Assembly (NCBI GenBank): GCA_005862285.1
Contig: SZXW01000002.1
Location: forward strand, 1-64,000
DNA length: 64,000 nt
Direction of reading: 5' to 3'
DNA from: Chlorobium sp.
GTDB taxonomy: Bacteria > Bacteroidota > Chlorobiia > Chlorobiales > Chlorobiaceae
Part shown: in pieces, positions 1 through 64,000 of the stretch
Position numbering within the stretch: position 1 is the stretch's first letter
How the letters are laid out: each line of letters starts with the position of its first letter
The notes under the pieces: model-generated
The model's input: only the letters and a program-made list of their open reading frames with translations
Told to the model about the DNA's origin: nothing
Database searches by the model: none
Position numbers and translations under genes: made by a program

Positions 1-104
1 CCCAGTACCCACCCCCCAGTACCTATTTCCCACTTCCCATTGCTCTTACCTGAAAATGTTATACCTTGAATGAGTTTTGATGTCTTAAAAACATGGAGAT
101 CTCT

Positions 105-455
105 ATGAAAAAATATTCCTTTCCGCTGATATTCCTTCTGTCGTTTTTTCTGATCACCGGTTGTGCAGACAATCCAAGAAGTACTGCACAGAAATTCTCC
201 GAGAACCTTGCTGAAGGGAAGATTACCGAAGCGAAGAAATTTGCAACCGAACCGACAGGTAAAATGCTCGATTTTGCCGCATCATTGGGTACCCTGCCGG
301 TAAACCAGAACTACAAGTTCATCTTTATTCGTGAAAACGTCCAGGATAACAGTGCCCAGGTTGTCTACAAGGAATCACCCGATGGACAGGAGCAAACGAT
401 AGATATGGTAAAAATCGATGGCAAGTGGAAGGTCAACATGCAGACCCGGAAATAA
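105..455 (+). CDS. Small lipoprotein, DUF4878-like (NTF2-fold type)
   Basis: Predicted lipoprotein of 116 residues. A lysine start is followed by a hydrophobic stretch and the lipobox-like LITGC near residue 20, so the mature protein should be lipid-anchored at the cell envelope. The rest (STAQKFSENLAEGKITEAKKF, then a C-terminal DGKWKV strand) looks like DUF4878, a family that pairs a short helix with an NTF2-like fold. The family has no known enzymatic role. An upstream in-frame ATG exists at 93, but the GGAG at 95-98 sits at ribosome-binding distance from the ATG at 105, so I prefer 105. The next gene begins inside its 3' end. Confidence 0.75.
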   Translation: MKKYSFPLIFLLSFFLITGCADNPRSTAQKFSENLAEGKITEAKKFATEPTGKMLDFAASLGTLPVNQNYKFIFIRENVQDNSAQVVYKESPDGQEQTIDMVKIDGKWKVNMQTRK

Positions 456-1086
456 ATTTTTATTTCTCTTTTCTCTGCTGTTTGTTCTGAATGCGATACA
501 TCCGTTTTCTTCAGTTTCAGAAAGCACCGTCCTGCAGCAGTTGAACCTTGGCCTTGCATCGTCATCCTGCGAGGATGGCGACCTCGTTTTCAGGTATGGG
601 AACGGTTTCTGGTCGCCATATTTCAGGAACGTTTCCACTCTTCAAAAACGCTTTTCGCACACAGGTATTGTTTTCTTTCGCAATGGCCGTCCCTGGGTGG
701 TGCATTCCGATGCTCACAGCCTGACAGGCGTGGGGCAGGTCCGCTTGGAACCGCTTGAATCATTTCTTGCCGATGCGTCCGATTTCGCATTTTACCGACT
801 CGATGCTCCTCAAAGTGTGAGGAAGCATATTGCAACGGTCGCTTTTTCGTATCTTGGCAGGCCCTTCGATCCTTCGTTCGATCTGCATGACCCTTCGAAG
901 CTCTACTGTTCCGAACTGGTGATGCATGCGGTAAACGAGGCGGCGGGAAAGGAGCTTATCAAACCGTCGGTAATACATGGCGAGACCGTCGTTGCGATAG
1001 ATGATTGTTACCGGAATTCCAACATCAGGGAAGTGCCGGTGCTTCATTCCGAAGCAAAGCGGATGGAAACTGCAAAACGTTTATGA
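418..1086 (+). CDS. YiiX/YaeF-like permuted papain-fold hydrolase, exported
   Basis: 222 residues resembling the YiiX/YaeF (permuted NlpC/P60, DUF830-type) family. Visible hallmarks are GDLVFRYGNGFWS, the His in FSHTGIV near residue 82, and the Cys in LYCSELVMHAV near residue 163. In circularly permuted papain-like enzymes the catalytic His precedes the Cys, as here. The N-terminus carries a hydrophobic signal segment (LFLFSLLFVLNA). The substrate is unknown; relatives are proposed amidases or lipid-modifying hydrolases. The ATG at 418 makes a 38-nt overlap with the lipoprotein gene; no other good start gives a complete signal peptide. It overlaps the next gene by 4 nt (ATGA), suggesting translational coupling. 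Confidence 0.72.
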   Translation: MASGRSTCRPGNKFLFLFSLLFVLNAIHPFSSVSESTVLQQLNLGLASSSCEDGDLVFRYGNGFWSPYFRNVSTLQKRFSHTGIVFFRNGRPWVVHSDAHSLTGVGQVRLEPLESFLADASDFAFYRLDAPQSVRKHIATVAFSYLGRPFDPSFDLHDPSKLYCSELVMHAVNEAAGKELIKPSVIHGETVVAIDDCYRNSNIREVPVLHSEAKRMETAKRL

Positions 1087-1499
1087 AAATGGATATGGAA
1101 GGCTATTCCTTCAGCTATGAAATGGGTGTTCGCGATTACGAATGCGATATGCAGGGAATTGTTAACAACAGCGTATACCAGAACTACCTTGAGCATGTAC
1201 GACACGAATATCTCAAGGAGATGGGGATCGATTTCAGCGACTATACCCGGCAGGGCATCAACCTTGTCGTGGTGCGGGCTGAACTCGACTACAAAAACCC
1301 TCTTTCGAGCGGTGACCGATTTCTGGTCTGTCTCAACCTGAAGCGGGAGTCCGCTTTGAAGTTCGCTTTTTATCAGGATATTTACCGGTTGCCTGACATG
1401 AAGACGGTCGTGAAGGCAAAAATAATCGGGACTGCGCTCAACACCCGAGGACGTCCGGAAATACCAGAGGAACTTGACCGGTGTTTTCAGTGCGAATGA
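1083..1499 (+). CDS. Acyl-CoA thioesterase, YbgC/4HBT hot-dog family
   Basis: 138-residue single hot-dog-fold thioesterase. The family motif is plain near the N-terminus: D22-M-Q-G-I-V-N-N followed by Y-x-x-Y-L-E-H-V-R, in which the Asp is the catalytic acid/base of the 4-hydroxybenzoyl-CoA thioesterase/YbgC family. It hydrolyses acyl-CoA or acyl-ACP thioesters in the cytoplasm; the chain length cannot be told from sequence. The open frame extends upstream, but the ATG at 1083 overlapping the preceding TGA as ATGA, and the normal family length, support this start. It is not next to tol-pal genes, so a YbgC-like envelope role is only a possibility. Confidence 0.85.
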   Translation: MKMDMEGYSFSYEMGVRDYECDMQGIVNNSVYQNYLEHVRHEYLKEMGIDFSDYTRQGINLVVVRAELDYKNPLSSGDRFLVCLNLKRESALKFAFYQDIYRLPDMKTVVKAKIIGTALNTRGRPEIPEELDRCFQCE

Positions 1500-1571
1500 A
1501 ATATTTGCAAAGAAACTTGTAAATATTCAGGAACAGGCAGCTTTAATTGCTTTTAGAATTTTGGAACAAAA

Positions 1572-2099
1572 ATGAAACCACTCAGAGAGGTAGCGCAGGC
1601 ATATGTTGCGCTTGCTGAAGCCGAAAGGCAGATACAGCAGGAAATGTTCAGGGAAGCTGCGGACAATTGCCGCAAGGCGATGGAAATTTCAAGAACGATT
1701 CCTTCCGAGGAGGCCTTCGATCATTCCGGGTTCGATGCGTTCTGCCATGCGAGGTTGTCGGAAGCGCTTGGCAGGCTCGGGCTTTTCGGAGATTCTCTCG
1801 CTTCTTCGGACAAGGCCCTCTATTACTTCAATCGCAGGGGTGAGCTTAACCAGGAGGACGGAAAATTCTGGATAGCGGCGGTTTTCAGCCGGGGCGTAGC
1901 CCTTCAGGAAACCGGATTGACTGCCGAGGGCACAAAAGCGCTTGGTACCGCCAGGGAGATGATCAGCGAAAGAAAAGGGGAACTGCCCGGCAGGGAAACG
2001 ATGCTTGCTGAAATCGAGAGAAGGCTTGCCGGTTCGGGTAAACAGGCGAAACCAGCCGGAAAACCTGGATACAGGGCATGGTGGGAGTTCTGGTCATAA
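1572..2099 (+). CDS. TPR-like helical protein (DUF3856-like)
   Basis: 175-residue predicted all-helical protein with TPR-like repeats: an N-terminal helix pair (AQAYVALAEAERQIQQ), a second (FDAFCHARLSEALGRLGLF) and a third (FWIAAVFSRGVALQETGLT). No signal peptide or membrane segment, so probably cytoplasmic. It resembles DUF3856, a TPR-like family I recall mainly from green sulfur bacteria. The function is unknown; TPR folds usually bind proteins. The C-terminus ends in an aromatic tail (RAWWEFWS) after a Gly/Lys/Pro linker, which may be a docking peptide. It lies 16 nt upstream of a glycosyltransferase gene and is probably co-transcribed with it. Confidence 0.6.
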   Translation: MKPLREVAQAYVALAEAERQIQQEMFREAADNCRKAMEISRTIPSEEAFDHSGFDAFCHARLSEALGRLGLFGDSLASSDKALYYFNRRGELNQEDGKFWIAAVFSRGVALQETGLTAEGTKALGTAREMISERKGELPGRETMLAEIERRLAGSGKQAKPAGKPGYRAWWEFWS

Positions 2100-2115
2100 C
2101 GGGATAACCTGCAGG

Positions 2116-3108
2116 GTGAAAAACATACTGGTCATACGCCTGAGCTCCATCGGCGATATCATTCTTACGACCCCGGTTCTGCGAGAGCTGGCGACGGCTT
2201 TTCCCGGTTTCGAGATCGATTACTGCACCAAGGCACCGTTCACGGTCCTGCTTTCGGGCAATCCGCATATCAATAAAGTCTTTAGTGTTGACGATCCGCC
2301 CTCCGGTTCCTACGACCTTGTCGTCGATCTGCAGAACAATATCCGTTCGAAAAGAATTATCAGGCATATCCAGGCAGGTGAGGTAAGGAAGTACCGGAAA
2401 CAGAACTGGAAAAAGCTGCTGCTCGTTAAAACACGCATCGACATCACGGGATCATACCGCTCGGTTGTCGACCGATACAGGGAAGAACTGATTGCGTTAG
2501 GTGTAAAGCCGGATGAACATGGTTGCGAGCTTTTTCCGTCAAATGCAGACCGTACTTTCGCATCGGCTGCTGCAGGTTCCGGATTGCCTGTACTGGCCTT
2601 GTGCTTCGGGGCAATGCATGCCTCGAAACGGTATCCGCCGGAAAAATTAGCCGGGGTACTATCGCTTCTGTTCAATAGCATGGACTTTAAAGCCATCCTG
2701 CTCGGCGGAAAGGATGATGTCCCCCATGCACTTGCCATCATGAAAGCGCTTCCGGAAACGTACAGGAAGAATGTTGTCGACCTTTCAGGGCAGTGTTCGC
2801 TTCTGCAGTCCGCTGCGTTTCTGGAAAGAGCCGATGCCGTGCTTTCCAACGATACCGGGCTCATGCACATGGCATCGTGCTTCGGGAAAAAAATCTTCGT
2901 GATATTCGGTTCTTCGGTGAAGGCATTCGGGTTCCTTCCCTATCACGTTCCGTTCGAGCTTTTCGAAAATGAGGGGCTCGACTGCAGGCCTTGTTCCCAT
3001 TACGGACGTGACCGGTGTCCGGAAGGCCATTTCAGTTGCATGAACGATATCAGGGAGGAGGATATTGCAGAAAAGATTCTTGATTATTTCAAAACACAGC
3101 GATCATGA
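2116..3108 (+). CDS. Family 9 glycosyltransferase (ADP-heptose:LPS heptosyltransferase-like)
   Basis: 330 residues from a GTG start. GT9 features: the N-terminal ILVIRLSSIGDIILTTPVLREL, the central VLALCFGAMHASKRYPPEK, the nucleotide-sugar segment DAVLSNDTGLMHMASCFGK, and a C-terminal cysteine-containing block (LDCRPCSHYGRDRCPEGHF) typical of heptosyltransferases. It should add heptose, or a related sugar, to the lipopolysaccharide inner core at the cytoplasmic face. The frame is open upstream to 2005, but that would overlap the previous gene; GTG at 2116 begins exactly at the conserved strand. It overlaps xth downstream by 4 nt. Confidence 0.85.
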   Translation: MKNILVIRLSSIGDIILTTPVLRELATAFPGFEIDYCTKAPFTVLLSGNPHINKVFSVDDPPSGSYDLVVDLQNNIRSKRIIRHIQAGEVRKYRKQNWKKLLLVKTRIDITGSYRSVVDRYREELIALGVKPDEHGCELFPSNADRTFASAAAGSGLPVLALCFGAMHASKRYPPEKLAGVLSLLFNSMDFKAILLGGKDDVPHALAIMKALPETYRKNVVDLSGQCSLLQSAAFLERADAVLSNDTGLMHMASCFGKKIFVIFGSSVKAFGFLPYHVPFELFENEGLDCRPCSHYGRDRCPEGHFSCMNDIREEDIAEKILDYFKTQRS

Positions 3109-3872
3109 AAATAGCTTCCTGGAACATCAATGGAATCCGGGCAAGAAAGGATGCTTTGCAGGCATGGGTCATGAACCGGCAACCGGATATGCTCGTGCTC
3201 CAGGAAGTCAAGGCCCCGGAAGAAGAGATTCCTGCCGAAATAAGCGCCTTGCTTGGTTACCGGAAATTCTGGAACGGCTCCACTGTCCGCAAGGGGTACA
3301 GCGGAACAGGAATACTTGTCAGGGAAGAGTGCACTGAAGGCGACATCATTTGGGAAATACCGGGCTTCGATCTCGAGAACCGGACAGGTGTTCTTCATAC
3401 TTCCCGTTTTTCACTTATCGGGACCTATGTTCCGAGGGGAGAGAGTGATGACCACTACAGGGTAAAGCTGCAATATCTCGAATCGCTCAGGATTTATGCC
3501 CTTTCGCTCCTTCAGGCCGGCCGGCAGGTTATCATTGCCGGGGACATGAATGTCGCTCACAGGGATATCGATGTGCACCGTTCCCAGAACAAGCCGGGGG
3601 CAATCGGATTGCGTTCCGAAGAGCGAGCGGCGATCGATGCGCAGATCGCTTCGGGTTTACGGGATATCATGAGGGACCTCAACCCTCAGGCTGCCGATCT
3701 TTTCACCTGGTGGCCTTACTGGAAATATGCACGTGAAAGAAACCTGGGCTGGCGAATTGATTGTTTCTATATTTCGGGAGAAATAGCAGCCAGCGTTTCC
3801 GGTGCGCATATTGACCTTGAAGAAAAAAGTTCAGACCACGCTCCGGTGATTCTTGAACTCGATAATCAATAA
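3105..3872 (+). CDS. xth: Exodeoxyribonuclease III (AP endonuclease family)
   Basis: 255-residue exonuclease III/AP endonuclease of the EEP superfamily, acting in base-excision repair. Motifs are complete: N-terminal MKIASWNINGIRAR (metal-site Asn), LQEVKAPEEEIP (metal-site Glu), GDMNVAHRDIDVHR (catalytic Asp/Asn), and C-terminal WRIDCFYIS with SDHAPVILEL (catalytic Asp-His). The length is normal. The ATG at 3105 overlaps the stop of the glycosyltransferase gene (ATGA), so the two are likely translationally coupled although functionally unrelated. Confidence 0.93.
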   Translation: MKIASWNINGIRARKDALQAWVMNRQPDMLVLQEVKAPEEEIPAEISALLGYRKFWNGSTVRKGYSGTGILVREECTEGDIIWEIPGFDLENRTGVLHTSRFSLIGTYVPRGESDDHYRVKLQYLESLRIYALSLLQAGRQVIIAGDMNVAHRDIDVHRSQNKPGAIGLRSEERAAIDAQIASGLRDIMRDLNPQAADLFTWWPYWKYARERNLGWRIDCFYISGEIAASVSGAHIDLEEKSSDHAPVILELDNQ

Positions 3873-4054
3873 TACATCCGCGCAACCCTTTGTGCTTGTA
3901 AGTATATTTTATTCAACGGCTTAGGCCTTTTCTTGCAGGGTTGGCTGTTCTCTTAATATGCCGTTGGAAAACTCGGGTTAAAATGATACCTTTAAGGTTC
4001 AAATTTGCAGGTGGTGTTTATTGTATGATGTTAAGTGCAGTAAATCCTTGAAGG

Positions 4055-4102
4055 ATGGTGCGCGCAATACCTGACTTCCGCCACAGGCAAGCAGCCGACC
4101 AT
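4055..4102 (+). promoter_or_regulatory. Possible S6:S18-binding leader of the rpsF operon
   Basis: Just upstream of rpsF an outer stem can form between ATGGT (4055-4059) and ACCAT (4098-4102). An inner hairpin forms between CCTG (4070-4073) and CAGG (4084-4087), with CCG in its loop (4078-4080). The known rpsF leader recognised by the S6:S18 complex has a stem-loop presenting a conserved CCG, so this is a candidate autoregulatory site. I matched features by eye only; a covariance-model search would decide. Confidence 0.38.
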
Positions 4103-4126
4103 GTCAACGTTTAATTATTGCGCTCT

Positions 4127-4528
4127 ATGGAAACAGCAAAACTTTATGAATGTACGGTCATCATTGACGGCGGGCTTCAGGATGAGGCTATTGCCGCGGC
4201 AATGGCGATGGTACAGAAGGTAATTACCGAAAAAGGCGGCAGTATCAGCAATGTCCTCGAGATAGGCAGACGAAAGATGGCGTATTCAATCAAGAAGAAA
4301 ACCATCGGGTACTACGCTCACATCGAATTTACAGCTGCTACGGCAGTTATCGCAGAGATAGAAAAAGTTCTCCGTTACGAGGAGGATCTTCTTCGTTATC
4401 TCATTATCAATCTAACCGGCGCTCTCCTTGAAATGCGCAAGAGAGTCGAGAAATACAGTGTTGCCATCGGAAGCCCGGAAGATAATGCTGCTGCTGAGGC
4501 AGGTTCCTCCGATAGTGATGAAGACTGA
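4127..4528 (+). CDS. rpsF: 30S ribosomal protein S6
   Basis: 133-residue S6 of the small-subunit platform, which pairs with S18. The family pattern is clear: [20 protein letters not shown] at the N-terminus, [20 protein letters not shown] in the middle and [15 protein letters not shown] before an acidic C-terminal tail ([13 protein letters not shown]). A TTG at 4118 is in frame, but the ATG at 4127 starts at the conserved position. It is the first gene of rpsF-ssb-rpsR-rplI, the common arrangement. Confidence 0.96.
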
Positions 4529-4594
4529 GCATCAGGTTCGTTCGAACGTAAGCTGAGAAGAGATTCCTTTTGAGAATAAAACGGAGAAGATGTT

Positions 4595-5068
4595 ATGGCT
4601 GAGTTGAAAATGCCTGAAATAAACAGTGTTATTATTGCTGGAAATCTGACAAAAGATCCGGTTTTCAGGCAAACCAATTCCGGAGGAACACCTGTAGTAA
4701 ATTTTTCAATTGCCTGCAACAGAAGGTTCCGTGACAGCAATCACCAGTGGCAGGAAGATGTCTGCTATGTCGGCGTTGTAGCCTGGAACAAGCTGGCTGA
4801 AAGCTGCAGAGACAATCTGAAGAAAAGTTCGGCTGTCCTTGTCGACGGCGAATTGCAGAGCCGCACATGGAAAGCGCAGGACGGTTCTTCCAGAACGGTT
4901 GTTGAAATCAAGGCACGCAGGATCCAGTTTCTCAACAAGAGAAAAAAGAACGGCGAAGAGGATGAAGAGGGCTTTATCGAGGATGACTGCCATGATACTC
5001 ATCATGAGCATATACCGGACGATGAGGCAACCCACATTTATGAATACAAATACCTTTCCTCCGATTGA
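4595..5068 (+). CDS. ssb: Single-stranded DNA-binding protein without the usual acidic tip
   Basis: 157-residue OB-fold SSB with the core motifs INSVIIAGNLTKDP, VVNFSIACNRRF and EDVCYVGVVAWNKLAE. It coats single-stranded DNA in replication and repair, and its place between rpsF and rpsR is the classical location. A good ribosome-binding site (ACGGAGAAG) precedes the ATG. Oddly, the C-terminus is acidic and His-rich (HDTHHEHIPDDE) but ends in YEYKYLSSD rather than the usual DDDIPF-type peptide that recruits partner proteins. No frameshift is visible. A second SSB elsewhere in the genome may be the partner-recruiting form. Confidence 0.93.
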   Translation: MAELKMPEINSVIIAGNLTKDPVFRQTNSGGTPVVNFSIACNRRFRDSNHQWQEDVCYVGVVAWNKLAESCRDNLKKSSAVLVDGELQSRTWKAQDGSSRTVVEIKARRIQFLNKRKKNGEEDEEGFIEDDCHDTHHEHIPDDEATHIYEYKYLSSD

Positions 5069-5103
5069 ACGGGAAAGGATAAGAAAAATTTTGCACGAAA
5101 CTT

Positions 5104-5382
5104 ATGAGACAGAAATTTACACCATCACAAGGCGGCAAGGCGCAGGGCAACAAATCTCTGAGCAATGCACTGGCGTCTAAAAAGAAAGTATCCAAAAACC
5201 AGGTGGTATTTTTTGACTACCGGGACGAGCGCAAGCTGAAAAGGTTCATCAATGATCAGGGAAAAATCATTCCCCGCCGTATTACCGGGCTGTCTGCCAA
5301 AGAGCAGAACCTGCTGACCCATTCCGTGAAGTGGGCGCGGTTCCTGGCAGTCATTCCCTATGTCACTGATGAATACAAATAA
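5104..5382 (+). CDS. rpsR: 30S ribosomal protein S18
   Basis: 92-residue S18, partner of S6 on the 30S platform. The conserved block VVFFDYRDERKLKRFINDQG followed by KIIPRRITGLSAKEQ and VKWARFLAVIPYV is diagnostic. The N-terminal 35 residues are a basic, Gln/Gly/Lys-rich extension. It begins 35 nt after ssb and ends 36 nt before rplI, within the same ribosomal operon. Confidence 0.96.
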   Translation: MRQKFTPSQGGKAQGNKSLSNALASKKKVSKNQVVFFDYRDERKLKRFINDQGKIIPRRITGLSAKEQNLLTHSVKWARFLAVIPYVTDEYK

Positions 5383-5418
5383 CCAATTTCGCAATCTTTT
5401 GAACGAGGAAGCTAACAA

Positions 5419-5874
5419 GTGAAAATCATTTTAAGAAAGGATGTAGCAACCCTTGGCGATGCTGGTGAAGTTGTTACCGTGAAAAACGGTTATGCAAACA
5501 ACTTTCTTATCCCGCAGGGTATAGCTATTCGGGCCACCGAAGGAACGCTCAAAGCTCTTGAGACCGAAAAAAAACAGCAGGCCAAAAAGGTCGAACTTCA
5601 GCGTAAAAACGCACGTGAGCTAGCTCAGAAAATCGAGCAGATGACCCTTAAGGTTTTTGCCAAGGCAGGCGAGTCCGGAAAGCTTTTCGGAACCGTAACT
5701 TCTGCAGATATTGCCGAAGCTCTGAAAACCCAGGGGATCGATATCGACCGCAGGAAAATCGCTCTCGATGCACCGATCAAAGCGCTCGGCAAATACGAAG
5801 CTGACGCGAAGCTCTTTTCGGATGTTTCAGTGAGGGTCCATTTCGAAGTGGAGGCACAGGGATCGGAAGCCTGA
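5419..5874 (+). CDS. rplI: 50S ribosomal protein L9
   Basis: 151-residue L9, full length. The N-terminal rRNA-binding domain carries [21 protein letters not shown] and [15 protein letters not shown] long connecting helix (residues ~40-75, rich in Lys, Gln and Glu) leads to the C-terminal domain. The start is GTG, preceded by GAACGAGGAAG as ribosome-binding site. It is the last gene of the rpsF operon and is followed by a rho-independent terminator. Confidence 0.96.
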
Positions 5875-5936
5875 GGTAATTCTCACTGATAGACCTTTTC
5901 CCGGTTTAACCCTGCTTATTTCACAGGATATCATAC

Positions 5937-5972
5937 AGCTCCCAGGCAGTTGTCTGTCAGGGAGCTTTTTTA
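5937..5972 (+). terminator. Rho-independent terminator after rplI
   Basis: AGCTCCC (5937-5943) pairs perfectly with GGGAGCT (5960-5966) and runs straight into a T tract. It lies about 60 nt after rplI and should end the rpsF-ssb-rpsR-rplI transcript. Confidence 0.85.
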
Positions 5973-6079
5973 TTGATGTTTGTTTTCCGGTGGCGGGTAT
6001 AGCAAAGCGAATTTCCGTTTTTCAGGAAACTGGAAATAGCACTGTGATGTAAAGATCTGTCGCGTTTGCAGCCTGCGGT

Positions 6080-7102
6080 TCAATTCGTATAAATATCGCG
6101 GCGATTTTTCAGGTTTTGAAGGATTTCACCCATCCCCCTTGCTATAACCGTTTGCGGATCTTCGCACAAAAGCACAGGTATGGTTGTTTCCTCGGTGATT
6201 TTTTTATCGATTCCGGGGATAAGCGATCCGCCCCCGACAAGGTACAGCCCGTGTTTGTATATATCGATAGCGATTTCGGGCTTGATGATCAGGACTTCAA
6301 GGCTTTTCTTTATACCCGTGATGATCTGGTTGATGATCGGTGACAGTACTTCCCGTATTGTTTCGGAACCGATTTCCTGGGATGCAGGCAGTCCTGACTC
6401 GACATTCATTCCCCATACGGTCATTGTTTGTTCATTCCCGGTCTTGTAAGCAGATCCGAGTTCAAGCTTGATTTCCTCTGCCCTCAAATCGCTGAGGACA
6501 AGATTGTGTGCTTTGCGGAAATGATCGAGAATGGCATTGGTCATGTTGATTCCGCCGAGCTTGAGCGATTCGCTTGAAACGACTCCGCCAAGAGAAATTA
6601 CGGCAATCTCAGTTGTTCCTCCTCCGATAGAGACGATCATGTTGCCCATTGGTTCTTCTATCCTTATACCGAGCCCGAATGCTGCTGCCATGATGTCCGT
6701 TTCCATATAGACATTTTTTGCCCCGACATTTTTTGCAAAATAGCGGACAGCCCTCTTTTCAACAGCGGTGATACCTGAAGGCATACTGATGACCAGATTG
6801 CGGATTCCGAAGCCGAAATGGGTTTTTGTTTTTCTGATCAACCCCTTTACCAGGTCCTTCGTTGACTCGTAGTCGGCAATTACTCCGTTGACAAGAGGAC
6901 GGATCGTAGCGACCCCGGGATGAATTTTTTCATGCAGGGCGAGTGCTTCGTGCCCGACTGCAAGGACTTTATTTGTGAGAATTTCTCGGGCGATCATCGA
7001 AGGTTCGTTCAATACTATACCCGCGCCGGATATAAAGATTACGGTATTGGATGTGCCGACATCAATAGCCATATCTCTATACATTTCTTTGAAAAAGCCC
7101 AT
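6080..7102 (-). CDS. Divergent MreB/Mbl-like bacterial actin
   Basis: 340-residue MreB-family actin homologue. Phosphate-1 (DVGTSNTV, residues 14-21), phosphate-2 (IGGGTTEIAVISLGG, from 159) and the adenosine motif (LVGGGSLIPGI) are present, and the N-terminus (MGFFKEMYRDMAIDVGTSN) is MreB-like. Two hallmark sites differ: the Asp of the usual VDIGGGT is Ser158 (codon TCT), and the usual EEPMAAA is TDIMAAA (135-141). These positions contribute to ATP hydrolysis in MreB, so this paralogue may bind nucleotide but turn it over poorly. No mreC/mreD lies nearby. The frame is open to 7165; ATG at 7102, preceded by GGTGG, fits the family start. No gene is seen in 7103-7400. Confidence 0.88.
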   Translation of the reverse strand: MGFFKEMYRDMAIDVGTSNTVIFISGAGIVLNEPSMIAREILTNKVLAVGHEALALHEKIHPGVATIRPLVNGVIADYESTKDLVKGLIRKTKTHFGFGIRNLVISMPSGITAVEKRAVRYFAKNVGAKNVYMETDIMAAAFGLGIRIEEPMGNMIVSIGGGTTEIAVISLGGVVSSESLKLGGINMTNAILDHFRKAHNLVLSDLRAEEIKLELGSAYKTGNEQTMTVWGMNVESGLPASQEIGSETIREVLSPIINQIITGIKKSLEVLIIKPEIAIDIYKHGLYLVGGGSLIPGIDKKITEETTIPVLLCEDPQTVIARGMGEILQNLKNRRDIYTN

Positions 7103-7400
7103 AGAACCACCCGGGTGGGTTATGTTAATTATTGATTTTTCGGAAAAAGTTTTAAAAGAAAGCAATCATGGGTCACGGTAACATTCGATACGTAAATGGA
7201 AGTTTGCTGTCATGAGAAGAGATGTGCGTTTCCAATCGTAACTACTATAACTGAAAGTATATAATATAGGTATTTACAACAGATGCCGCAATCTTTGCCA
7301 ACAGGGTGTGATAACGATTGTTACTATATTGTGAATTACATCAATGAAAGGCGGGCAATAGAGCTTAACCGATCTGAACGATTGCAGGAGGGGGATTTGT

Positions 7401-8426
7401 TCAGGCAGGAAACTGCTTCAGCATGCGTATGTCGTTTTCAAACAGCAGACGGATATCGTCGATTTTATAGCGAAGGAGCACGGTTCTGTCAACGCCCATG
7501 CCGAAGGCATAACCTGACCAGGTTTCCGGATCGATCCCGCAATTGCGAAGAACGTTCGGGTGAACCATGCCGCAGCCCATGATTTCGAGCCAGCCTGATT
7601 TTTTACAGACACGGCAACCTTTGCCGCCGCAGAGATAGCAGGTGACATCGACTTCGGCCGACGGTTCGGTGAACGGGAAGAAACTGGGCCTGAAGCGCAG
7701 TTTCACGTCCGATCCGAACATCTGCTTCGCAAAGGAGTAGATGGTGGCTTTCAGGTCGGCGAACGATACGTTTTTGTCGATATAGAGACCTTCGAGCTGA
7801 TGGAAGACACAGTAGCTTCTTGCACTGATCGCTTCGTTACGGTAGACTTTTCCAGGACATATCACCCTGATCGGCGGTTCCCGGTCAAGCATGACCCTTA
7901 TCTGGACGGGAGATGTATGGGTTCTCAGAAGAACATCATTGCCGTCTTCCACCCGGGTGATGAAGAAGGTGTCCTGCATATCGCGGGCAGGATGGTCGGG
8001 AGGGAAGTTCAGCATATCGAAATTATAGCGGTCGAGCTCGAGTTCCGGGCCTGTCGCTATGCTGAACCCCATATCGGAAAAGATCCGTTTCATTTCGCCA
8101 AGCACCTTCTGGACCGGATGTTCGCTGCCGGTAAAATACCTCCTTCCGGGAAGCGTGAGATCGATTTTCCTGTTTCCGCCAGACTCTTCGGATGCAAATT
8201 TTTCAGCGGCTTCGGCGCTTTTGGTCTCGGCAGTCTGCTTGAGCTGGTTCAGCATCTGGCCAATCCGCGGTTTTTCAGCAGGTTCAACTGATTTGAGCTG
8301 TCCAAAAAGATGTGCGATCAGACCTTTGCGGACCGTGTAACGGAGCCGGAAGGCTTCGAGGTCTTCCGGCGTGCTGATCTCGAAATCAATAATTTCCTGA
8401 TGTAAACTGCGAATGGTGTTTTCCAT
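7401..8426 (-). CDS. pheS: Phenylalanyl-tRNA synthetase alpha subunit
   Basis: 341-residue alpha subunit of the heterotetrameric class II Phe-tRNA synthetase. Visible: an N-terminal coiled-coil arm (residues ~1-90), [20 protein letters not shown], motif 2 ([20 protein letters not shown]), [19 protein letters not shown], a Cys-rich [17 protein letters not shown] insert, and motif 3 ([18 protein letters not shown]). The insert could bind metal. It is the last gene of the thrS-infC-rpmI-rplT-pheS run, 17 nt after rplT. pheT is not in the window. Confidence 0.95.
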
Positions 8427-8443
8427 CGATGTCTGGATAAATC

Positions 8444-8791
8444 TTAATCGATAACGCTGCTGACAATCCGGGTGAATGCGGCCGGATCCTTTACGGCGAT
8501 CTCTGCAAGTGCTTTACGGTCGATTTCGACGTTCTTCTTGTTCATGGCACTGACAAGCTTCGAATATGTTGTGCCGTTCAGGCGTGCTGCGGCATTGATA
8601 CGCATGATCCATAGTGAACGGAAGGTGCGTTTCTTGGCCCGTCTGTCGCGGTAAGCATACTGTTCGGCTTTGTCGACAGCATGTTTGACGACGGTCAGAA
8701 CATTGCCGCGTGAACCCCAGAACCCTTTGGCTTTCTTTAAAATTCTCTTTCTCCGTGCCTTTGAGGCTACGGCATTATTGGCTTTAGGCAT
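8444..8791 (-). CDS. rplT: 50S ribosomal protein L20
   Basis: 115-residue L20, needed for early 50S assembly and in many bacteria the autorepressor of infC-rpmI-rplT. Diagnostic stretches: [40 protein letters not shown] and [16 protein letters not shown]. It follows rpmI by 26 nt in the standard order. Confidence 0.96.
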
Positions 8792-8817
8792 TGCAGTGAA
8801 AAGTTAATGTTAAAAAT

Positions 8818-9012
8818 TTATGCAAGAATCATCCGCTTGATCTGTTTGGCTTTCGAGCCTTCAAGCAGAGTTGACTGGTGCAGACGGCGTGAACGTTTCC
8901 TGTTCTTTTTCTCAAGGTTATGTGAACCGTTCATCCGTTCGCGTTTGATCTTTCCAGATGCGGTTGCCTTGAAACGTTTTCTGGCACCGCGGTGTGATTT
9001 CATTTTAGGCAT
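8818..9012 (-). CDS. rpmI: 50S ribosomal protein L35
   Basis: 64-residue, highly basic L35 with the conserved MPKMKSHRGARKRFKATASG start and the C-terminal LEGSKAKQIKRMI. It sits between infC and rplT, 42 nt after infC, as in most bacteria. Confidence 0.95.
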   Translation of the reverse strand: MPKMKSHRGARKRFKATASGKIKRERMNGSHNLEKKNRKRSRRLHQSTLLEGSKAKQIKRMILA

Positions 9013-9054
9013 GATCGTCCTTTATGATATTTTGGTAATAAACTGAAACGGTAT

Positions 9055-9684
9055 TTACTCTTTAACTTCTTTGACTTCCTTTACTTCGGCTGGCGGAGCA
9101 ACGGGAGCGGCTGTCTTGGCCCTGATGCGGTCATAGGCATCGATTTTTTTCTTGTCAGGCTCGAAATAGACGAAAAGTTTCTTGCCCTCGAACTTCGGGT
9201 CGCCATCGCGGTTCCCGACAACGCTGAGGCGTTCCGTGAGGCGTTCGGCGAGTTCGAGCCCTTTATCCTTGTAGATGATCGAACGTCCGAGAAAGACGAT
9301 GGTTGCACGAACACGGTTTCCCTTGCGGAGGAACTCCTCCAGATGGGCCGTCTTGAAATCGAAGTCATGCTTGTCGGTGTTGGGATGGAACCGCAACTCC
9401 TTGAGAGTGGTCGTTTTCTGCTTCTTTTTCAGGTCCTTTTCCCTCTTGTCCATTTTATAGAGCAGCTTGCCGAGATTGTCGAACTTGCAGACCGGTGGCT
9501 GGGCGTTGGGCTGCACTTCGATCAGGTCCTGGTTTCTGTCTTCCGCAATCCGTCTCGCATCTATGGTTTTCATGACTTGCTGCGTGCCGTCCGGAAAAAT
9601 GATTCTCACTTCCGGAACACGAATCTGTTCATTGACCCTGTAGGTGAGTTTCGATTTTTGATCCGTACCCTTTTGTTTCTTCAT
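9055..9684 (-). CDS. infC: Translation initiation factor IF-3
   Basis: 209-residue IF-3, which keeps 30S subunits free and checks initiator-tRNA pairing. The N domain ([20 protein letters not shown], then [17 protein letters not shown]) is joined by a Lys-rich linker helix to the C domain ([30 protein letters not shown]). The start is ATG, not the unusual AUU known from enterobacteria. The C-terminus is extended beyond the normal end by an Ala/Pro stretch and a triple VKE repeat, encoded by near-identical codons that may slip. It lies 23 nt downstream of thrS. Confidence 0.95.
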
Positions 9685-9707
9685 GCGTCAAGGTTTGTTT
9701 TAGGTAG

Positions 9708-11726
9708 TCAGGTTCTTCCGGTTATTTCTTTCTGCAATTGTTCTATCATTCCATTCAAGCTGAAACGGCCGGCGTCACCGATACGATGGCGTCGAAGGGA
9801 AACTTCTCCGTTTTCCTGTTCTTTCTGTCCGACAACGATCATACATGGTATTTTGCCGACTTCGGCGTCCCTTATTTTTTTGCCCACTTTTTCACTCCTG
9901 ATGTCGATTTCCGTGCGGATTCCCGCTGCCAGCATCGCCTGGTGAACGGATTTAGCATAGTCGTGAATATCTTCAGCGATAGGCAGGACAATTGCCTGTA
10001 CCGGTGCGAGCCAGAGGGGGAAATTGCCGGCGGTATGCTCGATGAGCACGCCGATAAAACGCTCCATGGAACCGAACGGTGCCCTGTGGATCACAACCGG
10101 ACGGTGTTTCTGTCCGTCGCTGCCGACATAGGAAAGGTCGAAACGCTCGGGCATGACATAGTCTACCTGGACCGTGCCGAGCTGCCATTTCCTGTCGAGC
10201 GCATCACGAACGATAAAATCGATTTTCGGACCGTAAAAACTCGCTTCGCCGATGCCTATGAAATAGTCGATTCCCATACGGTCAGCAGCTTCCTTCACAT
10301 CTTTTTCGGCCTGTTCCCACACTTCCGGTGTTCCGCCATACTTGGCCTGGTTTGCAGGGTCATGCATGGACAGTCTTGTCTGGACACTGGAAAATCCGAG
10401 TGTCGAGAAGACATATTGTGTAAGGTCTATGGCGTTGCAGATCTCATCGACAAGCTGGTCGGGACGGCAGTAGATATGCGAGTCATCCTGCGTGAACCCT
10501 CGAGCGCGCACAAGGCCGTTCAGTTCTCCTGACTGCTCATGGCGGTATACGGTTCCGAATTCCGTCAGCCTTATCGGCAGGTCGCGGTAACTGCGGATCC
10601 TATTGCTGTATATGAGATGGTGATGCGGGCAGTTCATCGGTTTCAGAAGGTACTGCTCCTGAGAGCCATCCTCATCGTGGTAGGTAAGCGGAGGAAACTG
10701 CGAATCGCTGTAATACGGATAGTGCCCAGAACGTTTGTAGAGTTCTATATTGCCGATATGCGGAGTGTAAACCGGCAGGTAACCCCGTTTGCGCTGCTCT
10801 TCCTTCAGGAAGGATTCGAGCTCGTTGCGGATGATGGCGCCTTTCGGCAGCCATATCGGCAGACCGCTTCCCACTTCCGGGGTGAGCATGAACAGTTCGA
10901 GTTCCGCACCGAGTTTCCGGTGGTCCCTGCGTTTTGCCTCTTCTATTCTGGCTGCATACTCCTTCAGCAGTTTCTCGGACGGGAAAGCGATGCCGTAAAT
11001 GCGCTGCATGTTTTCCCTCGATGAATCGCCGCGCCAGAATGACGAGGAGATATTGGTGAGAAGCACCGCTTTCAGTTTCGATGTGGAAGTCAGATGCGGT
11101 CCGATGCAGAGGTCGGTGAATTTGTCCTGATGGTATAGAGAGACGGTATCGACCTGTTTCAGAGTGTCTTCGAGGATTTCAACCTTGTAAGGGTCCTGTC
11201 GGACGGTAGAGAAAAATTCTATCGCTGCATCTCTCGGCATTTCCTCCCTTGTGATCGTGATATCCCGTCTGCCAATTTCAAGCATTCTTTCTTCTATCTG
11301 GCGAAGATCGGGTTCCCTGAACCGGTGCGGGGAAGCGATATCATAATAGAATCCCTGATCGATGGCCGGACCGGCGCCGAATCTGCTTCCGGGAAAAAGC
11401 TCCTCTACAGCCTGTGCCATGATATGGCTCGCGCTGTGCCAGAACACATTTTTCCCTTCAGGGGAATCAAAAGTCAGTATCTCTATTGCAGCATCGGCAG
11501 TCAAAGGCATGCCGAGATCGACTGCTTTTCCGTCGACTTTCAGCGCGAGGGCATCCTGTGCAAGTTTGCGTCCGATTGAGAGTGCGATATCGAGTCCTGT
11601 GCTTCCTGACGGGAAAGACCTGATTGTCCCGTCGGGCAGGGTAATGGCTATCATAGCCGGATTTTCCTGATGGTCAGACATTTCGTTATTCTGTCGTTTC
11701 ACATTCTGCGAATCATGGTTTTTCAC
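9708..11726 (-). CDS. thrS: Threonyl-tRNA synthetase
   Basis: 672-residue class II synthetase charging tRNA-Thr. Domain order: TGS (residues ~25-85), the editing domain with the HSASHIMAQAVEELFP motif, the catalytic core (PMNCPHHHLIYSNRIRSYRD with the zinc-binding Cys/His set, motif 2 FGTVYRHEQSGELNGLVRAR, motif 3 VIHRAPFGSMERFIGVLIE) and the anticodon-binding domain. Three Met starts are possible (11726, 11681, 11654); MIAITLPDGT at 11654 matches the usual TGS beginning, so the first 24 residues are uncertain. The 135 nt upstream, up to bchZ, hold no T-box that I can recognise. Confidence 0.95.
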   Translation of the reverse strand: MKNHDSQNVKRQNNEMSDHQENPAMIAITLPDGTIRSFPSGSTGLDIALSIGRKLAQDALALKVDGKAVDLGMPLTADAAIEILTFDSPEGKNVFWHSASHIMAQAVEELFPGSRFGAGPAIDQGFYYDIASPHRFREPDLRQIEERMLEIGRRDITITREEMPRDAAIEFFSTVRQDPYKVEILEDTLKQVDTVSLYHQDKFTDLCIGPHLTSTSKLKAVLLTNISSSFWRGDSSRENMQRIYGIAFPSEKLLKEYAARIEEAKRRDHRKLGAELELFMLTPEVGSGLPIWLPKGAIIRNELESFLKEEQRKRGYLPVYTPHIGNIELYKRSGHYPYYSDSQFPPLTYHDEDGSQEQYLLKPMNCPHHHLIYSNRIRSYRDLPIRLTEFGTVYRHEQSGELNGLVRARGFTQDDSHIYCRPDQLVDEICNAIDLTQYVFSTLGFSSVQTRLSMHDPANQAKYGGTPEVWEQAEKDVKEAADRMGIDYFIGIGEASFYGPKIDFIVRDALDRKWQLGTVQVDYVMPERFDLSYVGSDGQKHRPVVIHRAPFGSMERFIGVLIEHTAGNFPLWLAPVQAIVLPIAEDIHDYAKSVHQAMLAAGIRTEIDIRSEKVGKKIRDAEVGKIPCMIVVGQKEQENGEVSLRRHRIGDAGRFSLNGMIEQLQKEITGRT

Positions 11727-11861
11727 CGGTTCGCAGAAAAATTCAAATCAGCCTCTTTTCGTTAGTCATTTCCGTCCGGGGGGGCTGACCAGTTTCAAAC
11801 TGCTTTCCCCATTGACGGAGTGAAGAACCTGACAATACAAAAAAAACCCAAAATATCCAAA

Positions 11862-13271
11862 TCAGTTCAGCATTTGCAGAATGTCAGGCGTGATGGTTTC
11901 CCTGCCCTGTTTCCGGGCGAGCAGTTCGGCTTTCTTTTTCAGTTCCCTTCCAAACGATATCTGGCTGATGAAAGGAGCTTTTCTGACAATTTCATTCAGT
12001 ACCGCATTGGCTTCGCTGCTCCAGGTAATCTTGGCTCCGGTATCCTGCTGCACGCTGGCGCGACTGTTGATCGGAAGGAAGTTGAAAAGCATGTCGTACA
12101 GTGCATTGACAATTTCCTGGATAAGATAGATGGCGCCTGAATGCCCCATGAAGGGCGTTCCGAGGGCCCTGCGCACGATCGGTCCTGGAAAGCCTGCCGG
12201 AACGAAGCGGGTTTTTGCATCGAGTTCCGCAAGGCAGATCTTGTCGACGATCCTGCCGAAAAGGAACTGGGGCTGCTTCTGCTGGATTTCGTTCCTGACG
12301 ACCGTATTGTCGGCCTCGGAGGAATCGAAACTGAAGAGGCACTGCATGCCCATTTCACCGCCGAGAAATTTTTCCAGCCCGCGAGCATAGGTTTTCGATG
12401 CAGCCACTCCGAAACGAATGGTCGGAAACCATTCCGCCTGCGGGCCGCGCCAGAGGTCCCAAAGGGGCTTAAGTGTAGTTTTCTTCTCATGCTTCAGGAA
12501 CAGTGCGGCTTTTTCCTCGGTATGCAGCAATGTTCCCAGTCCGAGAATGAACTCTTTTGTTTCCTCTAATCCGAAAGGGGCCTGGAGTACCGGTCGTCCC
12601 AGCGATTCTGCAAGAGTGCTGCCGAATTCATGATAAAGAAGCACGATGACATCGGAGTTTTTCAGTGCCGATATATCATGAAGAGAGCTGTCAATGGGAT
12701 AGATATGATGAACAGAGCCTCCTGCGCCTTCAATAAGCCTCCTGATCTCGAAGAGATCGGAAGGGCTGTTGAAGCATCCATAGGTAGGACCGATAATGCT
12801 TACAGTTCCCGGTTTCACTGAAGCGGTTTTTCCATCGTCGAACTGTTCAAAAAGCCACTGCAGTGCCCGGTCGCGCCCCTGCCATTCGTTCTGGCCGAGG
12901 GAGTTGGACGGGAAAAAACGGATATCGGGGTACTTCATTTTCAGCATGCCTTCATGATCGCTGCCGATCATTTCGCTTTCGGCACTCGATACGAGAATAA
13001 GCTGTTTCCCCGGTTCCCGGAGCTTTTCAATGGTGGCACTGACTACTTCGGAACTTCCTGATGAGGCGATTTCCTTTTCGGTAAGGCTCGTGGGAGTGAA
13101 ATTCTCAAGGTAGGGCACGGCGTCGGTATAATCCATGACAGCAACCCCGACAAGGTTATAGCATCCGACCGGAGCATCCGCTATGACGTGGACATCCTTC
13201 AGTGAGCAGAAAGTATTGACGGCAGCCCAGTAGGCGCTTGCGGTTGATTCATCGCGGATGGTTTTTCCCAT
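11862..13271 (-). CDS. bchZ: Chlorophyllide a reductase subunit Z
   Basis: 469-residue BchZ of the nitrogenase-like chlorophyllide a reductase (BchXYZ), which reduces the C7-C8 bond on the route to bacteriochlorophyll a. Family signatures: YWAAVNTFCSLKDVHVIADA, PVGCYNL with a cluster-ligand Cys, YTDAVPYLENFTPTSLTEKE, SSAESEMIG, GPTYGCFNSPSDLFEIRRLI and the C-terminal IVRRALGTPFMGHSGAIYL. It acts with BchY and the iron protein BchX, neither of which is in the window. It starts 37 nt after the NagZ-like gene. This is the best single indicator that the organism makes bacteriochlorophyll. Confidence 0.93.
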   Translation of the reverse strand: MGKTIRDESTASAYWAAVNTFCSLKDVHVIADAPVGCYNLVGVAVMDYTDAVPYLENFTPTSLTEKEIASSGSSEVVSATIEKLREPGKQLILVSSAESEMIGSDHEGMLKMKYPDIRFFPSNSLGQNEWQGRDRALQWLFEQFDDGKTASVKPGTVSIIGPTYGCFNSPSDLFEIRRLIEGAGGSVHHIYPIDSSLHDISALKNSDVIVLLYHEFGSTLAESLGRPVLQAPFGLEETKEFILGLGTLLHTEEKAALFLKHEKKTTLKPLWDLWRGPQAEWFPTIRFGVAASKTYARGLEKFLGGEMGMQCLFSFDSSEADNTVVRNEIQQKQPQFLFGRIVDKICLAELDAKTRFVPAGFPGPIVRRALGTPFMGHSGAIYLIQEIVNALYDMLFNFLPINSRASVQQDTGAKITWSSEANAVLNEIVRKAPFISQISFGRELKKKAELLARKQGRETITPDILQMLN

Positions 13272-13308
13272 AATCGAAGTAAGGTTGCTGATAGCAGGAA
13301 TACATTAT

Positions 13309-15057
13309 TCAACGGCTGTATGACTGAAGCGATACAGGCAGCAGCCCCTGAGGTTTGAGTTCGCCCCTGAGCGCATCCACGGCCAGCCCTTCACTTGTTT
13401 CATGCGAGGAGTATGTACAGAGGTATGTTGTAATTTCCGGGAAATAGTTGATCAGATAAGGTGTCCCGAGAGAGATGAAAATAAGCGGTTTTTTCGAAGT
13501 AAAGCCTGACAGTGAATGGACGAACGACTGCTGTTTTTCAGTGAGTTTCAGTGTGCCGGAACCGGAAAGCGCCTGGACGTAAGAGGTAATGATGACCGCG
13601 GATGATCTGCTTGCGAGGTCGTAGGCTGATGCATAGCCGGATGAGTCGGTTTCGGGATCGATGCGGATATGAGTGACAGGATAGAAGCGATCAAGGTTTT
13701 TCATATACTCGGCGCCGGTCTCGCTGTTCTTTTTATCCTGGAGAATAATGTTCAGGACTGCGCCGGATGTCGATGAAGGCCATAACGGCAGATAGTTGTT
13801 TGCATCTCTGACGATTGTAATGGCGCGGGATGCTATTTTTTTTGCAAGTTCGCGATGGGATTCGGGGCTTTCCTCTGCAACAACCCGGTTCAGATCGACA
13901 AGCTTTCTGCTGTTTCGGTCGAGCCAGGCTTTTGCCTGAAGGATTCTCCGGACGGAATTGTTGATCTGGTCGATCGCTATCGTACCTTCTTCGACAGCTT
14001 TCACGATCGAGCTGTGAGCGAGTTCCGGATCGGGAGAAAACAGGAGCAGATCGTTTCCCGCCTTCACTGCCTTGACGGAAATTTCCGCGACGTTACTGCC
14101 ATTGTATAGGGCTTTCATGTTCAGCGCATCGGTGATGATCAGTCCCTTGAAACCGAGTTCCTTCCGGAGCAGACCGGAGACGATCTCCCTCGATATGGAA
14201 GCCGGGTCCATGTTTCCAGTCAGTTTCGGGACAGCGAGATGGCCTATCATGACGCTTATGACGCCCTGGTCGATTGCTGCTTTGAAGGGTTTGAGCTCAT
14301 ATTCATCAAGTCGTTTCCGGTCTGCCTGCAGGACCGGCAGGGCTATGTGACTGTCGACGGTAACGTCTCCGTGGCCGGGAAAATGTTTTGCCGTGGCTAT
14401 CACTCCGTTCGATTGCAGTCCTTCGATGATCGCATTCGACATGGTAGTCGTCAGTGTAACATCGTCACCGAAAGAGCGGGTGTTGATGATAGGGTTCAGC
14501 GGATTGCTGTTCAGATCGACGGTAGGGGCATAGTTGTAGTTCAGTCCGACAGACCTTGCTTCCTGTGCGATATACTTTGCCATGTCTGCAGCAAGCTGAG
14601 GGTCCCGGGCTGCAGCGACAGCCATGTTCGGGGGAAATTGTGTGGCTCCCGTCAACCTCATGGCAAGCCCTCGTTCCATATCCGCGCTCATGAGCAGCGG
14701 TCTGGAAGCCAGCGACTGGAAGTGGTTCGCGAGCATCGCTGCGCTGAAAGCATCTCCCTTGAGGAACATTATGCCTCCGACCTTGCCTTCCTGAACAAGA
14801 CGGCTGAGAAGCTTGTAACTTTTATCCTCGTTACCGTTATACCGCCCTTCGATCTGGGCGACGAGCATCTGTCCGACTTTTTCAGACAGCGTCATCGTTT
14901 TAAGAGTTTCCTCGATGCGGGAAGTGGAGTTGGCGAAAATCTGCTGTGCCTGCCAGCTTTTAGCGGCCGGTACAGGTGCAGCAGTTGCCGCTGCATAAGC
15001 CGGCAGCAGCAGCAATATCAGATACAGAAGTGCTAAAAAAGAGCATGTTTTTTTCAT
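13309..15057 (-). CDS. Exported NagZ-like GH3 beta-N-acetylhexosaminidase
   Basis: 582-residue glycoside hydrolase family 3 protein with an N-terminal signal peptide (MKKTCSFLALLYLILLLLPA). The NagZ-type active site is present: KHFPGHGDVTVDSH at 224-237, carrying the His/Asp general acid-base pair, and the nucleophile Asp310 in IITDALNMKAL. NagZ removes N-acetylglucosamine from peptidoglycan fragments. Classic NagZ is cytoplasmic and about 340 residues; this one is exported and has an extra C-terminal domain of about 200 residues (GH3-C-like), a layout known from Gram-negative relatives. A periplasmic wall-recycling role is inferred. Confidence 0.88.
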   Translation of the reverse strand: MKKTCSFLALLYLILLLLPAYAAATAAPVPAAKSWQAQQIFANSTSRIEETLKTMTLSEKVGQMLVAQIEGRYNGNEDKSYKLLSRLVQEGKVGGIMFLKGDAFSAAMLANHFQSLASRPLLMSADMERGLAMRLTGATQFPPNMAVAAARDPQLAADMAKYIAQEARSVGLNYNYAPTVDLNSNPLNPIINTRSFGDDVTLTTTMSNAIIEGLQSNGVIATAKHFPGHGDVTVDSHIALPVLQADRKRLDEYELKPFKAAIDQGVISVMIGHLAVPKLTGNMDPASISREIVSGLLRKELGFKGLIITDALNMKALYNGSNVAEISVKAVKAGNDLLLFSPDPELAHSSIVKAVEEGTIAIDQINNSVRRILQAKAWLDRNSRKLVDLNRVVAEESPESHRELAKKIASRAITIVRDANNYLPLWPSSTSGAVLNIILQDKKNSETGAEYMKNLDRFYPVTHIRIDPETDSSGYASAYDLASRSSAVIITSYVQALSGSGTLKLTEKQQSFVHSLSGFTSKKPLIFISLGTPYLINYFPEITTYLCTYSSHETSEGLAVDALRGELKPQGLLPVSLQSYSR

Positions 15058-15384
15058 CTGGTCTCTTGTCTTTCTCGGTGAATGTTGAAATGGATAAGCA
15101 TACGTGCCCGAGGTCTCTTGTTGATCAATGGATACTTTTTCAGGCAGTACCTGTAATCGACGAACTTCAAACCACCGATAAATAGCATTATATTCTGCAG
15201 GAAATGTAAAAAAAATCCTGCAAACCCGATCAACCGGCTCAAAAAATGCTTTTTATGAAGCGAGAGGCCGGATTCGGGACTTATTGATTTATCTTTATAT
15301 AACAGGATTTGACGGTGCAAGGTTTCCCGCATTACATCAGACCGTCAGTCATGTTTGTTAGACTCGATATCTTATTGGTTCAGA
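15058..15384. other. Intergenic stretch, no gene recognised
   Basis: About 330 nt between the NagZ-like gene and the deaminase. A 92-codon minus-strand frame (15054-15332) crosses it but overlaps the NagZ-like start, has no family resemblance and no ribosome-binding site. It probably holds the promoter of the NagZ-like gene; no strong hairpin or repeat was seen. Confidence 0.5.
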
Positions 15385-15972
15385 TTAATCGCGTTCACAC
15401 CGCGCATTGTAAAGTATTCCTCCTTCCGAGGTATAGGATTCAAGGACTTTGACAGCCTCTTCCCGTAAGATGCCGGCAACGACCTCGATACCCCTTTTTT
15501 CAAGCTCTTCAACCCACTTCTCCGGTTTCGGTCCCTCGTCAAAACCTGCTGCAACGGCATCTTCTGTAAGTGCACCGCATACGAGGCTGGTTATTCCTGA
15601 CCAGACTACCGCCCCGAAACACATGGCGCAAGGTTCAGAAGATGTGACCAGTTCGTATCCGGAATTACCGGACCGGAACAGGCTGAACGAAGAGAGCCGG
15701 TGCTCGGCGATGGCCAGCGCTACCATCTCGGCATGGGCATGCGAGCAGTTGCTTCGGACAACAAGGTTCATGCCGATCGCTTCAAGTCTGCCAGATGAAC
15801 GATCGAAAACAGCCGCCCCGAAAGGTCCTCCTGTTTTATGGCTAATGTTGAGTCCGGCAAGTTCGATCGCAAGTCTCATGCGGTCATAACCGGAAAAGCA
15901 AGTGCCATAAGTTTCTTCTGCAAAATCCTTTGCCCAGCCGGGCAGGATCAGTTCAGGGTCAAACAGCTCCAT
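15385..15972 (-). CDS. Nucleoside/guanine deaminase-like zinc enzyme (CDA fold)
   Basis: 195-residue member of the cytidine/deoxycytidylate deaminase superfamily. The zinc site is complete: HAEMVAL near residue 79 (His ligand, catalytic Glu) and SSEPCAMCFGAVVWSGI near residue 112 (two Cys ligands). GGPFGAAVFD and the arrangement around PCAMC resemble guanine deaminase and related nucleoside deaminases more than TadA. The physiological base is not certain. It lies 45 nt upstream of nothing obviously related; the HNH gene upstream is on the same strand. Confidence 0.8.
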   Translation of the reverse strand: MELFDPELILPGWAKDFAEETYGTCFSGYDRMRLAIELAGLNISHKTGGPFGAAVFDRSSGRLEAIGMNLVVRSNCSHAHAEMVALAIAEHRLSSFSLFRSGNSGYELVTSSEPCAMCFGAVVWSGITSLVCGALTEDAVAAGFDEGPKPEKWVEELEKRGIEVVAGILREEAVKVLESYTSEGGILYNARCERD

Positions 15973-16017
15973 CCATCAGATTCCATGATAACACTTATCG
16001 ATGCCAAGGGAACAGCT

Positions 16018-16533
16018 TCAGCTCATGTAAAGATAAGGTTTCCAGTCTTCCTTTACCAGCGGAGAAAGGTACTGGGTGAACAAGATCAGGTGGTTTGGTT
16101 TTATCGGCTGCTTCAAAAGCAGCATACCTGCTTCACGAGGGGTTCTGTCACCTTTTACGGCATTGCAGCGGGGACATGCGGTAATAAGGTTTTCCCACGT
16201 GGATTCCCCGCCCCTTGAACGCGGAAGGATATGATCGATAGTCATTGGAGTTCCTGTTTTACCGCAATACTGGCATCGAAAATTGTCTCTCAGGAAAATG
16301 TTTTTGCGGTTGAGCATGATTCTCCTGAAAGGTATTCTCACGAAAACGGATAGCCTGACAATAGTAGGAAGGGGATAAGTGCGGGAAAACGTACGGACGA
16401 CCCTTTCAGGGTGATGGGCAACCGGCACGGCTTTCCCGCCGAAAAGTAAAACAAGGGCTTTTTGTGCGTTACAAACAGTTAAGGGTTCATAGCTGCTGTT
16501 CAGTACCAGAACTTTCGAACGTTGCAACGGCAT
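16018..16533 (-). CDS. HNH endonuclease family protein
   Basis: 171 residues with a C-terminal HNH nuclease domain. [16 protein letters not shown] gives the first zinc Cxx[20 protein letters not shown] gives the catalytic DH and the Asn, and [16 protein letters not shown] gives the second CxxC. The N-terminal ~70 residues ([20 protein letters not shown]) are typical of a widespread chromosomal HNH family of unknown substrate, often near core genes rather than in phages. There is no methyltransferase beside it, so a restriction role is not supported. Confidence 0.88.
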
Positions 16534-16626
16534 ATTCCGGAGTTTTTTTTAAGTATAAGAGCTTTGTTTCAGTTCCCACAATCAGCAATGTTAAACTTTT
16601 GTTAATTTTATTAAGGTATCGTGCCG

Positions 16627-18084
16627 TTATATGCAGCAGATATTGAGCTGCCTTGACGCCTGCGCTTCATCGAGGCGCTTTACCGGTGTCGTTAAAGGGG
16701 CGGAAAGCACCAGAGCCGGATCCGATGCAGCTTCGTCAGCGATCCTGTTCAGCACTTCGGCAAAAGTATCGAGCGTCTCCTTCGATTCCGTTTCGGTCGG
16801 TTCGATCATCAGTGCTTCGCTGACGATGAGCGGGAAATAGATGGTCGGAGCATGGAAACCGTAATCGAGAAGCCTCTTGGCCATGTCGAGGGTTCTTACA
16901 CCGTGCGCTTTTTTCTGCCTGTCACCCGAGAGGCAGAACTCGTGCATGACCGGCTTCGGGTAGGGAAGATCAAACTTTTCGCCAAGCAGGCTGAGGAGGT
17001 AGTTGGCGTTGATGACCGCGTTTTCGGAAACCATGCGCAGTCCATCGGCTCCGAGCATCCTGATATAGGTATAAGCCCTGACCAGAACGCCAAAATTTCC
17101 GTAGAAATTCATCATCCTGCCAATACTTTCAGGGCAGTTGCAGGAAAGACTGTAAACGGCTCCTTTTTCGCTTTCCTTTTTTTCAACGACCGGGACGGGA
17201 AGAAAGGGTACCAGTTTTTCGCAGACACCCACCGGGCCGCTTCCAGGGCCACCCCCGCCATGCGGCGTTGAAAAGGTTTTATGCAGGTTGTAATGCACGA
17301 CATCGAAGCCCATGTCGCCCGGGCGGCTGATGCCGAGCAGCGCGTTCATGTTCGCGCCGTCCATATAGAGCAGGCTGCCGTTGTCGTGGACCATCCTGGC
17401 GATGCGGACGATATCCTTTTCGAAGACACCGATGGTGTTCGGATTGGTCAGCATGAGCGCGGCCACGTCCCCGTCGAGCTTTCGTGCAAGGTCATCGAGA
17501 TCGGTGCGTCCGTCAGCGTTGCTGGAAACGGAAATGATCTCGTAGCCTGCAAGCGCGGCGGAAGCCGGGTTGGTGCCGTGTGCGGAATCCACCACCAGCA
17601 GTTTCCGCCGTTTTGAGCCCATCGACTCATGATACTTCTTGATGAGCAGGATACCGGTAAGTTCCCCGTGTGCACCCGCTGCAGGCTGGAGTGTAACGGC
17701 AGCCATGCCTGCAATCTCCTTCAGCATTTCGGTCAGCTCGTACATGAGCTGAAGGGCGCCCTGGGTTGTTTCGGATGGCTGCAGGGGATGGAGCGTGCTG
17801 AAACCAGGAAGGCTGCAGGTATAGTCATTTATCTTGGGGTTGTATTTCATGGTGCAGCTGCCCAGAGGGTACATCCCCTTGTCGACATGAAAGTTCATGT
17901 TCGACAGGCGCACAAAATGACGGACAACCTCGCTTTCGGAAATTTCCGGCAGAGATGCCGGTTCGGAGCGGAGACAGTTAGAGGGCAGTATGGTATCCAG
18001 CGGTATATCGGGAATATCGTTTCCGGAAAGACAGTACCCTTTTCTGCCGCTTCTTGAAAGATCGAAAATCAGTTTCTCATTCAT
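16627..18084 (-). CDS. gcvPB: Glycine dehydrogenase (decarboxylating) subunit 2
   Basis: 485-residue PLP-dependent subunit of the two-subunit P protein in the glycine cleavage system, which decarboxylates glycine and passes aminomethyl to lipoyl-H protein. The cofactor site is [20 protein letters not shown], with Lys as the Schiff-base residue. [11 protein letters not shown] near the N-terminus, [12 protein letters not shown] and [13 protein letters not shown] are conserved. gcvPA, gcvT and gcvH are not in the window, so the gene stands alone here. Confidence 0.94.
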
Positions 18085-19000
18085 TGGATGGCCTTGTTTT
18101 AGAGGCTTCTATGGCTTTGCGCCGCAGAAACGACGCCAGCTGCCGGGTTGATGATGTTTGTGCGGATCAGGTAGCACGACCGCCAGAATGGTTGACAATA
18201 TACGAATTTCGGGAATGGTTTAAAGGGGGGATGGTTCCCGGCAAGACTTGTGCTGCTCAGTCGCAGTATCTTTTTTCATTTGCCGAAGAATATCAGTGAA
18301 AGAGTCTGATGGAATAAAGATGGTCAATACGTTTCCGAAATACAAGGCTCTTTGTCATGTGTGTTTCTCTCAGATATTGTTTCCGGTAAACGATTCAAGA
18401 ACCTGAATACCCGTTTATGATCAGGTAAAATACAGTATCATTGTAACTTGCGCATGTTCTAAAATATAATGTATCTGTATTTTGAACGCTTGTTGCGGTC
18501 AACAGATATGGCAGAACAGACAGTATGCAGGATAGGTCAGTCTTACGGAATGGGAAATATAGTGATGTTTATGTGTTTGTAATTATGAGAAATAAATGTA
18601 ATATATGAGTATTAAACAGTGTAGATAATCTTCATATTACCCCCGGAATTACACATATGCTGTTACATGATAGAGTCGATCTGCTGATCCTTTTCATATG
18701 GGTTACTTGTATTGGATGTATTTTTCTGTTTCTGCAGTTGAGACGGGCATGGTCACTGAAATTTCCTCATGGCAGTACTACAGGTAAGGCAAAATTTTTC
18801 AATAAAGTATCTGTTTGTATCTGTTCTTCGCTATCATGTTTCCTTTCAGACATTTTTTCACGTCACTGACCAGCCGGTTTTACATGATTGAATCGGATGT
18901 TATAGCTTGTCCGCTATCCTGCAGAGCAAACCAGCCAGTCGTTGTCCTTTGACGGACAATTGATGTTCCCACTTATTTTGACAAGGGGCAGCTGCCCCGA
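18085..19000. other. Large AT-rich intergenic region without a convincing gene
   Basis: About 900 nt between gcvPB and rnc, both on the minus strand. The middle (18300-18660) is markedly AT-rich. Two short plus-strand frames occur: a 62-codon one at about 18111-18299 and a 70-codon one at 18657-18869 encoding a possible membrane helix (LLILFIWVTCIGCIFLFL). Neither has a good ribosome-binding site or family resemblance. The region probably carries the gcvPB promoter and may hide a small RNA or decayed gene; I cannot show either. Confidence 0.4.
18985..18998 (-). terminator. GC-rich palindrome just past rnc
   Basis: A perfect 14-base palindrome GGGGCAGCTGCCCC begins 2 nt after the rnc stop codon. 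On the minus strand it is followed by TTGTCAAAATAAG, a poor U tract. It could fold as a 5-bp stem with a 4-nt loop and end the DUF177-to-rnc transcript, but it is short for a terminator. Confidence 0.4.
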
Positions 19001-19825
19001 TCAACCTGGCGGTGTTTCGTCTGCAGCGGCCAGGTGTTTCATGGCTTCTTTTGCTGCAAGCTGTTCGGCATCCTTTTTTCTCGGGGCGGTCCCGCTTCCG
19101 AGGAGCTGTCCGGAACAGCTTACCGTTATAGTGAAGGTTTTCTCATGTTCCGCACCAGATTCTTCCGTAACGGTATAAATCGGCGGAGGCTGATGATGAG
19201 ACTGGGTGTATTCAATCAGGCGGCTTTTATAATTATGATCGGCAGAGACAATACTGCTGAAATCGACATGTTCGATGACATGCATCTGGATAAAATCGGA
19301 AGCGGCACCGATGCCTTTGTCGAGATAAATCGCCCCGATCAGCGATTCGAATGCATCCGCCAATGCAGATTCGCTGTTCTTTATTTTATTCCGGTCAGCC
19401 GATTCACCGATGAGCAGGTGATCACCGAGTTCAAGGGTTCGTGCAAATCCGGCGAGGGCCTTTCGGTTGACGATTTTTGACCGGTTGCTCGACAGTTCTC
19501 CTTCAGCACTTTCCGGTAGTTGCCTGAAAAGGTATTCCGAGATGATCAGGCCGAGAACCGAATCACCAAGGAATTCAAGGCGCTGATTCGATTCGATGAT
19601 GTCCTGAGTGGATGGATCATGGACGACCGAACGATGGGTGAGCGCTGTCAGATAAAGCGATACATTGCCCTGTTTCAGTCCGGCAAAGTTCTGGATGAAA
19701 ACTATGGTTTTTGAAGAAAGTCCTGCAAAAGCGGGCGGAAGAACGGTGGCTGCAGTTTCCTCTGCTACAGGATCATTCGATCGATTGAAGGCGAGCGCTG
19801 TGATTTTTTGCCAGAACCGTTCCAT
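19001..19825 (-). CDS. rnc: Ribonuclease III
   Basis: 274-residue double-strand-specific endoribonuclease for rRNA and mRNA processing. The catalytic signature NQRLEFLGDSVLGLIISEYL and the second metal site ALADAFESLIGAIYLD are present, followed by a C-terminal dsRNA-binding domain (DHNYKSRLIEYTQ to GTAPRKKDAEQLAAKEAMKH). It is longer than enterobacterial RNase III (about 226), mainly through a ~45-residue N-terminal extension. It follows fabF by 16 nt; acpP-fabF-rnc is a widespread order. Confidence 0.95.
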   Translation of the reverse strand: MERFWQKITALAFNRSNDPVAEETAATVLPPAFAGLSSKTIVFIQNFAGLKQGNVSLYLTALTHRSVVHDPSTQDIIESNQRLEFLGDSVLGLIISEYLFRQLPESAEGELSSNRSKIVNRKALAGFARTLELGDHLLIGESADRNKIKNSESALADAFESLIGAIYLDKGIGAASDFIQMHVIEHVDFSSIVSADHNYKSRLIEYTQSHHQPPPIYTVTEESGAEHEKTFTITVSCSGQLLGSGTAPRKKDAEQLAAKEAMKHLAAADETPPG

Positions 19826-19841
19826 TGGCAGGAAGGTTTTG

Positions 19842-21095
19842 TCAGAGCGATGAACCGTTCCTGAAAATCAGCGATGCATTGTGTCCTCCAAACCCGAACC
19901 CGTTGTTCAGTGCATAGTCGATCGTACGCTGTTTTGCAACATTCGGAGTGACATCAACATCGATTTCGGGATCAAGGTTCTCTATATTGATGGTCGGAGG
20001 TACGGTCTGGTTCTGCATGGCAAGCAGACAGGCGATCGATTCAACCACACCGGCAGCACCGAGCAGATGCCCTGTCATCGATTTGGTGGCACTGATGTTC
20101 AGTTTGTAGGCATGGTCGCCGAACACTTTTTTAATGGCGGTTACCTCAGCGATATCTCCAAGCGGCGTGGATGTGCCGTGGGTATTGATGTAATCGATTT
20201 TTTCAGGCGCGATTCCGGCAATGGAAAGCGCCGTTTTCATGGCATGGGAAGCTCCCAGGCCCTCGGGATGCGGAGCGGTCAGGTGATGGGCATCCGCTGT
20301 TGCTCCAATTCCGGCAACTTCGGCATATATCTTTGCACCTCTTGCTTTGGCTGATTCGAGGGTTTCAAGTACCAGTGAGCCGGCGCCTTCTCCCATGACA
20401 AAGCCGTCACGGTCCTTGTCGTAGGGACGCGATGCGGTTTCAGGATGATCGTTAGCCGTCGAAAGCGCCCTTGCAGCATTGAAGCCTGCAATACACATCG
20501 GCGTGATCGGAGCCTCGGAACCTCCGCATATCATGTAATCCGCCATACCGCTCTGGATAAGCAGGTATGAGTCGATGATGGCATGCAGCGACGTTGCGCA
20601 GGCAGAAGCTGTCGCGTAGTTCGGTCCCATCAGGCCGTGGCGCATAGAAATCTGGCCGGCGGCGATATCGGGTATCAGCATCGGGATGAAAAAAGGACTG
20701 ATGCGACGGGGTCCACGTTCAATCAACGTTCTGAACTGCTGGTCGTAAACCGTCACACCGCCGATGCCTGATCCATGAACAACACCGATCCTGAGGGGAT
20801 CGATGCTCTGCAGGTCTAGACCGGAATCCTTCAGAGCCTGGTCCGCGGCAATCACGGCATACTGGCAGAAAGGATCCATGCGGTCTGCAGACTTGCGGTC
20901 GATATAGTTTTCGGCTGAAAATCCTTTAAGCTCACAGGCAAAGGTCGTAACAAAACCCTCCGTATCGAAATAGGTGATAGGAGCGGCACCGCCTTTACCC
21001 TGAACCAGCGAATCCCAGAATGATTCTTTTGAAAGACCTATCGGGGATAATACACCGATACCGGTAATGACGATTCTTTTACGCTCCTGTCCCAT
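19842..21095 (-). CDS. fabF: 3-oxoacyl-[ACP] synthase II
   Basis: 417-residue KAS II condensing enzyme that elongates acyl-ACP with malonyl-ACP. The nucleophile is in [20 protein letters not shown]; the two active-site His lie in [20 protein letters not shown] and [11 protein letters not shown]; the C-terminal [15 protein letters not shown] loop is intact. The frame opens at a TTG at 21131, but ATG at 21095 with CACAGGAA upstream begins at the conserved start. It sits between acpP and rnc. Confidence 0.96.
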
Positions 21096-21137
21096 TTCCT
21101 GTGATTTATCGTTTGCCTTTCTACTCAACAACAGAAG

Positions 21138-21377
21138 TTATTTTTTTGCGACGATGTAGTCGATTGCCTGCTGAACGGTGCCGATTTTTTCAGCATCTTC
21201 ATCAGGAATCTGGATGCCGAACTCGTTCTCGAGCTCCATGATCAGCTCGACGGTATCAAGCGAATCAGCACCGAGGTCATCCGAAAATTTCGATTCCGGT
21301 TTGATCTGGTCTTTGTTTACACCCATTTTGCTGACAATAATATCGTAAACCTTGGCTTTGATGTCTGCTTCACTCAT
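21138..21377 (-). CDS. acpP: Acyl carrier protein
   Basis: 79-residue ACP, the phosphopantetheine-bearing carrier of fatty acid synthesis. The attachment Ser is in [20 protein letters not shown]. The protein is acidic and full length ([20 protein letters not shown] to AIDYIVAKK). A longer open frame runs upstream, but ATG at 21377 preceded by GAGGAG is clearly the start. fabG lies upstream and fabF downstream. Confidence 0.97.
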
Positions 21378-21459
21378 GTTTCGCTCCTCATTAATGGTTT
21401 GTTTTAGGTAAAAAAATTCAAAAGTCTGTGAATATAAAAAGAAATTGAGTTTGCTCAAA

Positions 21460-22197
21460 TCACATGACCATACCGCCGCTGATATTGATGACTTCACCGG
21501 TGATATAACCTGACTGGTCGCCTGCAAGGAAAGAGACAACGTTCGCCACATCCTCCGGCTGACCGAAACGTGCCAGCGGGATGACGTCGAGCATTTTCGC
21601 CCTGACTTCTTCCGAAAGTGCATCGGTCATTTTCGATGAAATGAATCCCGGAGCTACGGCATTGACACGGATGTTTCGTGAAGCAAGCTCCTTCGCCACC
21701 GATTTGGTGAATGCGATGACGCCGCCTTTCGAAGCGGCGTAGTTGGCCTGACCGGCGTTTCCCATGATACCTATGACCGATGCGATATTGACAATGGAGC
21801 CGGAACGCTGTTTCATCATGGTGCGGCTGACGGCTTTGGTGCAGGCGAACGTGCCTTTCAGGTTGACGGTAAGGACCGCATCCCAGTCTTCATCGCTCAT
21901 TCTCATCAGAAGGCCGTCACGGGTGATGCCCGCATTGTTGACAAGGATATCGATTCTGCCGGTTGCAGCGACGATATCGTTGAAAACATTCTGGACGGCT
22001 TCCGAATTGGTGACGTCGAGTTCGAAACAGTAGGCATTTCTACCTCTTGCTCTTACACCTTCGGCAGTTTCTTCGAGCCATTCGGCCTTGATATCGCAAA
22101 TGACGACATCGGCATTTTTCGAAGCGAGATTGAATGCTATAGCCTGCCCGATTCCCCTGGCAGCTCCTGTAACAACAGCGATCTTGTTTTCAAGCAT
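21460..22197 (-). CDS. fabG: 3-oxoacyl-[ACP] reductase
   Basis: 245-residue short-chain dehydrogenase that reduces 3-oxoacyl-ACP with NADPH. The nucleotide motif is [29 protein letters not shown] is typical of FabG; the catalytic Ser/Tyr/Lys are in [20 protein letters not shown] followed by ASKGG; the C-terminus [16 protein letters not shown] is standard. It lies 34 nt after fabD in the fatty-acid operon. Confidence 0.95.
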
Positions 22198-22231
22198 AAT
22201 TCCGGTTGGTTGATGTTAATAACGCAAATAG

Positions 22232-23143
22232 TCACGATGCGAGGGACTTTATGTCCGCAGCAGTATCGATGCCGCTGGCACCGACCGATTTGTTGATCCG
22301 CTTGATCAGCCCCTGCAGCACTTTCTGCGGTCCGACCTCAACAAATGACGTTATGCCGTTGCGGATCATTTCCTCTACCGACTGCGTCCAGAGTACGGAA
22401 CTCGTGAGCTGAAGAACAAGGTTTTTTCTTATCGCATCCGCTTCGGTAACCGGCTGGGCGACGGCATTCATGCATACAGGTATCCGGGCCTTTTTTATGT
22501 CGATCTGTTCCAGGGCGGCGGCGAGTTCCTCTTCGGCAGGTTTCATGAGCGGAGAGTGGAATGCGCCGGAAACGACGAGTTCCTTGGCCATGCGGGCGCC
22601 TTTGGAAGGTGCGAGCTCAACGGCTTTACGGACGGCGGAAACCGATCCTGAAATAACGACCTGCCCTGGAGAGTTGAAATTTGCAGCCTGTACGATGCCT
22701 TCGCTTGAGGCTTCGGAGAGAAGTCCTTCGAGAGCACTGTCGGGCATGCCGATGATGGCTGCCATGGTGCCGGGATTTTTCTCTCCGGCATGCTGCATGA
22801 GTTCGCCTCTTTTTGCCACGATAAGTAATGCATCCTCAAAATCGATAGCTCCTGCAAAGCAGAGCGCGGTATATTCTCCAAGGCTGTGACCGGCAGTCAT
22901 CGCGATATCGTTTCTGCCGAGGATCGAAGCTATAGCCATGCTGTGCAGGAAGATTGCCGGCTGGGTATATTTTGTCTTGCGCAGTTCTTCCTCGCTTCCG
23001 GTGAACATGATATCGGTTATTGAATAGCCGAGAAGCTGGTTGGCTCTGTCCATAAGGGTTCTGGCATCTGAGTAGCATTCATAGATGTCCCTTGCCATAC
23101 CGCAGTACTGGGAACCCTGGCCCGGAAATATAAAGGCTTTCAT
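22232..23143 (-). CDS. fabD: Malonyl-CoA:ACP transacylase
   Basis: 303-residue enzyme moving malonyl from CoA to ACP. The N-terminal [19 protein letters not shown], the active-site [10 protein letters not shown] with Ser87, the substrate Arg-containing segment AKRGELMQ and [11 protein letters not shown] with its His fit the family fully. It lies between fabH and fabG. Confidence 0.95.
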
Positions 23144-23174
23144 GTATCAGTGAGTTTTTGGAAAAATTATTTTG

Positions 23175-24164
23175 TTACTGCCATTTCACGTAAATGCCGC
23201 CCCAAGTGTATCCTGCACCGAAACTGACCAGGATAAGATTTGAGCCTTTCTGCAGCTTCTGCTGCTCATCGAGCTCGGCAAGGCAGATCGGAATGGTGCC
23301 GGCAGTCGTGTTTCCATACTTCGCCACGTTCGACATAACCTTGGACTGATCGACACCCATTCTTTCCGCTGTGGCATTGATGATGCGCTGGTTTGCCTGG
23401 TGCGGTACCAGGTAAGCGACATCATCCGCCTGAAGATTATTCCTTTTCATGATCTCTTCGGCTACATCAGCCATGGAGATGACCGCGGACTTGAACACCT
23501 GCCGGCCGTCCTGCCGGATATAATGCATTTTTTTATCGATGGTTTCATGGCTCGAAGGATAACGGCTGCCTCCGGCAAGCATGTAAAGGTGTTCCTTTCC
23601 GTTCAACCCGTCTGAGTACATGCGAGCATCGAGTATGCCGAATCCTTCTTCTTCTGCAGGTTCGATGATGACCCCGGCTGCTCCGTCACCGAATAGGATT
23701 GCCGTGTTTCTATCGGTAAAGTCGAGTATGGAGGACATTTTATCGGCGCCGATAACCATGACTTTTTTGTGAGCGCCGCTTTCGATGAACCGGGCTGCCG
23801 TGTTCAATGCATAGACAAAGCCCGAACAGGCGGCATTAAGATCGAATGCCCATGCATTGACGGCTCCGATGATGCTCTGGGTGATGCAGGCTGTTGACGG
23901 AAACATCATATCCGGAGTCATTGTCGCAACAATGATCAGATCGATTTCTCCTGCATCGATCTGCCGCTTTTCCAGAAGCTGCTTCGCAACTTCCCCGCAC
24001 ATGTAGGATGTGGGCTTTTCCGGGTCCCTGAGTATTCTACGTTCGCTGATACCGGTTCTTGTTTTGATCCAATCATCACTGGTATCGAGCATCTGCTCGA
24101 GATCATGATTGGTCAGAATGGTATCAGGCAGGTATTTGGCTGTTGCCGTTATTGCAGCTTTCAT
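23175..24164 (-). CDS. fabH: 3-oxoacyl-[ACP] synthase III
   Basis: 329-residue KAS III that starts fatty-acid synthesis by condensing an acyl-CoA primer with malonyl-ACP. Cys113 lies in [11 protein letters not shown], the catalytic His in [18 protein letters not shown] and the Asn in [11 protein letters not shown]. It has the usual length and lies about 100 nt downstream of plsX. Confidence 0.95.
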
Positions 24165-24261
24165 GCTTTATTTGCAGTTGTTGACATGCAGGATATAAAA
24201 TAATATCCCTTCTCTAAAGGACGTACTTCTGTGTTTCAGGGGGATACGGGGAAGTTTGGCA

Positions 24262-25287
24262 TCAGTCTTCTGCCAGTACCTCCGCAATATGTTCGTTGAC
24301 CCTTTTTTCAATCATGTGCTCAGCCATGTAGATCATATTTTTTATGGCTCTTGATGATGATCTGCCATGACCGACGATCGAGATGCCGTCTACACCGAGA
24401 AAGGGAACTCCTCCGAACCTCTCGACATCGAAAGGTTCGAACATACCCTTGAACATTATAGTGGTAACTTTTGCCGAGTTCTGATCCATCTGCCCCGATG
24501 CTACGAGTTTTTCGAGTGACTGTTTGAAAAGCTTGCCGAGGAATTCCGGAATGCTTTCTCCGAATTTCAGGATGGTATTGCCGACCAGTCCGTCACAAAC
24601 GACAATGGTTGCATGTCCTTTCAGGATATCATGACCTTCGATATTCCCTATGAAGCTGATTTTCCCTTTCCTGTCAGCTTCCTGCAGTAGACGGTGAGTC
24701 TGCTTGAGTATTTCGGGTCCTTTGTTCTCCTCTTCTCCGATATTGAGGAGACCGACAAGCGGTTTATCAATGCCCGCCGCGTAACGCTGATAGATGGTCA
24801 GCATTTCAGCGAACTGGACAAGATTTTCCGGTTTGCAGTCCACGTTTGCACCTACATCGACGATATTCGTGAGACCTTCCTGGGTACGCGGAAAATAGGC
24901 GTATATGGTCGGTCTGAGAACGCCGGGAAGTCGTCCGAGGACAAAAAGAGATGCGGCCATCTGCGCACCGGTATTTCCTGCGCTGACAAATGCATGTGCT
25001 TCTTTCGCCTTGCAGAGCTGCAGGCCTTTTACCAGTGAAGAATCCTGCTTTGCCTTGACGGCAGTTGCCGGAATGTCATCCATCGTCACCACTTCCGTGG
25101 CATGCATGAAACGCAGGTTCAGTGAAGCAGTGTCTTGAGCGGCAAGCAGAGGTTCTAACTTCTCTGCCTGACCGATCAGCACTATTTCAAATCTGTTGCT
25201 GCTTTCCTGCAAAGCCTGAACTGTTCCTTCAACCACACAGGCAGGAGCGTTATCTCCGCCCATGGCGTCAACGGCGATGGTCAACAT
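24262..25287 (-). CDS. plsX: Phosphate acyltransferase PlsX
   Basis: 341-residue enzyme that makes acyl-phosphate from acyl-ACP, the first step of the PlsX/PlsY route to phosphatidic acid. The start [20 protein letters not shown] is diagnostic, with [20 protein letters not shown] and [17 protein letters not shown] further in. It follows rpmF by 21 nt, giving the common DUF177-rpmF-plsX-fabH order that links ribosome and membrane synthesis. Confidence 0.96.
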
Positions 25288-25308
25288 GATGGGATTATGG
25301 TCTTGTTG

Positions 25309-25500
25309 TTAGCTTTTTGACAACTTGTTGACGACGGACCTGCCGCGGTAATGTCCGCAATTCTGACAAGCGCGGTGCGGGAGGGTCGGTTCTCCACAGT
25401 TAGGGCAGACGACCGTTACAGCCGCTTTCGTGCGGGCATTGAACTGGGCGCGTCTTTTATCCCTTCTGGATTTTGACATTTTATTGGTTGGGTTTGCCAT
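25309..25500 (-). CDS. rpmF: 50S ribosomal protein L32
   Basis: 63-residue L32. The N-terminal [20 protein letters not shown] and two zinc-knuckle CxxC pairs ([20 protein letters not shown]) mark a zinc-bearing form. The cysteine pairs are intact. It lies between the DUF177 gene and plsX. Confidence 0.96.
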
Positions 25501-25523
25501 GAGTGTCCTTTTGTTATTGTCGG

Positions 25524-26051
25524 TTAACGATAATTGTTTTTCAGCTTTTCAAGGGACTCCAGCCACTGGCTTTTTTCAACGTCCCCGTTCTGTTTTTCTT
25601 CCTGTGCAGAGCTGTAAAGCCTGCAGTCAGGGTTGTCTGTACAGGTTACCTTCATCGGTACAGAAAGCAGCAGTGTTTCACGGATATCTTCGGTAAGATC
25701 GATGGATTCCGAGTTCTTATCAAGGAGCCGGAACTCATCGTTTTCTTCCATGCTCACTTCCGTATGGTCATTGTATACATAAAAAATCCGATAAGAGCCG
25801 GAACGTTCTTTCGTTACCGAAGCCAGGCAGATATCGCATGTCAATTCCGCCATGGCCTTTGTCCTGATTATGACGGTTATTTCGGTATCGCTTTTTTCAC
25901 CGGTAACATCAATCTGGATTTTTCCTCTGAATCCGGCCTCAATGAGTTTCGGGTCATTGAAATCTGCAGGATCACAGGTGAATTCCAGCTCATTGGTGCC
26001 TTGCAGTAGACTGTCGATCTGGAGCTCTATCAGTCCTGTTTCTTTATGCAT
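25524..26051 (-). CDS. DUF177 (YceD-like) protein
   Basis: 175-residue DUF177/YceD protein, found next to rpmF in most bacteria and linked to 23S rRNA accumulation in plants and bacteria. A CDICLA motif (residues ~92-97) and a later single Cys ([14 protein letters not shown]) may form a metal or redox site; the typical second half has the pattern [20 protein letters not shown]. The frame runs up to a TTG at 26087, but ATG at 26051 gives the normal length. It heads the lipid operon. Confidence 0.85.
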
Positions 26052-26160
26052 ACGCTTTCTTTTCGGTAAACGAGAACCAATGTACAAAAATAATTATGGA
26101 AAATGAAAATGCTTGGGCTGACAACCAGTACGAAAATTTGAAAAAAAACACAGGAACGGT

Positions 26161-26188
26161 TTGTATAAAAAAAAAACAGGTGTATATT
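26161..26188 (+). promoter_or_regulatory. Candidate promoter of tRNA-Asn
   Basis: TTGTAT (26161-26166) and TATATT (26183-26188) are spaced by 16 bp, with TG directly before the -10 box. Transcription would start near 26195, about 28 nt before the mature tRNA. Identified by eye. Confidence 0.4.
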
Positions 26189-26222
26189 TACAGCCCATCG
26201 GCACTTTCGCGGCGCCGGAAAT

Positions 26223-26294
26223 TCCGCGATAGCTCAACGGTAGAGCATGCGGCTGTTAACCGCAGGGTTGTAGGTTCGAATCCTACTCGCGGAG
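26223..26294 (+). tRNA. tRNA-Asn (GTT anticodon)
   Basis: A complete 72-nt cloverleaf: acceptor stem TCCGCGA/TCGCGGA (26223-26229 with 26287-26293), D arm GCTC/GAGC, anticodon arm TGCGG/CCGCA around loop CTGTTAA (anticodon GTT), 5-nt variable loop, T arm GTAGG/CCTAC around TTCGAAT, and discriminator G. CCA is not encoded. It is read opposite to the DUF177 operon and followed by a terminator. Confidence 0.96.
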
Positions 26295-26298
26295 CTAA

Positions 26299-26337
26299 AA
26301 AAAGGCAGAAGTACAGACAAGTGCTTCTGCCTTTTGT
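26299..26337 (+). terminator. Rho-independent terminator of tRNA-Asn
   Basis: AAAGGCAGAAG (26301-26311) pairs with CTTCTGCCTTT (26324-26334), flanked by an A run and a T run. Directly follows the tRNA; its symmetry would allow action in both directions. Confidence 0.88.
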
Positions 26338-26525
26338 GTTTCATACTCCTGTGAAGCATTGTCATATGCCGAATTCATCAGAAGAAACGGAGGGTTGTTC
26401 CCTTTACATTCTTCAACCTCTGTTCACCTGAACTTTTTTCCATTTGAGTCGGTATCTTCTTCTTATATACATTGTATGTGTCACAATCACGACAGGCGGC
26501 ATGGAAAGTTGAGAAGCAATAAAGT

Positions 26526-27002
26526 ATGATGATGAAATACAGATTGATTTTCACAATTTTAGCAGGCTTTCTTGCTGTATCATCAATGCTGTTCACCGGA
26601 TGCAGTGACCAATATGTTGCTCCTTCAGGCAAAACGGCGGTTTCAAAGACCGCATTGCTGCATACTTCCTGGCGGGTGACGGTAATCAATGGATCGAGGG
26701 TTGTGTTCAGGCCCGGGCAGAAACTCGATGTATCGCTTGTTTTTTCAAAAGGCGGACAATTCAGCGGTACTACCGGATGCAACTATCTGAATGGTTCATA
26801 CGCGCTTAAAAAGGAACGGCTGAGCTTCAGTTCGCTTGCGATAACCCGTATGGCCTGTTCACCTCAGCTCATGGCTCAGGAACGGGAGTACCTCGGTGCA
26901 ATCCGTAAGGTTTCATCCTATGCGATTTCCGGAAACAGCCTGAAGCTGTTTAATGCAGAGGGCGGCAAGCTCATGGAGCTGATTGCGGTTACGTTTCCCT
27001 GA
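26526..27002 (+). CDS. META-domain (HslJ-like) lipoprotein
   Basis: 158-residue lipoprotein: signal helix followed by MLFTGCSDQY (lipobox Cys near residue 26), then a META domain. The META hallmark is FSGTTGCNYLNGSYAL followed by LSFSSLAITRMACSP. HslJ-type META proteins are linked to heat-shock or novobiocin tolerance in E. coli, but their biochemistry is unknown. The two-codon Met run at the start leaves the exact first residue open. The stop is only 6 nt from the repeat at 27008. Confidence 0.82.
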   Translation: MMMKYRLIFTILAGFLAVSSMLFTGCSDQYVAPSGKTAVSKTALLHTSWRVTVINGSRVVFRPGQKLDVSLVFSKGGQFSGTTGCNYLNGSYALKKERLSFSSLAITRMACSPQLMAQEREYLGAIRKVSSYAISGNSLKLFNAEGGKLMELIAVTFP

Positions 27003-27007
27003 CTGTA

Positions 27008-27183
27008 GGGCACCTCTATTTATTAGTTGCGAAGCCCTATTGCTGCGTTGTCCTGACACGTCGGGATAGAAATCCTCATCCCGAAAGCTTTCGGAACTCC
27101 GGTTTTGGATTTTATCCCGATAAGATCGGGACTCCGTTCGCCATGCTCTCGTGCTTCTTCACTGACAATAAATCGAGGTGCCC
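27008..27183. repeat. Dispersed repeat, copy 1 (176 bp, terminal inverted repeats)
   Basis: Begins GGGCACCTCTATTTATT and ends AATAAATCGAGGTGCCC, near-perfect inverted repeats of 17 bp. The inside shares GAAGCCCTATTGCTGCGTTG, GAAATCCTCAT and ACTCCGGTTTT with the copy at 46435-46576. The centre holds further palindromes (ATCCCGAAAGCTTTCGGAAC; TATCCCGATAAGATCGGGA). No transposase frame is inside; a 73-codon antisense frame across it looks fortuitous. Likely a small non-autonomous or structural repeat. Confidence 0.85.
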
Positions 27184-27324
27184 TGTAAAGCATATGCGGA
27201 TTTATTTCGAGGATTGAAACTTCATGGCCGGAGAAAATGTTCATAAAATCATTGCAAGCGTTCGCTATTTTTTTATTTTGATGGAAAACCCTGCTGAACA
27301 GGGCATTTGAAAAAAATTTGACTC

Positions 27325-27414
27325 ATGCACAAAACGAACACGAACAACCTTCCTCAGAATAGCCTCGGGCTACTTCTACTGGGTATAATTGCCCGGAGGT
27401 GGGGTGCTTTTTAG
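27325..27414 (+). CDS. leuL: Leucine-rich leader peptide of leuA
   Basis: A 29-codon frame, ATG to TAG, ending LGLLLLGIIARRWGAF. It has four consecutive Leu codons (CTA CTT CTA CTG, 27370-27381) after two more Leu, then Ile-Ile. It lies 31 nt ahead of a terminator and about 100 nt ahead of leuA, the layout of ribosome-mediated attenuation. The Leu run lies in the loop of a hairpin (27363-27370 with 27391-27399), and the first codons (27330-27339) are perfectly complementary to 27414-27423. When charged Leu-tRNA is scarce the ribosome should stall and free the downstream antiterminator. No clear ribosome-binding site is seen. The symbol is given by analogy. Confidence 0.85.
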   Translation: MHKTNTNNLPQNSLGLLLLGIIARRWGAF

Positions 27415-27445
27415 TTCGTTTTGCACAGAAATGAAAAACAGTTTG

Positions 27446-27480
27446 AAAGCCGCCATCCTTCCAGGGTTGGAGGCTTTTTT
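27446..27480 (+). terminator. leuA attenuator terminator
   Basis: AAAGCC (27446-27451) pairs with GGCTTT (27472-27477), extended inside by CCA-CC with GG-TGG, and runs into six Ts. The same CCATC (27453-27457) can instead pair with GGTGG (27398-27402) at the end of the leader peptide frame, a plausible antiterminator. It lies about 35 nt upstream of leuA. Confidence 0.85.
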
Positions 27481-27511
27481 CGTTTAATGGACAAAAGGAG
27501 AGGATGAAGCA

Positions 27512-29194
27512 GTGAAGAAAATGAACTTCGAAAAGTACAAGGCATACCCGATGGTTCCCATTTCAGGCAGAACCTGGCCGGACAAGACAATAATCAGCGC
27601 ACCGATATGGTGCAGCGTTGACCTGCGCGACGGGAACCAGGCGCTTCCTGTGCCGATGAGCGTCGAAGAAAAGGTTGCCATGTTCCATTTGCTTGTTTCG
27701 GTCGGGTTCAAGGAAATTGAAGTCGGTTTCCCTTCCGCATCCGCGATTGAATTTGCGTTTGTGCGGAGACTGATCGAAAAGCAGCTTATTCCTGACGATG
27801 TTACGATTCAGGTGCTCACACAATCGAGGGAACATCTGATCCGGAAAACATTTGATGCCATCAGGGGAGCAAAAAACGCTATCGTTCATTTGTATAACTC
27901 TACCTCAACCCTGCAGCGCGATGTTGTTTTCCGAAAGAACAGGGAGGAGATCAAGGCTATTGCTGTCGAAGGTACTGCGCTTGTCAGGCGTCTGAAGGAT
28001 AAAAGCGGCAATCCGGGCATCCGTTTCGAATACAGCCCGGAAAGCTTTACCGGAACGGAACTGGACTATGCGCTTGATGTCTGTCATGCCGTCATGGATA
28101 CATGGGGGGCGACGGCGGAAGAGAAAGTCATTCTCAACCTTCCCTCGACCGTCGAAATGTCCCGGCCGAACATCTATGCGGACCGTATCGAATGGTTCTG
28201 CAGGAATATCAGACAGAGGGATGCCGTGCTGATCAGCGTTCATACCCATAACGACCGAGGAACAGCCGTCGCTGCTGCCGAATTAGCAGTCATGGCCGGC
28301 GCCGACCGTGTCGAAGGTGCACTGTTTGGAAACGGTGAACGGTGCGGGAATATGGATATCGTCATTATGGCTTTGAACCTTTTCAGCCAGGGGATCGATC
28401 CGAAACTGGATTTTTCCGAACTGCCGAGGGTACGGGAAGTTTATCGGAAATGTACCCGCATGGACATTCATCCAAGACATCCCTATGCGGGAGAACTGGT
28501 CTATACGGCATTTTCCGGTTCACACCAGGATGCGATCAGCAAAGGTATGAAAGCTAATGTTCAGTCATCCGGCGAATTGTGGGCCGTTCCGTACCTGCCG
28601 ATCGATCCGCGTGATGTCGGGTGCACCTATGAAGCGATCGTTCGTATCAACAGCCAGTCCGGAAAAGGAGGTATGGCTTACGTTCTGGAGACGGATTACG
28701 GTATCCAGATTCCGAAATGGATGCAGCCCGATTTTGCCGAGGCGGTTCAGGCCGTGGCAGACAGGACGGGTGTCGAGCTGTCGCCGGAACAGATCCATGA
28801 CCTGTTCTATTCCGAGTATGTGGCCTTGAAGGAGCCTATTCTCCTGAAGAAATGTCATATTGCCTGGGATGATATGGACCCCGATCGCAATGATGATGAA
28901 GCCACTTCGCTCAGCTGCATTGTGCAAATGGATGAAAAGGAATTCAGCTTCGATGCAAAAGGCAACGGCCCTCTCGATGCCTTTGCCAAAGGGTTCGTGA
29001 AAGCCAGCGGTCTTGAATTCAGTGTCGAGGAATATGCAGAGCACGCAATCGGTCACAGCGCGGGCGCAACGGCTATCGCCTATATCAAGATATCAACTTC
29101 CGACGGGCGCATTTCATTCGGCTCAGGGGTTGATTCGAACATCAGCCTCGCTTCGATAAAAGCCACCGTTAGCGCTCTGAACCGCCTTCCATGA
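27512..29194 (+). CDS. leuA: 2-isopropylmalate synthase, LeuA type 2
   Basis: 560-residue enzyme condensing acetyl-CoA with 2-ketoisovalerate, the committing step of leucine synthesis. The N-terminal catalytic TIM barrel has WCSVDLRDGNQAL, VGFKEIEVGFPSAS and the metal-site ISVHTHNDRGTAVAAAELAV followed by GNGERCGN. The C-terminal LeuA regulatory domain (residues ~435-560, GHSAGATAIAYIKI) binds leucine in relatives. Length and PISGRTWPDK fit the long type 2 form. The GTG at 27512 follows AAGGAGAGG; ATG at 27521 is an alternative. The leader peptide and attenuator upstream indicate control by leucyl-tRNA supply. Confidence 0.94.
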   Translation: MKKMNFEKYKAYPMVPISGRTWPDKTIISAPIWCSVDLRDGNQALPVPMSVEEKVAMFHLLVSVGFKEIEVGFPSASAIEFAFVRRLIEKQLIPDDVTIQVLTQSREHLIRKTFDAIRGAKNAIVHLYNSTSTLQRDVVFRKNREEIKAIAVEGTALVRRLKDKSGNPGIRFEYSPESFTGTELDYALDVCHAVMDTWGATAEEKVILNLPSTVEMSRPNIYADRIEWFCRNIRQRDAVLISVHTHNDRGTAVAAAELAVMAGADRVEGALFGNGERCGNMDIVIMALNLFSQGIDPKLDFSELPRVREVYRKCTRMDIHPRHPYAGELVYTAFSGSHQDAISKGMKANVQSSGELWAVPYLPIDPRDVGCTYEAIVRINSQSGKGGMAYVLETDYGIQIPKWMQPDFAEAVQAVADRTGVELSPEQIHDLFYSEYVALKEPILLKKCHIAWDDMDPDRNDDEATSLSCIVQMDEKEFSFDAKGNGPLDAFAKGFVKASGLEFSVEEYAEHAIGHSAGATAIAYIKISTSDGRISFGSGVDSNISLASIKATVSALNRLP

Positions 29195-29203
29195 AACGTT
29201 GCC

Positions 29204-29232
29204 GGGACGGCAGCCGAAAGGAGTGTCGTCCC
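29204..29232 (+). terminator. GAAA-loop hairpin just past leuA
   Basis: GGGACGGCA (29204-29212) pairs with TGTCGTCCC (29224-29232), closed by CC-GAAA-GG. It starts 9 nt after the leuA stop. There is no U tract after it, so it may shield the mRNA end or be a rho-type site rather than a true intrinsic terminator. Confidence 0.4.
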
Positions 29233-29565
29233 CCTCCAACGGAAAAATTCCTTGCATATGTTACTTGCATAAGATTAGAAGTGCCCGTCAGGTTACCATA
29301 CAGACGCAGTAGTACTCTTTTATGTTCAACGCAATGTGTAAAGATGAAAATCCTGGATTTTTTCGGGAAAGGAGTGAATTATTTTGAACGCTTTTCCGTT
29401 CTATCACCAGGAGTTGCAAAAGAGTATGCTCCGGTATTGGGCATGACCGTTCAGGGGGCCTGTCCGGCAAAAGAAATACACACAGTTCTTTGTAAAACCC
29501 TCTACAAAGTTTTTACGAAAGAACTGTGAGATAATGTAAATATGTCGTAATATCGTCAGATTAGC
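29233..29565. other. Intergenic region with a long perfect-stem hairpin
   Basis: No secure gene. CACAGTTCTTT (29481-29491) pairs with AAAGAACTGTG (29518-29528), and after one bulged base GTAAAA pairs with TTTTTAC, giving a stem of about 17 bp around a short loop. A possible 62-codon frame at 29344-29529 ends inside the hairpin; it has no recognisable family and no convincing start. The hairpin has no T run, so it is not a standard terminator. Confidence 0.5.
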
Positions 29566-29742
29566 TTATGCAGCAGCTTTGGCTTGCTTTTGTTCCTGGT
29601 ACAGCATGATCATCGCAGCTGTAACACCGGGCACCCAGCCAAGCAGTGTTAGAATGCCTGTAAGCATGATCGTTCCGGCTTCCTTGTTCATGACTGCTGC
29701 GGGAGGAAGAATAACGGCAAGAACCCATCTGCGAATATCCAT
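29566..29742 (-). CDS. YqaE/Pmp3-family small membrane protein
   Basis: 58-residue two-helix membrane protein of the YqaE/Pmp3 (UPF0057) family. The family pattern is clear: MDIRRWVLAVILPPAAVMNK with the paired prolines, then TGILTLLGWVPGVTAAMIML. Homologues sit in the cytoplasmic membrane and are linked to salt stress and membrane potential in yeast, plants and bacteria. ATG at 29742 is preceded by CGGAG at the right distance. The gene stands alone on the minus strand; the AT-rich 29743-29963 probably holds its promoter and that of the plus-strand neighbour. Confidence 0.85.
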   Translation of the reverse strand: MDIRRWVLAVILPPAAVMNKEAGTIMLTGILTLLGWVPGVTAAMIMLYQEQKQAKAAA

Positions 29743-29963
29743 AGCAAGCTCCGTTTTTAATTAATTATTTTTTAAAAATTTAATACTTAAACTGACAACA
29801 AGCAATGTTAAAAAAATGAATCGTTGATTTGCAAACCAGGATTAACCATGGTATTGCTTGTAAATTAAATCTAAAATTGTAAATTATAACCCCTTCGGAT
29901 AATCAGCAGGGTAAACTGAAAAAAGAATACCCTTGATTTATTGAAAACATAAATTGAACAAAC

Positions 29964-30269
29964 TTGTTAGATAAAGTTCATCCCTACGAGGCTTTGGATG
30001 ATTTTGAGGTTTTAGACGAACCTAATTTTAATAATTTCAATACCTCTCCAGAGCCGCCCAGCCCTTACGCCGACCTTGAAAAAAAGTATCGAAAGAACCG
30101 GTTTAACAAAAACAGAAACAAGAAAACAACCGAGCTTTACGGTGTGACCGGTGTCGGTGTGCCGGCCTCGTCAAAAAATACAGACGGCAACAAGCTGCAG
30201 AAAAGAAAGCCGAAAAAGAAAAATTTCTCCAAGGTTCCCCGCTCTGCTTCCGGCAAACGGAACGCATAA
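29964..30269 (+). CDS. Small basic protein of unknown function
   Basis: 101 residues if started at TTG (29964); no ATG is available near the start and an upstream in-frame stop blocks extension. The first 40 residues are acidic (LDDFEVLDEPNFNNF), the rest strongly basic and Asn/Lys-rich (KKYRKNRFNKNRNKKTTELY, KLQKRKPKKKNF). No family recognised; the composition suggests a disordered nucleic-acid- or ribosome-associated protein, but that is a guess. The frame may be real because its composition is consistent over its length. Confidence 0.45.
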   Translation: MLDKVHPYEALDDFEVLDEPNFNNFNTSPEPPSPYADLEKKYRKNRFNKNRNKKTTELYGVTGVGVPASSKNTDGNKLQKRKPKKKNFSKVPRSASGKRNA

Positions 30270-30410
30270 ACGATACTGACTGCAGCTATTTTGCAAACAT
30301 CAGCCGGATGACATTCCGGATGAGAAGAGTGGGCTGTTTTCTTTGAACTCTTCACAGAAGATTCGTAGCTTTAAAAGAGTATAACCTTCATCACGATATC
30401 TTTTTTTACC

Positions 30411-30926
30411 ATGCTGCTTATCAATCGTTTCATTCGTCTTATCGAAGACCACGCGGAATCTCTTTCGCTGAAATGGGTTCAGGAAATCCGCACCAACCCC
30501 CTGACCGAAGGATATGCGAAAGCATCCCGGGAAGAGCTTCATGATCTGGTATACGGCCGTTTCAGGACGCTCGGACAGTGGGTCGGAAAAAAAGAAGGCC
30601 GTGACAAGGAAATTGCACAGGAGTTTTATGAAATCGGAGTGCAACAGGCAAATGCCGGCATAAAGGGAAGCGAAATGGTATACTCGTTCATGCTTGAAAG
30701 AGACCTGCTCTGGACCTACATTCTCGATGAAGGTATCGTGACAGAGGGTATCGACCTCAACCGGGCCATAGAGTTCTCAAACCAGCTGAACTATTTTTAT
30801 GAAAAAGCCATCTACTTCTCGCTTGTCGGTTATGAGGACAGAATGGCAACGAAACCCGAAGGCTCTGATGAAGCGGCTTTCCACAAGACATTTGAGGGTT
30901 TCAAACACTGGATCGTCGTAAAATAA
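30411..30926 (+). CDS. Stand-alone RsbRD N-terminal-domain protein
   Basis: 171-residue predicted all-helical protein resembling the RsbT co-antagonist RsbRD N-terminal domain (IEDHAESLSLKWVQEIRTNP, YAKASREELHDLVYGRFRTL, ending HKTFEGFKHWIVVK). In other bacteria this domain is a globin-like sensor fused to STAS or kinase modules. Here it stands alone with no partner domain. Cytoplasmic, no signal. Its ligand is unknown. A terminator follows the gene. Confidence 0.62.
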   Translation: MLLINRFIRLIEDHAESLSLKWVQEIRTNPLTEGYAKASREELHDLVYGRFRTLGQWVGKKEGRDKEIAQEFYEIGVQQANAGIKGSEMVYSFMLERDLLWTYILDEGIVTEGIDLNRAIEFSNQLNYFYEKAIYFSLVGYEDRMATKPEGSDEAAFHKTFEGFKHWIVVK

Positions 30927-30946
30927 CAGAGTATCAAAATTTTTTT

Positions 30947-30973
30947 AAAGGGGGCATAAAGTCCCCTTTTTTT
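30947..30973 (+). terminator. Rho-independent terminator
   Basis: AAAGGGG (30947-30953) pairs with CCCCTTT (30963-30969) and is followed by a T run. It separates the RsbRD-N gene from the phosphodiesterase gene, whose ATG starts 6 nt later. Confidence 0.85.
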
Positions 30974-30978
30974 ATTCC

Positions 30979-31800
30979 ATGACATTTGAAATACAGGCGC
31001 ACCGCGGTGCGCGGTCATTTTTTCCTGAAAACACCATTCAGGCATTCTGCAAGGCGGCAGATCTCGGCATAACAGTTATCGAGCTCGATCTTGTGGTTTC
31101 AAAAGACCTTGAAATTGTCGTTTCCCATGATCCATGGATTTCCGGCCCGCTCTGCTCGGACCCGGCTGGAAATCCGCTTGGGGAGGAAGACCGGACACGA
31201 TTTGTTATTTATGATATGCCATACAGCGAAATAATTTCGTTTGATTGCGGAAGACCTCACCCGTCATTTCCCGGACAACAGAAAATTGTTTCCGGCAAAC
31301 CTCTGCTGTCTGAAGTTTTCCGGCAGGTTGACGATTATATGGAAAAATCGGGTTTGAATGGAAAGATGATCTTCAACCTTGAAATCAAGTCACTGCCGAA
31401 GTATGACGGAAGATATCATCCGTTCCCCCCTGAGTTCGCAATGCTTGTCGTCAGGCTTGTCGAGGATGCCGGCTTTCAGGAGCGGGTCAGGATACAGTCA
31501 TTCGATTACAGGGTAGTGAAGGAAGCCTGGAGACTGAATCCCGGTTTGTGCTACGGCCTGCTGTTCAGCGACAGGTCGAACATTGCACCTTTTTTACAGG
31601 AACTGGAATTCATCCCTCATTATGTCAATCCGCATTATACACTGGTAGACCGGAAAATGGTCGAGGAACTTCATGCATCAGGGATGAAAGTGATTCCCTG
31701 GACAGTGAACCTGAAAGAGGATATGCTTGCCATGCACTGTTCCGGAACAGACGGTCTGATTACCGATTATCCCGAAACGGCCCTCTCTCTATTCGGATAA
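30979..31800 (+). CDS. Glycerophosphodiester phosphodiesterase
   Basis: 273-residue GDPD TIM-barrel enzyme that splits glycerophosphodiesters into glycerol-3-phosphate and an alcohol. The motifs are complete: QAHRGARSFFPENTIQAF (first catalytic His and Arg), VIELDLVVSKD (metal-site Glu and Asp), SHDPWI (second His), LEIKS and the C-terminal VIPWTVNL with DGLITDYPE. No signal peptide, so cytoplasmic (UgpQ-like). The ATG lies so close to the terminator that its own promoter must overlap or transcripts read through. Confidence 0.9.
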   Translation: MTFEIQAHRGARSFFPENTIQAFCKAADLGITVIELDLVVSKDLEIVVSHDPWISGPLCSDPAGNPLGEEDRTRFVIYDMPYSEIISFDCGRPHPSFPGQQKIVSGKPLLSEVFRQVDDYMEKSGLNGKMIFNLEIKSLPKYDGRYHPFPPEFAMLVVRLVEDAGFQERVRIQSFDYRVVKEAWRLNPGLCYGLLFSDRSNIAPFLQELEFIPHYVNPHYTLVDRKMVEELHASGMKVIPWTVNLKEDMLAMHCSGTDGLITDYPETALSLFG

Positions 31801-31879
31801 CCGGGCAAGCTTCATGCCTGGTGCAAACCAAAAGTACATCTGCAGTTTGAAGTGGAGTTGTCTTGTCGGTCCGTGCAGT

Positions 31880-33226
31880 TCAACTCGATAGGGCGGCTTT
31901 GTTCAAGGTATTCAGGAGGAGATCGATTTTGCCGACAACAGTTTCGGGGATTACCTGTTTTTTATCCCCGGCTGTGCTGTATATGATTCTGTCCAGAGCG
32001 TCAAGCACTTCAGGGAGTTCTTTCAGGATATTGTCGGGAAGTCCGGTTTTCTGCAGCTCTTTTTTAAGTTCATTCCGTGTCATTGCGCCGGGTGCACCGA
32101 TACCGGTTTTTTCAATCAATGCGAATATCGCTTTTTTCATCGATTCAGCGGACTGGCCCCGTTCTATTTTCTTTTGAATATCCGCCTGTTTTCTTCCTGG
32201 AAAGGATCTCCGGTTTTTGTTCCAGATTGAAAAGCTCACAAAAGAGATCATGACAAGAATGATTGCGCAGGCGGCAATCGTTAGGGGTTTTAATAAGAAG
32301 GGTGTTTCCTCTTGCTTTTTTCCGGTTCCTGATATAACGGAATTGCTTTCTGAAGTTGTGAGTGCTCCCGGTGAAACATGGATGGCGAGAGGCTTTGAAG
32401 CGATGGAGTGGAATTTTCCGGTTTCAGGATTGAAGATATCCATATATGCCGGCGGAACCTGGTAGTCTCCTGCGGACTGAGGCCATACCTGGATCGTCGA
32501 GATAACGGACCCGGAGGATATTCCTGGTTCATTTTTCAAGGCATCGGTAAACAGTGACTGGTTTCTGCGGAAGCTTTCCGGCAGGTGGAGATCCGGCATG
32601 GTAAGTGTGAGGAGGTTCCCTTTACCAGAAAGTATGATCTTCATGGTGAGCGGTTCCCTGGCTTTCAGGCTTTGCCTGTCTGCCGTCAGCTCAAGGGAAA
32701 AAGTCCCTACGGCGCCTGAAAATCCTTTGGGAGCGTTTCCCGGAAGAGGTCGTGCCGTTATGGCAACACCAGGGGCTGTAATCTGAAATCGGACATCAGG
32801 AATGTCAGTGCCGCTGTTCGATGCAGGATCGGATGGAAGCGAGCAGTTCATGCTGTATCCTGCAATGGTTATAGGGCCGCTCTGCAGTGGCACCACCTTG
32901 AACTGTTTGATGACAGCGCTTCGTAATTGTTCGCCTTTTATCGTTACAGGGGTACTTTTAATGTAACGTTCAGGTTTCGCTTCCTTTACCCAAACGCCCT
33001 TAAGGGATGGCGGAACTTCCTCCGATATTTTCGGGGCAGTATCCCTGAAACAGAGCGTATAAGTCAGCAGTACTTCCTGGCCGACGAAAGGCTGGTTGTT
33101 GCTGATAGAAGCGGTGAGGAATGGTTTCAGATCCTTTGCAGCTGCAAATCCTGCATTTTGAGCAATAAAAAACCATATGAAAGTAAGCATGCAGAAAACC
33201 AGGGATCGAAACACTCCTTTAACCAT
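31880..33226 (-). CDS. batD: BatD-family protein (aerotolerance-type)
   Basis: 448-residue exported membrane protein: signal peptide (residues ~1-29), Ig-like BatD domains (VGQEVLLTYTLCFRD, GFSGAVGTFSLELTADRQSL, QVWPQSAGDYQVPPAYMDIF), a membrane helix near 318-340 and a cytoplasmic helical tail. The family works with BatA/B/C and MoxR; the symbol comes from Bacteroides, where the operon aids aerotolerance. Here it is about 20 kb from moxR-batA-batB. It starts 6 nt after proC and may end a transcript from the exporter genes upstream. Confidence 0.8.
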   Translation of the reverse strand: MVKGVFRSLVFCMLTFIWFFIAQNAGFAAAKDLKPFLTASISNNQPFVGQEVLLTYTLCFRDTAPKISEEVPPSLKGVWVKEAKPERYIKSTPVTIKGEQLRSAVIKQFKVVPLQSGPITIAGYSMNCSLPSDPASNSGTDIPDVRFQITAPGVAITARPLPGNAPKGFSGAVGTFSLELTADRQSLKAREPLTMKIILSGKGNLLTLTMPDLHLPESFRRNQSLFTDALKNEPGISSGSVISTIQVWPQSAGDYQVPPAYMDIFNPETGKFHSIASKPLAIHVSPGALTTSESNSVISGTGKKQEETPFLLKPLTIAACAIILVMISFVSFSIWNKNRRSFPGRKQADIQKKIERGQSAESMKKAIFALIEKTGIGAPGAMTRNELKKELQKTGLPDNILKELPEVLDALDRIIYSTAGDKKQVIPETVVGKIDLLLNTLNKAALSS

Positions 33227-33232
33227 AGCAGC

Positions 33233-34033
33233 TTATTTCATGAGTTCCATTGATCTGGATGCCGCTGCTTCAACTGTTTCAATAAGTATGTGCCGGATAT
33301 GTTTGTCTTCAAGAACATTGAGGCCGGCTTCCGTTGTTCCTCCGGGAGTTGTCACTTCACGTTTCAGATCTTCCGGCGTTTTTTCTCCGGTTAGAACCAT
33401 TTTTGCTGCACCAAGCATGGTCTGTGCACTGAGGAGAAGCGCCTCTTCACTTGAAAGCCCGCATTTGATTCCGGCTTCTGAAAGCGCATCGAGTATAAGG
33501 AACATGTAAGCAGGGCCGCTGCCGGAAATGCCGGTTGCCGCATCCATCTGGAATTCTTCGAGAATTGCCACACGGCCTACTGAACTGAAGAGATCGCAGG
33601 CAACAGCCAGATCTTCTTCGGTGGCCATTGCCCCTTTGCATATTGCCGTCATGCCTTCTCCTACAAAAGCCGGTGTATTTGGCATGGCGCGTATCACTTT
33701 AATGGAGTCACCTGCACATTTCCGGATGAAATCCGTCGAAATGCCAGCTGCCACACTCAGAAGGAGATGAGTCTCTTTCAGATATGGTTTCAGAACAGTG
33801 ATGACTTCCTCTATCTGGTATGGTTTGACTGACAAAATTATGACATCGGCCCTGCGGGCGACCTCCTCAAGGGATGGGCAGGGCATTATCGCATAGAGTT
33901 CTGTAACTTCTTCGAGGGCTTTCGGGTCCTTGTCGAATCCTGATATGGTGAGATTTTCTTTATTACAGAGACCGGCGATAAGGGCCCGGGCAATTCTGCC
34001 TGTTCCAGCAAAACCTATATGAACGTGGTCCAT
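33233..34033 (-). CDS. proC: Pyrroline-5-carboxylate reductase
   Basis: 266-residue final enzyme of proline synthesis, reducing 1-pyrroline-5-carboxylate with NAD(P)H. The Rossmann motif is IGFAGTGRIARALIAGL, and the conserved helical segments include VIRAMPNTPAFVGEGMTAIC and the C-terminal GSGPAYMFLILDAL, EVTTPGGTTEAGL. Full length. It lies 35 nt downstream of the NodT-like gene and 6 nt upstream of batD. Confidence 0.95.
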   Translation of the reverse strand: MDHVHIGFAGTGRIARALIAGLCNKENLTISGFDKDPKALEEVTELYAIMPCPSLEEVARRADVIILSVKPYQIEEVITVLKPYLKETHLLLSVAAGISTDFIRKCAGDSIKVIRAMPNTPAFVGEGMTAICKGAMATEEDLAVACDLFSSVGRVAILEEFQMDAATGISGSGPAYMFLILDALSEAGIKCGLSSEEALLLSAQTMLGAAKMVLTGEKTPEDLKREVTTPGGTTEAGLNVLEDKHIRHILIETVEAAASRSMELMK

Positions 34034-34068
34034 GATTCATCCGTTTTATGATAAAAAGTCTGTATTTA

Positions 34069-35634
34069 TTATTTACGGTTTTTTGGCTGATTTTCCATCG
34101 CGAAAGGCAACTGCGCGGCTTCATCGTTTTTCCATCCGCCTCCGAGCGCCACAAAAAGCGCGGTTGTATCCTGCAACTGCTGCGCCTTTGCCTGCAGGTA
34201 GGCTATTTTTGCCTGATGATACTGGAGATCGGTCAAGAGTACCTGAAGATAATTGACTAGACCGGCTTTGTAGTTTGCTTGCACAAGGTTCATCGACAGC
34301 TGCGCTGTTTCTACCGCTTCGGTTTCTTTACGGGTTACTTCGGCATCATGCTCAAGGGCTCGCAGTATGTCGGCTACCTGGGCAAAAGCGGAAAGTACCG
34401 TCTGGCGGTAGTTCGCAAAGCTTTGTTCATATGCAGCTACAGCGGCCCGGCGTTTCGCTCTGAGGGCGCCTCCATTGAATACCGGTGCAACGATATTTGC
34501 TCCCAGTCCCCATACGTTACTGGCTCTATCGAAGAGATTGCTTGTCGTCAGACTTGTCTGCCCATAGCTTGCATTGAGGGTCAGGCTTGGAAACAGTGCC
34601 GCAGTTGCGACACCGATCCCGGCACTTGCGGCATGGAGCTGCGCTTCGGCGGCAAGGATATCGGGCCGCTGCCGGACAAGTTCCGAAGGGAGGGACAACG
34701 GCAGATCGACTGGCAGGGAAATTTCGGAAAGCCTGATTTTCGGCGGCTGCCATTCTGCAGGCATTTTTCCGATCAACGTTGCAAGCAGATGTTCCGCCTG
34801 GCTGTACTTCTGCTTCACCGGTGGCAGTGACGCTTCGAGAGCTTTGAGCTGGTTTTGCAGTGCAAGTACACTGACATATGTTGTCAGGCCTGCCTTGTAT
34901 TGTTTTTCGGCAATAGTTACCTGGTCTTTTTCAAGGTTGACAAGCTGTTCTATTTCATTGATTTCCTCCTGGTAGGCAGATATGGCGATAGACGTGTTGA
35001 CCATATTGCCCGACAGCATGATGTAGGTGGCGAGGGTCAGTGCGCGCTGCTGATCGACCTGGGCGGCCAGGCCTTCCACGGTCCGGCGTTGACCACCGAA
35101 TATATCGAGCACGTAACTGACCGATGCCGACAGTGTTGAGAGATTGAAAATATTTCCCGGCAAAGAGCTGCCACTTGATGATGGTGAACTTTTTTCACGA
35201 AGCTGGCCGAATGTCGCACTGACCTGCGGATAAAAAATTCCCGATCCCGCCCGCAGGTTTTCCCTGCTCTCTCTGAGGCTTGCCTGTGCCGCCTGCAGAC
35301 CGGGATTGTTCTGGAATCCCTCTGATACGATCGCATCAAGTTGCCGGGAGTTGAAAAGCTTCCACCAGTTCGCGGCTGGTTCGGTCCCATTCATGAAGCG
35401 TTGCGTCTCTGCGTCAGCGGCAACGGTTTCTTTTGCGTCACCGCCGTAATTGTAGCTGTTTACGCGAGGGGCGTCCGGTTTGACAAAGTCCGGGCCGGCA
35501 GCGCACCCTCCCGTGATCATGAACCCGAGAGCACATATCGAGATGATCCATGCATTCAGGAGGGAATGACGGCGCAGTGTTTGAAACACGGGTACTGATT
35601 GCTGTTTGACTGTATTATCCACCGATATACACAT
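34069..35634 (-). CDS. NodT-type outer-membrane efflux lipoprotein (TolC family)
   Basis: 521-residue outer-membrane factor with a lipobox-like GGCAAGPDFVKPDAP near residue 43, which is the NodT-type start. Two TolC repeats follow with long helices (NPGLQAAQASLRESRENLRA, RPDILAAEAQLHAASAGIG and NGGALRAKRRAAVAAYEQSF). It should form the outer-membrane exit duct for the exporter encoded upstream. The ATG at 35634 overlaps the HlyD-family gene by 20 nt, supporting translational coupling. Confidence 0.88.
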   Translation of the reverse strand: MCISVDNTVKQQSVPVFQTLRRHSLLNAWIISICALGFMITGGCAAGPDFVKPDAPRVNSYNYGGDAKETVAADAETQRFMNGTEPAANWWKLFNSRQLDAIVSEGFQNNPGLQAAQASLRESRENLRAGSGIFYPQVSATFGQLREKSSPSSSGSSLPGNIFNLSTLSASVSYVLDIFGGQRRTVEGLAAQVDQQRALTLATYIMLSGNMVNTSIAISAYQEEINEIEQLVNLEKDQVTIAEKQYKAGLTTYVSVLALQNQLKALEASLPPVKQKYSQAEHLLATLIGKMPAEWQPPKIRLSEISLPVDLPLSLPSELVRQRPDILAAEAQLHAASAGIGVATAALFPSLTLNASYGQTSLTTSNLFDRASNVWGLGANIVAPVFNGGALRAKRRAAVAAYEQSFANYRQTVLSAFAQVADILRALEHDAEVTRKETEAVETAQLSMNLVQANYKAGLVNYLQVLLTDLQYHQAKIAYLQAKAQQLQDTTALFVALGGGWKNDEAAQLPFAMENQPKNRK

Positions 35635-36541
35635 CTACAAGTTGGCCGGGATACAAGGTAATATTCTTTGGCTTCTCGAAACTGAAAACCATGGGCAGGA
35701 CACGGACATCGACCCGTTCCGTCCTCTGGCTCGACAACTGGATCTTGGGACTTACATTCGGCTGGATACGTACGAATTTCAATGGCAGATTGATGTCGCT
35801 CCCTCTGATGAACATACGCGCGCTGATCCTGGAAGGGTCGGGAAGACGCTGGATAAGGATTTCATCCACATAGCAGCGTACCGCAAGGTCGCTGCTCGAG
35901 CTTCCCATTACCAGAACCGGGACAGATCCTCTCGAATAGGTATCATATACCCCCTGGTTCGAGACATAGCTGCCGACGGCAGTGTTGATGGAAAGAATGG
36001 TTCCTTCGGAAAGAGCCTTGACCACATATTTGCCAAGCAGGGCATTGGCGGCATTGTACTGCTTCCGGGCGAGTTCCCAGCTTGCATTTGCCGCAATTGC
36101 AGCGTTTTCGGCAGTATCGAGCGCATCTCTGCTTACCGACCGCTGATCGAGTTTCCAGGAAGCTTTAAGCTTTTCATACTGTGCCTGCAGGTTCCTGTAA
36201 TTTGCCTTTGCGACACCGATCTGGGCTTTGGCGGATTCCGTCGTTGAACGCTGGACCGTATCGTCGAGCACCAGTAAAGGGGTTCCGGCACTGACATGCT
36301 GTCCTTCATTGACCGGGATTTGCGTGACGGTTCCCGATACTTCGGGGTAGATATTGACATTTGCTCCGCTTGCCTGAACCGTTTCAATAATCCCGTTGGA
36401 ATATATCCCTTTCTGATAAGGATTCGATGCAGGCTTGAACGCCGGAGGGAGTGGTTTCGGCTGGGTCCGCAGCACGAATGCGCTTCCCGCTCCCAGGAGA
36501 ACGCCAAGGATCGCAAGTCCGATAAGGATTTTATTTCTCAT
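35615..36541 (-). CDS. HlyD/DevB-like periplasmic adaptor
   Basis: 308-residue membrane fusion protein: N-terminal signal-anchor helix (ILIGLAILGVLLGAGSAFVL), a biotinyl-lipoyl half (VNIYPEVSGTVTQIPVNEGQ, HVSAGTPLLVLDD), a helical hairpin (~85-170) and the second lipoyl half with beta-barrel (VKALSEGTILSINTAVGSYV). It should link the ABC permease to the NodT-like outer-membrane protein. It overlaps the ATPase gene by 11 nt and the NodT gene by 20 nt. The layout matches DevB of cyanobacterial DevBCA exporters. Confidence 0.88.
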   Translation of the reverse strand: MRNKILIGLAILGVLLGAGSAFVLRTQPKPLPPAFKPASNPYQKGIYSNGIIETVQASGANVNIYPEVSGTVTQIPVNEGQHVSAGTPLLVLDDTVQRSTTESAKAQIGVAKANYRNLQAQYEKLKASWKLDQRSVSRDALDTAENAAIAANASWELARKQYNAANALLGKYVVKALSEGTILSINTAVGSYVSNQGVYDTYSRGSVPVLVMGSSSSDLAVRCYVDEILIQRLPDPSRISARMFIRGSDINLPLKFVRIQPNVSPKIQLSSQRTERVDVRVLPMVFSFEKPKNITLYPGQLVDVYIGG

Positions 36542-37235
36542 GTGAATGATTCTTTTCGAAACCGATGATTTTTCCGTCTTCCATTTTCATGATAGTGTCC
36601 GCGAATTCGTAAATCCTGCTGTCGTGCGTGACAATGATGATGCAGCTCTTTTCATTGAGGATCTTTGTTTTTACAAAATCGACAATTTTTCTTCCGGTAT
36701 CGCCGTCGAGTGATGCTGTCGGCTCATCGAAGATCAGGATATCAGGCTTTCCTGCTATCGCCCGTGCAATTGCCACCCGCTGCTGCTCCCCTCCGCTGAG
36801 TTTGTATGGAGGAAGCTGGGCGCGCTCTTTGAGGCCGACAATGTCAAGGTATTCGATTGCCACCGTCAAAGCCTCGTTCCAACCCATTTTTTTCAGGATC
36901 AGAGGGATCGCTACATTTTCTGCGGTGGTGAGACGCGGAAACAGATGGTAGTCCTGAAAGACAAAGCCTATTTTGTTCAGCCTGATGTCGGCAATGCGGT
37001 CTTCTGACATGCCCCAGATATCTTCACCTTCAAGGATGACGCTTCCTTCGTTGGGCTTCAGTATCCCGGAAATCATGCTCAGAAGGGTAGTTTTACCGCT
37101 ACCGGAAGGCCCCACGATATAGTGGATCTGCCCGTATTCCGCCGCAAAACTTGCATTCTTTACCGCTACTGTTTTTGCGTCTTCCTCGCCGAACCATTTG
37201 ACCAGGTTTTCAGCCCTGATAGCTACATTGCTCAT
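36531..37235 (-). CDS. ABC exporter ATPase, DevA/LolD-like
   Basis: 234-residue nucleotide-binding subunit: Walker A VGPSGSGKTTLLSMISG, Q-loop FVFQDYHLF, signature LSGGEQQRVAIARAIAG, Walker B ILIFDEPTASLD and the switch His in IIIVTHDSRIY. The class is the MacB/LolD/DevA type. The frame runs to 37310, but ATG at 37235 is 1 nt after the permease stop and begins at the family start. Substrate unknown; DevBCA exports glycolipids in heterocysts. Confidence 0.92.
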   Translation of the reverse strand: MSNVAIRAENLVKWFGEEDAKTVAVKNASFAAEYGQIHYIVGPSGSGKTTLLSMISGILKPNEGSVILEGEDIWGMSEDRIADIRLNKIGFVFQDYHLFPRLTTAENVAIPLILKKMGWNEALTVAIEYLDIVGLKERAQLPPYKLSGGEQQRVAIARAIAGKPDILIFDEPTASLDGDTGRKIVDFVKTKILNEKSCIIIVTHDSRIYEFADTIMKMEDGKIIGFEKNHSHEK

Positions 37236-37236
37236 A

Positions 37237-38373
37237 TCAGCCCCTGAAAATATCGAACGGTTGGATCTGGAGCACCTTGCGTACACCGATATAGCTCGAA
37301 ACGCCGGCAATGATCAATACCATCAGGAAAGCGAACCCGAGTATTGTAAAGGTTATCTGCGCTGCATAATCGGGCAGGCGCAGCCTTGCAAGGATCATGA
37401 ATGTGGACGCAAGCCCGACACCGAGCCCGTAACCGATGAACGAGGTGAATGCAGCCTGGAAGAGGATCATGGAAATAAGCTCTTTTCCTTTGGCTCCGAT
37501 GGCCTTCAGCGCACCGAACTTCTCGAGGTTTTCAAGAATGAATGTATAAAACGTCTGACCGGAGATGGAGAGACCTACAATGAAACTGATGGTAGTCATG
37601 AGCAGGATGTTCATGCCCATACCTGTCTTGAAGGTATAGAAATCGCTGATTTTTTTGACGAACTGATCCCGGGTCAACGCCTGGTATCCGAGTTTCTGGA
37701 TCTGCTGCTGGATATAGGGGATATCACTGTCACTCTTCGGTTCTATCAGGACATAGGATGTTGTGAACCTCGTTGTCGGAATATAGGTTATCGCCCTGCT
37801 GTAGGTGGTGTAAATAGTCGGAATGCCGAAAAGTCCAGAAGACGCCACTTTCGCCAGTCCGACGACAACCCCCCGGTAATCGTTGATTTCAAAATCAGTG
37901 CCTACGTCGGGCTTTTCAAGCTTGGTGTATTCTGCATCCTTGACGACGATGAATGCGTTATCCCCGTAGATGTCGTTGATATTTCCCTTGATCAGCTCGG
38001 GTCTGCCGTAAAGCGTCGCATCGTCGAGGCCGACAACAGTGGCTGCCTGGTAAGCGCCGCTTTTCAGTTTCACCTGTGCGGTTCCGAAAAAGAGCGGCAC
38101 GGCATATTTGACACCCCGGATGCCTCTCGCGGCAGAGAGCACATAATCAGGCATCGGAATACTGCTCGTGGCGTTGTTTACCGCGGGGTCCATGACCCAG
38201 ATTTTTGCACCGATATTGTAAACAGACGATGATGATCTGGTCAGAATCCCTGAAAACATCGACGTCATCATGACCATGAGGAATACCGCAAAGGTAATGC
38301 CGACAAGAAGGGCGGTAAACTTGCTTTTGTCGTTAACCAGCAGCTTCAGTGCTATTTTAAGAATACCAGACAT
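37237..38373 (-). CDS. ABC exporter permease, DevC/FtsX-like
   Basis: 378-residue permease with the FtsX/DevC topology: one N-terminal helix (FTALLVGITFAVFLMVMMTS), a large periplasmic domain (~45-260) and three C-terminal helices, including LENLEKFGALKAIGAKGKEL, the coupling segment. The C-terminal IQPFDIFRG ending is typical of the family. First gene of permease-ATPase-HlyD-NodT, so a complete tripartite exporter is encoded here. Confidence 0.9.
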   Translation of the reverse strand: MSGILKIALKLLVNDKSKFTALLVGITFAVFLMVMMTSMFSGILTRSSSSVYNIGAKIWVMDPAVNNATSSIPMPDYVLSAARGIRGVKYAVPLFFGTAQVKLKSGAYQAATVVGLDDATLYGRPELIKGNINDIYGDNAFIVVKDAEYTKLEKPDVGTDFEINDYRGVVVGLAKVASSGLFGIPTIYTTYSRAITYIPTTRFTTSYVLIEPKSDSDIPYIQQQIQKLGYQALTRDQFVKKISDFYTFKTGMGMNILLMTTISFIVGLSISGQTFYTFILENLEKFGALKAIGAKGKELISMILFQAAFTSFIGYGLGVGLASTFMILARLRLPDYAAQITFTILGFAFLMVLIIAGVSSYIGVRKVLQIQPFDIFRG

Positions 38374-38720
38374 GTATATATAAGTGCCCAGAGCCGATAA
38401 GAAATTCAGAACTGTATAATGTCAACAAAATACAATCTTTTCAAATGTTCCAGTTATCATGTGCATAAATCCGAATGAAAGTCATTAAAAAACAATACCA
38501 GCGATTTGTGATATGATATGCCGCAGGTAACAAGCCTACAGATCACGAACATAAATACCATTTTCTCCGGGGTTTCCGGGTGCGGCATTACCATATTTCA
38601 TTGATAACGTTCTCATAGTGTCTTGAAATAAAGCTTCCATCTCCGGTATAATTCAATGGGGGCATGCAATTTATATCAAGCCCCCATTATTTCACTGCCT
38701 GAAAAAAGCGATGTTGCGGG
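38374..38720. other. Intergenic region between the Spy-like and exporter genes
   Basis: About 350 nt with no gene recognised. It is AT-rich near 38400-38560 and probably carries the exporter promoter. An imperfect inverted repeat, AATGGGGGC (38653-38661) against GCCCCCATT (38681-38689), lies 30 nt downstream of the Spy-like stop on its strand and may end that transcript. Confidence 0.45.
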
Positions 38721-39218
38721 TCAAACCCCGTGCATACGGTGTTCCTTCATTTTCAGGAAGGTTTGTGCCTGTTCGGGGGTCAATATTGACGAAAGTTCAC
38801 CTAAAAACCTGCTTTCCGTCCTTGCAAGCTTCGAATGCTCTTTGCCGATGGTGTCAGCCAGTGCATTGATTTTTTTCTGGTCAGGATTTTTTTTCAGTGA
38901 TTCCTCGGCGAGCTCTTTCTTCAAATCCCGGAGGTGTCTGCGTTCGGTTATCGACTGATCGAAATATTTCCGCCTGAGATCCCTGAAGCTTTCCTGCTGT
39001 TCCCGGCTGAGGTTGAGCCTTTCATTCATACGGAAACCCATTCCTCTCCCTTGATGCCACATTCCCGGCCCACACGGGGCAAGAGGCCGGGCATCGGCTG
39101 CAGGTACGGGATTTTTTGCATAATCAGGTTCAGAAGTCGTTGCTGCGATCGCATTACTGCTGATACCGCCAAAACCAAGCATGCCGATCATAAGCGTCGT
39201 GATCGTTTTCTTTTTCAT
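38721..39218 (-). CDS. Spy/CpxP-like periplasmic protein
   Basis: 165 residues with a signal peptide (MKKKTITTLMIGMLGFGG, cleavage near Ala-Ile-Ala-Ala). The mature part is mostly helical and carries LTXXQ-type elements: LNLSREQQESFRDLRRKYFD and SSILTPEQAQTFLKMKEHR. The family includes the periplasmic chaperone Spy, CpxP and metal-responsive CnrX/ZraP relatives. A single Cys and a Met/His-rich GMWHQGRGMGFRM segment could bind metal. It is read away from the P-type ATPase gene; no sensor kinase is nearby. Confidence 0.78.
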   Translation of the reverse strand: MKKKTITTLMIGMLGFGGISSNAIAATTSEPDYAKNPVPAADARPLAPCGPGMWHQGRGMGFRMNERLNLSREQQESFRDLRRKYFDQSITERRHLRDLKKELAEESLKKNPDQKKINALADTIGKEHSKLARTESRFLGELSSILTPEQAQTFLKMKEHRMHGV

Positions 39219-39441
39219 CGTTTCATTTCATTTATAGTGTTTGAAAGAGAGCTCGGCAGTTACCTTGATGTTCTATCACCTGCCGGGCCGCATTCAATAT
39301 CATAGACGTCAAAGGTTTGAAAAACTTGTAGTTACATCGGGAAATATTTCATGTTGAATTGCAATGAACTGCCAGGGCGAAGAGGTGGTTTCTTCTCATA
39401 AGCGCTTGATAATATGGCTCAGACTGAAAAACGGACAAACC

Positions 39442-41985
39442 ATGAAAGCAGCTGAAATGAAGGAAAACCCGGATATAATTTTCTGGGATCTTTCACCGGA
39501 AAACGCCTTTGCGAGGGTTGGGAGCACATTAGAGGGCCTGACAGAAAAAGCATCATGTGAGCGTTTGAAAGATCAGGGGGCGAATACGCTGAAAGGAAAG
39601 GAGAAAACCTCTTCATTCATGCTTTTTCTCCTCCAGTTCAAAAGCCCGATAACGATGCTGCTTGTTGCCGCTTCGCTGCTTTCGTTCGCACTCAATGACA
39701 GAACCGATGCGACGATCATCCTTTTTATCGTGCTTGTCAGCGCTCTGCTCGGCTGGTGGCAGGAAAAAGGAGCCGCCAATGCGATCGAGCAGCTGATGAA
39801 AATGGTGCAGATCAACTGCAGGGTAATCCGGGACGGCGAGGAACGGAATGTCCATGTTGAAGACATCGTGAGCGGGGATGTTGTTCTGCTTGCAGCGGGA
39901 GATCTGATCCCCGGTGACAGCCTGATTCTCGAGTCAAAAGAGCTGTTTGTCGATGAAGCGGTTTTTACCGGTGAAACGTTTCCGGTCGAAAAAAACACAG
40001 GAGTTCTTCCCGGGAATACTCCGCTTGCGAAACGCAGCAATACTCTCTTTATGGGATCGCACGTCATCAGCGGCAAGGCGAAAGCTCTTGTAATGAGAAC
40101 GGCAAGGCAGTCAGAATTTGGAAAGATATCTGAAAGCCTGAGGCTCCGTGCGCCCGAAACCGATTTCGAGAAAGGAGTGCGCCGGTTCGGGTATATGCTG
40201 ATGGAAATTACCCTGCTGCTCATGATCGTGATTTTTGCTGTCAATGTTTTCCTGCAAAAGCCGATACTCGATTCATTCCTGTTTTCTCTTGCCCTCGCTG
40301 TCGGGTTGACACCTCAGCTTCTTCCTGCAATCATTACGGTCAATCTTGCATCCGGCGCCAGGAGAATGGCCGGGAAGCAGGTTATTGTCAAACGCCTCTC
40401 CTCCATAGAGAATTTCGGAAGCATGAACATTCTCTGTTCGGACAAGACCGGCACCATTACCGAAGGAAAAGTAAAACTGCATTCGGCATGTTCAGTCTCC
40501 GGCAAATTATCGGTGAAGGTGCTGGAGTATGCCTGGCTCAATGCAAGCATGCAGCAGGGTTTCCGAAACCCGATTGACGATGCGATTATCGAAAACCTTC
40601 CCGGTCACCAGAGTTCTTACGTGATCCAGAGCGAAGTCCCTTATGATTTTATCCGGAAACGTCTTTCTGTGCAGTTGCGCAATGCGGAAGACAATATCGT
40701 TATTACCAAAGGAGCTTTGAAAAATGTGCTCGATGTCTGCACTCTCGTTGAAACAGAGGAAGGAGAAACGGTACAGGTCGGCGAACAGAGGTCACAGATA
40801 CTGGATGAGTATTCCAGGCTCAGCAACGATGGATTGCGTACGCTTGGTATCGCTTATAAAAAAGTTGGTGACCGGGAGAATTTTACCCGTGCTGATGAAC
40901 ACGATATGGTTTTTCTGGGTTTTATCATCTTTTTTGATCCGCCGAAGCAGCATGCCGCCGAAACAATAAGGAACCTGGGAAAACTCGGGGTGGAGTTGAA
41001 AATCATAACCGGCGACAATGCGCTGGTGGCGGAAAACCTCGGACGTCAGATCGGTCTCGACAAACCGGTTGTGCTTTCCGGTGCCGATATGCACCATATG
41101 AACGATGCTGCTCTGATCCAGCAGGCCGGACTCACCGATATTTTTGCCGAGGTTGAACCAAACCAGAAGGAAAGGATCATCCTTGCCCTGAAAAAAGCGG
41201 GGAATGTCGTGGGTTTCATAGGTGACGGCATCAATGACGCATCGGCGCTCCATATTGCGGACGTCGGCATTTCGGTCGATTCAGCGGTCGATGTCGCCAA
41301 GGAAGCGGCCGAGATCATTCTGCTCAATCACGATCTCAAGGTGCTTCTCGACGGCATTGCCGAAGGACGGAAAACCTTTGCCAACACCATGAAATATGTC
41401 TTCATGGCTACGAGCTCCAATTTCGGCAACATGTTCAGCATGGCGGGGGCATCGCTTTTCCTGCCATTCCTGCCATTGCTTCCCAAGCAGATCCTGCTTA
41501 CCAACCTTCTGACCGATTTTCCCGAAACCACGATATCGAGCGATCGCGTCGATGCGGTCAACATCGAGATGCCACACCGCTGGAATATCCATTTCATCAG
41601 GCGTTACATGGTCACTTTCGGCATTCTCAGTTCGGTTTTCGATTATCTCACTTTTGCGGCACTGCTCTTCATCCTGCATGCCGGAGAAAAGGAGTTTCAG
41701 ACGGGCTGGTTTGTCGAGTCCGTTATCTCGGCTTCGATGATCGTGCTGGTTATCCGTACACGCCTTCCGTTCTTCAAAAGCCTGCCCGGCAGATATCTGA
41801 GCATTGCCACGATGCTTGTGGTACTTGCAGTTCTGCTGTTGCCGAATTCACCGTTGGGGCCGATGTTCGGGTTCACACGCCTGCCTGCCGTATTTTACGG
41901 TCTGATGCTTCTGTTTGTTGTTCTTTACATCATATCAGCCGAGTTTACCAAGCGGTTTTTCTACCGCCTGATGTCACCGGATTGA
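39442..41985 (+). CDS. mgtA: MgtA-type P-type ATPase (P3B, Mg2+ import likely)
   Basis: 847-residue P-type ATPase. Actuator loop FTGETFPVEK (176-179), phosphorylation site CSDKTGTITEG with Asp334, nucleotide region VITKGALKNVLDVC and hinge GFIGDGINDASALHIADVGI. The membrane motif VGLTPQLLPAIITVNLA in M4 and the M5-M6 block SNFGNMFSMAGASLFLPFLP resemble MgtA/MgtB, which import Mg2+ from the periplasm. TGET and DKTGTIT are mild variants of TGES and DKTGTLT. Start uncertain: ATG 39364 is in frame, but the added 26 residues look non-conserved. A Mg2+ role fits the Mg2+-sensor gene 3 kb downstream, yet substrate is inferred. Confidence 0.85.
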   Translation: MKAAEMKENPDIIFWDLSPENAFARVGSTLEGLTEKASCERLKDQGANTLKGKEKTSSFMLFLLQFKSPITMLLVAASLLSFALNDRTDATIILFIVLVSALLGWWQEKGAANAIEQLMKMVQINCRVIRDGEERNVHVEDIVSGDVVLLAAGDLIPGDSLILESKELFVDEAVFTGETFPVEKNTGVLPGNTPLAKRSNTLFMGSHVISGKAKALVMRTARQSEFGKISESLRLRAPETDFEKGVRRFGYMLMEITLLLMIVIFAVNVFLQKPILDSFLFSLALAVGLTPQLLPAIITVNLASGARRMAGKQVIVKRLSSIENFGSMNILCSDKTGTITEGKVKLHSACSVSGKLSVKVLEYAWLNASMQQGFRNPIDDAIIENLPGHQSSYVIQSEVPYDFIRKRLSVQLRNAEDNIVITKGALKNVLDVCTLVETEEGETVQVGEQRSQILDEYSRLSNDGLRTLGIAYKKVGDRENFTRADEHDMVFLGFIIFFDPPKQHAAETIRNLGKLGVELKIITGDNALVAENLGRQIGLDKPVVLSGADMHHMNDAALIQQAGLTDIFAEVEPNQKERIILALKKAGNVVGFIGDGINDASALHIADVGISVDSAVDVAKEAAEIILLNHDLKVLLDGIAEGRKTFANTMKYVFMATSSNFGNMFSMAGASLFLPFLPLLPKQILLTNLLTDFPETTISSDRVDAVNIEMPHRWNIHFIRRYMVTFGILSSVFDYLTFAALLFILHAGEKEFQTGWFVESVISASMIVLVIRTRLPFFKSLPGRYLSIATMLVVLAVLLLPNSPLGPMFGFTRLPAVFYGLMLLFVVLYIISAEFTKRFFYRLMSPD

Positions 41986-42044
41986 CCGGATGGTTTCCGG
42001 ATCGCCGGTGAAACTCAAAACTCGGAGTTTCTGAATGCTGAGTA

Positions 42045-42629
42045 TCATTGCTTTTTCATCTGCTCCAGGATATCCGAGGTTTTCCTGACCCTGCCAATTC
42101 TCGGGAAGATCACCGAGACAGTGTACTCATGTTCCTTCACGCTCCTTGCGCTCATTGCGTCTTCGGCAAAGATCTGCTGGTAACCGTACTCGAATGCAAA
42201 CCGGGCAGTGCTTTCTACCCCGATGTTTGTCGATATGCCGCAAAGCACAATGGTATCCATTTTTCTTCTCCGTAACTGCAGATCGAGTTCTGTACCGTAA
42301 AACGCACCCCACTGTTTCTTGGTGATGACCTGATCATGTTCACGGGGTCCGAGCTCCGGCACGATATCGCTCCATCCCGGTGTCAGGGGGATCGTGGCTG
42401 GAGAGCCGGCATTGTCGGTCAGCGGCACAAGCCTGTCTTTTCCGTCTGCCGATGCCGCCACCCTGACAAGAAACACCGGCATTCCATTGCATCTGAAAGC
42501 ATCTGCAAGTTTTGCTGCACTTGCAATAACGTTTCCGGCATCGTACGGTAAAGAAGGTATGACAGTGATGCCGTTCTGAAGATCGATGATCACCAGTGCG
42601 GTCGAGCTTTTATCAAAAAGTGGTTCCAT
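42045..42629 (-). CDS. Isochorismatase-fold hydrolase, YecD-type, catalytic Cys replaced
   Basis: 194-residue cysteine-hydrolase superfamily protein. The Asp of the catalytic triad is in ALVIIDLQNGI and the Lys in VITKKQWGAFYGTELDLQL, but the position of the nucleophilic Cys (normally TNxCVxxTAR) is Gly in LCGISTNIGVESTARFAFEY. E. coli YecD, as I recall, has the same GISTNIGVESTAR. True nicotinamidase or peroxide-type chemistry is therefore doubtful, and the substrate unknown. No signal peptide. It stands alone between the MgtA-type and Nramp genes, on the opposite strand. Confidence 0.82.
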   Translation of the reverse strand: MEPLFDKSSTALVIIDLQNGITVIPSLPYDAGNVIASAAKLADAFRCNGMPVFLVRVAASADGKDRLVPLTDNAGSPATIPLTPGWSDIVPELGPREHDQVITKKQWGAFYGTELDLQLRRRKMDTIVLCGISTNIGVESTARFAFEYGYQQIFAEDAMSARSVKEHEYTVSVIFPRIGRVRKTSDILEQMKKQ

Positions 42630-43099
42630 AATCGGGTTGATTTATTTATCAGTGACCTGAATCGTTTCTGAATCGATGTTGCCGGATGAACGTCATATTT
42701 CATCTTTTAACAGAAGATAGACAGGAATGTCATGGTATGAAATACGTGTTGGCGAAAAGGTTGAGCGAGCCTTTTGCCAGTTATGGATCCCTCATCGGTC
42801 ACACTTGTCGACGTTCGCCCCGGAGAGTGAGAGTGCGGTGCCGTTTCCGGATTTTTATCGATCATATGAGAAGTTAAATCCTTTATTCTTTTTTACGGTA
42901 AATGCTTTGTAAAAGCGATCCTTAATGGTAAATTTGCAGCGGATTGGCAGGTCAAGCCAGACAGGCTGTGTTCATTACCAGTGATAACGGAAATCACCAT
43001 AATCAGTTATTGATTTTCGCAGCTGCACTGACGCCGCTACCGGTCTTTTCCGCAAAACGTTCTGTTCCGGGCTTTGTCAACGTCTAATGCAACACGGAT
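42630..43099. other. Divergent intergenic region, one doubtful short frame
   Basis: About 470 nt between the YecD-like gene and the Nramp-related gene. A 61-codon plus-strand frame at 42727-42912 (starting MSWYEIRVGEKVERAFCQLW) has ordinary composition but no recognised family, and its ATG directly abuts an AGGA, which is too close for a ribosome-binding site. Probably holds the promoters of both flanking genes; a Mg2+-responsive leader is possible but I see no M-box-like fold. Confidence 0.4.
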
Positions 43100-44368
43100 A
43101 TGGATTTTTTTTCCGTCATATACTACCGGATTAAAAAAATCTGGAAAGCAATCAGGCTTTACCTGGTAATTGCCGGACCGGGGCTTGTCGTGATGATCGC
43201 AGACAATGATGCCGGTGGAATTACCACCTATGCCGCAACCGGTGCAAAATACGGTTATCACCTGATTTGGTTTCTTCTTCTGCTTATTCCAGTTGCATAC
43301 TATGTCCAGGAGATGACTGTCAGGCTTGGAGCAGTAACCAAGCGGGGTCATGCCGAGGCTATTTTTGAAAGTTTCGGGGCTTTCTGGGGCTGGTTTTCCC
43401 TGCTCGATCTCATGATTGTCGACTGGCTGACGCTGGTTACGGAATTTGTCGGCATGACCGCAGCATTGAACATTTTCGGTGTTCCTTCCTGGCTGACCGT
43501 TGTGCTTGTCATCGTGCTCATGGGAATCATCATGCTGAACGGCCGCTACTGGACTTGGGAAAAAATCGCGCTTGGATTCTGCCTTCTCAACCTGATTTAT
43601 GTTCCTGCGGCGTTCATGGTCAACCCTTCGATTTCCGATATCATCCATCAGGGACTGATACCCAACCTTCCAGGGGGACTTACCAACGAACTGTTTTTTC
43701 TGCTCATGGCCAATATCGGCACCACCATAGCTCCGTGGATGCTGTTTTTCCAGCAGAGCTCGGTTGTCGACAAGGGATTGCTCGAAAAAGATATCAAGAT
43801 GGGCAAAATCGATACCTTTATCGGCTCGATCATCACGGTTGCCATTGCGGTTTTCATCGTGATCGTGACGGGGACCCTCCTGAACGGTTCACCTATCGAT
43901 GACGCTGCAACGGCTGCGAAGATGCTCATGAGTATAAACCATTATACGGGAGCGTTTCTTGCAATCGGGCTGTTCGATGCAGGACTTCTCGGGGCGATCT
44001 GCATATCGCTTGCAAGTTCCTGGGCTTTCGGCGAGATTTTCGGCTGGGCGCATTCGCTCAATACCAAGGTGAAGGAAGCCCCCTGGTTTTACATATCGTT
44101 TTTCTTTACACTCGCTACAGCAGGGGTCGTTCCCCTCATTCCGGGAGCACCGCTTGTCATCATTACGCTTTTTGTCCAGGTCATCGCGGTAACCCTGCTT
44201 CCGGCGGCACTGGTATTTCTCATCCTGCTCCTGAACGACAGGAAGACAATGGGGGAATATGCCAATACCCGGACGCAGAATATTGTCAGTACGGTGATCG
44301 TTGTTGCCATCATCATTCTTTCGACGATGTACGGCATCAGCGCACTTTTTCCAAATCTTTTCCAGTAG
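43100..44368 (+). CDS. Nramp-related divalent cation transporter with altered metal site
   Basis: 422-residue multi-helix SLC11/Nramp-family carrier. Alignment of the GPG-x8-DPGN element gives DAGG (37-40) within IADNDAGGITTYAATGA, so the Pro and Asn of DPGN are gone. In helix 6 the usual IGATVMPH is IGTTIAPW (206-213): the Met that selects Mn2+/Fe2+ is Ala211 and the His is Trp213. Loss of that Met is a mark of Nramp-related Mg2+ transporters. With an MgtE_N/CBS gene downstream, Mg2+ transport is the favoured inference, not shown. It heads a three-gene unit; the next gene begins 16 nt later behind a strong GGAGGT. Confidence 0.82.
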   Translation: MDFFSVIYYRIKKIWKAIRLYLVIAGPGLVVMIADNDAGGITTYAATGAKYGYHLIWFLLLLIPVAYYVQEMTVRLGAVTKRGHAEAIFESFGAFWGWFSLLDLMIVDWLTLVTEFVGMTAALNIFGVPSWLTVVLVIVLMGIIMLNGRYWTWEKIALGFCLLNLIYVPAAFMVNPSISDIIHQGLIPNLPGGLTNELFFLLMANIGTTIAPWMLFFQQSSVVDKGLLEKDIKMGKIDTFIGSIITVAIAVFIVIVTGTLLNGSPIDDAATAAKMLMSINHYTGAFLAIGLFDAGLLGAICISLASSWAFGEIFGWAHSLNTKVKEAPWFYISFFFTLATAGVVPLIPGAPLVIITLFVQVIAVTLLPAALVFLILLLNDRKTMGEYANTRTQNIVSTVIVVAIIILSTMYGISALFPNLFQ

Positions 44369-44384
44369 GCGGAGGTAAGACAGC

Positions 44385-44561
44385 ATGAGGATGTTCAGGC
44401 AGTTTGTCGGCAAGATCCGCGAGATCAACAGCAAGTATGCGAACCCGAAAGTGGTGATGTCCCGAAGTGTCAGCATTTCATTGGCGGCACTCAGGATTTA
44501 CCTGTTCCTGCTGGTGATATTGATGCTGTACAAATTAATGACGGTAATCAAGGTATTCTAA
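44385..44561 (+). CDS. 58-residue membrane protein between transporter and Mg2+ sensor
   Basis: A 58-codon frame from ATG 44385 to TAA 44561, preceded by GGAGGT (44372-44377) at ideal spacing, the strongest ribosome-binding site of the unit. The first 27 residues are basic and polar (MRMFRQFVGKIREINSKYAN); one hydrophobic helix follows (LRIYLFLLVILMLYKL), ending in MTVIKVF. The inside-positive charge predicts a cytoplasmic N-terminus. No family recognised. Its place suggests a small accessory subunit or regulator of the Nramp-related transporter, comparable in size to known small membrane regulators such as MgtS, without claiming homology. Confidence 0.78.
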   Translation: MRMFRQFVGKIREINSKYANPKVVMSRSVSISLAALRIYLFLLVILMLYKLMTVIKVF

Positions 44562-44572
44562 ACGGGGGCGTT

Positions 44573-45823
44573 ATGGTTACGGTTCTGGAACATGAATTTT
44601 TTCTCACTGAAATCATCGGGCGCAGGGTTTACCTGAAATCACAATCGATCGGTAAACTGAAGGATATCGTCATTCAGGAGATTCCCGGAAAAATTCCTGA
44701 AGTTACCCACTTGCTGGTTCACCGTCCCTATGGCGACAGTGCACTTCTTATTCCCTGGGATAAAACCGCGATGATTTCCAACACCGAGATTGTCGCCGAT
44801 ATCGAGAATATCGCCGGTTTTGAGCTGAACCCGCTCGAAAGCCATATTTTTCTCAAAGACTATATCCTCGACAAGAAAATCCTCGATATGGACGGTCATG
44901 AAGTAGAGGTTGTCTATGATGTGAAGCTGATGTTCCAGAACGACCGGCTCTTTGTCAGTGAGGTGGATTTCAACCGTTTCCGCATTCTCAGGCGCATGGG
45001 ATTCAAAAAGCTTGCAAGCTACCTTGCCCGGTACAAGGAGGAATCCAGCATATCATGGCTCTATGTCCAGCCGCTGCCGGAAACAATCAGCAGTTTCAAG
45101 GGGAACGTCAGGCTCAATGTGTTGAAAGAAAACATTAACGATATCCATCCGGTCGATCTTGCCGATATTCTCGAAGAACTGGACGGTAATCAGCGAATGG
45201 CGCTTTTTAACGAACTCGAACCCGAGCTCGCTTCGGACACACTGGAAGAGGTCGAGCCAAGGGTCCAGCGCGAGCTGATCAGATCGATGGAAAAAGAAAA
45301 GGCCGCTGAACTGATCAATGAAATGAGCCCGGCCCAGGCGGCTGAAATCCTTTCTGTGCTTCCGGCTTCGGAAGCGGACGAGATCATCGAATATGTGGAT
45401 ATCGAAAGCAAGGAAAGGGTCCAGCAGATCATCGAGCATAACGATGAAAATATCATGCTCTATGCCACACAGAACGTTATCAGAAGGCCCGGCAGCACAC
45501 TGGCGAAGGATGTTATCGATAACTACCGGGAAATAGCTGCCGACATGGATGTCATCATGTATGTCTATGTTACGGACCCGGACAATGTGCTTCAGGGGGT
45601 TGTCGACATCCGGGAACTGATTTCAGCGGATAAAACGCAAACCCTCGGCGATATCATGACGGACAGCCTTATAACCCTGAATCCTGACGAATCGCTCCAC
45701 GATGCGGTCGACATGTTTACCCGCTATTCGTTCAGGGCCATTCCAGTCACGGACGACAACGAACATCTGCTCGGAGTCGTTTCCTTCCATGACATCAAAG
45801 GCGTCAAGCCGAGACTTGATTGA
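44573..45823 (+). CDS. Soluble PRC-barrel/MgtE_N/CBS protein, likely Mg2+ sensor
   Basis: 416 residues without membrane helices. Domains: an N-terminal PRC-barrel-like part (GRRVYLKSQSIGKLKDIVIQ, again DKKILDMDGHEVEVVYDVKL, residues ~15-165), an MgtE N-domain of superhelical repeats (HPVDLADILEELDGNQRMAL to SEADEIIEYVDIE, ~195-285) and a CBS pair (~290-416, TLGDIMTDSLITLNPDESLH and FRAIPVTDDNEHLLGVVSFH). These are the cytosolic Mg2+-sensing parts of MgtE, but the MgtE transmembrane channel is absent. It starts 11 nt after the small membrane protein gene, behind GGGGG. A regulatory partner of the Nramp-related carrier is the natural inference. Confidence 0.85.
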   Translation: MVTVLEHEFFLTEIIGRRVYLKSQSIGKLKDIVIQEIPGKIPEVTHLLVHRPYGDSALLIPWDKTAMISNTEIVADIENIAGFELNPLESHIFLKDYILDKKILDMDGHEVEVVYDVKLMFQNDRLFVSEVDFNRFRILRRMGFKKLASYLARYKEESSISWLYVQPLPETISSFKGNVRLNVLKENINDIHPVDLADILEELDGNQRMALFNELEPELASDTLEEVEPRVQRELIRSMEKEKAAELINEMSPAQAAEILSVLPASEADEIIEYVDIESKERVQQIIEHNDENIMLYATQNVIRRPGSTLAKDVIDNYREIAADMDVIMYVYVTDPDNVLQGVVDIRELISADKTQTLGDIMTDSLITLNPDESLHDAVDMFTRYSFRAIPVTDDNEHLLGVVSFHDIKGVKPRLD

Positions 45824-45837
45824 TATGCAAAAGGTCA

Positions 45838-45874
45838 TAAAAAAGCGGAAGGAATGATTCCCTCCGCTTTTTTA
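45838..45874. terminator. Bidirectional rho-independent terminator
   Basis: AAAAAAGCGGA pairs with TCCGCTTTTTT, the stem being closed by AGG/CCC around AATGATT. An A run on one side and a T run on the other serve both the MgtE_N/CBS gene (+) and the cytochrome gene (-), which converge here. Confidence 0.88.
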
Positions 45875-45893
45875 TTATGTAAAGTTGCGAGAC

Positions 45894-46229
45894 TTATTTG
45901 CTCTGTCCAACCATGTAAGCGACTGCATCGCCTACCTGCTGGTCGGTGAGTTTCGGGTTGCCGCCTTTTGCGGGCATCATCCCTTTTTTACCCTGGAATC
46001 CTTTGATAGATTTGCTGACAAGTGTCGGCATGCCCTGAGCGATACGGGGAGCCCAGTCAGCCTTGTCGCCAAGTTTCGGTGCACCCATCATGCCGGTTTT
46101 GTGGCATGTGGCACAGTTTGAATCATAGACAGTTTTGCCTGCGGCAGCGTTGTAGGCAGCCATCGCATTTGAAGAGCCCATTGAACAGAGGAAGAGTGCA
46201 CAGACGGCACCTGATACAAAACGAGACAT
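45894..46229 (-). CDS. cycA: Cytochrome c-555-type monohaem cytochrome (soluble)
   Basis: 111-residue periplasmic class I cytochrome c. A signal peptide ends at NAMA (residue ~24). The haem site is CATCH in VYDSNCATCHKTGMMGAPKL, and the axial Met is in KKGMMPAKGG. Length and sequence match the small c-555 electron carrier of green sulfur bacteria, which feeds electrons from sulfur oxidation to the reaction centre. The symbol is by recall of the Chlorobaculum gene. A lipoprotein version lies 370 nt upstream. Confidence 0.88.
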   Translation of the reverse strand: MSRFVSGAVCALFLCSMGSSNAMAAYNAAAGKTVYDSNCATCHKTGMMGAPKLGDKADWAPRIAQGMPTLVSKSIKGFQGKKGMMPAKGGNPKLTDQQVGDAVAYMVGQSK

Positions 46230-46434
46230 TGGTTGATCTCCTTTGATTGTTGTATGTGTTGTATGTTGGTGTGTAAAACGTTTTATCGAACGTCGACAGC
46301 CCTGATGTTAACATTTTAATGCAATCAATCCAAACCGCATCACGGCACCCAGCCCGGACAGTGAAGTTACAGGAACAGGTACGGCTCGTATCAGGGAGAT
46401 AAAAAAGTGAGTTATCCGGTCACTCCCTTTTTTA

Positions 46435-46576
46435 GGGCACCTCTACTTATTTGTTCTGAAGCCCTATTGCTGCGTTGGGCGGTGCTCGAAATCCTCATGT
46501 ACTACGTGTACACTCCGGTTTCTCCTCTCCGTCCGCCTTGCACTCGTGCTTCTCACGACAATAAATAGAGGTGCCC
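46435..46576. repeat. Dispersed repeat, copy 2 (142 bp, terminal inverted repeats)
   Basis: Begins GGGCACCTCTACTTATT and ends AATAAATAGAGGTGCCC. Shares GAAGCCCTATTGCTGCGTTG, GAAATCCTCAT, ACTCCGGTTT and the GTGCTTCTCAC-GACAATAAAT end with copy 1 (27008-27183), but is 34 bp shorter and has its own central palindrome (ATGTACTACGTGTACA). It lies between the two cytochrome genes, 23 nt from the stop of the second. Confidence 0.86.
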
Positions 46577-46599
46577 TTTATCTGAAAAAAAAACGGAGC

Positions 46600-47031
46600 T
46601 TACTTCGATTTGTCGACCATGTAAGCTGTTGCATTGATGACCTGTTCGTCGGTCAGCGACGCATTGCCGCCCTTGGCCGGCATCATGCCGCCTTTTCCGG
46701 TGAAACCTTTTAGGGCGTTGTTGTTCATCGCATCCGCGCCTTTGGCGATGCGGTCAGCCCATGCAGCCTTGTCGCCCGGTTTCGGTGCGCCCATCATGCC
46801 TGCATCGTGGCAGCCGGCACAGCTGGCATCATACACGGTTTTGCCTGCGGCAAGTTTCGGGTCTGCAGGTGCTTCGGCGGCCGGAGCAGGAGCTGCAGGA
46901 GCTGCAACCGGAGCCGGGGCAGCTTTTTTCTCTTCAGGGAACTTCAGGCTGGCAGGAGGCTTTTCGAGGCCGCATGCACCGAGGAATAAAAGACTTACCG
47001 TTACAAACGGCAGGACGGGCTTCATGGTCAT
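46600..47031 (-). CDS. Cytochrome c-555-like lipoprotein (membrane-tethered)
   Basis: 143-residue monohaem cytochrome with a lipobox (LLFLGACGLEKPP, Cys ~20), then a flexible Ala/Pro linker of about 40 residues (APVAAPAAPAPAAEAPADP) and a c-555 domain: CAGCH in VYDASCAGCHDAGMMGAPKP and axial Met in GKGGMMPAKGG. It looks like the soluble cytochrome turned into a tethered carrier, which may shuttle electrons between membrane complexes without diffusing. The pair probably arose by duplication and are separated by the repeat. I recall an equivalent pair in Chlorobaculum tepidum. Confidence 0.88.
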   Translation of the reverse strand: MTMKPVLPFVTVSLLFLGACGLEKPPASLKFPEEKKAAPAPVAAPAAPAPAAEAPADPKLAAGKTVYDASCAGCHDAGMMGAPKPGDKAAWADRIAKGADAMNNNALKGFTGKGGMMPAKGGNASLTDEQVINATAYMVDKSK

Positions 47032-47097
47032 ATTGTACTATCGGTTTAGGTTGTTGTTTCAATTTGGTTGAAAAATTTCCAAACCTCATTTTAAAAA

Positions 47098-48543
47098 TTA
47101 TTCGGCGTATGGCAAAATGCTTTTTTCAGGCAGGTTCCGGCTTTTCTGGAAATGCAGATCCTGCCGGGAGAGACCGTACAGGTGGGTATAGAAAAGATTG
47201 AAAAGCATGACAGCAGTTTTCGCCGATGGTGCAGTCATGCCTCTTGCAATGGCGTTTTTAACGGAGAATATCTTCCGTGTCAGTTCGGAATAACTCTCGA
47301 TGAAATCGTCGAGCGGGATGTTTTTCGGGCTGTAGAGCATTTCCTGTCCGAAAGTATAACGATAAGCCGTGATATCGCGAGGGTCGAACAGAAGGCGGCC
47401 CTCTTCTTTCAACCGCTCAAACACTCTTGTTCCGGGAATGGGGCGGAGAATGTTGATGCCTGGAACATCGAGTTTCGTTTCGTCGATGAATTCGAGAATT
47501 GCTGCGGGAGTATCAAGCGTATCGCCATCGAGCCCGTAAATGAAACTGCCGTAGAGGCTGATGCCGGCGTTGCGAATGTTCCTGATGGCGACTGCGAGTT
47601 CGGTCGCTCTGTTCTGGTTTTTCCTGTGGGCGATCCGGCTATTCGGTTCGATGCTTTCGATTCCCACCAGAAGCGCGCAGCAGCCGGAACGGGCAAATGT
47701 TTCAAGAAGTTCGTGCTGCTGTCCGAGGGTCGTGGTTGCCTGTCCGAACCACCGGATATTGAGGGGTATGAGGCGGCGGAAAAGCTCGAGCGCATAATCG
47801 GGGTCGGCATTGATCGAGTCGTCGACAAAAAAGAATATCCTCCTGTCGTTGCGCCGGAAGCGGTCTACTTCACTTACCACGTCGGGGATATTCCTCTTGC
47901 GCAGGTTATGGCCGTTCAGCACATGCACATTGCAGAAATCGCAGTTGTGCGGGCAGCCCCTGCCTGTCTGGATGAGATTGGTGGTGAAATAACGTTTTTT
48001 TACCAGCATGTTTTTGCTTACCGGCCTTTGCAGAGAGAGGTCGGGAAACGTATCGGAGCGGTAGAGCGTCTTCAGGCTGCCGGTTTTCAGATCGGAAAGC
48101 ACCTCTTTCCAGAGATCTTCAGCCTCTCCCTGCACCAGCACATCGGCATGATCCCGGCATGCATCGGGGAAAAGGGTGACATGGGCCCCTCCAAGAGCCA
48201 CGGTGATGCCTCTGGATCGAAGAGTGGCTGCAAGATCGAGCGCTTTTCTGGCCATTCCGGTCTGAACGCTGATACCCACAAGATCCCAGTGCCTGTCAAA
48301 AGGGAACTCCTCGAAACGCATATCACAGAGTGTCTGCTCGATGCCATCGACCTCGATGGATGAGAGGATCATGAGCGAAAGTGGCGGTATGGCAAACTGG
48401 CTTTGCTTGATGATCGTTCTCAGCGAACGGTTGAACCATGAGAAGATCGCGTTCCGATCGTTTTCGGTATAAAGCGATTTTGCGCCGTCAACTCCGCTTT
48501 CTGAAGGAAGAAATACCAGCAGTACCTTTTTGGTGGACCCCAT
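47098..48543 (-). CDS. B12-binding radical SAM protein, BchE/BchQ/BchR-like
   Basis: 481 residues. The N-terminal ~170 residues resemble a cobalamin-binding domain (WDLVGISVQTGMARKALDLA, VALGGAHVTLFPDACRDHAD, VLVQGEAEDLWKEVL). The radical SAM core has the CxxxCxxC cluster motif in QTGRGCPHNCDFCNVHVLNG, followed by VSEVDRFRRNDRRIFFFVDD and SCCALLVGIESIEPNSRI-type segments. Green sulfur bacteria have several such enzymes: BchE (oxidative cyclase) and BchQ/BchR (C8/C12 methylation of bacteriochlorophylls c/d/e). I cannot tell which, or whether it is an uncharacterised paralogue. It starts 4 nt after the BatC-like gene. Confidence 0.82.
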   Translation of the reverse strand: MGSTKKVLLVFLPSESGVDGAKSLYTENDRNAIFSWFNRSLRTIIKQSQFAIPPLSLMILSSIEVDGIEQTLCDMRFEEFPFDRHWDLVGISVQTGMARKALDLAATLRSRGITVALGGAHVTLFPDACRDHADVLVQGEAEDLWKEVLSDLKTGSLKTLYRSDTFPDLSLQRPVSKNMLVKKRYFTTNLIQTGRGCPHNCDFCNVHVLNGHNLRKRNIPDVVSEVDRFRRNDRRIFFFVDDSINADPDYALELFRRLIPLNIRWFGQATTTLGQQHELLETFARSGCCALLVGIESIEPNSRIAHRKNQNRATELAVAIRNIRNAGISLYGSFIYGLDGDTLDTPAAILEFIDETKLDVPGINILRPIPGTRVFERLKEEGRLLFDPRDITAYRYTFGQEMLYSPKNIPLDDFIESYSELTRKIFSVKNAIARGMTAPSAKTAVMLFNLFYTHLYGLSRQDLHFQKSRNLPEKSILPYAE

Positions 48544-48547
48544 CTTC

Positions 48548-49201
48548 CTACCAGTCCTTGTCGTTTTTACCCCCGGTTCCTTTATTTCCCTGACGTGGAA
48601 GCTGCTGCATCAGGGATGACTCATCTTCCTGTACTTTATCCAGCAGCCGGTTGGCAACGTTCCGGTTGATTCCTGAGGGCTGCTGCGGACCATTCTGTTC
48701 TCCTGAACCCGAGGAGGGCGGGGGAACGGGCCGTTCGAGTTCCTGAAGGTACCGGCGGACAATTTCATAATTGATCTTTGCCTCACCATCTTTCGGGTCG
48801 CTGATCAGCACCGATCTGAACCGGTCGAGAGCGTTCCGGAGGAACGCCGCTTTCTGATTTTTCTCCTTGCGCAGCAGTGCGGTCATGGCAAGGGTATTCC
48901 CCTCGTTGAAGATCGATTTCAGCTTCAGTTCACGGTTGTCCGTTTTACGGGAAAACAGGGAAGCGGCCTGGGAATATTTTCCCTGCATATAGTAGGTGCA
49001 TGCAAGATTGAAGGTTGCGGCAGAGTAGCCGTTTCCTTCAGGCAGGAAGCGCATCAGCTCCAGGAATTTCTTTTCAGCGAGCGGATATGAGCGGCTGTCG
49101 TAGTAACTGCAGCCCTCCTGCATAGTGCGGAATTCGCGGAAAAACTCCGGCATCGAAGGGGCCGAGGCCAGGACAAGCAGAAGCAAGGGTATACGTAACA
49201 T
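48548..49201 (-). CDS. batC: BatC-like TPR protein
   Basis: 217 residues: a short signal-like N-terminus (MLRIPLLLLVLASAPS), TPR-like helices (GCSYYDSRSYPLAEKKFLEL, FNLACTYYMQGKYSQAASLF, FNEGNTLAMTALLRKE), a Pro/Ser/Gly/Gln linker and a C-terminal end GNKGTGGKNDKDW. The final DW after a basic Gly-rich tail is typical of BatC. BatC normally follows BatA/BatB; here it is on the other strand, 4.3 kb from moxR, and coupled to a radical SAM gene. Assignment by architecture, not by a search. Confidence 0.7.
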   Translation of the reverse strand: MLRIPLLLLVLASAPSMPEFFREFRTMQEGCSYYDSRSYPLAEKKFLELMRFLPEGNGYSAATFNLACTYYMQGKYSQAASLFSRKTDNRELKLKSIFNEGNTLAMTALLRKEKNQKAAFLRNALDRFRSVLISDPKDGEAKINYEIVRRYLQELERPVPPPSSGSGEQNGPQQPSGINRNVANRLLDKVQEDESSLMQQLPRQGNKGTGGKNDKDW

Positions 49202-49256
49202 ATCTTGACACTTTCTTCAAGATACACAGCCCGGTAAAAATCGAAAAGGATAACTG

Positions 49257-49290
49257 ACAAAAAGCCCCGCTTTTCAGGGCGGGGCTTTCA
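49257..49290 (-). terminator. Rho-independent terminator of the tsaD-to-aminotransferase run
   Basis: On the minus strand AAGCCCCGCC pairs with GCGGGGCTT and is followed by TTTT. It lies 25 nt after the aminotransferase stop and separates it from batC. The plus-strand side has no long T run. Confidence 0.85.
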
Positions 49291-49314
49291 GTAAAGAGTC
49301 TGACCGGCAGAGGG

Positions 49315-50454
49315 TCATTTTCCGAGGAATGCCTGCTGTACGGCGCTGACACCGGCTCCGACCTCGAAATCGAATTTGACGTCTTTAAGTGCGCGTTCAA
49401 GACCGCCGATCACGGTAAGCATATCGAGTTCGTCGTAAAAGCCGAGGTGCGAAATACGGAATATCTTGCCTTTGTATTCATCCTGCCCGGCGGCGACGGT
49501 TATGCCGTTCTTGTTTTTCAGCGATTTGTTGAATGCCGACCAGTCGAGACCTTCCGGCAGCCAGACCGGCGTTACGGCGAAAGAGGGCGAGTTGCTGAAC
49601 AGTTTCATGCCGAGCGCACTGCATCCCTGTCTGCAGGCTGCTGCAAGACGTTCATGGCGTTTCCAGATATTTTCGATTCCTTCCGCCTTGATCATCTGCA
49701 TCGCTTCGTCGAGTCCGATAACGAGCGTAACGGCAGGAGTGAACGGAGTGTCTTCCGCTGCATGAGCTTTCAGGGCTTTTTTCAGGCTCAGGTAATACTG
49801 GGTCATGCCGCTGCGTGCATTGATGATATCCTGTGCCCGTTCCGAAATCGCGACAAGCGCAAGGCCGGGGGGCATCATCAGTCCTTTCTGCGATCCGGTT
49901 ATGCAGATGTCCGCCCCCCAGTCGTCGAAATGGAATTCGTGGGCGCCGATAGCGGTGATGCCGTCTACGAGAATGAGCGCATCCGATTTTTCACGGATAA
50001 GCGCACAGAGCGTTTTGATGTCGGTGGCGGTACCTGTCGATGTTTCCGAATGCGTCAGGCAGACACCTCTTGCATCGGGATGCTCCTTGAGCAGTTCCGC
50101 CATGCGTTCCGGCTGGATGGCCGTACCCCACTGCACTTTTTCCTCGACACAGTTTCCGGTGAAGATCCTCACGAGCTGGCCCCAACGCTCACCGAACTTT
50201 CCTGCATTGACGGTGATGACTTTCTCACCCTGCCGGAATATGCTCGAAATCGCGGATTCCATGCCGCCGGTGCCCGAGCAGCTGAGCACAACGACCGGCT
50301 GGGTGGTCCTGAAGAGATACTTGAGATCTTCATGGACCCTTGTCAGGATTTCCATGAATTCGGGGTTCCTGTGATGAATGATCGGCGCGGCCATGCGAAG
50401 CATGACATTTTCGGGTACAGGGGTTGGCCCTGGTGTGAATAATCTTTTTTTCAT
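49315..50454 (-). CDS. Class V aminotransferase (serine/alanine-glyoxylate type)
   Basis: 379-residue PLP enzyme. N-terminal FTPGPTPVPENVMLRM is the class V signature start; GTGGMESAISSIF holds the phosphate-binding loop, ILVDGITAIGAHEF the ring-stacking Asp, and GSQKGLMMPPGLALV the Schiff-base Lys. The closest groups are serine-pyruvate/alanine-glyoxylate aminotransferase and the so-called soluble hydrogenase 42-kDa subunit, a misnomer in this family. It may interconvert glycine/serine and glyoxylate/hydroxypyruvate. It is the last gene after tsaD-yajC-carA. Confidence 0.88.
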   Translation of the reverse strand: MKKRLFTPGPTPVPENVMLRMAAPIIHHRNPEFMEILTRVHEDLKYLFRTTQPVVVLSCSGTGGMESAISSIFRQGEKVITVNAGKFGERWGQLVRIFTGNCVEEKVQWGTAIQPERMAELLKEHPDARGVCLTHSETSTGTATDIKTLCALIREKSDALILVDGITAIGAHEFHFDDWGADICITGSQKGLMMPPGLALVAISERAQDIINARSGMTQYYLSLKKALKAHAAEDTPFTPAVTLVIGLDEAMQMIKAEGIENIWKRHERLAAACRQGCSALGMKLFSNSPSFAVTPVWLPEGLDWSAFNKSLKNKNGITVAAGQDEYKGKIFRISHLGFYDELDMLTVIGGLERALKDVKFDFEVGAGVSAVQQAFLGK

Positions 50455-50493
50455 CTCTTCGGAAAATTGTTTGGTTAAAGAGACCCTTTGCCG

Positions 50494-51615
50494 TCAGTTC
50501 TTCGCCTGTTCCATGAACGTTACGAACTGATCGAACAGATAATGCGAGTCGTGAGGACCCGGTGCCGCTTCCGGATGGTACTGCACGGAAAAACAGGGGA
50601 GTTCCCTGTGCCGGATTCCTTCAACGGTATTGTCGTAAAGGTTGAGATGCGTCATTTCGACATCATCGGGAAGCGAGTCGATTTTTACAGCGAAACCATG
50701 GTTCTGGGAGGTTATCTCGATCCGGCTGCTGCTCATGTTTTTAACCGGATGGTTGCTTCCGTGGTGGCCGAATTTCAGCTTGAAGGTTTCGGCCCCGAAC
50801 GCGAGCGAAAGCAGCTGGTGCCCGAGGCATATTCCGAAAATCGGAAGCGGCCTCGTAGTGAGGTTGTAATCGGCAAGTTGCCTGATCGCGTCGATTGCAT
50901 AGCTGACAACGGACGGGTCGCCCGGGCCGTTCGAAAGAAAGACTCCGTCGGGATTGAGCTGCAGGATCTCTTCAGCGGTTGAATCCGCCTTCATGACGGT
51001 CACCCGGCAGCCTGCGTTCTGCAGGAGCCTGAGAATATTTGTTTTTATGCCGTAATCAAGCGCCGCCACATGAAAGCGGGCATCGGGTTTGTCGAGATAG
51101 TAGTTTTCGTTCGTGGTGACGGTTTTCACCAGGTCCTGTCCGGCCATTTCAGGAGTTTCGAGGACTTTTTCCAGCAATTTTTCCCTGTCGGTTTCACTGA
51201 CGGAGATGTATCCTCTCATTGCGCCCTGCAGGCGGATTTCACGGACGAGTTTCCGGGTATCGATGCCTGCCAGGCCCATGACACCAGCGGCTTTCAGCAT
51301 GGAATCGAGCCCGCTCGTGGCTTCGTAGTTGCTGTATACATTGGAAAGCTCACTGACAATGAAGGCCGAGGCCCAGACTTTTCTTGATTCGTTATCGCTG
51401 TCGTTGATTCCGTAATTGCCGATGAGCGGATAGGTCATCACGACCATCTGCCCGGAGTAGGAAGGGTCGGTCAGAATTTCCTGGTAGCCGGTATGCGATG
51501 TATTGAAGACGACCTCTCCATAAGCATCGCCGACATGGCCGAATGCGTTTCCATGGTACACAGAGCCGTTTTCGAGGACCAGCGTTGCAGATGTGGGTTG
51601 CATGGTATTTGTCAT
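50494..51615 (-). CDS. carA: Carbamoyl-phosphate synthase small subunit
   Basis: 373-residue glutaminase subunit supplying ammonia to CarB for arginine and pyrimidine synthesis. The N-domain has [17 protein letters not shown] and [20 protein letters not shown]; the C-terminal class I amidotransferase domain has the nucleophile in [16 protein letters not shown] and the His/Glu in [16 protein letters not shown]. The open frame extends over yajC to 51711; ATG 51615 or ATG 51603 fits the family start, and I chose 51615. It is 7 nt after yajC. carB is not in the window. Confidence 0.94.
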
Positions 51616-51622
51616 TCCTTGT

Positions 51623-51976
51623 TCATTCCTTCGTCGCGAGTTTGTCGCCTGTTTCCTGTTTTTCAATTGTTGCGATAGCGGTGCGGTCAAACTTGATTTT
51701 AACGTTTTCACTTACCTGAACGAGAACAGTTTTCTTTTCCGTATCGATCCCGGCGACGGTTCCGTGCACTCCGCCGATCGTGACAACTTTGTCACCCCGC
51801 TTGAGGCTGTCAAGGACTTTTTCCCGGTCTTTCTGTTTTTTCTGCTGGGGACGTATCATGAAGAAGTAGAACACAACGAAAATGAGAACCAGCGGAAGAA
51901 TCTGTATATATGGGTTCGGAGTTGCACCTCCTGCGGGAGGAGCGAAAAGAAGCAGAGAAAGGAGCGTATGGTGCAT
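51623..51976 (-). CDS. yajC: Preprotein translocase subunit YajC
   Basis: 117-residue membrane protein that associates with SecDF. One transmembrane helix ([20 protein letters not shown]) is followed by the conserved [20 protein letters not shown] and the KOW-like [20 protein letters not shown]. secD and secF are not in the window. It lies between tsaD (67 nt upstream) and carA. Confidence 0.94.
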
Positions 51977-52043
51977 GGCTGAGTTATGATATTAAAGAAA
52001 CCTGAAAGCTTTTTTCGAACAACAATGTAATGTATTTGCTGCA

Positions 52044-53108
52044 TTATTTCAATTTCCCCTTCCTGTTGGAGCCGGATTCGAAACTTGCGTAAGGTGCATT
52101 GTTATACCTGCGTTCGGCCTGCATGCCTTTGGAAAGTTTCAGGCCCGCAAGTGTTGCTATCATCGCTGCATTGTCGGTCGAATACCGTGTGCCGGGAATA
52201 TGAAGCGAGAACCCTTCCCTCCGGCAGGCATCCTGCATGACTTTTCTCAGGGCCGAGTTTGCGCTTACCCCTCCCGCAACAGATACCGAGCAGATTCCCA
52301 GGTTTTTTGCCGCCGCTATGGTTTTTTCGACCAGCACGCTGACAATCGCATGCTGGATCGATGCCGCTATGTCGGCAAGATGACGTTCAATGAATTCCGG
52401 TGTCTGTTTCTGCACATAGGTTAGCACCGAAGTCTTCAGGCCTGAAAAACTGAAATCGGCATTGCCACGGTAATTCCTGCTGGTCTGCGAGTGAGAAGTG
52501 AGCGCTCTCGGGAATTCATGGAACAACGGGTCGCCCTGCTTTGCAAGCCGGTCGATCTCGGGTCCGGCGGGGTAGGGAAGTCCGAGCATTTTGCCGGTTT
52601 TGTCGAATGCTTCCCCGGCAGCATCATCGATCGTCCGCCCGATCACTTCATAGGTCAGGTCGGGTTCGACGGCGGCAAGAAGGGTATGGCCTCCCGAAAC
52701 CGTCAGGGACAGGAATGCTCCTTCAGGTGCACTGCTGTCTGGACCTTCCTCGATGAACGGCGAGAAAATATGTGCCTCGATATGATTGACCGGAACGAAG
52801 GGGATGTCGAGTGCGTATGCCAGCCCCTGGGCGAAGCAGAGACCGACCATAACGGCACCGATCAGGCCCGGCCCGGCGGTCGCAGCTATGATATCGATAT
52901 CTTTTTTTCTTATATTGGCTTCAGTTACAGTGGCATCTACAATTGATACGATAAGCCGCTCATGTTCTCTTGAAGCCAGTTCCGGAACTACTCCGCCGTA
53001 TCCGCTGTGGCAGTGCTGGGAACTGACCACATTGGACAGTACCCGGCCGCCGGAAACAACCGCAGCCGAAGTTTCATCACAACTGGTCTCTATACCGAGT
53101 ATATTCAT
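52044..53108 (-). CDS. tsaD: tRNA N6-adenosine threonylcarbamoyltransferase
   Basis: 354-residue TsaD of the t6A37 tRNA-modification complex (with TsaB, TsaC, TsaE). Hallmarks: [18 protein letters not shown], the metal-binding HxExH in [15 protein letters not shown], the nucleotide site [13 protein letters not shown] and [19 protein letters not shown]. Full length. It is divergently transcribed from the small membrane protein at 53133, with 24 nt between the two starts. Confidence 0.96.
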
Positions 53109-53132
53109 GGTATAATTTTTTCAGATAAATGT

Positions 53133-53363
53133 ATGGGCAAAGCTAACAAAGAGGGGAATAATACCAAACCGGGCTTGAAGATCAGCATTTTTCACGTTTT
53201 GGTTACGCTTGTAGGTGCTGATCTGATTTTGCTTTTTGCTCCAGAGATTGGCCTTATTTATTATGTAAATTCATCCTTTAGTGATATTTACGCCTGGTCA
53301 GCTCTTATAATTGGCTTTATTCTCCTGATTTATGGTTTAAAGGGCGTCTACAAAAAACCATAA
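53133..53363 (+). CDS. Small two-helix membrane protein of unknown function
   Basis: 76 residues from ATG 53133. After a basic 16-residue N-terminus come two hydrophobic segments (ISIFHVLVTLVGADLILLF and IYAWSALIIGFILLIYGL) joined by a short loop, ending VYKKP. It resembles no family I can name. The frame stays open upstream into tsaD on the other strand, but ATG 53133 removes that overlap. Its promoter must overlap that of tsaD. The gap 53364-53544 before moxR holds nothing recognisable. Confidence 0.55.
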   Translation: MGKANKEGNNTKPGLKISIFHVLVTLVGADLILLFAPEIGLIYYVNSSFSDIYAWSALIIGFILLIYGLKGVYKKP

Positions 53364-53544
53364 GTCAAGACCTTATTATTTCAAAAGGAAACTAATTCGG
53401 ATTATCACCGATGTACTTGCCTTGGAAGCTCAATGGCAGAACGCCTTTTCGATTTGCCATGATTTTCACGAACCGAAAGGAATGCAGATAACAGCAATGT
53501 GAACCCGGTTCCCGAGAGGATGATACCGGAAGGGAGGAGAAGGT

Positions 53545-54543
53545 ATGCAGCACGCAGTTGAACTCGAAGCGCTTGGGGAGCAGATAGCATCGGCATCCCG
53601 GTTTATCGAAAAAGCGCAGGAACAGCTTTCCCGAAAGATTATCGGTCAGCACGATGTCGTCCAGCGGATTTTCATAGCACTTCTCGTAAATGGCCACATC
53701 CTTCTCGAAGGTGTGCCCGGTCTTGCCAAAACACTGATCATCAGGACTTTCGCGGCAGCGATGAACCTGAAATTCCAGCGTATCCAGTTTACCCCGGACA
53801 TGCTGCCGGCCGACCTTATCGGCACCATGATCTACAATCCCAAGGATATGGAATTCTATCCCCGGAAAGGGCCGGTTTTCGCGAATGTCATCCTTGCCGA
53901 CGAGATCAACCGTTCTCCTGCCAAAGTCCAGTCCGCGCTGCTCGAAGCGATGCAGGAACATCAGGTCACCATCGGCAGTCAGACGTTTCCCTTGCAGGAG
54001 CCGTTTCTCGTCCTGGCAACCCAGAACCCTGTCGAGCACGAAGGGACCTACATTCTCCCTGAAGCGCAGGTTGACCGGTTCATGATGAAAGTCCTGGTTG
54101 ATTACCCCTCCTACGAAGAGGAACTCGAGATCATGCTCCAGTCGGCCACAACCGGCCCGGATAAGGCGGTTTCCGCGGTCGTTCAGCCGGAAGATATTTT
54201 CAGGGCAAGGGAACTTATCGACCGCATCTACGTCGATCAGAGAGTTCAGCGCTATATTGTCGATCTTGTTTTTGCAAGCAGAAAACCCGCGCAGTACGGC
54301 ATGGCTTCGCTCGAATCGATGATTGAATACGGAGCGTCTCCCAGGGCATCGATATTCATGCTTCTGGCTTCGAAAGCCCACGCGTTTTTACAGAGAAGAG
54401 CGTACATAACACCCGAGGATGTCAAGGCCATAGCTTACGATACACTCCGCCACCGTATCAGGCCGGGCTACGAGGCGGAAGCCGACAACATCCAGTCTGA
54501 CGATATTATCCGTCAGATTCTTCAGCATGTTCAGGTGCCGTAA
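53545..54543 (+). CDS. moxR: MoxR-family AAA+ ATPase
   Basis: 332-residue MoxR AAA+ protein. Walker A VPGLAKTLIIRTF is preceded by HILLEG; Walker B is VILADEINRSPAKVQSALLE; sensor 1 is VLATQNPVEHEGTYILPEAQ; sensor 2 lies in the C-terminal lid (YGASPRASIFMLLASKAHAF). The Walker A reads GVPGLAKT, normal for MoxR. MoxR proteins act as chaperone-like remodelers with VWA partners, here DUF58, BatA and BatB. ATG 53545 follows GGAGGAGAAGG. It is the first gene of the Bat operon. Confidence 0.92.
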   Translation: MQHAVELEALGEQIASASRFIEKAQEQLSRKIIGQHDVVQRIFIALLVNGHILLEGVPGLAKTLIIRTFAAAMNLKFQRIQFTPDMLPADLIGTMIYNPKDMEFYPRKGPVFANVILADEINRSPAKVQSALLEAMQEHQVTIGSQTFPLQEPFLVLATQNPVEHEGTYILPEAQVDRFMMKVLVDYPSYEEELEIMLQSATTGPDKAVSAVVQPEDIFRARELIDRIYVDQRVQRYIVDLVFASRKPAQYGMASLESMIEYGASPRASIFMLLASKAHAFLQRRAYITPEDVKAIAYDTLRHRIRPGYEAEADNIQSDDIIRQILQHVQVP

Positions 54544-54629
54544 AGGAATCTTTTCCTGAAAAGAACCCTGACAATCCGGATTTGCCGGCAGGGAATGCCC
54601 TTCAGGGCAATTAAGGAATGGAGAGTGGT

Positions 54630-55520
54630 ATGGAAAAAAATGAATCGTACCTGAAAGAGGTTCAGAAAATCATAAGGCGCGTCGAAATCCGTTCAAAACG
54701 GATGGCCAGCGAGCTTTTCAGCGGAGAATACCACTCGTCATTCAAGGGTAAAGGTATCGAGTTCAGCAATGTCCGGGAATACCAGTACGGTGACGATGTC
54801 CGGGCTATCGACTGGAACACCTCGGCCCGAAAACATGAATTGTACGTAAAGCTCTTCACCGAAGAGCGTGAACGGACGCTTCTGCTTGTTGTCGACGGAT
54901 CTGCTTCAATGCTTTTCGGCAGCCAGGTCCGCCTGAAAAAGGAGCTTGCCCTTGAATTGTGTGCCGTTCTCGCCTTCAGCGCTATCCAGAACAACGATAA
55001 AGTCGGGCTTCTCGTCTTCACGGACCGTGTCGAAACCTATATCGCTCCACGGAAAGGACGTCAGCACGTTCTTGTCATTCTCGAAGAGCTGTTCCGTATC
55101 AATCCCCAGAGCCGGAAAACCGACATCGATGCGGCGCTGCGCTTTATCCGGTATACCCTGAAAAAGCATGCCATTATTTTTCTGCTCACCGATCTCGTCG
55201 ATACAGAATACGAGAAGGGGATGAAGCAGCTCAATACCCGGCACGATTTTGTGCTTGTGCATATCAGCGATCCGCTCGACAAAGCCCTTCCGCTCAGCGC
55301 ACTGATCGATCTCGAAGAACCGGAAACCGGATTGCGGATCACAATTGATGCCGGAAGTTCAAAACAAATAGAACGGTACCGCGAGGAACAGGCGAAACAT
55401 TTTGAAGAGCTCCGGCAGAAGCTTCGCCGGATGCGGATCGATACGGTTTTTCTTGATACGGACCGTTCCTTTATCAGCGACCTGAACTCCTTTTTCCGGT
55501 ACCGTGAAAGGAAAGTCTGA
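54630..55520 (+). CDS. DUF58 protein with VWA-like fold
   Basis: 296-residue DUF58 protein. The family box is GEYHSSFKGKGIEFSNVREY, YGDDVRAIDWNTSARKHELY and VKLFTEERERTLLLVVDGSA followed by SMLFGS, a MIDAS-like Asp-Gly-Ser-Ala-Ser in place of DxSxS. Cytoplasmic, no membrane helix. A long frame starts at 54618, but GGAG at 54620-54623 points to ATG 54630. DUF58 proteins pair with MoxR and probably bind it. Confidence 0.9.
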   Translation: MEKNESYLKEVQKIIRRVEIRSKRMASELFSGEYHSSFKGKGIEFSNVREYQYGDDVRAIDWNTSARKHELYVKLFTEERERTLLLVVDGSASMLFGSQVRLKKELALELCAVLAFSAIQNNDKVGLLVFTDRVETYIAPRKGRQHVLVILEELFRINPQSRKTDIDAALRFIRYTLKKHAIIFLLTDLVDTEYEKGMKQLNTRHDFVLVHISDPLDKALPLSALIDLEEPETGLRITIDAGSSKQIERYREEQAKHFEELRQKLRRMRIDTVFLDTDRSFISDLNSFFRYRERKV

Positions 55521-55521
55521 T

Positions 55522-56469
55522 ATGACACCTGCCGGATTGATCATAAGTCTTGTGCTTATCGTTCTGTCCGTCCTTGCTCCGGCAGTTTCAGGAAGCCTCC
55601 GTGCTGACACGGGAGAGGCCTACCCCGGGGTGACGGTCAGCCTGAAGCCCGATACCGTACTGGTCGGAGACCGCGTGTTCCTTTCTGTCAGAGTGTCGCA
55701 CCGTGAGAGTGAAACTGTGGCCATCGAAGGCATAGACAGCGTTTCTGTAAATCCTTCGGTGCTGATCGGCCGTAAGGAAAGTTCTTCAAAGCCCTTGCCC
55801 GGTGCCGGCAGTGAGCGTTTCGATTACGAGCTTGCCGTATTCGGCAGCGGAAGGCAGGCCGTTCCTCCTTTTACCGTGGTGCTGCGCGACGGCGCGGGCG
55901 CTGTTACGAAACGGGTGCCGTTCAGGTCTGCGAATTCTGTTTATATCAAGGCATTGACCGATTCAACCATGCACGATCTCAGGCCGATCAGGCCCCCGCA
56001 GAGGCCGTCGATGCCCCTGAGCGTGCTGTTTCCTTTTCTGCTCTCGGTTTTTGGTGTTGCACTGCTTGTGCTGCTGCTGCTTTTCATCCTGAAGCGTTCT
56101 GTGCGCAAGAGTGCTGAAAGGGTCGATCCCGGGCAGGTGGCCCAGCGCAAGCTCAGGAAACTCGGATCGAGGCTTTCCGGCGGCATGCCACCGCATGAAT
56201 GCTATGAAGAGCTCAGCAACATCATGCGCGCTTATCTTGAGAACCACTACCGTATCAGGGCGCTCGAGGCCGTTACGCAGGAAATCGAACGGGACCTGAA
56301 AAAGCTCGGCGTTTCAGGCCTCGAAAATATCATGAATTTGCTCAGGCAGGCCGACCTCGTGAAATTCGCCGACAGCCGTCCGGACCTTGATGAGTCCCGG
56401 CAGTCGCTGCAGAAAGCCGAGGAGGTTGTCCGTACGTCACATCTTGAAAAAAGAGAACAAATGCAATAA
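55522..56469 (+). CDS. BatD-like/DUF4381-like membrane protein
   Basis: 315 residues: signal helix (LIISLVLIVLSVLAPAVSG), an Ig-like extracytoplasmic domain similar to BatD (VSLKPDTVLVGDRVFLSVRV, GSGRQAVPPFTVVLRDG), one membrane helix (~170-195) and a cytoplasmic helical tail (ECYEELSNIMRAYLENHYRI) of DUF4381 type. It takes the slot between the DUF58 and BatA genes and may be a second, short BatD. ATG 55522 is 1 nt after the previous stop with GAAAGGAAAG upstream. Confidence 0.72.
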   Translation: MTPAGLIISLVLIVLSVLAPAVSGSLRADTGEAYPGVTVSLKPDTVLVGDRVFLSVRVSHRESETVAIEGIDSVSVNPSVLIGRKESSSKPLPGAGSERFDYELAVFGSGRQAVPPFTVVLRDGAGAVTKRVPFRSANSVYIKALTDSTMHDLRPIRPPQRPSMPLSVLFPFLLSVFGVALLVLLLLFILKRSVRKSAERVDPGQVAQRKLRKLGSRLSGGMPPHECYEELSNIMRAYLENHYRIRALEAVTQEIERDLKKLGVSGLENIMNLLRQADLVKFADSRPDLDESRQSLQKAEEVVRTSHLEKREQMQ

Positions 56470-57462
56470 ATGCAGGAATGGCTGTCGCACATACCAACGA
56501 TTGATTTGGACGAGCCTTTGTGGCTGCTGCTGCTGCCCGTGCTGCTGCTTGCATTTTTCTACGTCCGGTGGCGCCAGAAGAAAGGAAATTCTCCCGTCAT
56601 GCTTTTCCCCGGTCTCGAAAAGCTGCGCGCCGCAGGGTTCGAGGCAGGCCTGTTTGTCCGGACGTTGCCGCGATGGCTGAGATGGGCTTCGCTGGTGATT
56701 ATGGTTTTTGCGCTTGCCGGACCGCGTATCATCTATCGCCAGACGGAGGCCGAATCGAATGGCATCGATATCATGCTGGCACTTGACATTTCCGAATCGA
56801 TGTTGCAGAAGGATTTTTCCGGAGAAAGCCGGCTCGATGCGGCAAAAGAAGTTACCCGGAAATTTGTGCTTCGCCGGACGAACGACCGGATCGGCCTGGT
56901 TGTTTTCCGGGGAAAAGGGTATACCCAGTGCCCGCTGACACTTGATCATGAAGTGCTCGCCATGCTGCTTGACCGTGTTTCACCGAGAGTCATCCAGGAT
57001 GACGGCACCGCGATAGGGACGGCGATTCTCATTGCGCTCAACCGGCTCAGGGTCTCGGATTCTGCACAGAGGGTGATCATACTCGTGACCGACGGTGAAA
57101 ACAATACGGGCGAAGTCTGGCCTTCAACCGCAGCGGAACTCGCTGCCCATAACGGCGTAAGGATTTATACGGTAAATGCGGCGAAGCCCGTAGCCGGAGA
57201 TACGGCACCGGTTCACAGGGTAACGGATGACGAAACCCTTCAGGCAATCGCACGGATGACCGGCGGTGGCTACTACAGGGCGGAGGACCCGGGAGCGCTG
57301 CAGAAAACCATAGCGGCGATAGACCAGCTTGAAAAGAAAAGATATTCCGGGCACCTGGTCGAACGCCATACAAGTATGTTTTTTCAGCTCGTTTTTTCAT
57401 CGCTCGCGCTGCTCATTCTTGATGTCCTGTTATCGAACACCCGGCTTCTGAGGATTCCGTAA
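56470..57462 (+). CDS. batA: BatA-like VWA membrane protein
   Basis: 330-residue protein: two N-terminal helices (LWLLLLPVLLLAFFYVRW and WLRWASLVIMVFALAG), a von Willebrand A domain with intact MIDAS (LALDISESMLQKDF, then DDGTAIGTAIL and LVTDGENNTGEVW), and a C-terminal helix (FFQLVFSSLALLILDVLL). The VWA domain should bind Mg2+ and protein ligands at the membrane, working with MoxR. It begins right at the stop of the previous gene. Confidence 0.88.
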   Translation: MQEWLSHIPTIDLDEPLWLLLLPVLLLAFFYVRWRQKKGNSPVMLFPGLEKLRAAGFEAGLFVRTLPRWLRWASLVIMVFALAGPRIIYRQTEAESNGIDIMLALDISESMLQKDFSGESRLDAAKEVTRKFVLRRTNDRIGLVVFRGKGYTQCPLTLDHEVLAMLLDRVSPRVIQDDGTAIGTAILIALNRLRVSDSAQRVIILVTDGENNTGEVWPSTAAELAAHNGVRIYTVNAAKPVAGDTAPVHRVTDDETLQAIARMTGGGYYRAEDPGALQKTIAAIDQLEKKRYSGHLVERHTSMFFQLVFSSLALLILDVLLSNTRLLRIP

Positions 57463-57526
57463 ATGATGAAGCCGTTGCACATTACAATTCTGCCTCCTTG
57501 CGGAATTTCAAAACGGAATCGTTCCT

Positions 57527-58546
57527 ATGTGTTTTGAATGGCCTGAAAATATCGGTTTTCTCATGCTGCTGATTCCCCTTGCCGTGGTGCTTGGATACGG
57601 GGTGATAAGGCAGATGAATGTAAGAGAAGAGGTTATCTCTGAGGTTCTCGCCGATAGCATGATGCCGTTTGTATCGTTCAGGGTCCTGGTTGTCAAGAGA
57701 ATCATGCTTTTTTTTGCAATTGGCCTAGCGTTGTTCGCCCTGACGGGTCCGAGGCTCTGCAACGGAAACAAGCCGGTTCTGCGAAAAGGTGTCGATATCG
57801 TCTTCATGCTCGATGTTTCAAGGAGCATGACGGCCCGTGATGTGCCTCCCGACCGCCTCAGCCAGGCGAAATTCGAAATATCCCGGATCAGTCATGATGT
57901 GCGGGGCGGAAGAAGATCGATCATTCTCTTTGCGGCCGAACCTCTCGTGCAGTGCCCGCTCACTTCTGACAGGGAGGCATTCGACGCCCTGCTCGGCATG
58001 GCGTCTCCTGAGCTTATCGAACAGCAGGGCACCGTTTTCCGCTCTGCGTTCGAAATGGCAGGCTCTCTTCTCGAACCAGCCACGGAAAAAAAGTTAGCCG
58101 AACACACGAAAGGTGAGAAAATCGTAGTTCTGCTGAGCGACGGAGAGGATCATTCCGGCGGATTCATAACCGAAGCGGAGCGTCTGAAGAAAAAGGGTGT
58201 GCGCTTTTTTGTCGCAGGAGTAGGCACAACTTCTCCGGCTGTCATTCCTGCGGGACCGGGAGCGGATATCAAAAAGGACGAAAACGGCCGGCCGGTAACA
58301 ACGAGTTTCAACCCCGAATCACTTCGTTCAATTGCTGCGTCAACAGGCGGAACCTATTACCGCAGTACCTCCGAGCGTCAGGTCAATCACGATATCGCTG
58401 CGGCAATCAACCGGATTGCAGCGACCTCACAGTGGGTTATGGAACCGTCCGACACCAGGCCCCTCGATCGCTACGTGCTCGCGGCAGCCTTCCTGCTGCT
58501 TTTTGCCGAGACCCTGACCGGCAGGGGATGGCGGGCGAAACAATAA
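57527..58546 (+). CDS. batB: BatB-like VWA membrane protein
   Basis: 339-residue paralogue of BatA: N-terminal helices (IGFLMLLIPLAVVLGYGVI, LFFAIGLALFALTGPRL), a VWA domain with MIDAS IVFMLDVSRSMTARDVPPDR, EQQGTVFRSAFEMA and LLSDGEDHSGGF, and a C-terminal helix (YVLAAAFLLLFAETLTG). It completes the BatA/BatB pair. A small gap of 64 nt separates it from batA and 13 nt from the next gene. Confidence 0.88.
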   Translation: MCFEWPENIGFLMLLIPLAVVLGYGVIRQMNVREEVISEVLADSMMPFVSFRVLVVKRIMLFFAIGLALFALTGPRLCNGNKPVLRKGVDIVFMLDVSRSMTARDVPPDRLSQAKFEISRISHDVRGGRRSIILFAAEPLVQCPLTSDREAFDALLGMASPELIEQQGTVFRSAFEMAGSLLEPATEKKLAEHTKGEKIVVLLSDGEDHSGGFITEAERLKKKGVRFFVAGVGTTSPAVIPAGPGADIKKDENGRPVTTSFNPESLRSIAASTGGTYYRSTSERQVNHDIAAAINRIAATSQWVMEPSDTRPLDRYVLAAAFLLLFAETLTGRGWRAKQ

Positions 58547-58559
58547 AAATAGCCGAGAT

Positions 58560-59426
58560 ATGGAATTTCTGACACGCTCCATTGAAGAGCATTCATTGAT
58601 ATGGGTTGTCATATCAGCTGGATTCGGCGGAATAATCGGAGCACTCATCAAATTCATTTTCGAAACGGTCATAGCACTTCGTTACGAGCAGAGCATTTCT
58701 GCCGGGAAAATGCTGAGCCGTTACCGTTATCCCCTGCTTCGGACAGCCGATTCTCTCGATCGCCGTATCGAGAACATGATCCGGTTTGTCGACAGGCAAT
58801 GGTACGATGACAAGAAGGATGACTACTACCGGTTGAGCACCCTGTATCTTTTTGGCAGTTACCTTGGCTGGTCCAAAATTATAGAAGATGCTGCTTTTAT
58901 CGAGTATGTTTTATCTGATCGCAAAGCCCGTCAATTTTCTAAATGTTTCAACAGGGTTTTCAAGGCTTTGACCAATTTTGGATACTTTGCCCACATCGGC
59001 AAAAATGAGTTTACTGAACTTGAAGAAGCTTCTGTTCCACGTTTTGCATTGACCGCTATCGGGGAAATGATGATCAGAAAAACGCCGGAAGATGGAGACC
59101 GTTTGCCTGAGCTGCTTGGTTTCGTCGAGTTTACAAAAAAGCTGAACGAGTCTCCGGATTTCCAGAAATGGTTTCATTACCTTGAAGCTGCTATTCTGAC
59201 TGACCAGAAACAATCACTGACATCCGCCCGGTGGCATCGACTGCTTATCGTGGCTTCGATCATGCGCGCATTTGTCAGCTATCTTGACCCGAAGAAACGA
59301 CAGACGGCTCCACGGCAGATTGCCTACCTTGACCAGATGAATCCAAAGGTTGCGGAGGAGGTTGTCAAAGAGTTGAAGGAAATGAAGATGGAAAGCCTAA
59401 TCGTTCTGCCAGATCAGCAAAAATGA
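58560..59426 (+). CDS. Membrane-anchored protein of unknown function
   Basis: 288 residues: one N-terminal membrane helix (LIWVVISAGFGGIIGALIKF) followed by a long cytoplasmic, mostly helical domain rich in aromatic residues (YYRLSTLYLFGSYLGWSKII, WFHYLEAAILTDQKQSLTSA). No family recognised. It starts 13 nt after batB and may be co-transcribed, but nothing shows a Bat function. Its codon use shifts to more AT-rich runs (58870-58990), unlike the Bat genes. 59427-59643 holds nothing recognisable. Confidence 0.65.
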   Translation: MEFLTRSIEEHSLIWVVISAGFGGIIGALIKFIFETVIALRYEQSISAGKMLSRYRYPLLRTADSLDRRIENMIRFVDRQWYDDKKDDYYRLSTLYLFGSYLGWSKIIEDAAFIEYVLSDRKARQFSKCFNRVFKALTNFGYFAHIGKNEFTELEEASVPRFALTAIGEMMIRKTPEDGDRLPELLGFVEFTKKLNESPDFQKWFHYLEAAILTDQKQSLTSARWHRLLIVASIMRAFVSYLDPKKRQTAPRQIAYLDQMNPKVAEEVVKELKEMKMESLIVLPDQQK

Positions 59427-59643
59427 AGGGCCAAAACAGTCAGTTTCACAATGACATTCGTTTTCATAACGGCAATTTCAAGTCTGGCCGATTCAGTATA
59501 TCAGTATCAAGAAATAATTCCGCTTTACAGCACTCCATTTTCCTGGTCAGGGCCGCTGAGGATATTGCGGCAATTATTATTACATTTATCTTTTGAAATA
59601 ACTTGATGGTTCAGCTTTTTCAGTCGATAAAAACAACATTGCC

Positions 59644-59943
59644 ATGGAGCAGGAAAACACCGGTCAGAAAATCCTCGATCCTATCGAAAGGGCGAGACTC
59701 GGATTGAAGGTACTGAACATGTCGGCCCAGGAAGCCGAAGAAACGATCGATGCGTATGTCAGCCAGGGAAACTATGATCAGGCGAGCGTCGATTATTTCA
59801 AGGGCCAGATTGCGATCCAGAACCGCATCAAGGAGAAAGGCGCCGAACTTCTCGTCAGCGGGGCACAGATACTGAGGCTTGTCACTCTCGCATTCGCGAA
59901 AAACTTTACGAAAAATCAGCCGGGAGCTCCTTCCGAACAGTAA
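59644..59943 (+). CDS. Small helical protein of unknown function
   Basis: 99-residue, probably cytoplasmic protein, largely helical (ERARLGLKVLNMSAQEAEET, YVSQGNYDQASVDYFKGQIA, ILRLVTLAFAKNFTK). No known domain seen. A good frame with ordinary composition and a terminator 70 nt downstream support a real gene. An overlapping 89-codon frame (59879-60148) is judged spurious. Confidence 0.6.
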   Translation: MEQENTGQKILDPIERARLGLKVLNMSAQEAEETIDAYVSQGNYDQASVDYFKGQIAIQNRIKEKGAELLVSGAQILRLVTLAFAKNFTKNQPGAPSEQ

Positions 59944-60012
59944 AACCATCGGATTCCGGGGCGGTTTTTTTCTTTCCCGCATGATTCTACTGATCTCATC
60001 AAGAACGAATGG

Positions 60013-60043
60013 AAGCGGCAGCAGCAGAGTTGCCGCTTTTCTT
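60013..60043 (+). terminator. Rho-independent terminator upstream of clpB
   Basis: AAGCGGCA (60013-60020) pairs with TGCCGCTT (60031-60038), followed by TTCTTGCGTTTT, a broken T run. It separates the 99-residue gene from the ClpB half gene. Confidence 0.65.
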
Positions 60044-60232
60044 GCGTTTTATCCATGGCGGCTGCCGTCATGGCAGGCTTCTTTTTTTACATTTTTCACG
60101 GGACTGTTTCTTGTGCTGTTAACTTTTAATGCTCTTACATTGTTATAGATAGGCAGTTTACATGACCGCGTGCTACAGGTTTGCGGTTCAGAACCCTATG
60201 AAAAGAAAAAACAAAACATAATTACGACGATC

Positions 60233-61549
60233 ATGCAGTTCGATCCGAACAAATTCACCATAAAGGCGCAGGAGGCGCTGCAGGGAGCATCGACCCTTGC
60301 AGGCAGCCGTCAGCATCAGCAGATTGAGCCCGAGCATCTGCTCTATGTCATGCTCGAGGACAAAAGCAGCATTGCCGTCCAGATAGCGCAGAAACTCGAA
60401 GCACCGGTCGATACCCTCCATGCGGCGCTTGACCGCCAGATTGAGAGGCTCCCCAAGGTAACCGGCGCTTCGGCTACGGGACAGTACCTCTCCCAGAACC
60501 TCGGCAAGGTTTTCGATATGGCCCTGAAAGAGGCGGAAAATCTCAAGGACGAATATATCAGCTCGGAGCACCTGCTCATCGCATTGAGCGAAACAGGCAC
60601 TACCGTGGGGCGAATGCTGCAGGATGCGGGCATCAACCGCAATTCGATCCTCAAGGTGCTCGCAACCATCAGGGGATCGCAGAGGGTGACGAGCCAGAGT
60701 GCCGAAGAGACTTACAACTCACTGAAAAAATATTCACGAAACCTGAACGACCAGGCCCGTCAGGGCAAGCTCGACCCGGTAATAGGCCGTGACGAGGAGA
60801 TCCGCAGGGTACTGCAGATCCTGAGCCGCAGGACGAAAAACAATCCTGTGCTTATCGGCGATCCCGGCGTCGGTAAAACCGCGCTGGTCGAAGGCATTGC
60901 CCAGCGTATCGTGGCGGGTGACGTTCCCGAGAACCTCAAGAGCAAGCAGATAGCCGCGCTCGATATCGCACAGCTCGTAGCTGGCACCAAATTCAGGGGC
61001 GAGTTCGAGGAGCGCCTGAAAGCTGTGGTGAAGGAAGTCCAGTCTTCGGACGGCGAGGTCATTCTTTTCATCGACGAGATCCATCTGCTTGTCGGCGCGG
61101 GATCTGCCGAAGGCTCCATGGATGCGGCCAACATTCTGAAACCGGCCCTTGCAAGGGGTGAGCTCCGCTGTATCGGCGCCACGACACTCGACGAGTACCG
61201 CAAGCATATCGAGAAAGACGCCGCTCTCGAACGCAGGTTCCAGACCGTCCTGGTCGACCAGCCGAGCGTCGAGGATACGGTTTCGATCCTCAGGGGGCTG
61301 AAGGAGAAATATGAAATCCATCATGGCGTGCGCATCAAGGATGCTGCGCTTGTCGCCGCAGCGGAGCTTTCTAACCGCTATATCTCCGACAGGTTCCTTC
61401 CCGACAAGGCCATCGACCTTATCGACGAGGCATCATCGCGTCTGAGGCTCGAAATCGACAGCAGCCCGGAAGAGCTCGACCGCATCAACCGCGAAATCCG
61501 CCGCCTTGAAATCGAGCGCGAGGCCCTCAAGCGCGAGCTCGAAGCCTGA
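60233..61549 (+). CDS. clpB: N-terminal half of ClpB (N domain and first ATPase domain only)
   Basis: 438 residues, about half of a normal ClpB (about 860). Present: the Clp N domain ([35 protein letters not shown]), first AAA+ domain with Walker [21 protein letters not shown], Walker [36 protein letters not shown], and the start of the M domain ([20 protein letters not shown]). It then stops cleanly; no second ATPase domain follows in any frame. I recall Chlorobaculum tepidum having two half-length ClpB entries of about 440 residues, so a natural split is likely and a C-terminal half should exist elsewhere. ATG 60233 matches the family start. Confidence 0.9.
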
Positions 61550-61565
61550 CCATCCATTGGCCGTC

Positions 61566-61601
61566 ATGGCAGCAGGAGCCTTATAAAGCCCTTGCTGCCA
61601 T
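61566..61601 (+). terminator. Hairpin after the ClpB half gene
   Basis: ATGGCAGCA (61566-61574) pairs perfectly with TGCTGCCAT (61593-61601), and the inside (GGAGCCTTATAAAGCCCTT) is itself nearly palindromic. It begins 17 nt after the stop codon. No T run follows, so it may be a transcript-end structure, or an operator-like palindrome, rather than an intrinsic terminator. Confidence 0.45.
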
Positions 61602-61795
61602 GATCCGGCAGGAAAATGCAACGGCTCCATCAAACAGGATGACTGCTCACCGTTATCAAATTTTTTTGAAACAGGATCATCCATTCTTCAGGTATCTTCT
61701 GCATGATTTTCAGGTGAAAATCTTACATTCTAACTTGTAGATTATTGCAAGTTTACTATGGTTTGATTTTATTTAACCCACAAAAAAGCACGGCC

Positions 61796-62329
61796 ATGAT
61801 GAAGATGATGAAGATCGTTGTGCTGGCGTTTATGCTGGCAGGAGTTTTTGTAACGCGAGCTAATGCAGGATGGGACCCGGCGGATGCCAGCAAGGCAAAC
61901 AGCGCGGTCATATTTTTCAAGAATACAGGATCACTCGACCGTTTCTTCGAAAATGCCTACGGCTACGTTGTTTTTCCCAATGTGTACAAGGGCGGTTATA
62001 TACTGTTCGGCGGCGGGCATGGAAAAGGGTATGTCTATGAGCAGGGTGTGCTTGTGGGCCAGTCAAAAATAACCCAGCTCAATGTGGGCCCTCAGCTCGG
62101 CGGCCAGTCTTTTTCCGAAATCATATTTTTCAAGGACAAACCCGAGCTCGACAATTTCAAGAAAGGTCATTACGAGCTCAATGCCCAGGCAACGGCTATA
62201 GTCATCAAATCGGGGACGGCGACCAGTACCGATTACTCCCATGGTGTTGCTGTATTTATCAAGCCCAAGGCAGGTCTCATGGCGGAACTGACCGTAGGCG
62301 GCCAGAAGTTTTCCTACAAGCCTAACTGA
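61796..62329 (+). CDS. Exported SYLF (Ysc84-like) domain protein
   Basis: 177 residues with a signal peptide (VVLAFMLAGVFVTRANAG). The mature part is a SYLF/Ysc84-type domain: AYGYVVFPNVYKGGYILFGG, GHGKGYVYEQGVLVGQSKIT, QLNVGPQLGGQSFSEIIFFK. SYLF domains bind phosphoinositides in eukaryotes; bacterial versions sit in the periplasm with unknown ligand. Start at ATG 61796 chosen because it gives a normal signal peptide; further Met codons at 61799 and 61805 are possible. Not linked to any operon. Confidence 0.85.
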   Translation: MMKMMKIVVLAFMLAGVFVTRANAGWDPADASKANSAVIFFKNTGSLDRFFENAYGYVVFPNVYKGGYILFGGGHGKGYVYEQGVLVGQSKITQLNVGPQLGGQSFSEIIFFKDKPELDNFKKGHYELNAQATAIVIKSGTATSTDYSHGVAVFIKPKAGLMAELTVGGQKFSYKPN

Positions 62330-62396
62330 ACGTTGTTTTATGCAGATGCATGGTGCCGCCGGTCAATGGTTTTTATCAATACGTTAATTACTGTTA

Positions 62397-63824
62397 ATGA
62401 AGTATGAATTAGTGGTGGGCCTCGAGGTCCATTGTCAGCTCAGCACAAAGAGCAAAGCATTCTGCGGTTGTTCGGCACAGTTCGGCACACCGGCAAACAG
62501 CAATGTCTGTCCGGTATGCCTCGCTCTTCCAGGGGCCCTGCCTGTCCTTAACCGTCAAGTCGTTGAAGATGCCGTCAAGCTCGGCCTGGCGCTCGGGTCC
62601 ACGATAGCTCCTCATTCCGTGCTTGCCAGGAAAAACTACTTTTACCCCGATCTTCCGAAAGGGTACCAGATTTCGCAGTACGAAGAACCGATCTGCGGCG
62701 AAGGTTCCATCCATATCGATGCAGGTGAGGGTATAAAGGAGATCAGGCTGATCAGGATCCATATCGAAGAGGACGCCGGCAAATCGATCCACGACATCGG
62801 CGACGATACCTACATCGACCTCAACCGCAGCGGTGTTCCCCTGCTCGAGATCGTCAGCTATCCCGACATGCGGACGCCGAAAGAGGCTTCCGCATATTTG
62901 CAGAAACTGCGCCAGATTGTCCAGTACCTCGGTATTTCGGACGGAAACATGGAAGAAGGCAGTCTGCGCTGCGATGCGAACGTGTCGCTGCGCCCGATAG
63001 GTTCTGTGGAATACGGCACCCGGACCGAGATCAAGAACATGAACTCCTTCAAAAACGTCGAAAAGGCGATTGAATACGAAGCTTCGCGCCATGAGGAGAT
63101 CCTCGAAAGCGGAGGCACCATCGTGCAGGAAACCCGCCTCTGGGATGCCGACAAGGGCGAGACCCGTTCGATGAGGGGAAAAGAGCATGCCCATGACTAC
63201 CGGTATTTTCCCGATCCCGACCTTCTGCCGGTGCTTGTCGATCAGGATATGCTCGACAGGATGCTGTCGGAACTTCCTGAGTTTCCGGAAGCACGTGCAA
63301 GCCGCTTTGTTTCCGAGTACGGCATTCCTGCATACGACGCGGGAGTTCTGACGGTCGAGAGGCTCATGGCCGATTATTTTGAAGAGACGGTAAAGATCTC
63401 GGGTGACGCAAAGGTGTCGTCGAACTGGGTTATGGGCGAAGTGATGCGCACTCTCAAGGAGAAGTATCTTGACATAGAGGAGTTTTCGATTGAACCTGAA
63501 AGGCTTGGCAGCCTGATCCGCCTGATCGGTTCGGGCACCATCAGCAACACGATTGCCAAGCAGGTGTTCGAACTGATGCAGACAAGTTCTCTTTCTCCTG
63601 CGGAAATTGTTGAAAAGGAAGGGCTTGCCCAGGTTTCCGATACCGGTGCGATCGAGTCTGTCGTACAGGAAATTATCGATGCCAACCCGAAACAACTCGC
63701 TGATTATCGGGCGGGAAAAACCAAGCTGCTCGGCTTTTTTGTCGGCCAGTGCATGGCGAGGATGAAAGGCAAGGCAAATCCGCAGGTGGTGAACGAAGTG
63801 CTGATGAAGAAGCTCGAAGGGTAA
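62397..63824 (+). CDS. gatB: Asp/Glu-tRNA amidotransferase subunit B
   Basis: 475-residue GatB of the GatCAB amidotransferase that converts Glu-tRNA-Gln and/or Asp-tRNA-Asn to the amide form. The N-terminal [20 protein letters not shown], zinc-site cysteines FCGCS and [28 protein letters not shown] and the helical tail with YqeY-like domain ([20 protein letters not shown]) are complete. The Cys in EVHCQLST, where V is more usual, is harmless. gatA and gatC are not in the window. Confidence 0.95.
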
Positions 63825-63830
63825 GGGTTT

Positions 63831-64000
63831 TCAGGATCCGGTGTCGAAAAGGTCTTTGGTGCGGGGAGATTCAGGCCACTCTTTGGCAAGATCGGGATTG
63901 ATGACTTCAATTTTTTTTCTTGCTTCCTGAAGTCTTTTTTTACATTGTTCCGCGATCGAAAGGCCTTCTTCGTACATCGAGATCGAACTTTCAAGACCTG
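63831..64000 (-). CDS. xseB: Exodeoxyribonuclease VII small subunit, 5' end cut by window
   Basis: 56 codons read from 63998 to the TGA at 63831-63833; the start lies beyond the window edge. LESSISMYEEGLSIAEQC followed by KKRLQEARKKIEV is the XseB core (family pattern LEESLELFEEG-LA-C--L--AE-K). XseB pairs with XseA to degrade single-stranded DNA. The tail NPDLAKEWPESPRTKDLFDT is longer than in many XseB. It converges with gatB, with 6 nt between the stops. Confidence 0.85.
   Translation of the reverse strand, partial: GLESSISMYEEGLSIAEQCKKRLQEARKKIEVINPDLAKEWPESPRTKDLFDTGS

Follow-up and report, generated by a model that had tools for sequence, protein, structure and literature searches.

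A probable ribosome-mediated leucine attenuator upstream of a type 2 leuA gene in Chlorobiaceae

The leu attenuator of Escherichia coli and Salmonella (leuL) shares two features with the locus described here: a 2-isopropylmalate synthase gene preceded by a short ORF with successive Leu codons, the rare CTA among them, and a terminator that competes with an antiterminator (a candidate one in the present case). Rfam holds a Leu leader family. For the Salmonella leu leader, PMC1183508 describes the CUA control codons as important for sensitivity, and it cites Carter et al. for the loss of sensitivity when three CUA codons in the leu leader were replaced. In the LEU element of Actinobacteria, as outlined in PMC1262725, the Leu codons pair with the leuA ribosome-binding site in a pseudoknot or an alternative hairpin. 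The leucine-rich attenuator peptide of Staphylococcus aureus, mentioned in PMC5794164, resembles the present case in being a Leu-rich leader peptide that acts on branched-chain synthesis outside the Proteobacteria, and the histidine leader peptides that precede hisS paralogues in bacilli resemble it in forming a leader-peptide system outside both the Proteobacteria and the Actinobacteria (PMC2965389). According to that 2010 survey, none was known outside these two phyla before its own Firmicutes case; the passage on Chlorobia in the same source concerns a T-box before hisS. A literature search that had most subscription journals outside its reach found no description of such an attenuator from Chlorobi.

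Leader ORF, terminator and leuA2

The window analyzed is a stretch of 64,000 nucleotides from a Chlorobium sp., and the leader region and leuA2 described below lie on its + strand. Positions 27252-27512, which run up to leuA2, contain a promoter-like site, followed by the leader ORF of 29 codons with its Leu run and by an intrinsic terminator just 5' of the gene. The ORF (27325..27414) consists of 29 codons that read MHKTNTNNLPQNSLGLLLLGIIARRWGAF and a stop codon at 27412-27414. The Leu control codons (27364..27381), in which Leu is kept among relatives and CTA is enriched, are CTC, one Gly codon, and CTA CTT CTA CTG; these last four, in a row at 27370-27381, are followed by Gly and then by two Ile codons (27385-27390), so that the 29-codon frame with four Leu and then two Ile codons claimed in a sequence-only reading of this DNA is present, with Gly between them. 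The leader ORF ends 97 nt before leuA2 (27512..29194), which starts with GTG and encodes a 2-isopropylmalate synthase of type 2 (yeast type) of 560 amino acids. The product scores 855.6 bits against NCBIfam NF002991 (cut-off 455) and 734.5 bits against TIGR00970, the model for the yeast-type 2-isopropylmalate synthase (cut-off 697.4), carries three Pfam domains of 2-isopropylmalate synthase, and is 96% identical to the closest relative LeuA among Chlorobium and Chlorobiaceae records. leuA2 is a stand-alone gene downstream of the leader, and its enzyme belongs to leucine synthesis. The purine-rich stretch AAAGGAGAGG (27494..27503), as read from the sequence, resembles a ribosome-binding site and lies outside the hairpins. 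A tRNA-Asn gene is located upstream at 26223-26295, and an ORF at 26526-27002 sits between it and the leader. Elsewhere in the window, an S6-S18-Chlorobi ribosomal protein leader is found at 4005-4090 (Rfam RF03134, 49 bits, cut-off 47.4).

The putative leader promoter is composed of a -35-like element, TTGCAA (27252..27257), and a -10-like element, TATTTT (27274..27279), with a spacer of 16, from which transcription would start near 27286. Among the relatives, 74 of 77 have the corresponding TTG...TA pattern 5' of the leader at a nearly constant distance, as compared with 24% in shuffles; of the three that do not, G064 and G073 instead have a tRNA-Asn gene directly upstream. A stricter promoter scan of the window lists no promoter at 27252-27279. 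At the sequence level, the promoter-like site is 5' of the leader and not beyond 27480, where a start of transcription would, according to the sequence-only reading, have contradicted it.

The intrinsic terminator (27445..27480, -16.1 kcal/mol) comprises a stem, 27445-27459/27464-27478, and a T-run, 27475-27480; previously placed at 27446-27477, it was also picked up by a pattern scan of the window. The outer, or protector, stem connects a 5' arm inside the first leader codons (CAAAACGAAC, 27330..27339) with a 3' arm that begins at the last base of the stop codon (GTTCGTTTTG, 27414..27423). The perfect 10-bp match that had been claimed for this stem was confirmed, and none of 200 shuffles of the 3' region gave one as good. 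A 5-bp alternative pairing, 27398-27402/27453-27457, had also been proposed; it exists, with one G-U pair, but the candidate antiterminator to which it belongs is much longer and extends from segment 2 (the 5' arm, 27395..27411), which encodes the conserved peptide end, to segment 3 (the 3' arm, 27445..27461), which overlaps the 5' arm of the terminator. None of 200 dinucleotide shuffles of 27315-27490 folds as well as the natural sequence (z -3.12).

The locus is very probably a ribosome-mediated (leader-peptide) transcription attenuator for leucine upstream of leuA2. The logic of ribosome-mediated leucine attenuation, which the sequence-only reading had recognized, is supported by the conservation of Leu, the co-adapted outer stem and terminator and the promoter-like site upstream. 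None of the defining attenuator features tested failed, with the antiterminator and the upstream transcription start standing as candidate features and the response to charged tRNA as a prediction. Comparison between genomes, together with the sequence itself, shows the ORF and its selection for Leu, the terminator and outer stem, and the promoter pattern.

Conservation of the leader and its helices

A class-wide search identified a LeuA of the leuA2 type in 83 of 98 genomes, comprising 83 of the 86 genomes in family f1 and 0 of the 12 outside f1. Counting the window and 82 other genomes, 83 upstream regions were compared, of which 81 are complete and those of G081 and G008 are cut by contig ends. 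A Leu-rich leader and a terminator are present in 77 of the 81 complete regions, where the leader was taken as the most Leu-rich ORF, by the same rule in real and shuffled sequence. The leader is absent from G062 (L151), G032 (L166), G023 (L168) and G085 (L160): in G062 and G032 a terminator lies directly behind the same tRNA-Asn gene, G023 has a terminator only, and G085 has neither leader nor terminator. These four genomes, together with G081 and G008, were left out of the alignment (A1) and of the 77-genome statistics. A covariance model, R1, prepared from the 77 members of A1 has one strong match in each such genome, before leuA2; further matches lie in G008, whose region is truncated, and at a leader in G018 on a contig that stops shortly downstream. 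Fifteen of the secondary R1 matches were inspected as possible further copies of the element and were found to be ordinary terminators, tRNA neighborhoods and 3' ends of other genes. Transfer of the leader with leuA2 was also considered and rejected, as 31 distant leuA2 loci (L082, L083, L085-L109, L111-L113 and L115) have no comparable leader; the best candidates among them, L092 and L099, have 5 Leu in 8 residues and no T-run near enough for this terminator. Leader length ranges from 18 to 33 residues across the relatives, the leader of G020 being MNTVSNMLLLALSLTGLTCLRGSAL. In G075, G072, G033, G060 and G071 (L121, L122, L124, L125 and L126), the frame shifts at a gap of one base that follows the Leu run; the peptide ends earlier in these five genomes (RALWL, RAFWL, RALLL) and the RNA arms are retained.

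The leaders contain 4 to 10 Leu, with a mean of 7.4 and at least 4 in each, and Leu constitutes 26.8% of their residues, as compared with 3.0% for Ile and 3.4% for Val. At least 5 Leu within 10 residues are found in 71 of 77 leaders versus 41 of 1540 shuffled upstream regions scanned alike. In a set of 34 leaders with a common register, 33 retain Leu at codon 15, 32 at codon 16 and 29 at codon 17, and it is at these codons that third positions are most variable; across all of codons 2-19, the third-position excess is small, with mean entropies of 1.06, 1.07 and 1.24 bits by codon position in the same 34 leaders. CTA represents 15.4% of the 566 Leu codons in leaders versus 0.6% of 1231 in 30 leuA2 genes; it accounts for 1.9% of the 462 Leu codons counted in 13 genes from the genome of the window. 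By these comparisons, the leader Leu codons are selected as codons. The alignment upstream of leuA in relatives that the sequence-only reading had called for has been made, and in it the Leu run is conserved, drifting synonymously, and the outer stem and terminator are co-adapted; a lack of such conservation was the second outcome that this reading had named as contrary to it. The two Ile codons after the Leu run in the window (27385-27390) might point to an attenuator for branched-chain amino acids in general, sensing both Leu and Ile, but this appears improbable: Ile codons are not conserved among the leaders of relatives, Ile is missing from about 40% of leaders and forms only the 3.0% of residues noted above although every leader has at least 4 Leu, close relatives carry MI or FF in place of II, and the Ile/Val/Leu-rich leader of this genome is elsewhere, before ilvD.

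Co-adaptation of the helices was assessed in genera g1 and g2 by pairing the 5' arm of each genome with the 3' arms of other genomes in 2000 permutations. For the terminator, 0 of 2000 permutations were as good in g1, and likewise in g2; for the outer stem, the numbers were 0 of 2000 in g1 and 61 of 2000 in g2. Many g2 genomes have an outer stem of wholly different sequence in which GGTCAAC/GTTGACT replaces AACGAAC/GTTCGTT. When the outer stem is evaluated genome by genome in a free register, only 14 of 77 reach p 0.05. The inner stem of the sequence-only reading (27363-27370/27391-27399, 8 versus 9 nt with a bulged G) exists in the window but has no comparative support and is not co-adapted; it was rejected as a conserved helix, 1514 of 2000 permutations in g1 and 1987 of 2000 in g2 being as good. 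In column counts, 88.5% of terminator cells are paired and the covariation score is above that of all 500 shuffles; pairs with changes in both partners are not in excess. Terminators are common, and one remains in three of the four genomes that lack the leader (G062, G032 and G023), as would be expected of a constitutive terminator of upstream transcription that is accompanied by a chance ORF. This explanation is nevertheless very unlikely, given the conservation of Leu with synonymous change, the enrichment of CTA, the presence of the promoter pattern in the gap that separates the leader from the upstream gene, and the co-adaptation of an outer stem that has no part in termination as such.

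Covariation in the antiterminator is unsupported in g1 (1445 of 2000 permutations as good) and has little support in g2 (155 of 2000). Its columns have 86.2% of cells paired, a covariation score reached by 4 of 500 shuffles, and no excess of double changes. There is little scope for covariation because the 5' arm is mostly invariant, with G36, G38, T41 and T42 each present in at least 73 of 77 genomes. The duplex energy over the set beats 200 of 200 shuffle sets, whereas only 12 of 77 single sequences have z below -1.5. Because the antiterminator 5' arm codes for the conserved peptide end, this end can be accounted for without a function of the peptide, and it is best explained, and most simply, as the antiterminator arm rather than as a pause peptide; the additional pausing that had been attributed to the residues ARRWGAF found no support. 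The ORF is short, Leu-rich and widely conserved, properties that would also suit a functional small hydrophobic protein with incidental RNA structure. Such a protein is a most improbable explanation, as the peptide end follows the RNA arm (in the five genomes that shift frame, the end differs and the arm stays) and the length varies from 18 to 33 residues. At gathering scores, an Rfam scan of the whole window returned only tRNA and S6-S18-Chlorobi; relaxing the threshold to E up to 10 added only Phe_leader (22.7 bits versus a cut-off of 55, E 0.12), among chance families. The presence of conserved RNA segments outside the ORF gives scarcely any likelihood to a leader that binds a metabolite or protein (riboswitch, T-box or operator) and for which it would not matter whether the ORF is translated, since those segments are helix arms, the Leu codons are selected as codons, and Rfam gave no match at gathering scores and only Phe_leader, among chance families, at the relaxed threshold.

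Folding model of the switch

In the proposed leucine attenuator, a transcript started near 27286 and left untranslated would have its stop-codon region held by the outer stem, and the terminator (27445-27480) would form. When leucyl-tRNA is plentiful, the ribosome would reach the stop codon (27412-27414) and cover segment 2, and the terminator would again form. When leucyl-tRNA is short, the ribosome would stall on the Leu codons, the outer stem could not hold, and segment 2 (27395-27411) would pair with segment 3 (27445-27461) before the 3' arm of the terminator is made, allowing RNA polymerase to continue into leuA2. A response to leucyl-tRNA, this order of folding and a change in leuA2 expression are what we infer from this arrangement.

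The switch between terminator and antiterminator is a prediction in silico, in which the ribosome is treated as covering RNA and the covered lengths are assumptions of the model. In the window, the predicted terminator probability is 1.0 with no ribosome, 0.84 with the ribosome at the first Leu and 0.45 with it on the Leu run, returning to 1.0 at the stop codon; the means over 77 genomes for the same four states are 0.99, 0.77, 0.74 and 1.0. The stalled-state mean of 0.74 corresponds to a median of 0.99 and increases to 0.94 when the RNA between the ribosome and the terminator is shuffled. Stalled-state probabilities below 0.5 are obtained for 19 of 77 real sequences; in 15 shuffled sets, the number averages 4.1 and never exceeds 7. 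Even with the ribosome stalled, the model gives the terminator as the more stable end state for most genomes, suggesting that the antiterminator must act by forming first, that is, before the terminator. The sequestering of segment 3 under a stalled ribosome was discarded as stand-alone evidence, being predicted for 74 of 77 real sequences versus a mean of 68.5 of 77 shuffled ones. Upstream pairing of segment 3 is likewise predicted for 39 of 77 when no ribosome is present.

The ilvD leader and comparison with known systems

The same genome has a second LeuA, of type 1 (L198:10954-12525, G000:C1), whereas the type 2 enzyme stands alone behind the attenuator. The gene cluster of the type 1 LeuA has the order ilvD-ilvB-(ilvN)-ilvC-leuB-leuA-leuC-(leuD)-cimA, in which the bracketed names and the leuC subfamily are assigned by position. 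It is preceded by an ORF ending in RIGIVIPVVLPVVSIIIL and a stop codon before ilvD (L198:4624-4914, G000:C1); the further ilvD loci considered are L216-L245. In a side study that read 30 of 82 matching genomes, three of which were left out of the alignment, an Ile/Val/Leu-rich ORF (at least 8 such residues in 14) ending 108-119 nt before ilvD is present, as a raw count, at 24 of 30 ilvD loci, that of G073 among them. The ilvD leader is followed by a conserved hairpin of the GCCG-UCCCAAGUCC ... ACUUCGGGAACGGC type, which has no adjacent T-run and no Rfam match above chance. At L230, L237, L240, L241 and L245, most of the Ile/Val/Leu stretch is missing from the ilv leader and the hairpin is kept, and the hairpin may therefore have a role of its own. 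Tentatively, and with some doubt, we suggest that the Chlorobiaceae might run leucine synthesis via two leader peptides, a Leu-only attenuator on the lone type 2 LeuA and an Ile/Val/Leu-rich leader, with an unrelated hairpin that lacks a T-run, on the ilv-leu-cimA cluster with the type 1 LeuA; both would have arisen within the phylum, and the stem that links the stop codon with the first codons would make initiation a part of the former switch.

The element would extend amino-acid-sensing leader peptides to the green sulfur bacteria. It provides an RNA element without an Rfam match at cut-off that has 77 aligned members and natural losses, and its protector stem switches sequence, not pairing, between two genera. 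It also leads to a prediction of which 2-isopropylmalate synthase of the two would be governed solely by the supply of leucine.

The Staphylococcus aureus peptide belongs to the Firmicutes and is likened to the present leader by description only (PMC5794164), and the hisS leaders of bacilli differ from it in amino acid, gene and phylum (PMC2965389). In contrast to the LEU element, an intrinsic terminator is located here between the leader and the gene, and the stretch 27494-27503 is downstream of this terminator and outside the predicted helices. As compared with leuL, to whose leader no Rfam match was obtained here at E up to 10, the attenuator precedes one type 2 leuA gene rather than leuABCD, and a supported protector stem links the first codons to bases after the stop codon. 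As an RNA family, the leucine attenuator matches nothing in Rfam at cut-off; as a mechanism, it is of a known kind, like the enterobacterial leu attenuator.

Follow-up and report, generated by a model that had tools for sequence, protein, structure and literature searches.

A candidate three-part Mg2+ uptake system in Chlorobium: an NRMT-type carrier, a single-helix membrane protein and a detached MgtE-type sensor

Described systems and the layout of the locus

Nramp-related magnesium transporters (NRMTs) joined the known classes of Mg2+ importer recently, and what their MgtE-like partner does has been a question since 2014. The known members, CA_C0685 and CA_C3329 of Clostridium acetobutylicum and EleNRMT of Eggerthella lenta, resemble the carrier described here in their fold, in the DxxG/TxxA metal site with its Mg2+ Thr, in M-box control among relatives and in the presence of an adjacent MgtE-like gene. 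However, EleNRMT-type carriers lack both Asp103 and the tiny protein that accompanies the present carrier, and their sensor gene precedes the carrier where the neighbourhood is visible. The sensor in turn resembles Thermus thermophilus MgtE (TtMgtE; PDB 2yvy, 2oux) in its MgtE_N plus CBS architecture and fold, the Mg6 and Mg7 positions, part of Mg4 and the ATP site, yet differs in being soluble and separately encoded, with a PRC-barrel added and neither plug helix nor channel, and in having lost D91 and the Mg5 pair.

For the tiny protein, likenesses are of description rather than of sequence. MgtS of E. coli, too, is very small, has a single TM helix and is dedicated to one Mg2+ importer, MgtA (PMC10925321), although that importer is of another transporter class. 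The helix described here, unlike MgtS, is encoded together with its carrier, shows conservation between phyla and in some cases forms part of the carrier chain. KdpF in KdpFABC (PMC10925321) and AcrZ on AcrB (PMC7267776) are likewise small membrane-spanning proteins with a stabilising or tuning effect on a larger partner; both act on unrelated transporters and are likened by description.

The window, i.e. the whole stretch of 64,000 nucleotides analysed (contig SZXW01000002.1 of Chlorobium sp., positions 1 to 64,000), contains three ORFs on one strand, and the ORF calls reproduce exactly the positions and tight spacing given by an earlier sequence-only reading of this DNA (Table 1). We consider that they encode a three-part Mg2+ uptake system, composed of an NRMT carrier, a single-helix subunit and a soluble sensor, with a probability of roughly 0.7. 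The promoter-like element upstream, which resembles the Bacteroidota-type consensus, is conserved before Chlorobiaceae cassettes that sit in differing contexts. A conserved leader RNA before these cassettes was considered and rejected, as conservation is confined to the promoter-like box and to a short segment by the start codon, and the remainder is variable; a search of the window for known RNAs, including the M-box, returned none.

Table 1 Coordinates of the features of the locus within the window
Feature	Position	Strand	Remarks
NRMT-type carrier (SLC11/Nramp-related)	43100..44368	+	422 aa; 11-TM LeuT-like fold predicted
Tiny single-TM protein	44385..44561	+	58 aa; 16-nt gap after carrier
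Detached MgtE-type sensor	44573..45823	+	416 aa; 11-nt gap after tiny gene
TM1 metal-site motif D37-A-G-G40 (DxxG), carrier	43208..43219	+	
Asp103 codon, carrier TM3	43406..43408	+	predicted helix 94-124
TM6 metal-site motif T208-T-I-A211-P-W213 (TxxA), carrier	43721..43738	+	
Arg37 codon, tiny protein, invariant L-R-x-Y core	44493..44495	+	
Sensor PRC-barrel domain, residues 6-63	44588..44761	+	Pfam PF05239
Sensor MgtE_N domain, residues 191-291	45143..45445	+	Pfam PF03448
Sensor CBS pair, residues about 292-410	45446..45802	+	
Promoter-like element TTTG-N19-TAAATTTG	42906..42936	+	upstream of operon
MgtA-type Mg2+ P-type ATPase, neighbour outside conserved cassette	39364..41985	+	

The carrier, its probable substrate and its genomic context

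By its sequence and modelled fold, the carrier is an NRMT. It matches Pfam Nramp (E 1.1e-76), its best PDB sequence match is EleNRMT (7qia; 232 bits, versus 66 for MntH, at 37% identity), and its AlphaFold model is also closest to EleNRMT (E 5e-20, TM-score 0.83/0.87). In an SLC11 tree that included one structurally characterised NRMT, it groups with NRMTs and far from canonical MntH, so that sequence, fold and tree agree with the earlier suggestion of an Nramp-related carrier of the Mg2+ type rather than a MntH. The motifs singled out at that time, DAGG at 37-40 and IAPW at 210-213, are present as described; EleNRMT shares both DAGG and TTIAPW unchanged, with D37, G40, T208 and Q360 corresponding to D55, G58, T224 and Q379 of that protein. 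The carrier thus displays the DxxG - TxxA/T signature (D37..G40 and T208..A211), and the canonical Nramp/MntH signature (DPGN in TM1, MPH in TM6) is absent, DAGG and APW standing in its place. Within the branch of carriers associated with the tiny protein, D37 and T208 are each invariant (54/54), while G40 is found in 46/54, but in 40/40 of those with a separately encoded tiny protein.

The proposal that this carrier imports Mg2+ is backed by its relatives. M-box aptamers precede the cassette by a few hundred bases in five of the 62 loci scanned (L069, L074, L085, L091 and L099; 67-75% identity), with scores of 112-147 bits against a gathering threshold of 44, and also occur at seven additional NRMT loci on plasmids, whereas the same scan of the 62 loci and the plasmid NRMT loci returned no Mn2+, Ni/Co or czcD riboswitch. 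This combination supports Mg2+, which we infer as the substrate from sequence, although an M-box is not a requirement for an NRMT, given that the published family has members without one (PMC4072509). Additionally, the conserved Thr is one that EleNRMT needs: replacing its T224 with Ala abolishes Mg2+ transport and preserves that of Mn2+. Genes of the MgtC family adjoin plasmid NRMTs in Acidiphilium, Mycolicibacterium and Leifsonia.

An import of chiefly Mn2+ or another transition metal, with the MgtE-like protein sensing that metal or acting otherwise, appears improbable. It would find precedent in EleNRMT, which also transports Mn2+ (Km about 120 uM), and in the NrmT of Acidobacterium capsulatum, which is encoded beside an MgtE-like gene and mainly rescued Mn2+ uptake, not that of Mg2+, in Bacillus subtilis (PMC4072509). 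The M-boxes of the five close relatives and the invariance of the Mg2+-specific T208 nonetheless argue against it, as does the separate canonical MntH (L154, with DPGN/MPH) encoded in the same genome.

Two contextual arguments offered in the sequence-only reading fare less well. The neighbouring ATPase is a genuine MgtA-type enzyme (TIGR01524, 768 bits, cut-off 611), but its linkage is not conserved, and we rejected MgtA as a fourth member of the cassette because P-type ATPases lie near only a few other cassettes. The appeal to the magnesium demand of bacteriochlorophyll is weak, since non-phototrophs commonly have the cassette and it was not detected in 17/37 of the Chlorobium-genus genomes sampled. 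In favour of Mg2+, CorA occurs in 9/20 cassette-bearing versus 15/17 cassette-free genomes of the genus (p = 0.014, or p = 0.0016 if genome G017 is counted as cassette-bearing, kinship being ignored in both cases), and in the window's own genome it is reduced to a 42-codon remnant.

The frequent lack of CorA where the cassette is present would also be expected of a metal-tolerance module, in which a Mg2+ importer able to keep out Co2+, Ni2+ or Cd2+ takes the place of the leakier CorA. On conjugative plasmids of Citrobacter and Serratia the cassette does have an ArsR/SmtB regulator and a heavy-metal ATPase as neighbours, and more distant NRMTs adjoin CDF, CadR or DmeF genes. Such neighbours are, however, absent from the window and from most chromosomal loci, so that metal-resistance genes were rejected as a general context and this explanation seems unlikely, although metal tolerance is compatible with the three-part Mg2+ uptake system, as its ecological role.

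The tiny protein and carrier Asp103

The most novel part of the locus is the tiny protein, of which the sequence-only reading made little. Its ORF keeps its reading frame in different phyla, pN/pS being 0.16-0.35 within the genus, and is therefore a real gene; a GGAGG Shine-Dalgarno-like sequence precedes it. The product has one predicted TM helix with the N-terminus inside, preceded by a conserved, basic and predicted cytosolic segment (KIREIN.KY..P), and L36, R37 and Y39 are invariant in 93/93 standalone homologues. Searches with it found no match above cut-off in Pfam or NCBIfam and none in PHROGs, and the family is seemingly new and unnamed until now. A tblastn search against plasmids likewise found no match, though two plasmids carry the full cassette, because the protein is too short and divergent for single-sequence search; its profile did find homologues. 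On the Citrobacter and Serratia plasmids, the gene was left unannotated in the PLSDB gene table.

Linkage of the three genes is strongly conserved, as had been anticipated. A tiny homologue occurs with the carrier, on the same strand, in 123/123 related loci spanning many bacterial and archaeal phyla, and an MgtE-like sensor gene is adjacent in 122/123, the contig of the remaining locus stopping before the sensor position. All tiny-associated carriers form one branch (SH-aLRT 100), separate from the EleNRMT-type carriers. Carrier Asp103, the sole acidic residue specific to this branch, is present in 54/54 of its members and in 0/19 carriers outside it (0/7 EleNRMT-type, 0/12 canonical and other Nramps). 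What links D103 to R37 is a correlation drawn from the comparison of one branch with its sister groups, and a contact between the two residues may be surmised from it.

Fusions provide a further tie between helix and carrier. A tiny-like helix is fused at the C-terminus of 12 distinct plasmid-borne NRMTs, and these make up a whole sub-branch of the tiny-associated carriers. The fused tails match the tiny profile with an hhalign probability of 93% (E 2.6e-7, judged against a shuffle null) and the bodies of the same carriers do not score with it; individually the matches are short and weak, the best reaching 19 bits and 2/13 being unexceptional against the shuffle null, yet the LR-x-Y core is found in every tail. 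One extra helix precedes the tiny-like helix, so that its N-terminus is predicted to stay cytosolic.

These observations bear on two other roles for the protein. It might regulate the stability or degradation of the carrier without permanently binding it, as in the case of MgtS, a membrane protein of 31 residues that binds and stabilises MgtA (PMC10925321), and a role of this kind would likewise yield strict linkage. Nevertheless, fusion to the carrier throughout a sub-branch makes a transient role less likely, and the linkage to a single carrier branch together with the invariant Arg suggests a fixed partner; we regard the MgtS-like role as a minor possibility. Alternatively, the protein may serve chiefly to anchor the soluble sensor to the membrane, which its position between carrier and sensor in 118/122 complete loci (the order being carrier-sensor-tiny in the other 4) and the predicted cytosolic placement of its conserved basic segment might favour. 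We find this rather doubtful, given that the tiny protein or its fused form also accompanies carriers that lack a neighbouring sensor gene (L115, L118, L116, L120) and that EleNRMT-type carriers have no tiny protein, yet do have a sensor gene.

The sensor and a proposed mode of action

The third gene encodes, as had been proposed, PRC-barrel (E 2.9e-6), MgtE_N (E 1.4e-23) and CBS (E 5.2e-16) domains, and a Pfam search of it found no MgtE channel domain (PF01769). The cytosolic domain of TtMgtE is its best PDB match in both sequence and fold, and EleNRMT-type and actinobacterial sensors have the PRC-barrel as well. The positions of TtMgtE E59 (Mg7) and D95 (Mg6) are occupied by D/E in 51/53 sensors and that of D247 (Mg4) is acidic in 51/53, whereas D91 of the Mg4 site, both Mg5 residues and the plug helix with its sites are absent. 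The ATP-site residues Y170, R187, D188 and F227 are largely kept (Tyr 53/53, Phe 48/53). A full MgtE is encoded elsewhere in the same genome, at C9.

The pairing of a detached MgtE-like gene with an NRMT, and the accompanying idea of feedback, were published by Shin et al. in 2014 (PMC4072509), and the headline of the sequence-only reading is therefore not new. In that work, Mg2+ rescue by the Acidobacterium NrmT was no better when the MgtE-like gene was co-expressed (PMC4072509), and gating of the carrier by the sensor consequently stays at the level of a conjecture. The Acidobacterium NrmT may or may not share the subtype of the tiny-associated carriers.

In the three-part uptake system that we favour, the carrier would work like EleNRMT, admitting hydrated Mg2+, and probably Mn2+ too, down the electrochemical gradient. 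The 58-residue protein would form a physical complex with it as a dedicated single-helix subunit, its basic N-terminal segment on the cytosolic face, and the helix would pack on the carrier, probably close to TM3, such that Arg37 and Asp103 face each other. By analogy with MgtE, the sensor would read cytosolic Mg2+ and ATP, and its action would presumably be directed at the carrier, which it would close or slow when Mg2+ is high. A more tentative extension is that one whole branch of NRMTs works as an obligate complex, in which the helix docks against TM3 via an intramembrane R37-D103 contact and links the carrier with the detached sensor of Mg2+ and ATP. The helix would have arisen once in this branch and, in one sub-branch, have been joined to the carrier (or separated from it).

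Every examined member of this branch, from Chlorobium to methanogens to conjugative enterobacterial plasmids, has the extra component, and its gene is an example of what gene annotation can miss. The R37 and D103 pair provides a concrete, mutable prediction, and the cassette is small and cheap enough to serve as a test case for the possible action of a soluble MgtE-type sensor on a carrier unrelated to it. As the tiny protein is conserved throughout the branch, functional tests within it that used the carrier alone, or carrier and sensor, may have lacked a part.

Carrier and sensor as known kinds of protein

Three tightly spaced genes, encoding a 422-residue carrier, a 58-residue single-helix protein (here the tiny protein) and a 416-residue sensor, together make up the cassette. 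Their coordinates and short gaps are as the sequence-only reading had given them, and a Pfam search bore out its description of the third gene, in which the PRC, MgtE_N and CBS domains were found and the MgtE channel domain was absent. A Chlorobi-specific S6-S18 leader is also present in the window, in keeping with a Chlorobium-like green sulfur bacterium.

Coordinates of the cassette and associated features
Feature	Location	Strand	Remarks
Promoter-like TTTG-N19-TAAATTTG	window 42906-42936		conserved 5' of Chlorobiaceae cassettes
Carrier ORF	window 43100-44368	+	Pfam Nramp
Tiny ORF	window 44385-44561	+	nothing above cut-off in Pfam; 16-nt gap after carrier
Sensor ORF	window 44573-45823	+	Pfam PRC, MgtE_N, CBS; 11-nt gap after tiny
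Small c-type cytochrome genes (CxxCH)	window 45894-46229 and 46600-47031	-	two in tandem, alike in sequence, 3' of cassette
Full cassette, IncHI plasmid (L111)	NZ_LR881935.1 131219-144484		
Full cassette, IncHI plasmid (L112)	CP068396.1 278284-291549		

The top solved relative of the carrier is the Nramp-related magnesium transporter (NRMT) of Eggerthella lenta, EleNRMT (7qia; 232 bits vs 66 for the best MntH), which is also the best match to its AlphaFold model (pLDDT 81.5; E 5e-20, against 3.5e-14 for DraNramp), and carrier residues D37, G40, T208 and Q360 are the equivalents of EleNRMT D55, G58, T224 and Q379. The carrier thus belongs to the NRMTs, a known kind, as first proposed. The lost helix-6 Met cited in that proposal is a weaker marker of Mg2+ transport than T208, invariant (54/54) in the branch of carriers associated with the tiny helix, because the EleNRMT substitution T224A abolishes detectable Mg2+ transport and leaves Mn2+ transport (PMC8806188). 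The window's genome also encodes a canonical MntH (DPGN/MPH, L154) and a third Nramp-related protein (L153, motifs DDDPSG/TTISPY). The gene for the latter adjoins an MgtA-like P-type ATPase (G000:C7:233000-240500), and carriers with the same motifs lie within a few kb of CorA in other Chlorobium-genus genomes (G007:C29, G015:C3, G027:C79).

The sensor is likewise of a known kind, and the main idea of the sequence-only reading, its pairing with the carrier and a putative gating of that carrier, is a rediscovery: according to Shin et al. 2014 (PMC4072509), the majority of NrmT genes adjoin a homologue of the cytosolic MgtE domain, for which the authors suggested feedback regulation. In the same study, the Acidobacterium NrmT mainly rescued Mn2+ uptake, and the partner gene gave no better Mg2+ rescue. 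The sensor fold model agrees with the cytosolic domain of Thermus thermophilus MgtE (TtMgtE), and we compared 53 sensors against the Mg2+ and ATP sites assigned in that protein (PMC5882242, PMC5529423). Positions E59 (Mg7), D95 (Mg6) and D247 (Mg4) are acidic in 51/53 sensors, D91 is lost, the Mg5 pair (D226, D250) is mostly lost, and the ATP-site positions are kept (Y170 in 53/53, F227 in 48/53, D188 as D/E in 47/53, R187 as R/K in 45/53). Whereas TtMgtE has a plug helix with sites Mg2 and Mg3, the sensor stops before this helix, so that both sites are impossible. The retained N/CBS and ATP sites would suit, short of proof, a sensor of Mg2+ and ATP.

Magnesium and mobility

M-box aptamers lie 5' of the cassette in five of the 62 branch loci scanned (L069, L074, L085, L091, L099) and also occur in seven plasmid NRMT loci; no riboswitches for Mn2+, Ni/Co or other metals were found at the scanned branch or plasmid NRMT loci. 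MgtC-family genes adjoin three plasmid NRMTs. At L069, from a Geobacteraceae MAG, a second M-box stands directly 5' of an OprB-family porin gene beside the cassette (8793-8960, 9046-10512), such porins being the commonest immediate cassette neighbour (8/110). Both observations suggest that Mg2+ uptake has an outer-membrane component.

Within the genus, CorA occurs in 9/20 cassette-bearing vs 15/17 cassette-free genomes (Fisher p 0.014, kinship ignored). In the genome G017 the cassette is truncated by contig ends; counting it as bearing lowers p to 0.0016, or to 0.004 when only genomes with a completeness of 90% or more are used, again with kinship ignored. In the window's genome, CorA consists of its last 42 codons only (G000:C1, L155:2435-2310), 62% identical to an intact relative and with the GMN motif kept. 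Nearly all genomes of the genus have MgtE.

Cassette neighbours vary, even within Chlorobiaceae. The full cassette, with a carrier of 78% identity, also occurs on conjugative plasmids of type IncHI in Citrobacter freundii and Serratia marcescens. It lies there among metal-resistance genes, with an ArsR/SmtB regulator and a heavy-metal P-type ATPase as neighbours, and the PLSDB table leaves the tiny gene unannotated in both cases. On a carrier tree of 73 rows, built by a quick method with SH-aLRT only and with long branches flagged by the program, the Chlorobiota carriers are nested among those of Pseudomonadota (94 and 95). Horizontal transfer of the cassette into Chlorobiaceae is likely, provided that the MAGs are correctly binned.

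The tiny protein and its fused forms

Genome contigs were scanned with the carrier as query, and its best 80 relatives (54-93% identity) came from Chlorobiota, Pseudomonadota, Nitrospirota, Acidobacteriota, Chloroflexota, Bacteroidota, Desulfo-type bacteria, Elusimicrobiota, several candidate phyla, and methanogenic and other archaea; by record titles, the sources were mostly bog, lake, peat, groundwater or mine-drainage samples. The tiny gene was found at 75 of these 80 loci by tblastn with a single sequence, and at the other five by inspection and a profile. Among the examined loci whose carrier reaches 50% identity (n = 123), carrier and tiny gene share a strand in 123/123, and the order is carrier-tiny-sensor in 118 and carrier-sensor-tiny in 4, with one contig ending early; the linkage of the three genes is conserved, all of them being present in 122 loci. 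At E 1e-4, the tiny profile gave zero matches in examined loci that lack such a carrier. This profile was trained on 93 of the counted sequences, the independent part being the remainder, which includes all four carrier-sensor-tiny loci. Moreover, 123 loci are not 123 independent events, since they are the best relatives of one query, many are near-copies, and several genus genomes occur in both sets. The linkage evidence draws its weight from the range of phyla and from the loci with a rearranged gene order. One Chlorobium-genus genome holds two complete, differing cassettes (L156, G003:C8; L157, G003:C7), and selA (selenocysteine synthase) follows the cassette, downstream of the sensor, in three Nitrospirae MAGs (L068, L070, L071).

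About 90 extra C-terminal residues are present on plasmid NRMT carriers of Burkholderia, Paraburkholderia, Caballeronia, Methylobacterium and Rhodococcus, and likewise of Mycolicibacterium, Streptomyces, Pseudarthrobacter, Leifsonia and Alicyclobacillus. In these tails, a helix of low conservation is joined to a final one by a basic linker that contains WRMPPL; the final helix carries the tiny core, S/TxxxKxxxxxLRxYLxxxxxLxxxK. The tiny profile matched 13/13 tails (12 distinct; E up to 0.006, search space 20) and none of the carrier bodies, and hhalign related tails to the tiny protein with probability 93% (E 2.6e-7). The four best tails outscored every one of 26,000 composition-keeping shuffles, and most tails ranked above about the 99.9th percentile, with the two weakest close to the 99th. 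The standalone protein has a predicted cytosolic N-terminus (net charge +6 before and +1 after its helix); because an 11-TM carrier ends outside, fused forms need an extra helix before the tiny-like one, and the extra helix in the tails makes topological sense with this predicted orientation. Plasmids of Acidithiobacillus and Acidiphilium carry a separate, divergent tiny gene (WGLRLYI) after the carrier, with no sensor adjoining the pair.

Carrier tree and proposed contact

The 73-row tree groups all carriers that have a tiny helix, whether separate, divergent or fused, in a single branch (SH-aLRT 100), within which the fused carriers form a branch of their own (SH-aLRT 100); both EleNRMT-type carriers and canonical Nramps fall outside the larger branch. 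Whereas the window's carrier is accompanied by the tiny gene and precedes its sensor, EleNRMT-type carriers have neither tiny gene nor tiny tail, and at their loci the sensor gene mostly comes first, ahead of the carrier.

Residues L36, R37 and Y39 of the tiny protein are invariant (n = 93). Of the carrier positions that the branch conserves and that differ in EleNRMT-type carriers, only Asp103 in TM3 is acidic (54/54 in the branch, against 0/7 in EleNRMT-type carriers and 0/12 in other Nramps). It lies nine residues into a predicted helix (94-124) and, by Nramp topology, in the cytosolic half of TM3, where Arg37 should also be; we infer that Arg37 of the tiny protein may contact Asp103 of the carrier. 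Judged against family libraries and largely open-access papers, with preprints as far as they are in PMC, this single-helix protein, a conserved partner of one branch of NRMTs, appears to be undescribed, as do its fused forms and candidate contact.

Follow-up and report, generated by a model that had tools for sequence, protein, structure and literature searches.

A 58-residue single-helix protein as a probable second subunit in one branch of Nramp-like transporters

Carriers with the Nramp fold are regarded as working as single chains. In a Chlorobium sp. genome, the gene for one such carrier is followed by an open reading frame (ORF) of 58 residues (44385..44561, forward strand, ATG to TAA) and then by the gene for a soluble protein that is likely the cytoplasmic metal sensor of the operon. 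This arrangement, contained in a 64,000-nt stretch of DNA that was analysed as a whole (the window), raises two questions: is the short ORF a gene and, if so, which of its neighbours does the product serve? A sequence-only reading had proposed an overlooked membrane protein, either a small subunit linking the carrier to the sensor or a regulator of stability.

The 58-residue frame and its operon

The first gene of the operon (43100..44368, forward strand) encodes a 422-residue Nramp-like transporter, recognized by PF01566 (258.6 bits), by an AF2 model and by motif. It scores far below the NCBIfam MntH/Nramp cut-offs, and its site motif, ADNDAGG in helix 1 (DAGG, a DxxG element) with GTTIAPW in helix 6 (TTIA, a TxxA element), fits the NRMT motif of PMC8806188; D37, G40 and T208 are invariant among 34 relatives. 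The best PDB matches of the AF2 model are the EleNRMT structures 7qia and 7qji (TM 0.83-0.88), as is characteristic of the NRMT fold. On our carrier tree the protein is not grouped with EleNRMT, which falls in the sister clade, and the window carrier is therefore named NRMT-like. Its branch is possibly the 'orphan outgroup' of PMC9606685 and PMC10606218.

The third gene (44573..45823, forward strand) encodes a protein with MgtE_N (PF03448, 83.7 bits), CBS (PF00571, 59.2 bits) and PRC-barrel (PF05239, 27.6 bits) domains. The MgtE_N and CBS domains are shared with the MgtE magnesium channel, but the transmembrane domain of MgtE is not encoded here: Pfam detects no membrane domain, and the TIGR00400 score (116.5) falls below its cut-off of 232.75. 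A terminator-like hairpin (45848..45865, strand unassigned; reported on the - strand by a pattern scan and a consensus match only) lies between the operon and a convergent cytochrome c gene. Beyond it, between two cytochrome c genes, lies an element of about 150 bp (46430-46582) with inverted ends GGGCACCTCTA ... TAGAGGTGCCC; this MITE-like repeat matches 17 sites in the genome, roughly half of which are 90-97% identical. On the other flank, 1.1 kb upstream of the operon, is a magnesium-type P-type ATPase gene (MgtA; 39364-41985, TIGR01524 above cut-off), with an oppositely oriented isochorismatase-family gene between it and the operon.

The 58-residue frame begins 16 nt past the transporter stop and ends 11 nt ahead of the next start, a close fit between co-directional genes, as the sequence-only reading had stated. 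Its Shine-Dalgarno sequence, GGAGGT (44371..44376, forward strand), was also read correctly, except that the spacer to the ATG measures 8 nt rather than the 7 nt claimed. With a predicted anti-SD pairing energy of -10.9 kcal/mol, where the transporter gene has -3.3 and the gene downstream has -8.6, this is indeed the strongest ribosome-binding site of the unit, and GGAGG occurs 5-13 nt upstream of only 2 of the 194 ATG ORFs of 40-80 residues across the window. The predicted product has the size and form of a small transporter subunit, with fewer than about 60 residues and a single transmembrane helix, judging by hydropathy, charge and the AF2 helix of a homologue. The most hydrophobic stretch of 17 residues (31-47) has a net charge of +6 on its N-terminal side and +2 on its C-terminal side, which bears out the single helix and basic N-terminus proposed earlier.

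A homologue (E < 1e-15) is carried by 24 of the 61 Chlorobia-class genomes sampled, and a close MgtE_N homologue was found in the same 24; neither gene occurs alone, aside from one assembly (G019) in which the MgtE_N gene survives as a contig-edge fragment and the small gene is absent. All 25 homologous copies keep the frame open and share its start codon, and a core common to two genera reads QFxxKIREIN-RYAKPKVEMSxxVKxSLxxLRxYLFxLVxLMxYKF. Variation is concentrated at third codon positions (0.28, against 0.12 and 0.06), and the median pN/pS is 0.22 in frame, while the other two frames give 1.28 and 1.83. The 58-residue reading frame is under purifying selection. Two outcomes had been named as fatal to the sequence-only reading, loss of the frame in relatives that keep the flanking genes and a lack of codon-level constraint; given the conservation of the frame and the pN/pS of 0.22, neither is the case.

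A chance ORF, or an artefact of reading raw sequence, would agree with the small size and with two plasmid records, from Citrobacter and Serratia, in which the PLSDB gene table (known to be incomplete) lists no CDS within the 193-nt gap that holds the small gene. Conservation, codon constraint and phyletic spread contradict this explanation and leave it a negligible probability. The ORF is a real gene, missed by standard gene finding, and the description of an overlooked small membrane protein stands.

Distribution, gene order and natural fusions

Beyond the Chlorobia, the first matches were weak ones in two Bacteroidota genomes, where the gene lies downstream of the MgtE_N gene, in a different gene order. 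A broader survey used the carrier as query with one genome per species. The loci taken were the best-scoring 80 of 481 matches (66-100% identity to the query), so the sample leans towards the query's close relatives; several loci come from metagenome-assembled genomes, and Actinomycetota and Bacillota were sampled through plasmids only. The phyla covered are Bacteroidota, Acidobacteriota, Thermodesulfobacteriota, Myxococcota, Planctomycetota, Gemmatimonadota, Verrucomicrobiota, Methylomirabilota, Sumerlaeota, Hydrogenedentes, Eisenbacteria and others. Once the six loci cut by contig ends are left out, a homologue of the small protein is present in 74 of 74 complete transporter plus MgtE_N loci from more than 10 phyla, always within these best 80 of 481 matches. 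The copies are mostly 36-40 residues long, with a few of 55-66 (full range 36-66, exceeded in clade II), the Chlorobium type being longer by about 20 N-terminal residues. In an alignment of 102 members (free, clade-II and fused), one Leu and one Tyr never vary (L-R-x-Y-L) and the helix closes with a K/R-F pair, giving the signature L-x-x-L-R-x-Y-L ... [KR]-F.

Three ARRANGEMENTS of the small protein are found. It is encoded between carrier and MgtE_N protein in Chlorobia, in one Acidobacterium (L187) and on IncHI-type conjugative plasmids of Citrobacter and Serratia. In most phyla it follows the MgtE_N gene as the last of three genes, usually no more than 45 nt past the stop of that gene. In the third arrangement, seen on Acidithiobacillus and Acidiphilium plasmids and in several Acidobacteria, no MgtE_N gene is nearby and a small-type gene directly follows the carrier; here the protein reaches up to 98 residues, with the same helix at its end. 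Loci that hold the small protein with no sensor gene nearby are L161, L162, L188-L191, L206-L209 and L167. The last of these is a viral-classed contig of putative viral origin (IMGVR_UViG_3300027896_002037) that encodes carrier and small protein and has no MgtE_N gene; no fused NRMT was found in viral contigs.

The Citrobacter plasmid pPSV (L159) and the Serratia plasmid (L160) carry the whole carrier-small-MgtE_N module, with a carrier 78% identical to that of Chlorobium, near transposase genes, an ArsR-type regulator and a P-type ATPase. These conjugative IncHI-type plasmids suggest that the module has moved by horizontal transfer. No match to the Citrobacter module was found in E. coli genomes.

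In four plasmid-borne transporters, from Rhodococcus, Alicyclobacillus, Burkholderia and Streptantibioticus, the carrier C-terminus runs on into one extra helix, which closes with an Arg-rich stretch, and then into sequence of the small-protein type. Aligned to the small-protein profile, the fused tail obtains an hhalign score of 41.5 over some 35 membrane-rich columns, whereas windows clear of the tail region reach at most 13.5, so that the tail, judged by this homology, is a natural fusion of the small protein to its transporter.

The variety of gene orders also bears on the proposal that the ORF is a translational-coupling or leader peptide that merely sets expression of the next gene. A short frame, 11-16 nt from both neighbours and with a strong ribosome-binding site, is what such a role would lead one to expect; however, the small gene is the last of three in most phyla, its amino-acid sequence is conserved and elsewhere it continues the transporter frame as a fusion, which makes a leader peptide highly improbable.

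The carrier or the sensor as partner

On a 74-row carrier tree, all rows that have the small protein, whether free or fused, group in one clade with support of 100; the rows without it are those of the sister clade, to which EleNRMT belongs, and the two MntH-type outgroups. The tree is the product of a quick search with SH-aLRT support only, and the placement of its root is weak. In the sister clade (clade III), the small protein is present in none of 17 members on the tree and in none of 18 in a held-out set; in that held-out sample, drawn from two other phyla, it is present in 2 of 2 members of the clade. The profiles behind the tree-wide and held-out presence calls were partly trained on the 80-locus set, and the cleaner tests are the held-out sample and a profile built from Chlorobia plus two Bacteroidota sequences (identical to L076 and L082). 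The NRMT-like carriers of the sister-clade loci (L210-L245 except L226 and L227) are widespread; most have an MgtE_N gene, either upstream or divergent, and the small protein is absent from these loci.

The small protein is thus co-inherited with one transporter. Since it is kept where no sensor gene is nearby, and is missing where the sister clade keeps a sensor, it tracks the carrier and not the sensor: it is independent of the MgtE_N protein and follows one transporter branch through three gene arrangements. Nor is a small helix a general need of NRMT-type carriers, as the clade-III sensor loci do without it. Fusion and co-occurrence denote functional linkage and do not in themselves imply physical contact.

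Had the basic N-terminus served to dock the PRC/MgtE_N/CBS sensor at the membrane, coupling it to the carrier, the position of the gene between carrier and sensor in Chlorobia, or directly past the sensor elsewhere, would be readily explained, as would the basic, predicted cytoplasmic N-terminus itself. Retention of the small protein beside carriers that lack an adjoining sensor gene, its fusion into the carrier elsewhere and its absence beside the sister-clade sensors (0/17 and 0/18) all speak against such a coupler. A weak negative comes from the AF2 model of a read-through of sensor and small protein at one locus (L113), in which the small part is a lone confident helix of 28 residues behind a linker of pLDDT < 50, with no confident contact. 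We consider a coupler very unlikely, although in clade I sensor coupling may have arisen as a derived function. The earlier proposal of a small subunit linking carrier to sensor therefore survives in one half: the 58-residue protein is very probably a subunit of the carrier, as judged from its co-inheritance and fusions, and the link to the sensor is not supported.

The other earlier suggestion, a regulator of transporter lifetime, would have the small protein bind transiently and either shield the carrier from a membrane protease (FtsH, for instance) or deliver it to one. MgtS, MgtR and MgtU, the models for this behaviour, have a narrow distribution and evolve apart from their targets, and we know of no fusions of them. 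They resemble the present protein in size, single helix and co-expression, and as small membrane proteins acting on Mg2+ transporters (PMC10710835), but unlike it they have P-type ATPases or PitA as targets and affect proteolysis. The presence of the small protein in every complete clade locus sampled, and its covalent fusion in one lineage, fit a fixed stoichiometric part better, and we regard a lifetime regulator as unlikely.

Topology, substrate and relation to known systems

The reading that we prefer, and hold to be likely, is that of a single-helix subunit that would pack, N-terminus in, on the 11-helix Nramp-like carrier and be needed for its assembly, stability or activity. Of 66 short homologues, 50 carry more positive charge on the N side and 7 carry less there, which by the positive-inside rule would place the N-terminus in the cytoplasm, ahead of one membrane helix. 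The fusions would agree: an 11-helix carrier should end outside, the extra helix would return the chain to the inside and the tail would start there, the Arg-rich end of the extra helix likewise arguing that the N side of the fused tail is inside. The helix would then pack against the carrier as a stoichiometric subunit serving assembly, stability or activity, with gating and selectivity among the candidate activities. We infer that the two proteins associate physically, that the N-terminus faces in, that the carrier moves Mg2+ (or Mn2+) and that the subunit affects transport.

An M-box Mg2+ riboswitch lies directly upstream of the transporter at two loci (L094, 4596-4772; L142, 4498-4667), and none was found in the 64,000-nt window. 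Because of these M-boxes and the site motif, Mg2+ is favoured as the substrate of the carrier branch. The metal is nonetheless uncertain, since a related carrier of A. capsulatum moved Mn and not Mg (PMC4072509). A conserved MgtA neighbourhood was considered as further support for Mg2+ and rejected, as no close MgtA was found at the other loci, where the length of flanking sequence differs. In a Syntrophaceae genome (L114, 7818-7880), a fluoride riboswitch is found just downstream of the operon.

By sequence the small protein belongs to no described small-protein family: neither Pfam nor NCBIfam gives a match above cut-off, and the PDB gives no sequence match; the open-access literature searched gave carrier papers only and no description of it. 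The nearest known systems are the NRMT/NrmT carriers (EleNRMT and C. acetobutylicum Ca_c0685; PMC4072509, PMC8806188), which resemble the present operon in carrier fold, in the DxxG-TxxA motif and in including an MgtE_N gene. They differ in that EleNRMT and the operons with MgtE_N first form the sister clade without the small protein. In the searched portions of these two papers, a carrier and an MgtE-like gene are all that is described; most NrmT genes are adjoined by a gene for an MgtE N-domain (PMC4072509), and a third gene beside the pair is not mentioned in that portion of the text.

Small helical transporter subunits are known, although to our knowledge none accompanies an Nramp-fold carrier. 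KdpF of the KdpFABC K+ pump is a single-helix protein of about 30 residues encoded with its transporter. Our protein is like it in the single helix and in co-encoding, but no sequence similarity was found in Pfam or PDB, the partner here is an Nramp/LeuT-fold carrier, and natural carrier fusions exist. AcrZ, likewise a single-helix small protein, which binds the large AcrB pump on its membrane side (PMC10710835, PMC7267776), differs in modulating a drug-efflux RND pump and is unrelated in sequence. The best reading, by analogy, is that the small protein would work like KdpF or AcrZ, with no relatedness to either implied.

Since the small gene stands beside, or is fused in, every complete sampled locus of the branch, a second subunit is probable: these sequences point to an Nramp-type, probably magnesium, transporter branch with a second subunit that has gone unrecognised. 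A bolder version, that the whole branch is obligately heteromeric, with a universal and largely unannotated helix of about 36-60 residues required for the (probably Mg2+) mechanism or selectivity, we put forward only tentatively, as rather less probable than its converse. If it were true, single-chain studies of the branch would have dealt with incomplete transporters. Carriers of this branch expressed alone may miss a part. The split in presence and absence between the sister clades, together with the natural fusions, provides a test bed for the effect of an accessory helix on an Nramp-fold transporter, and the same contrast bears on what the MgtE-like protein next to NrmT does, a long-standing question.
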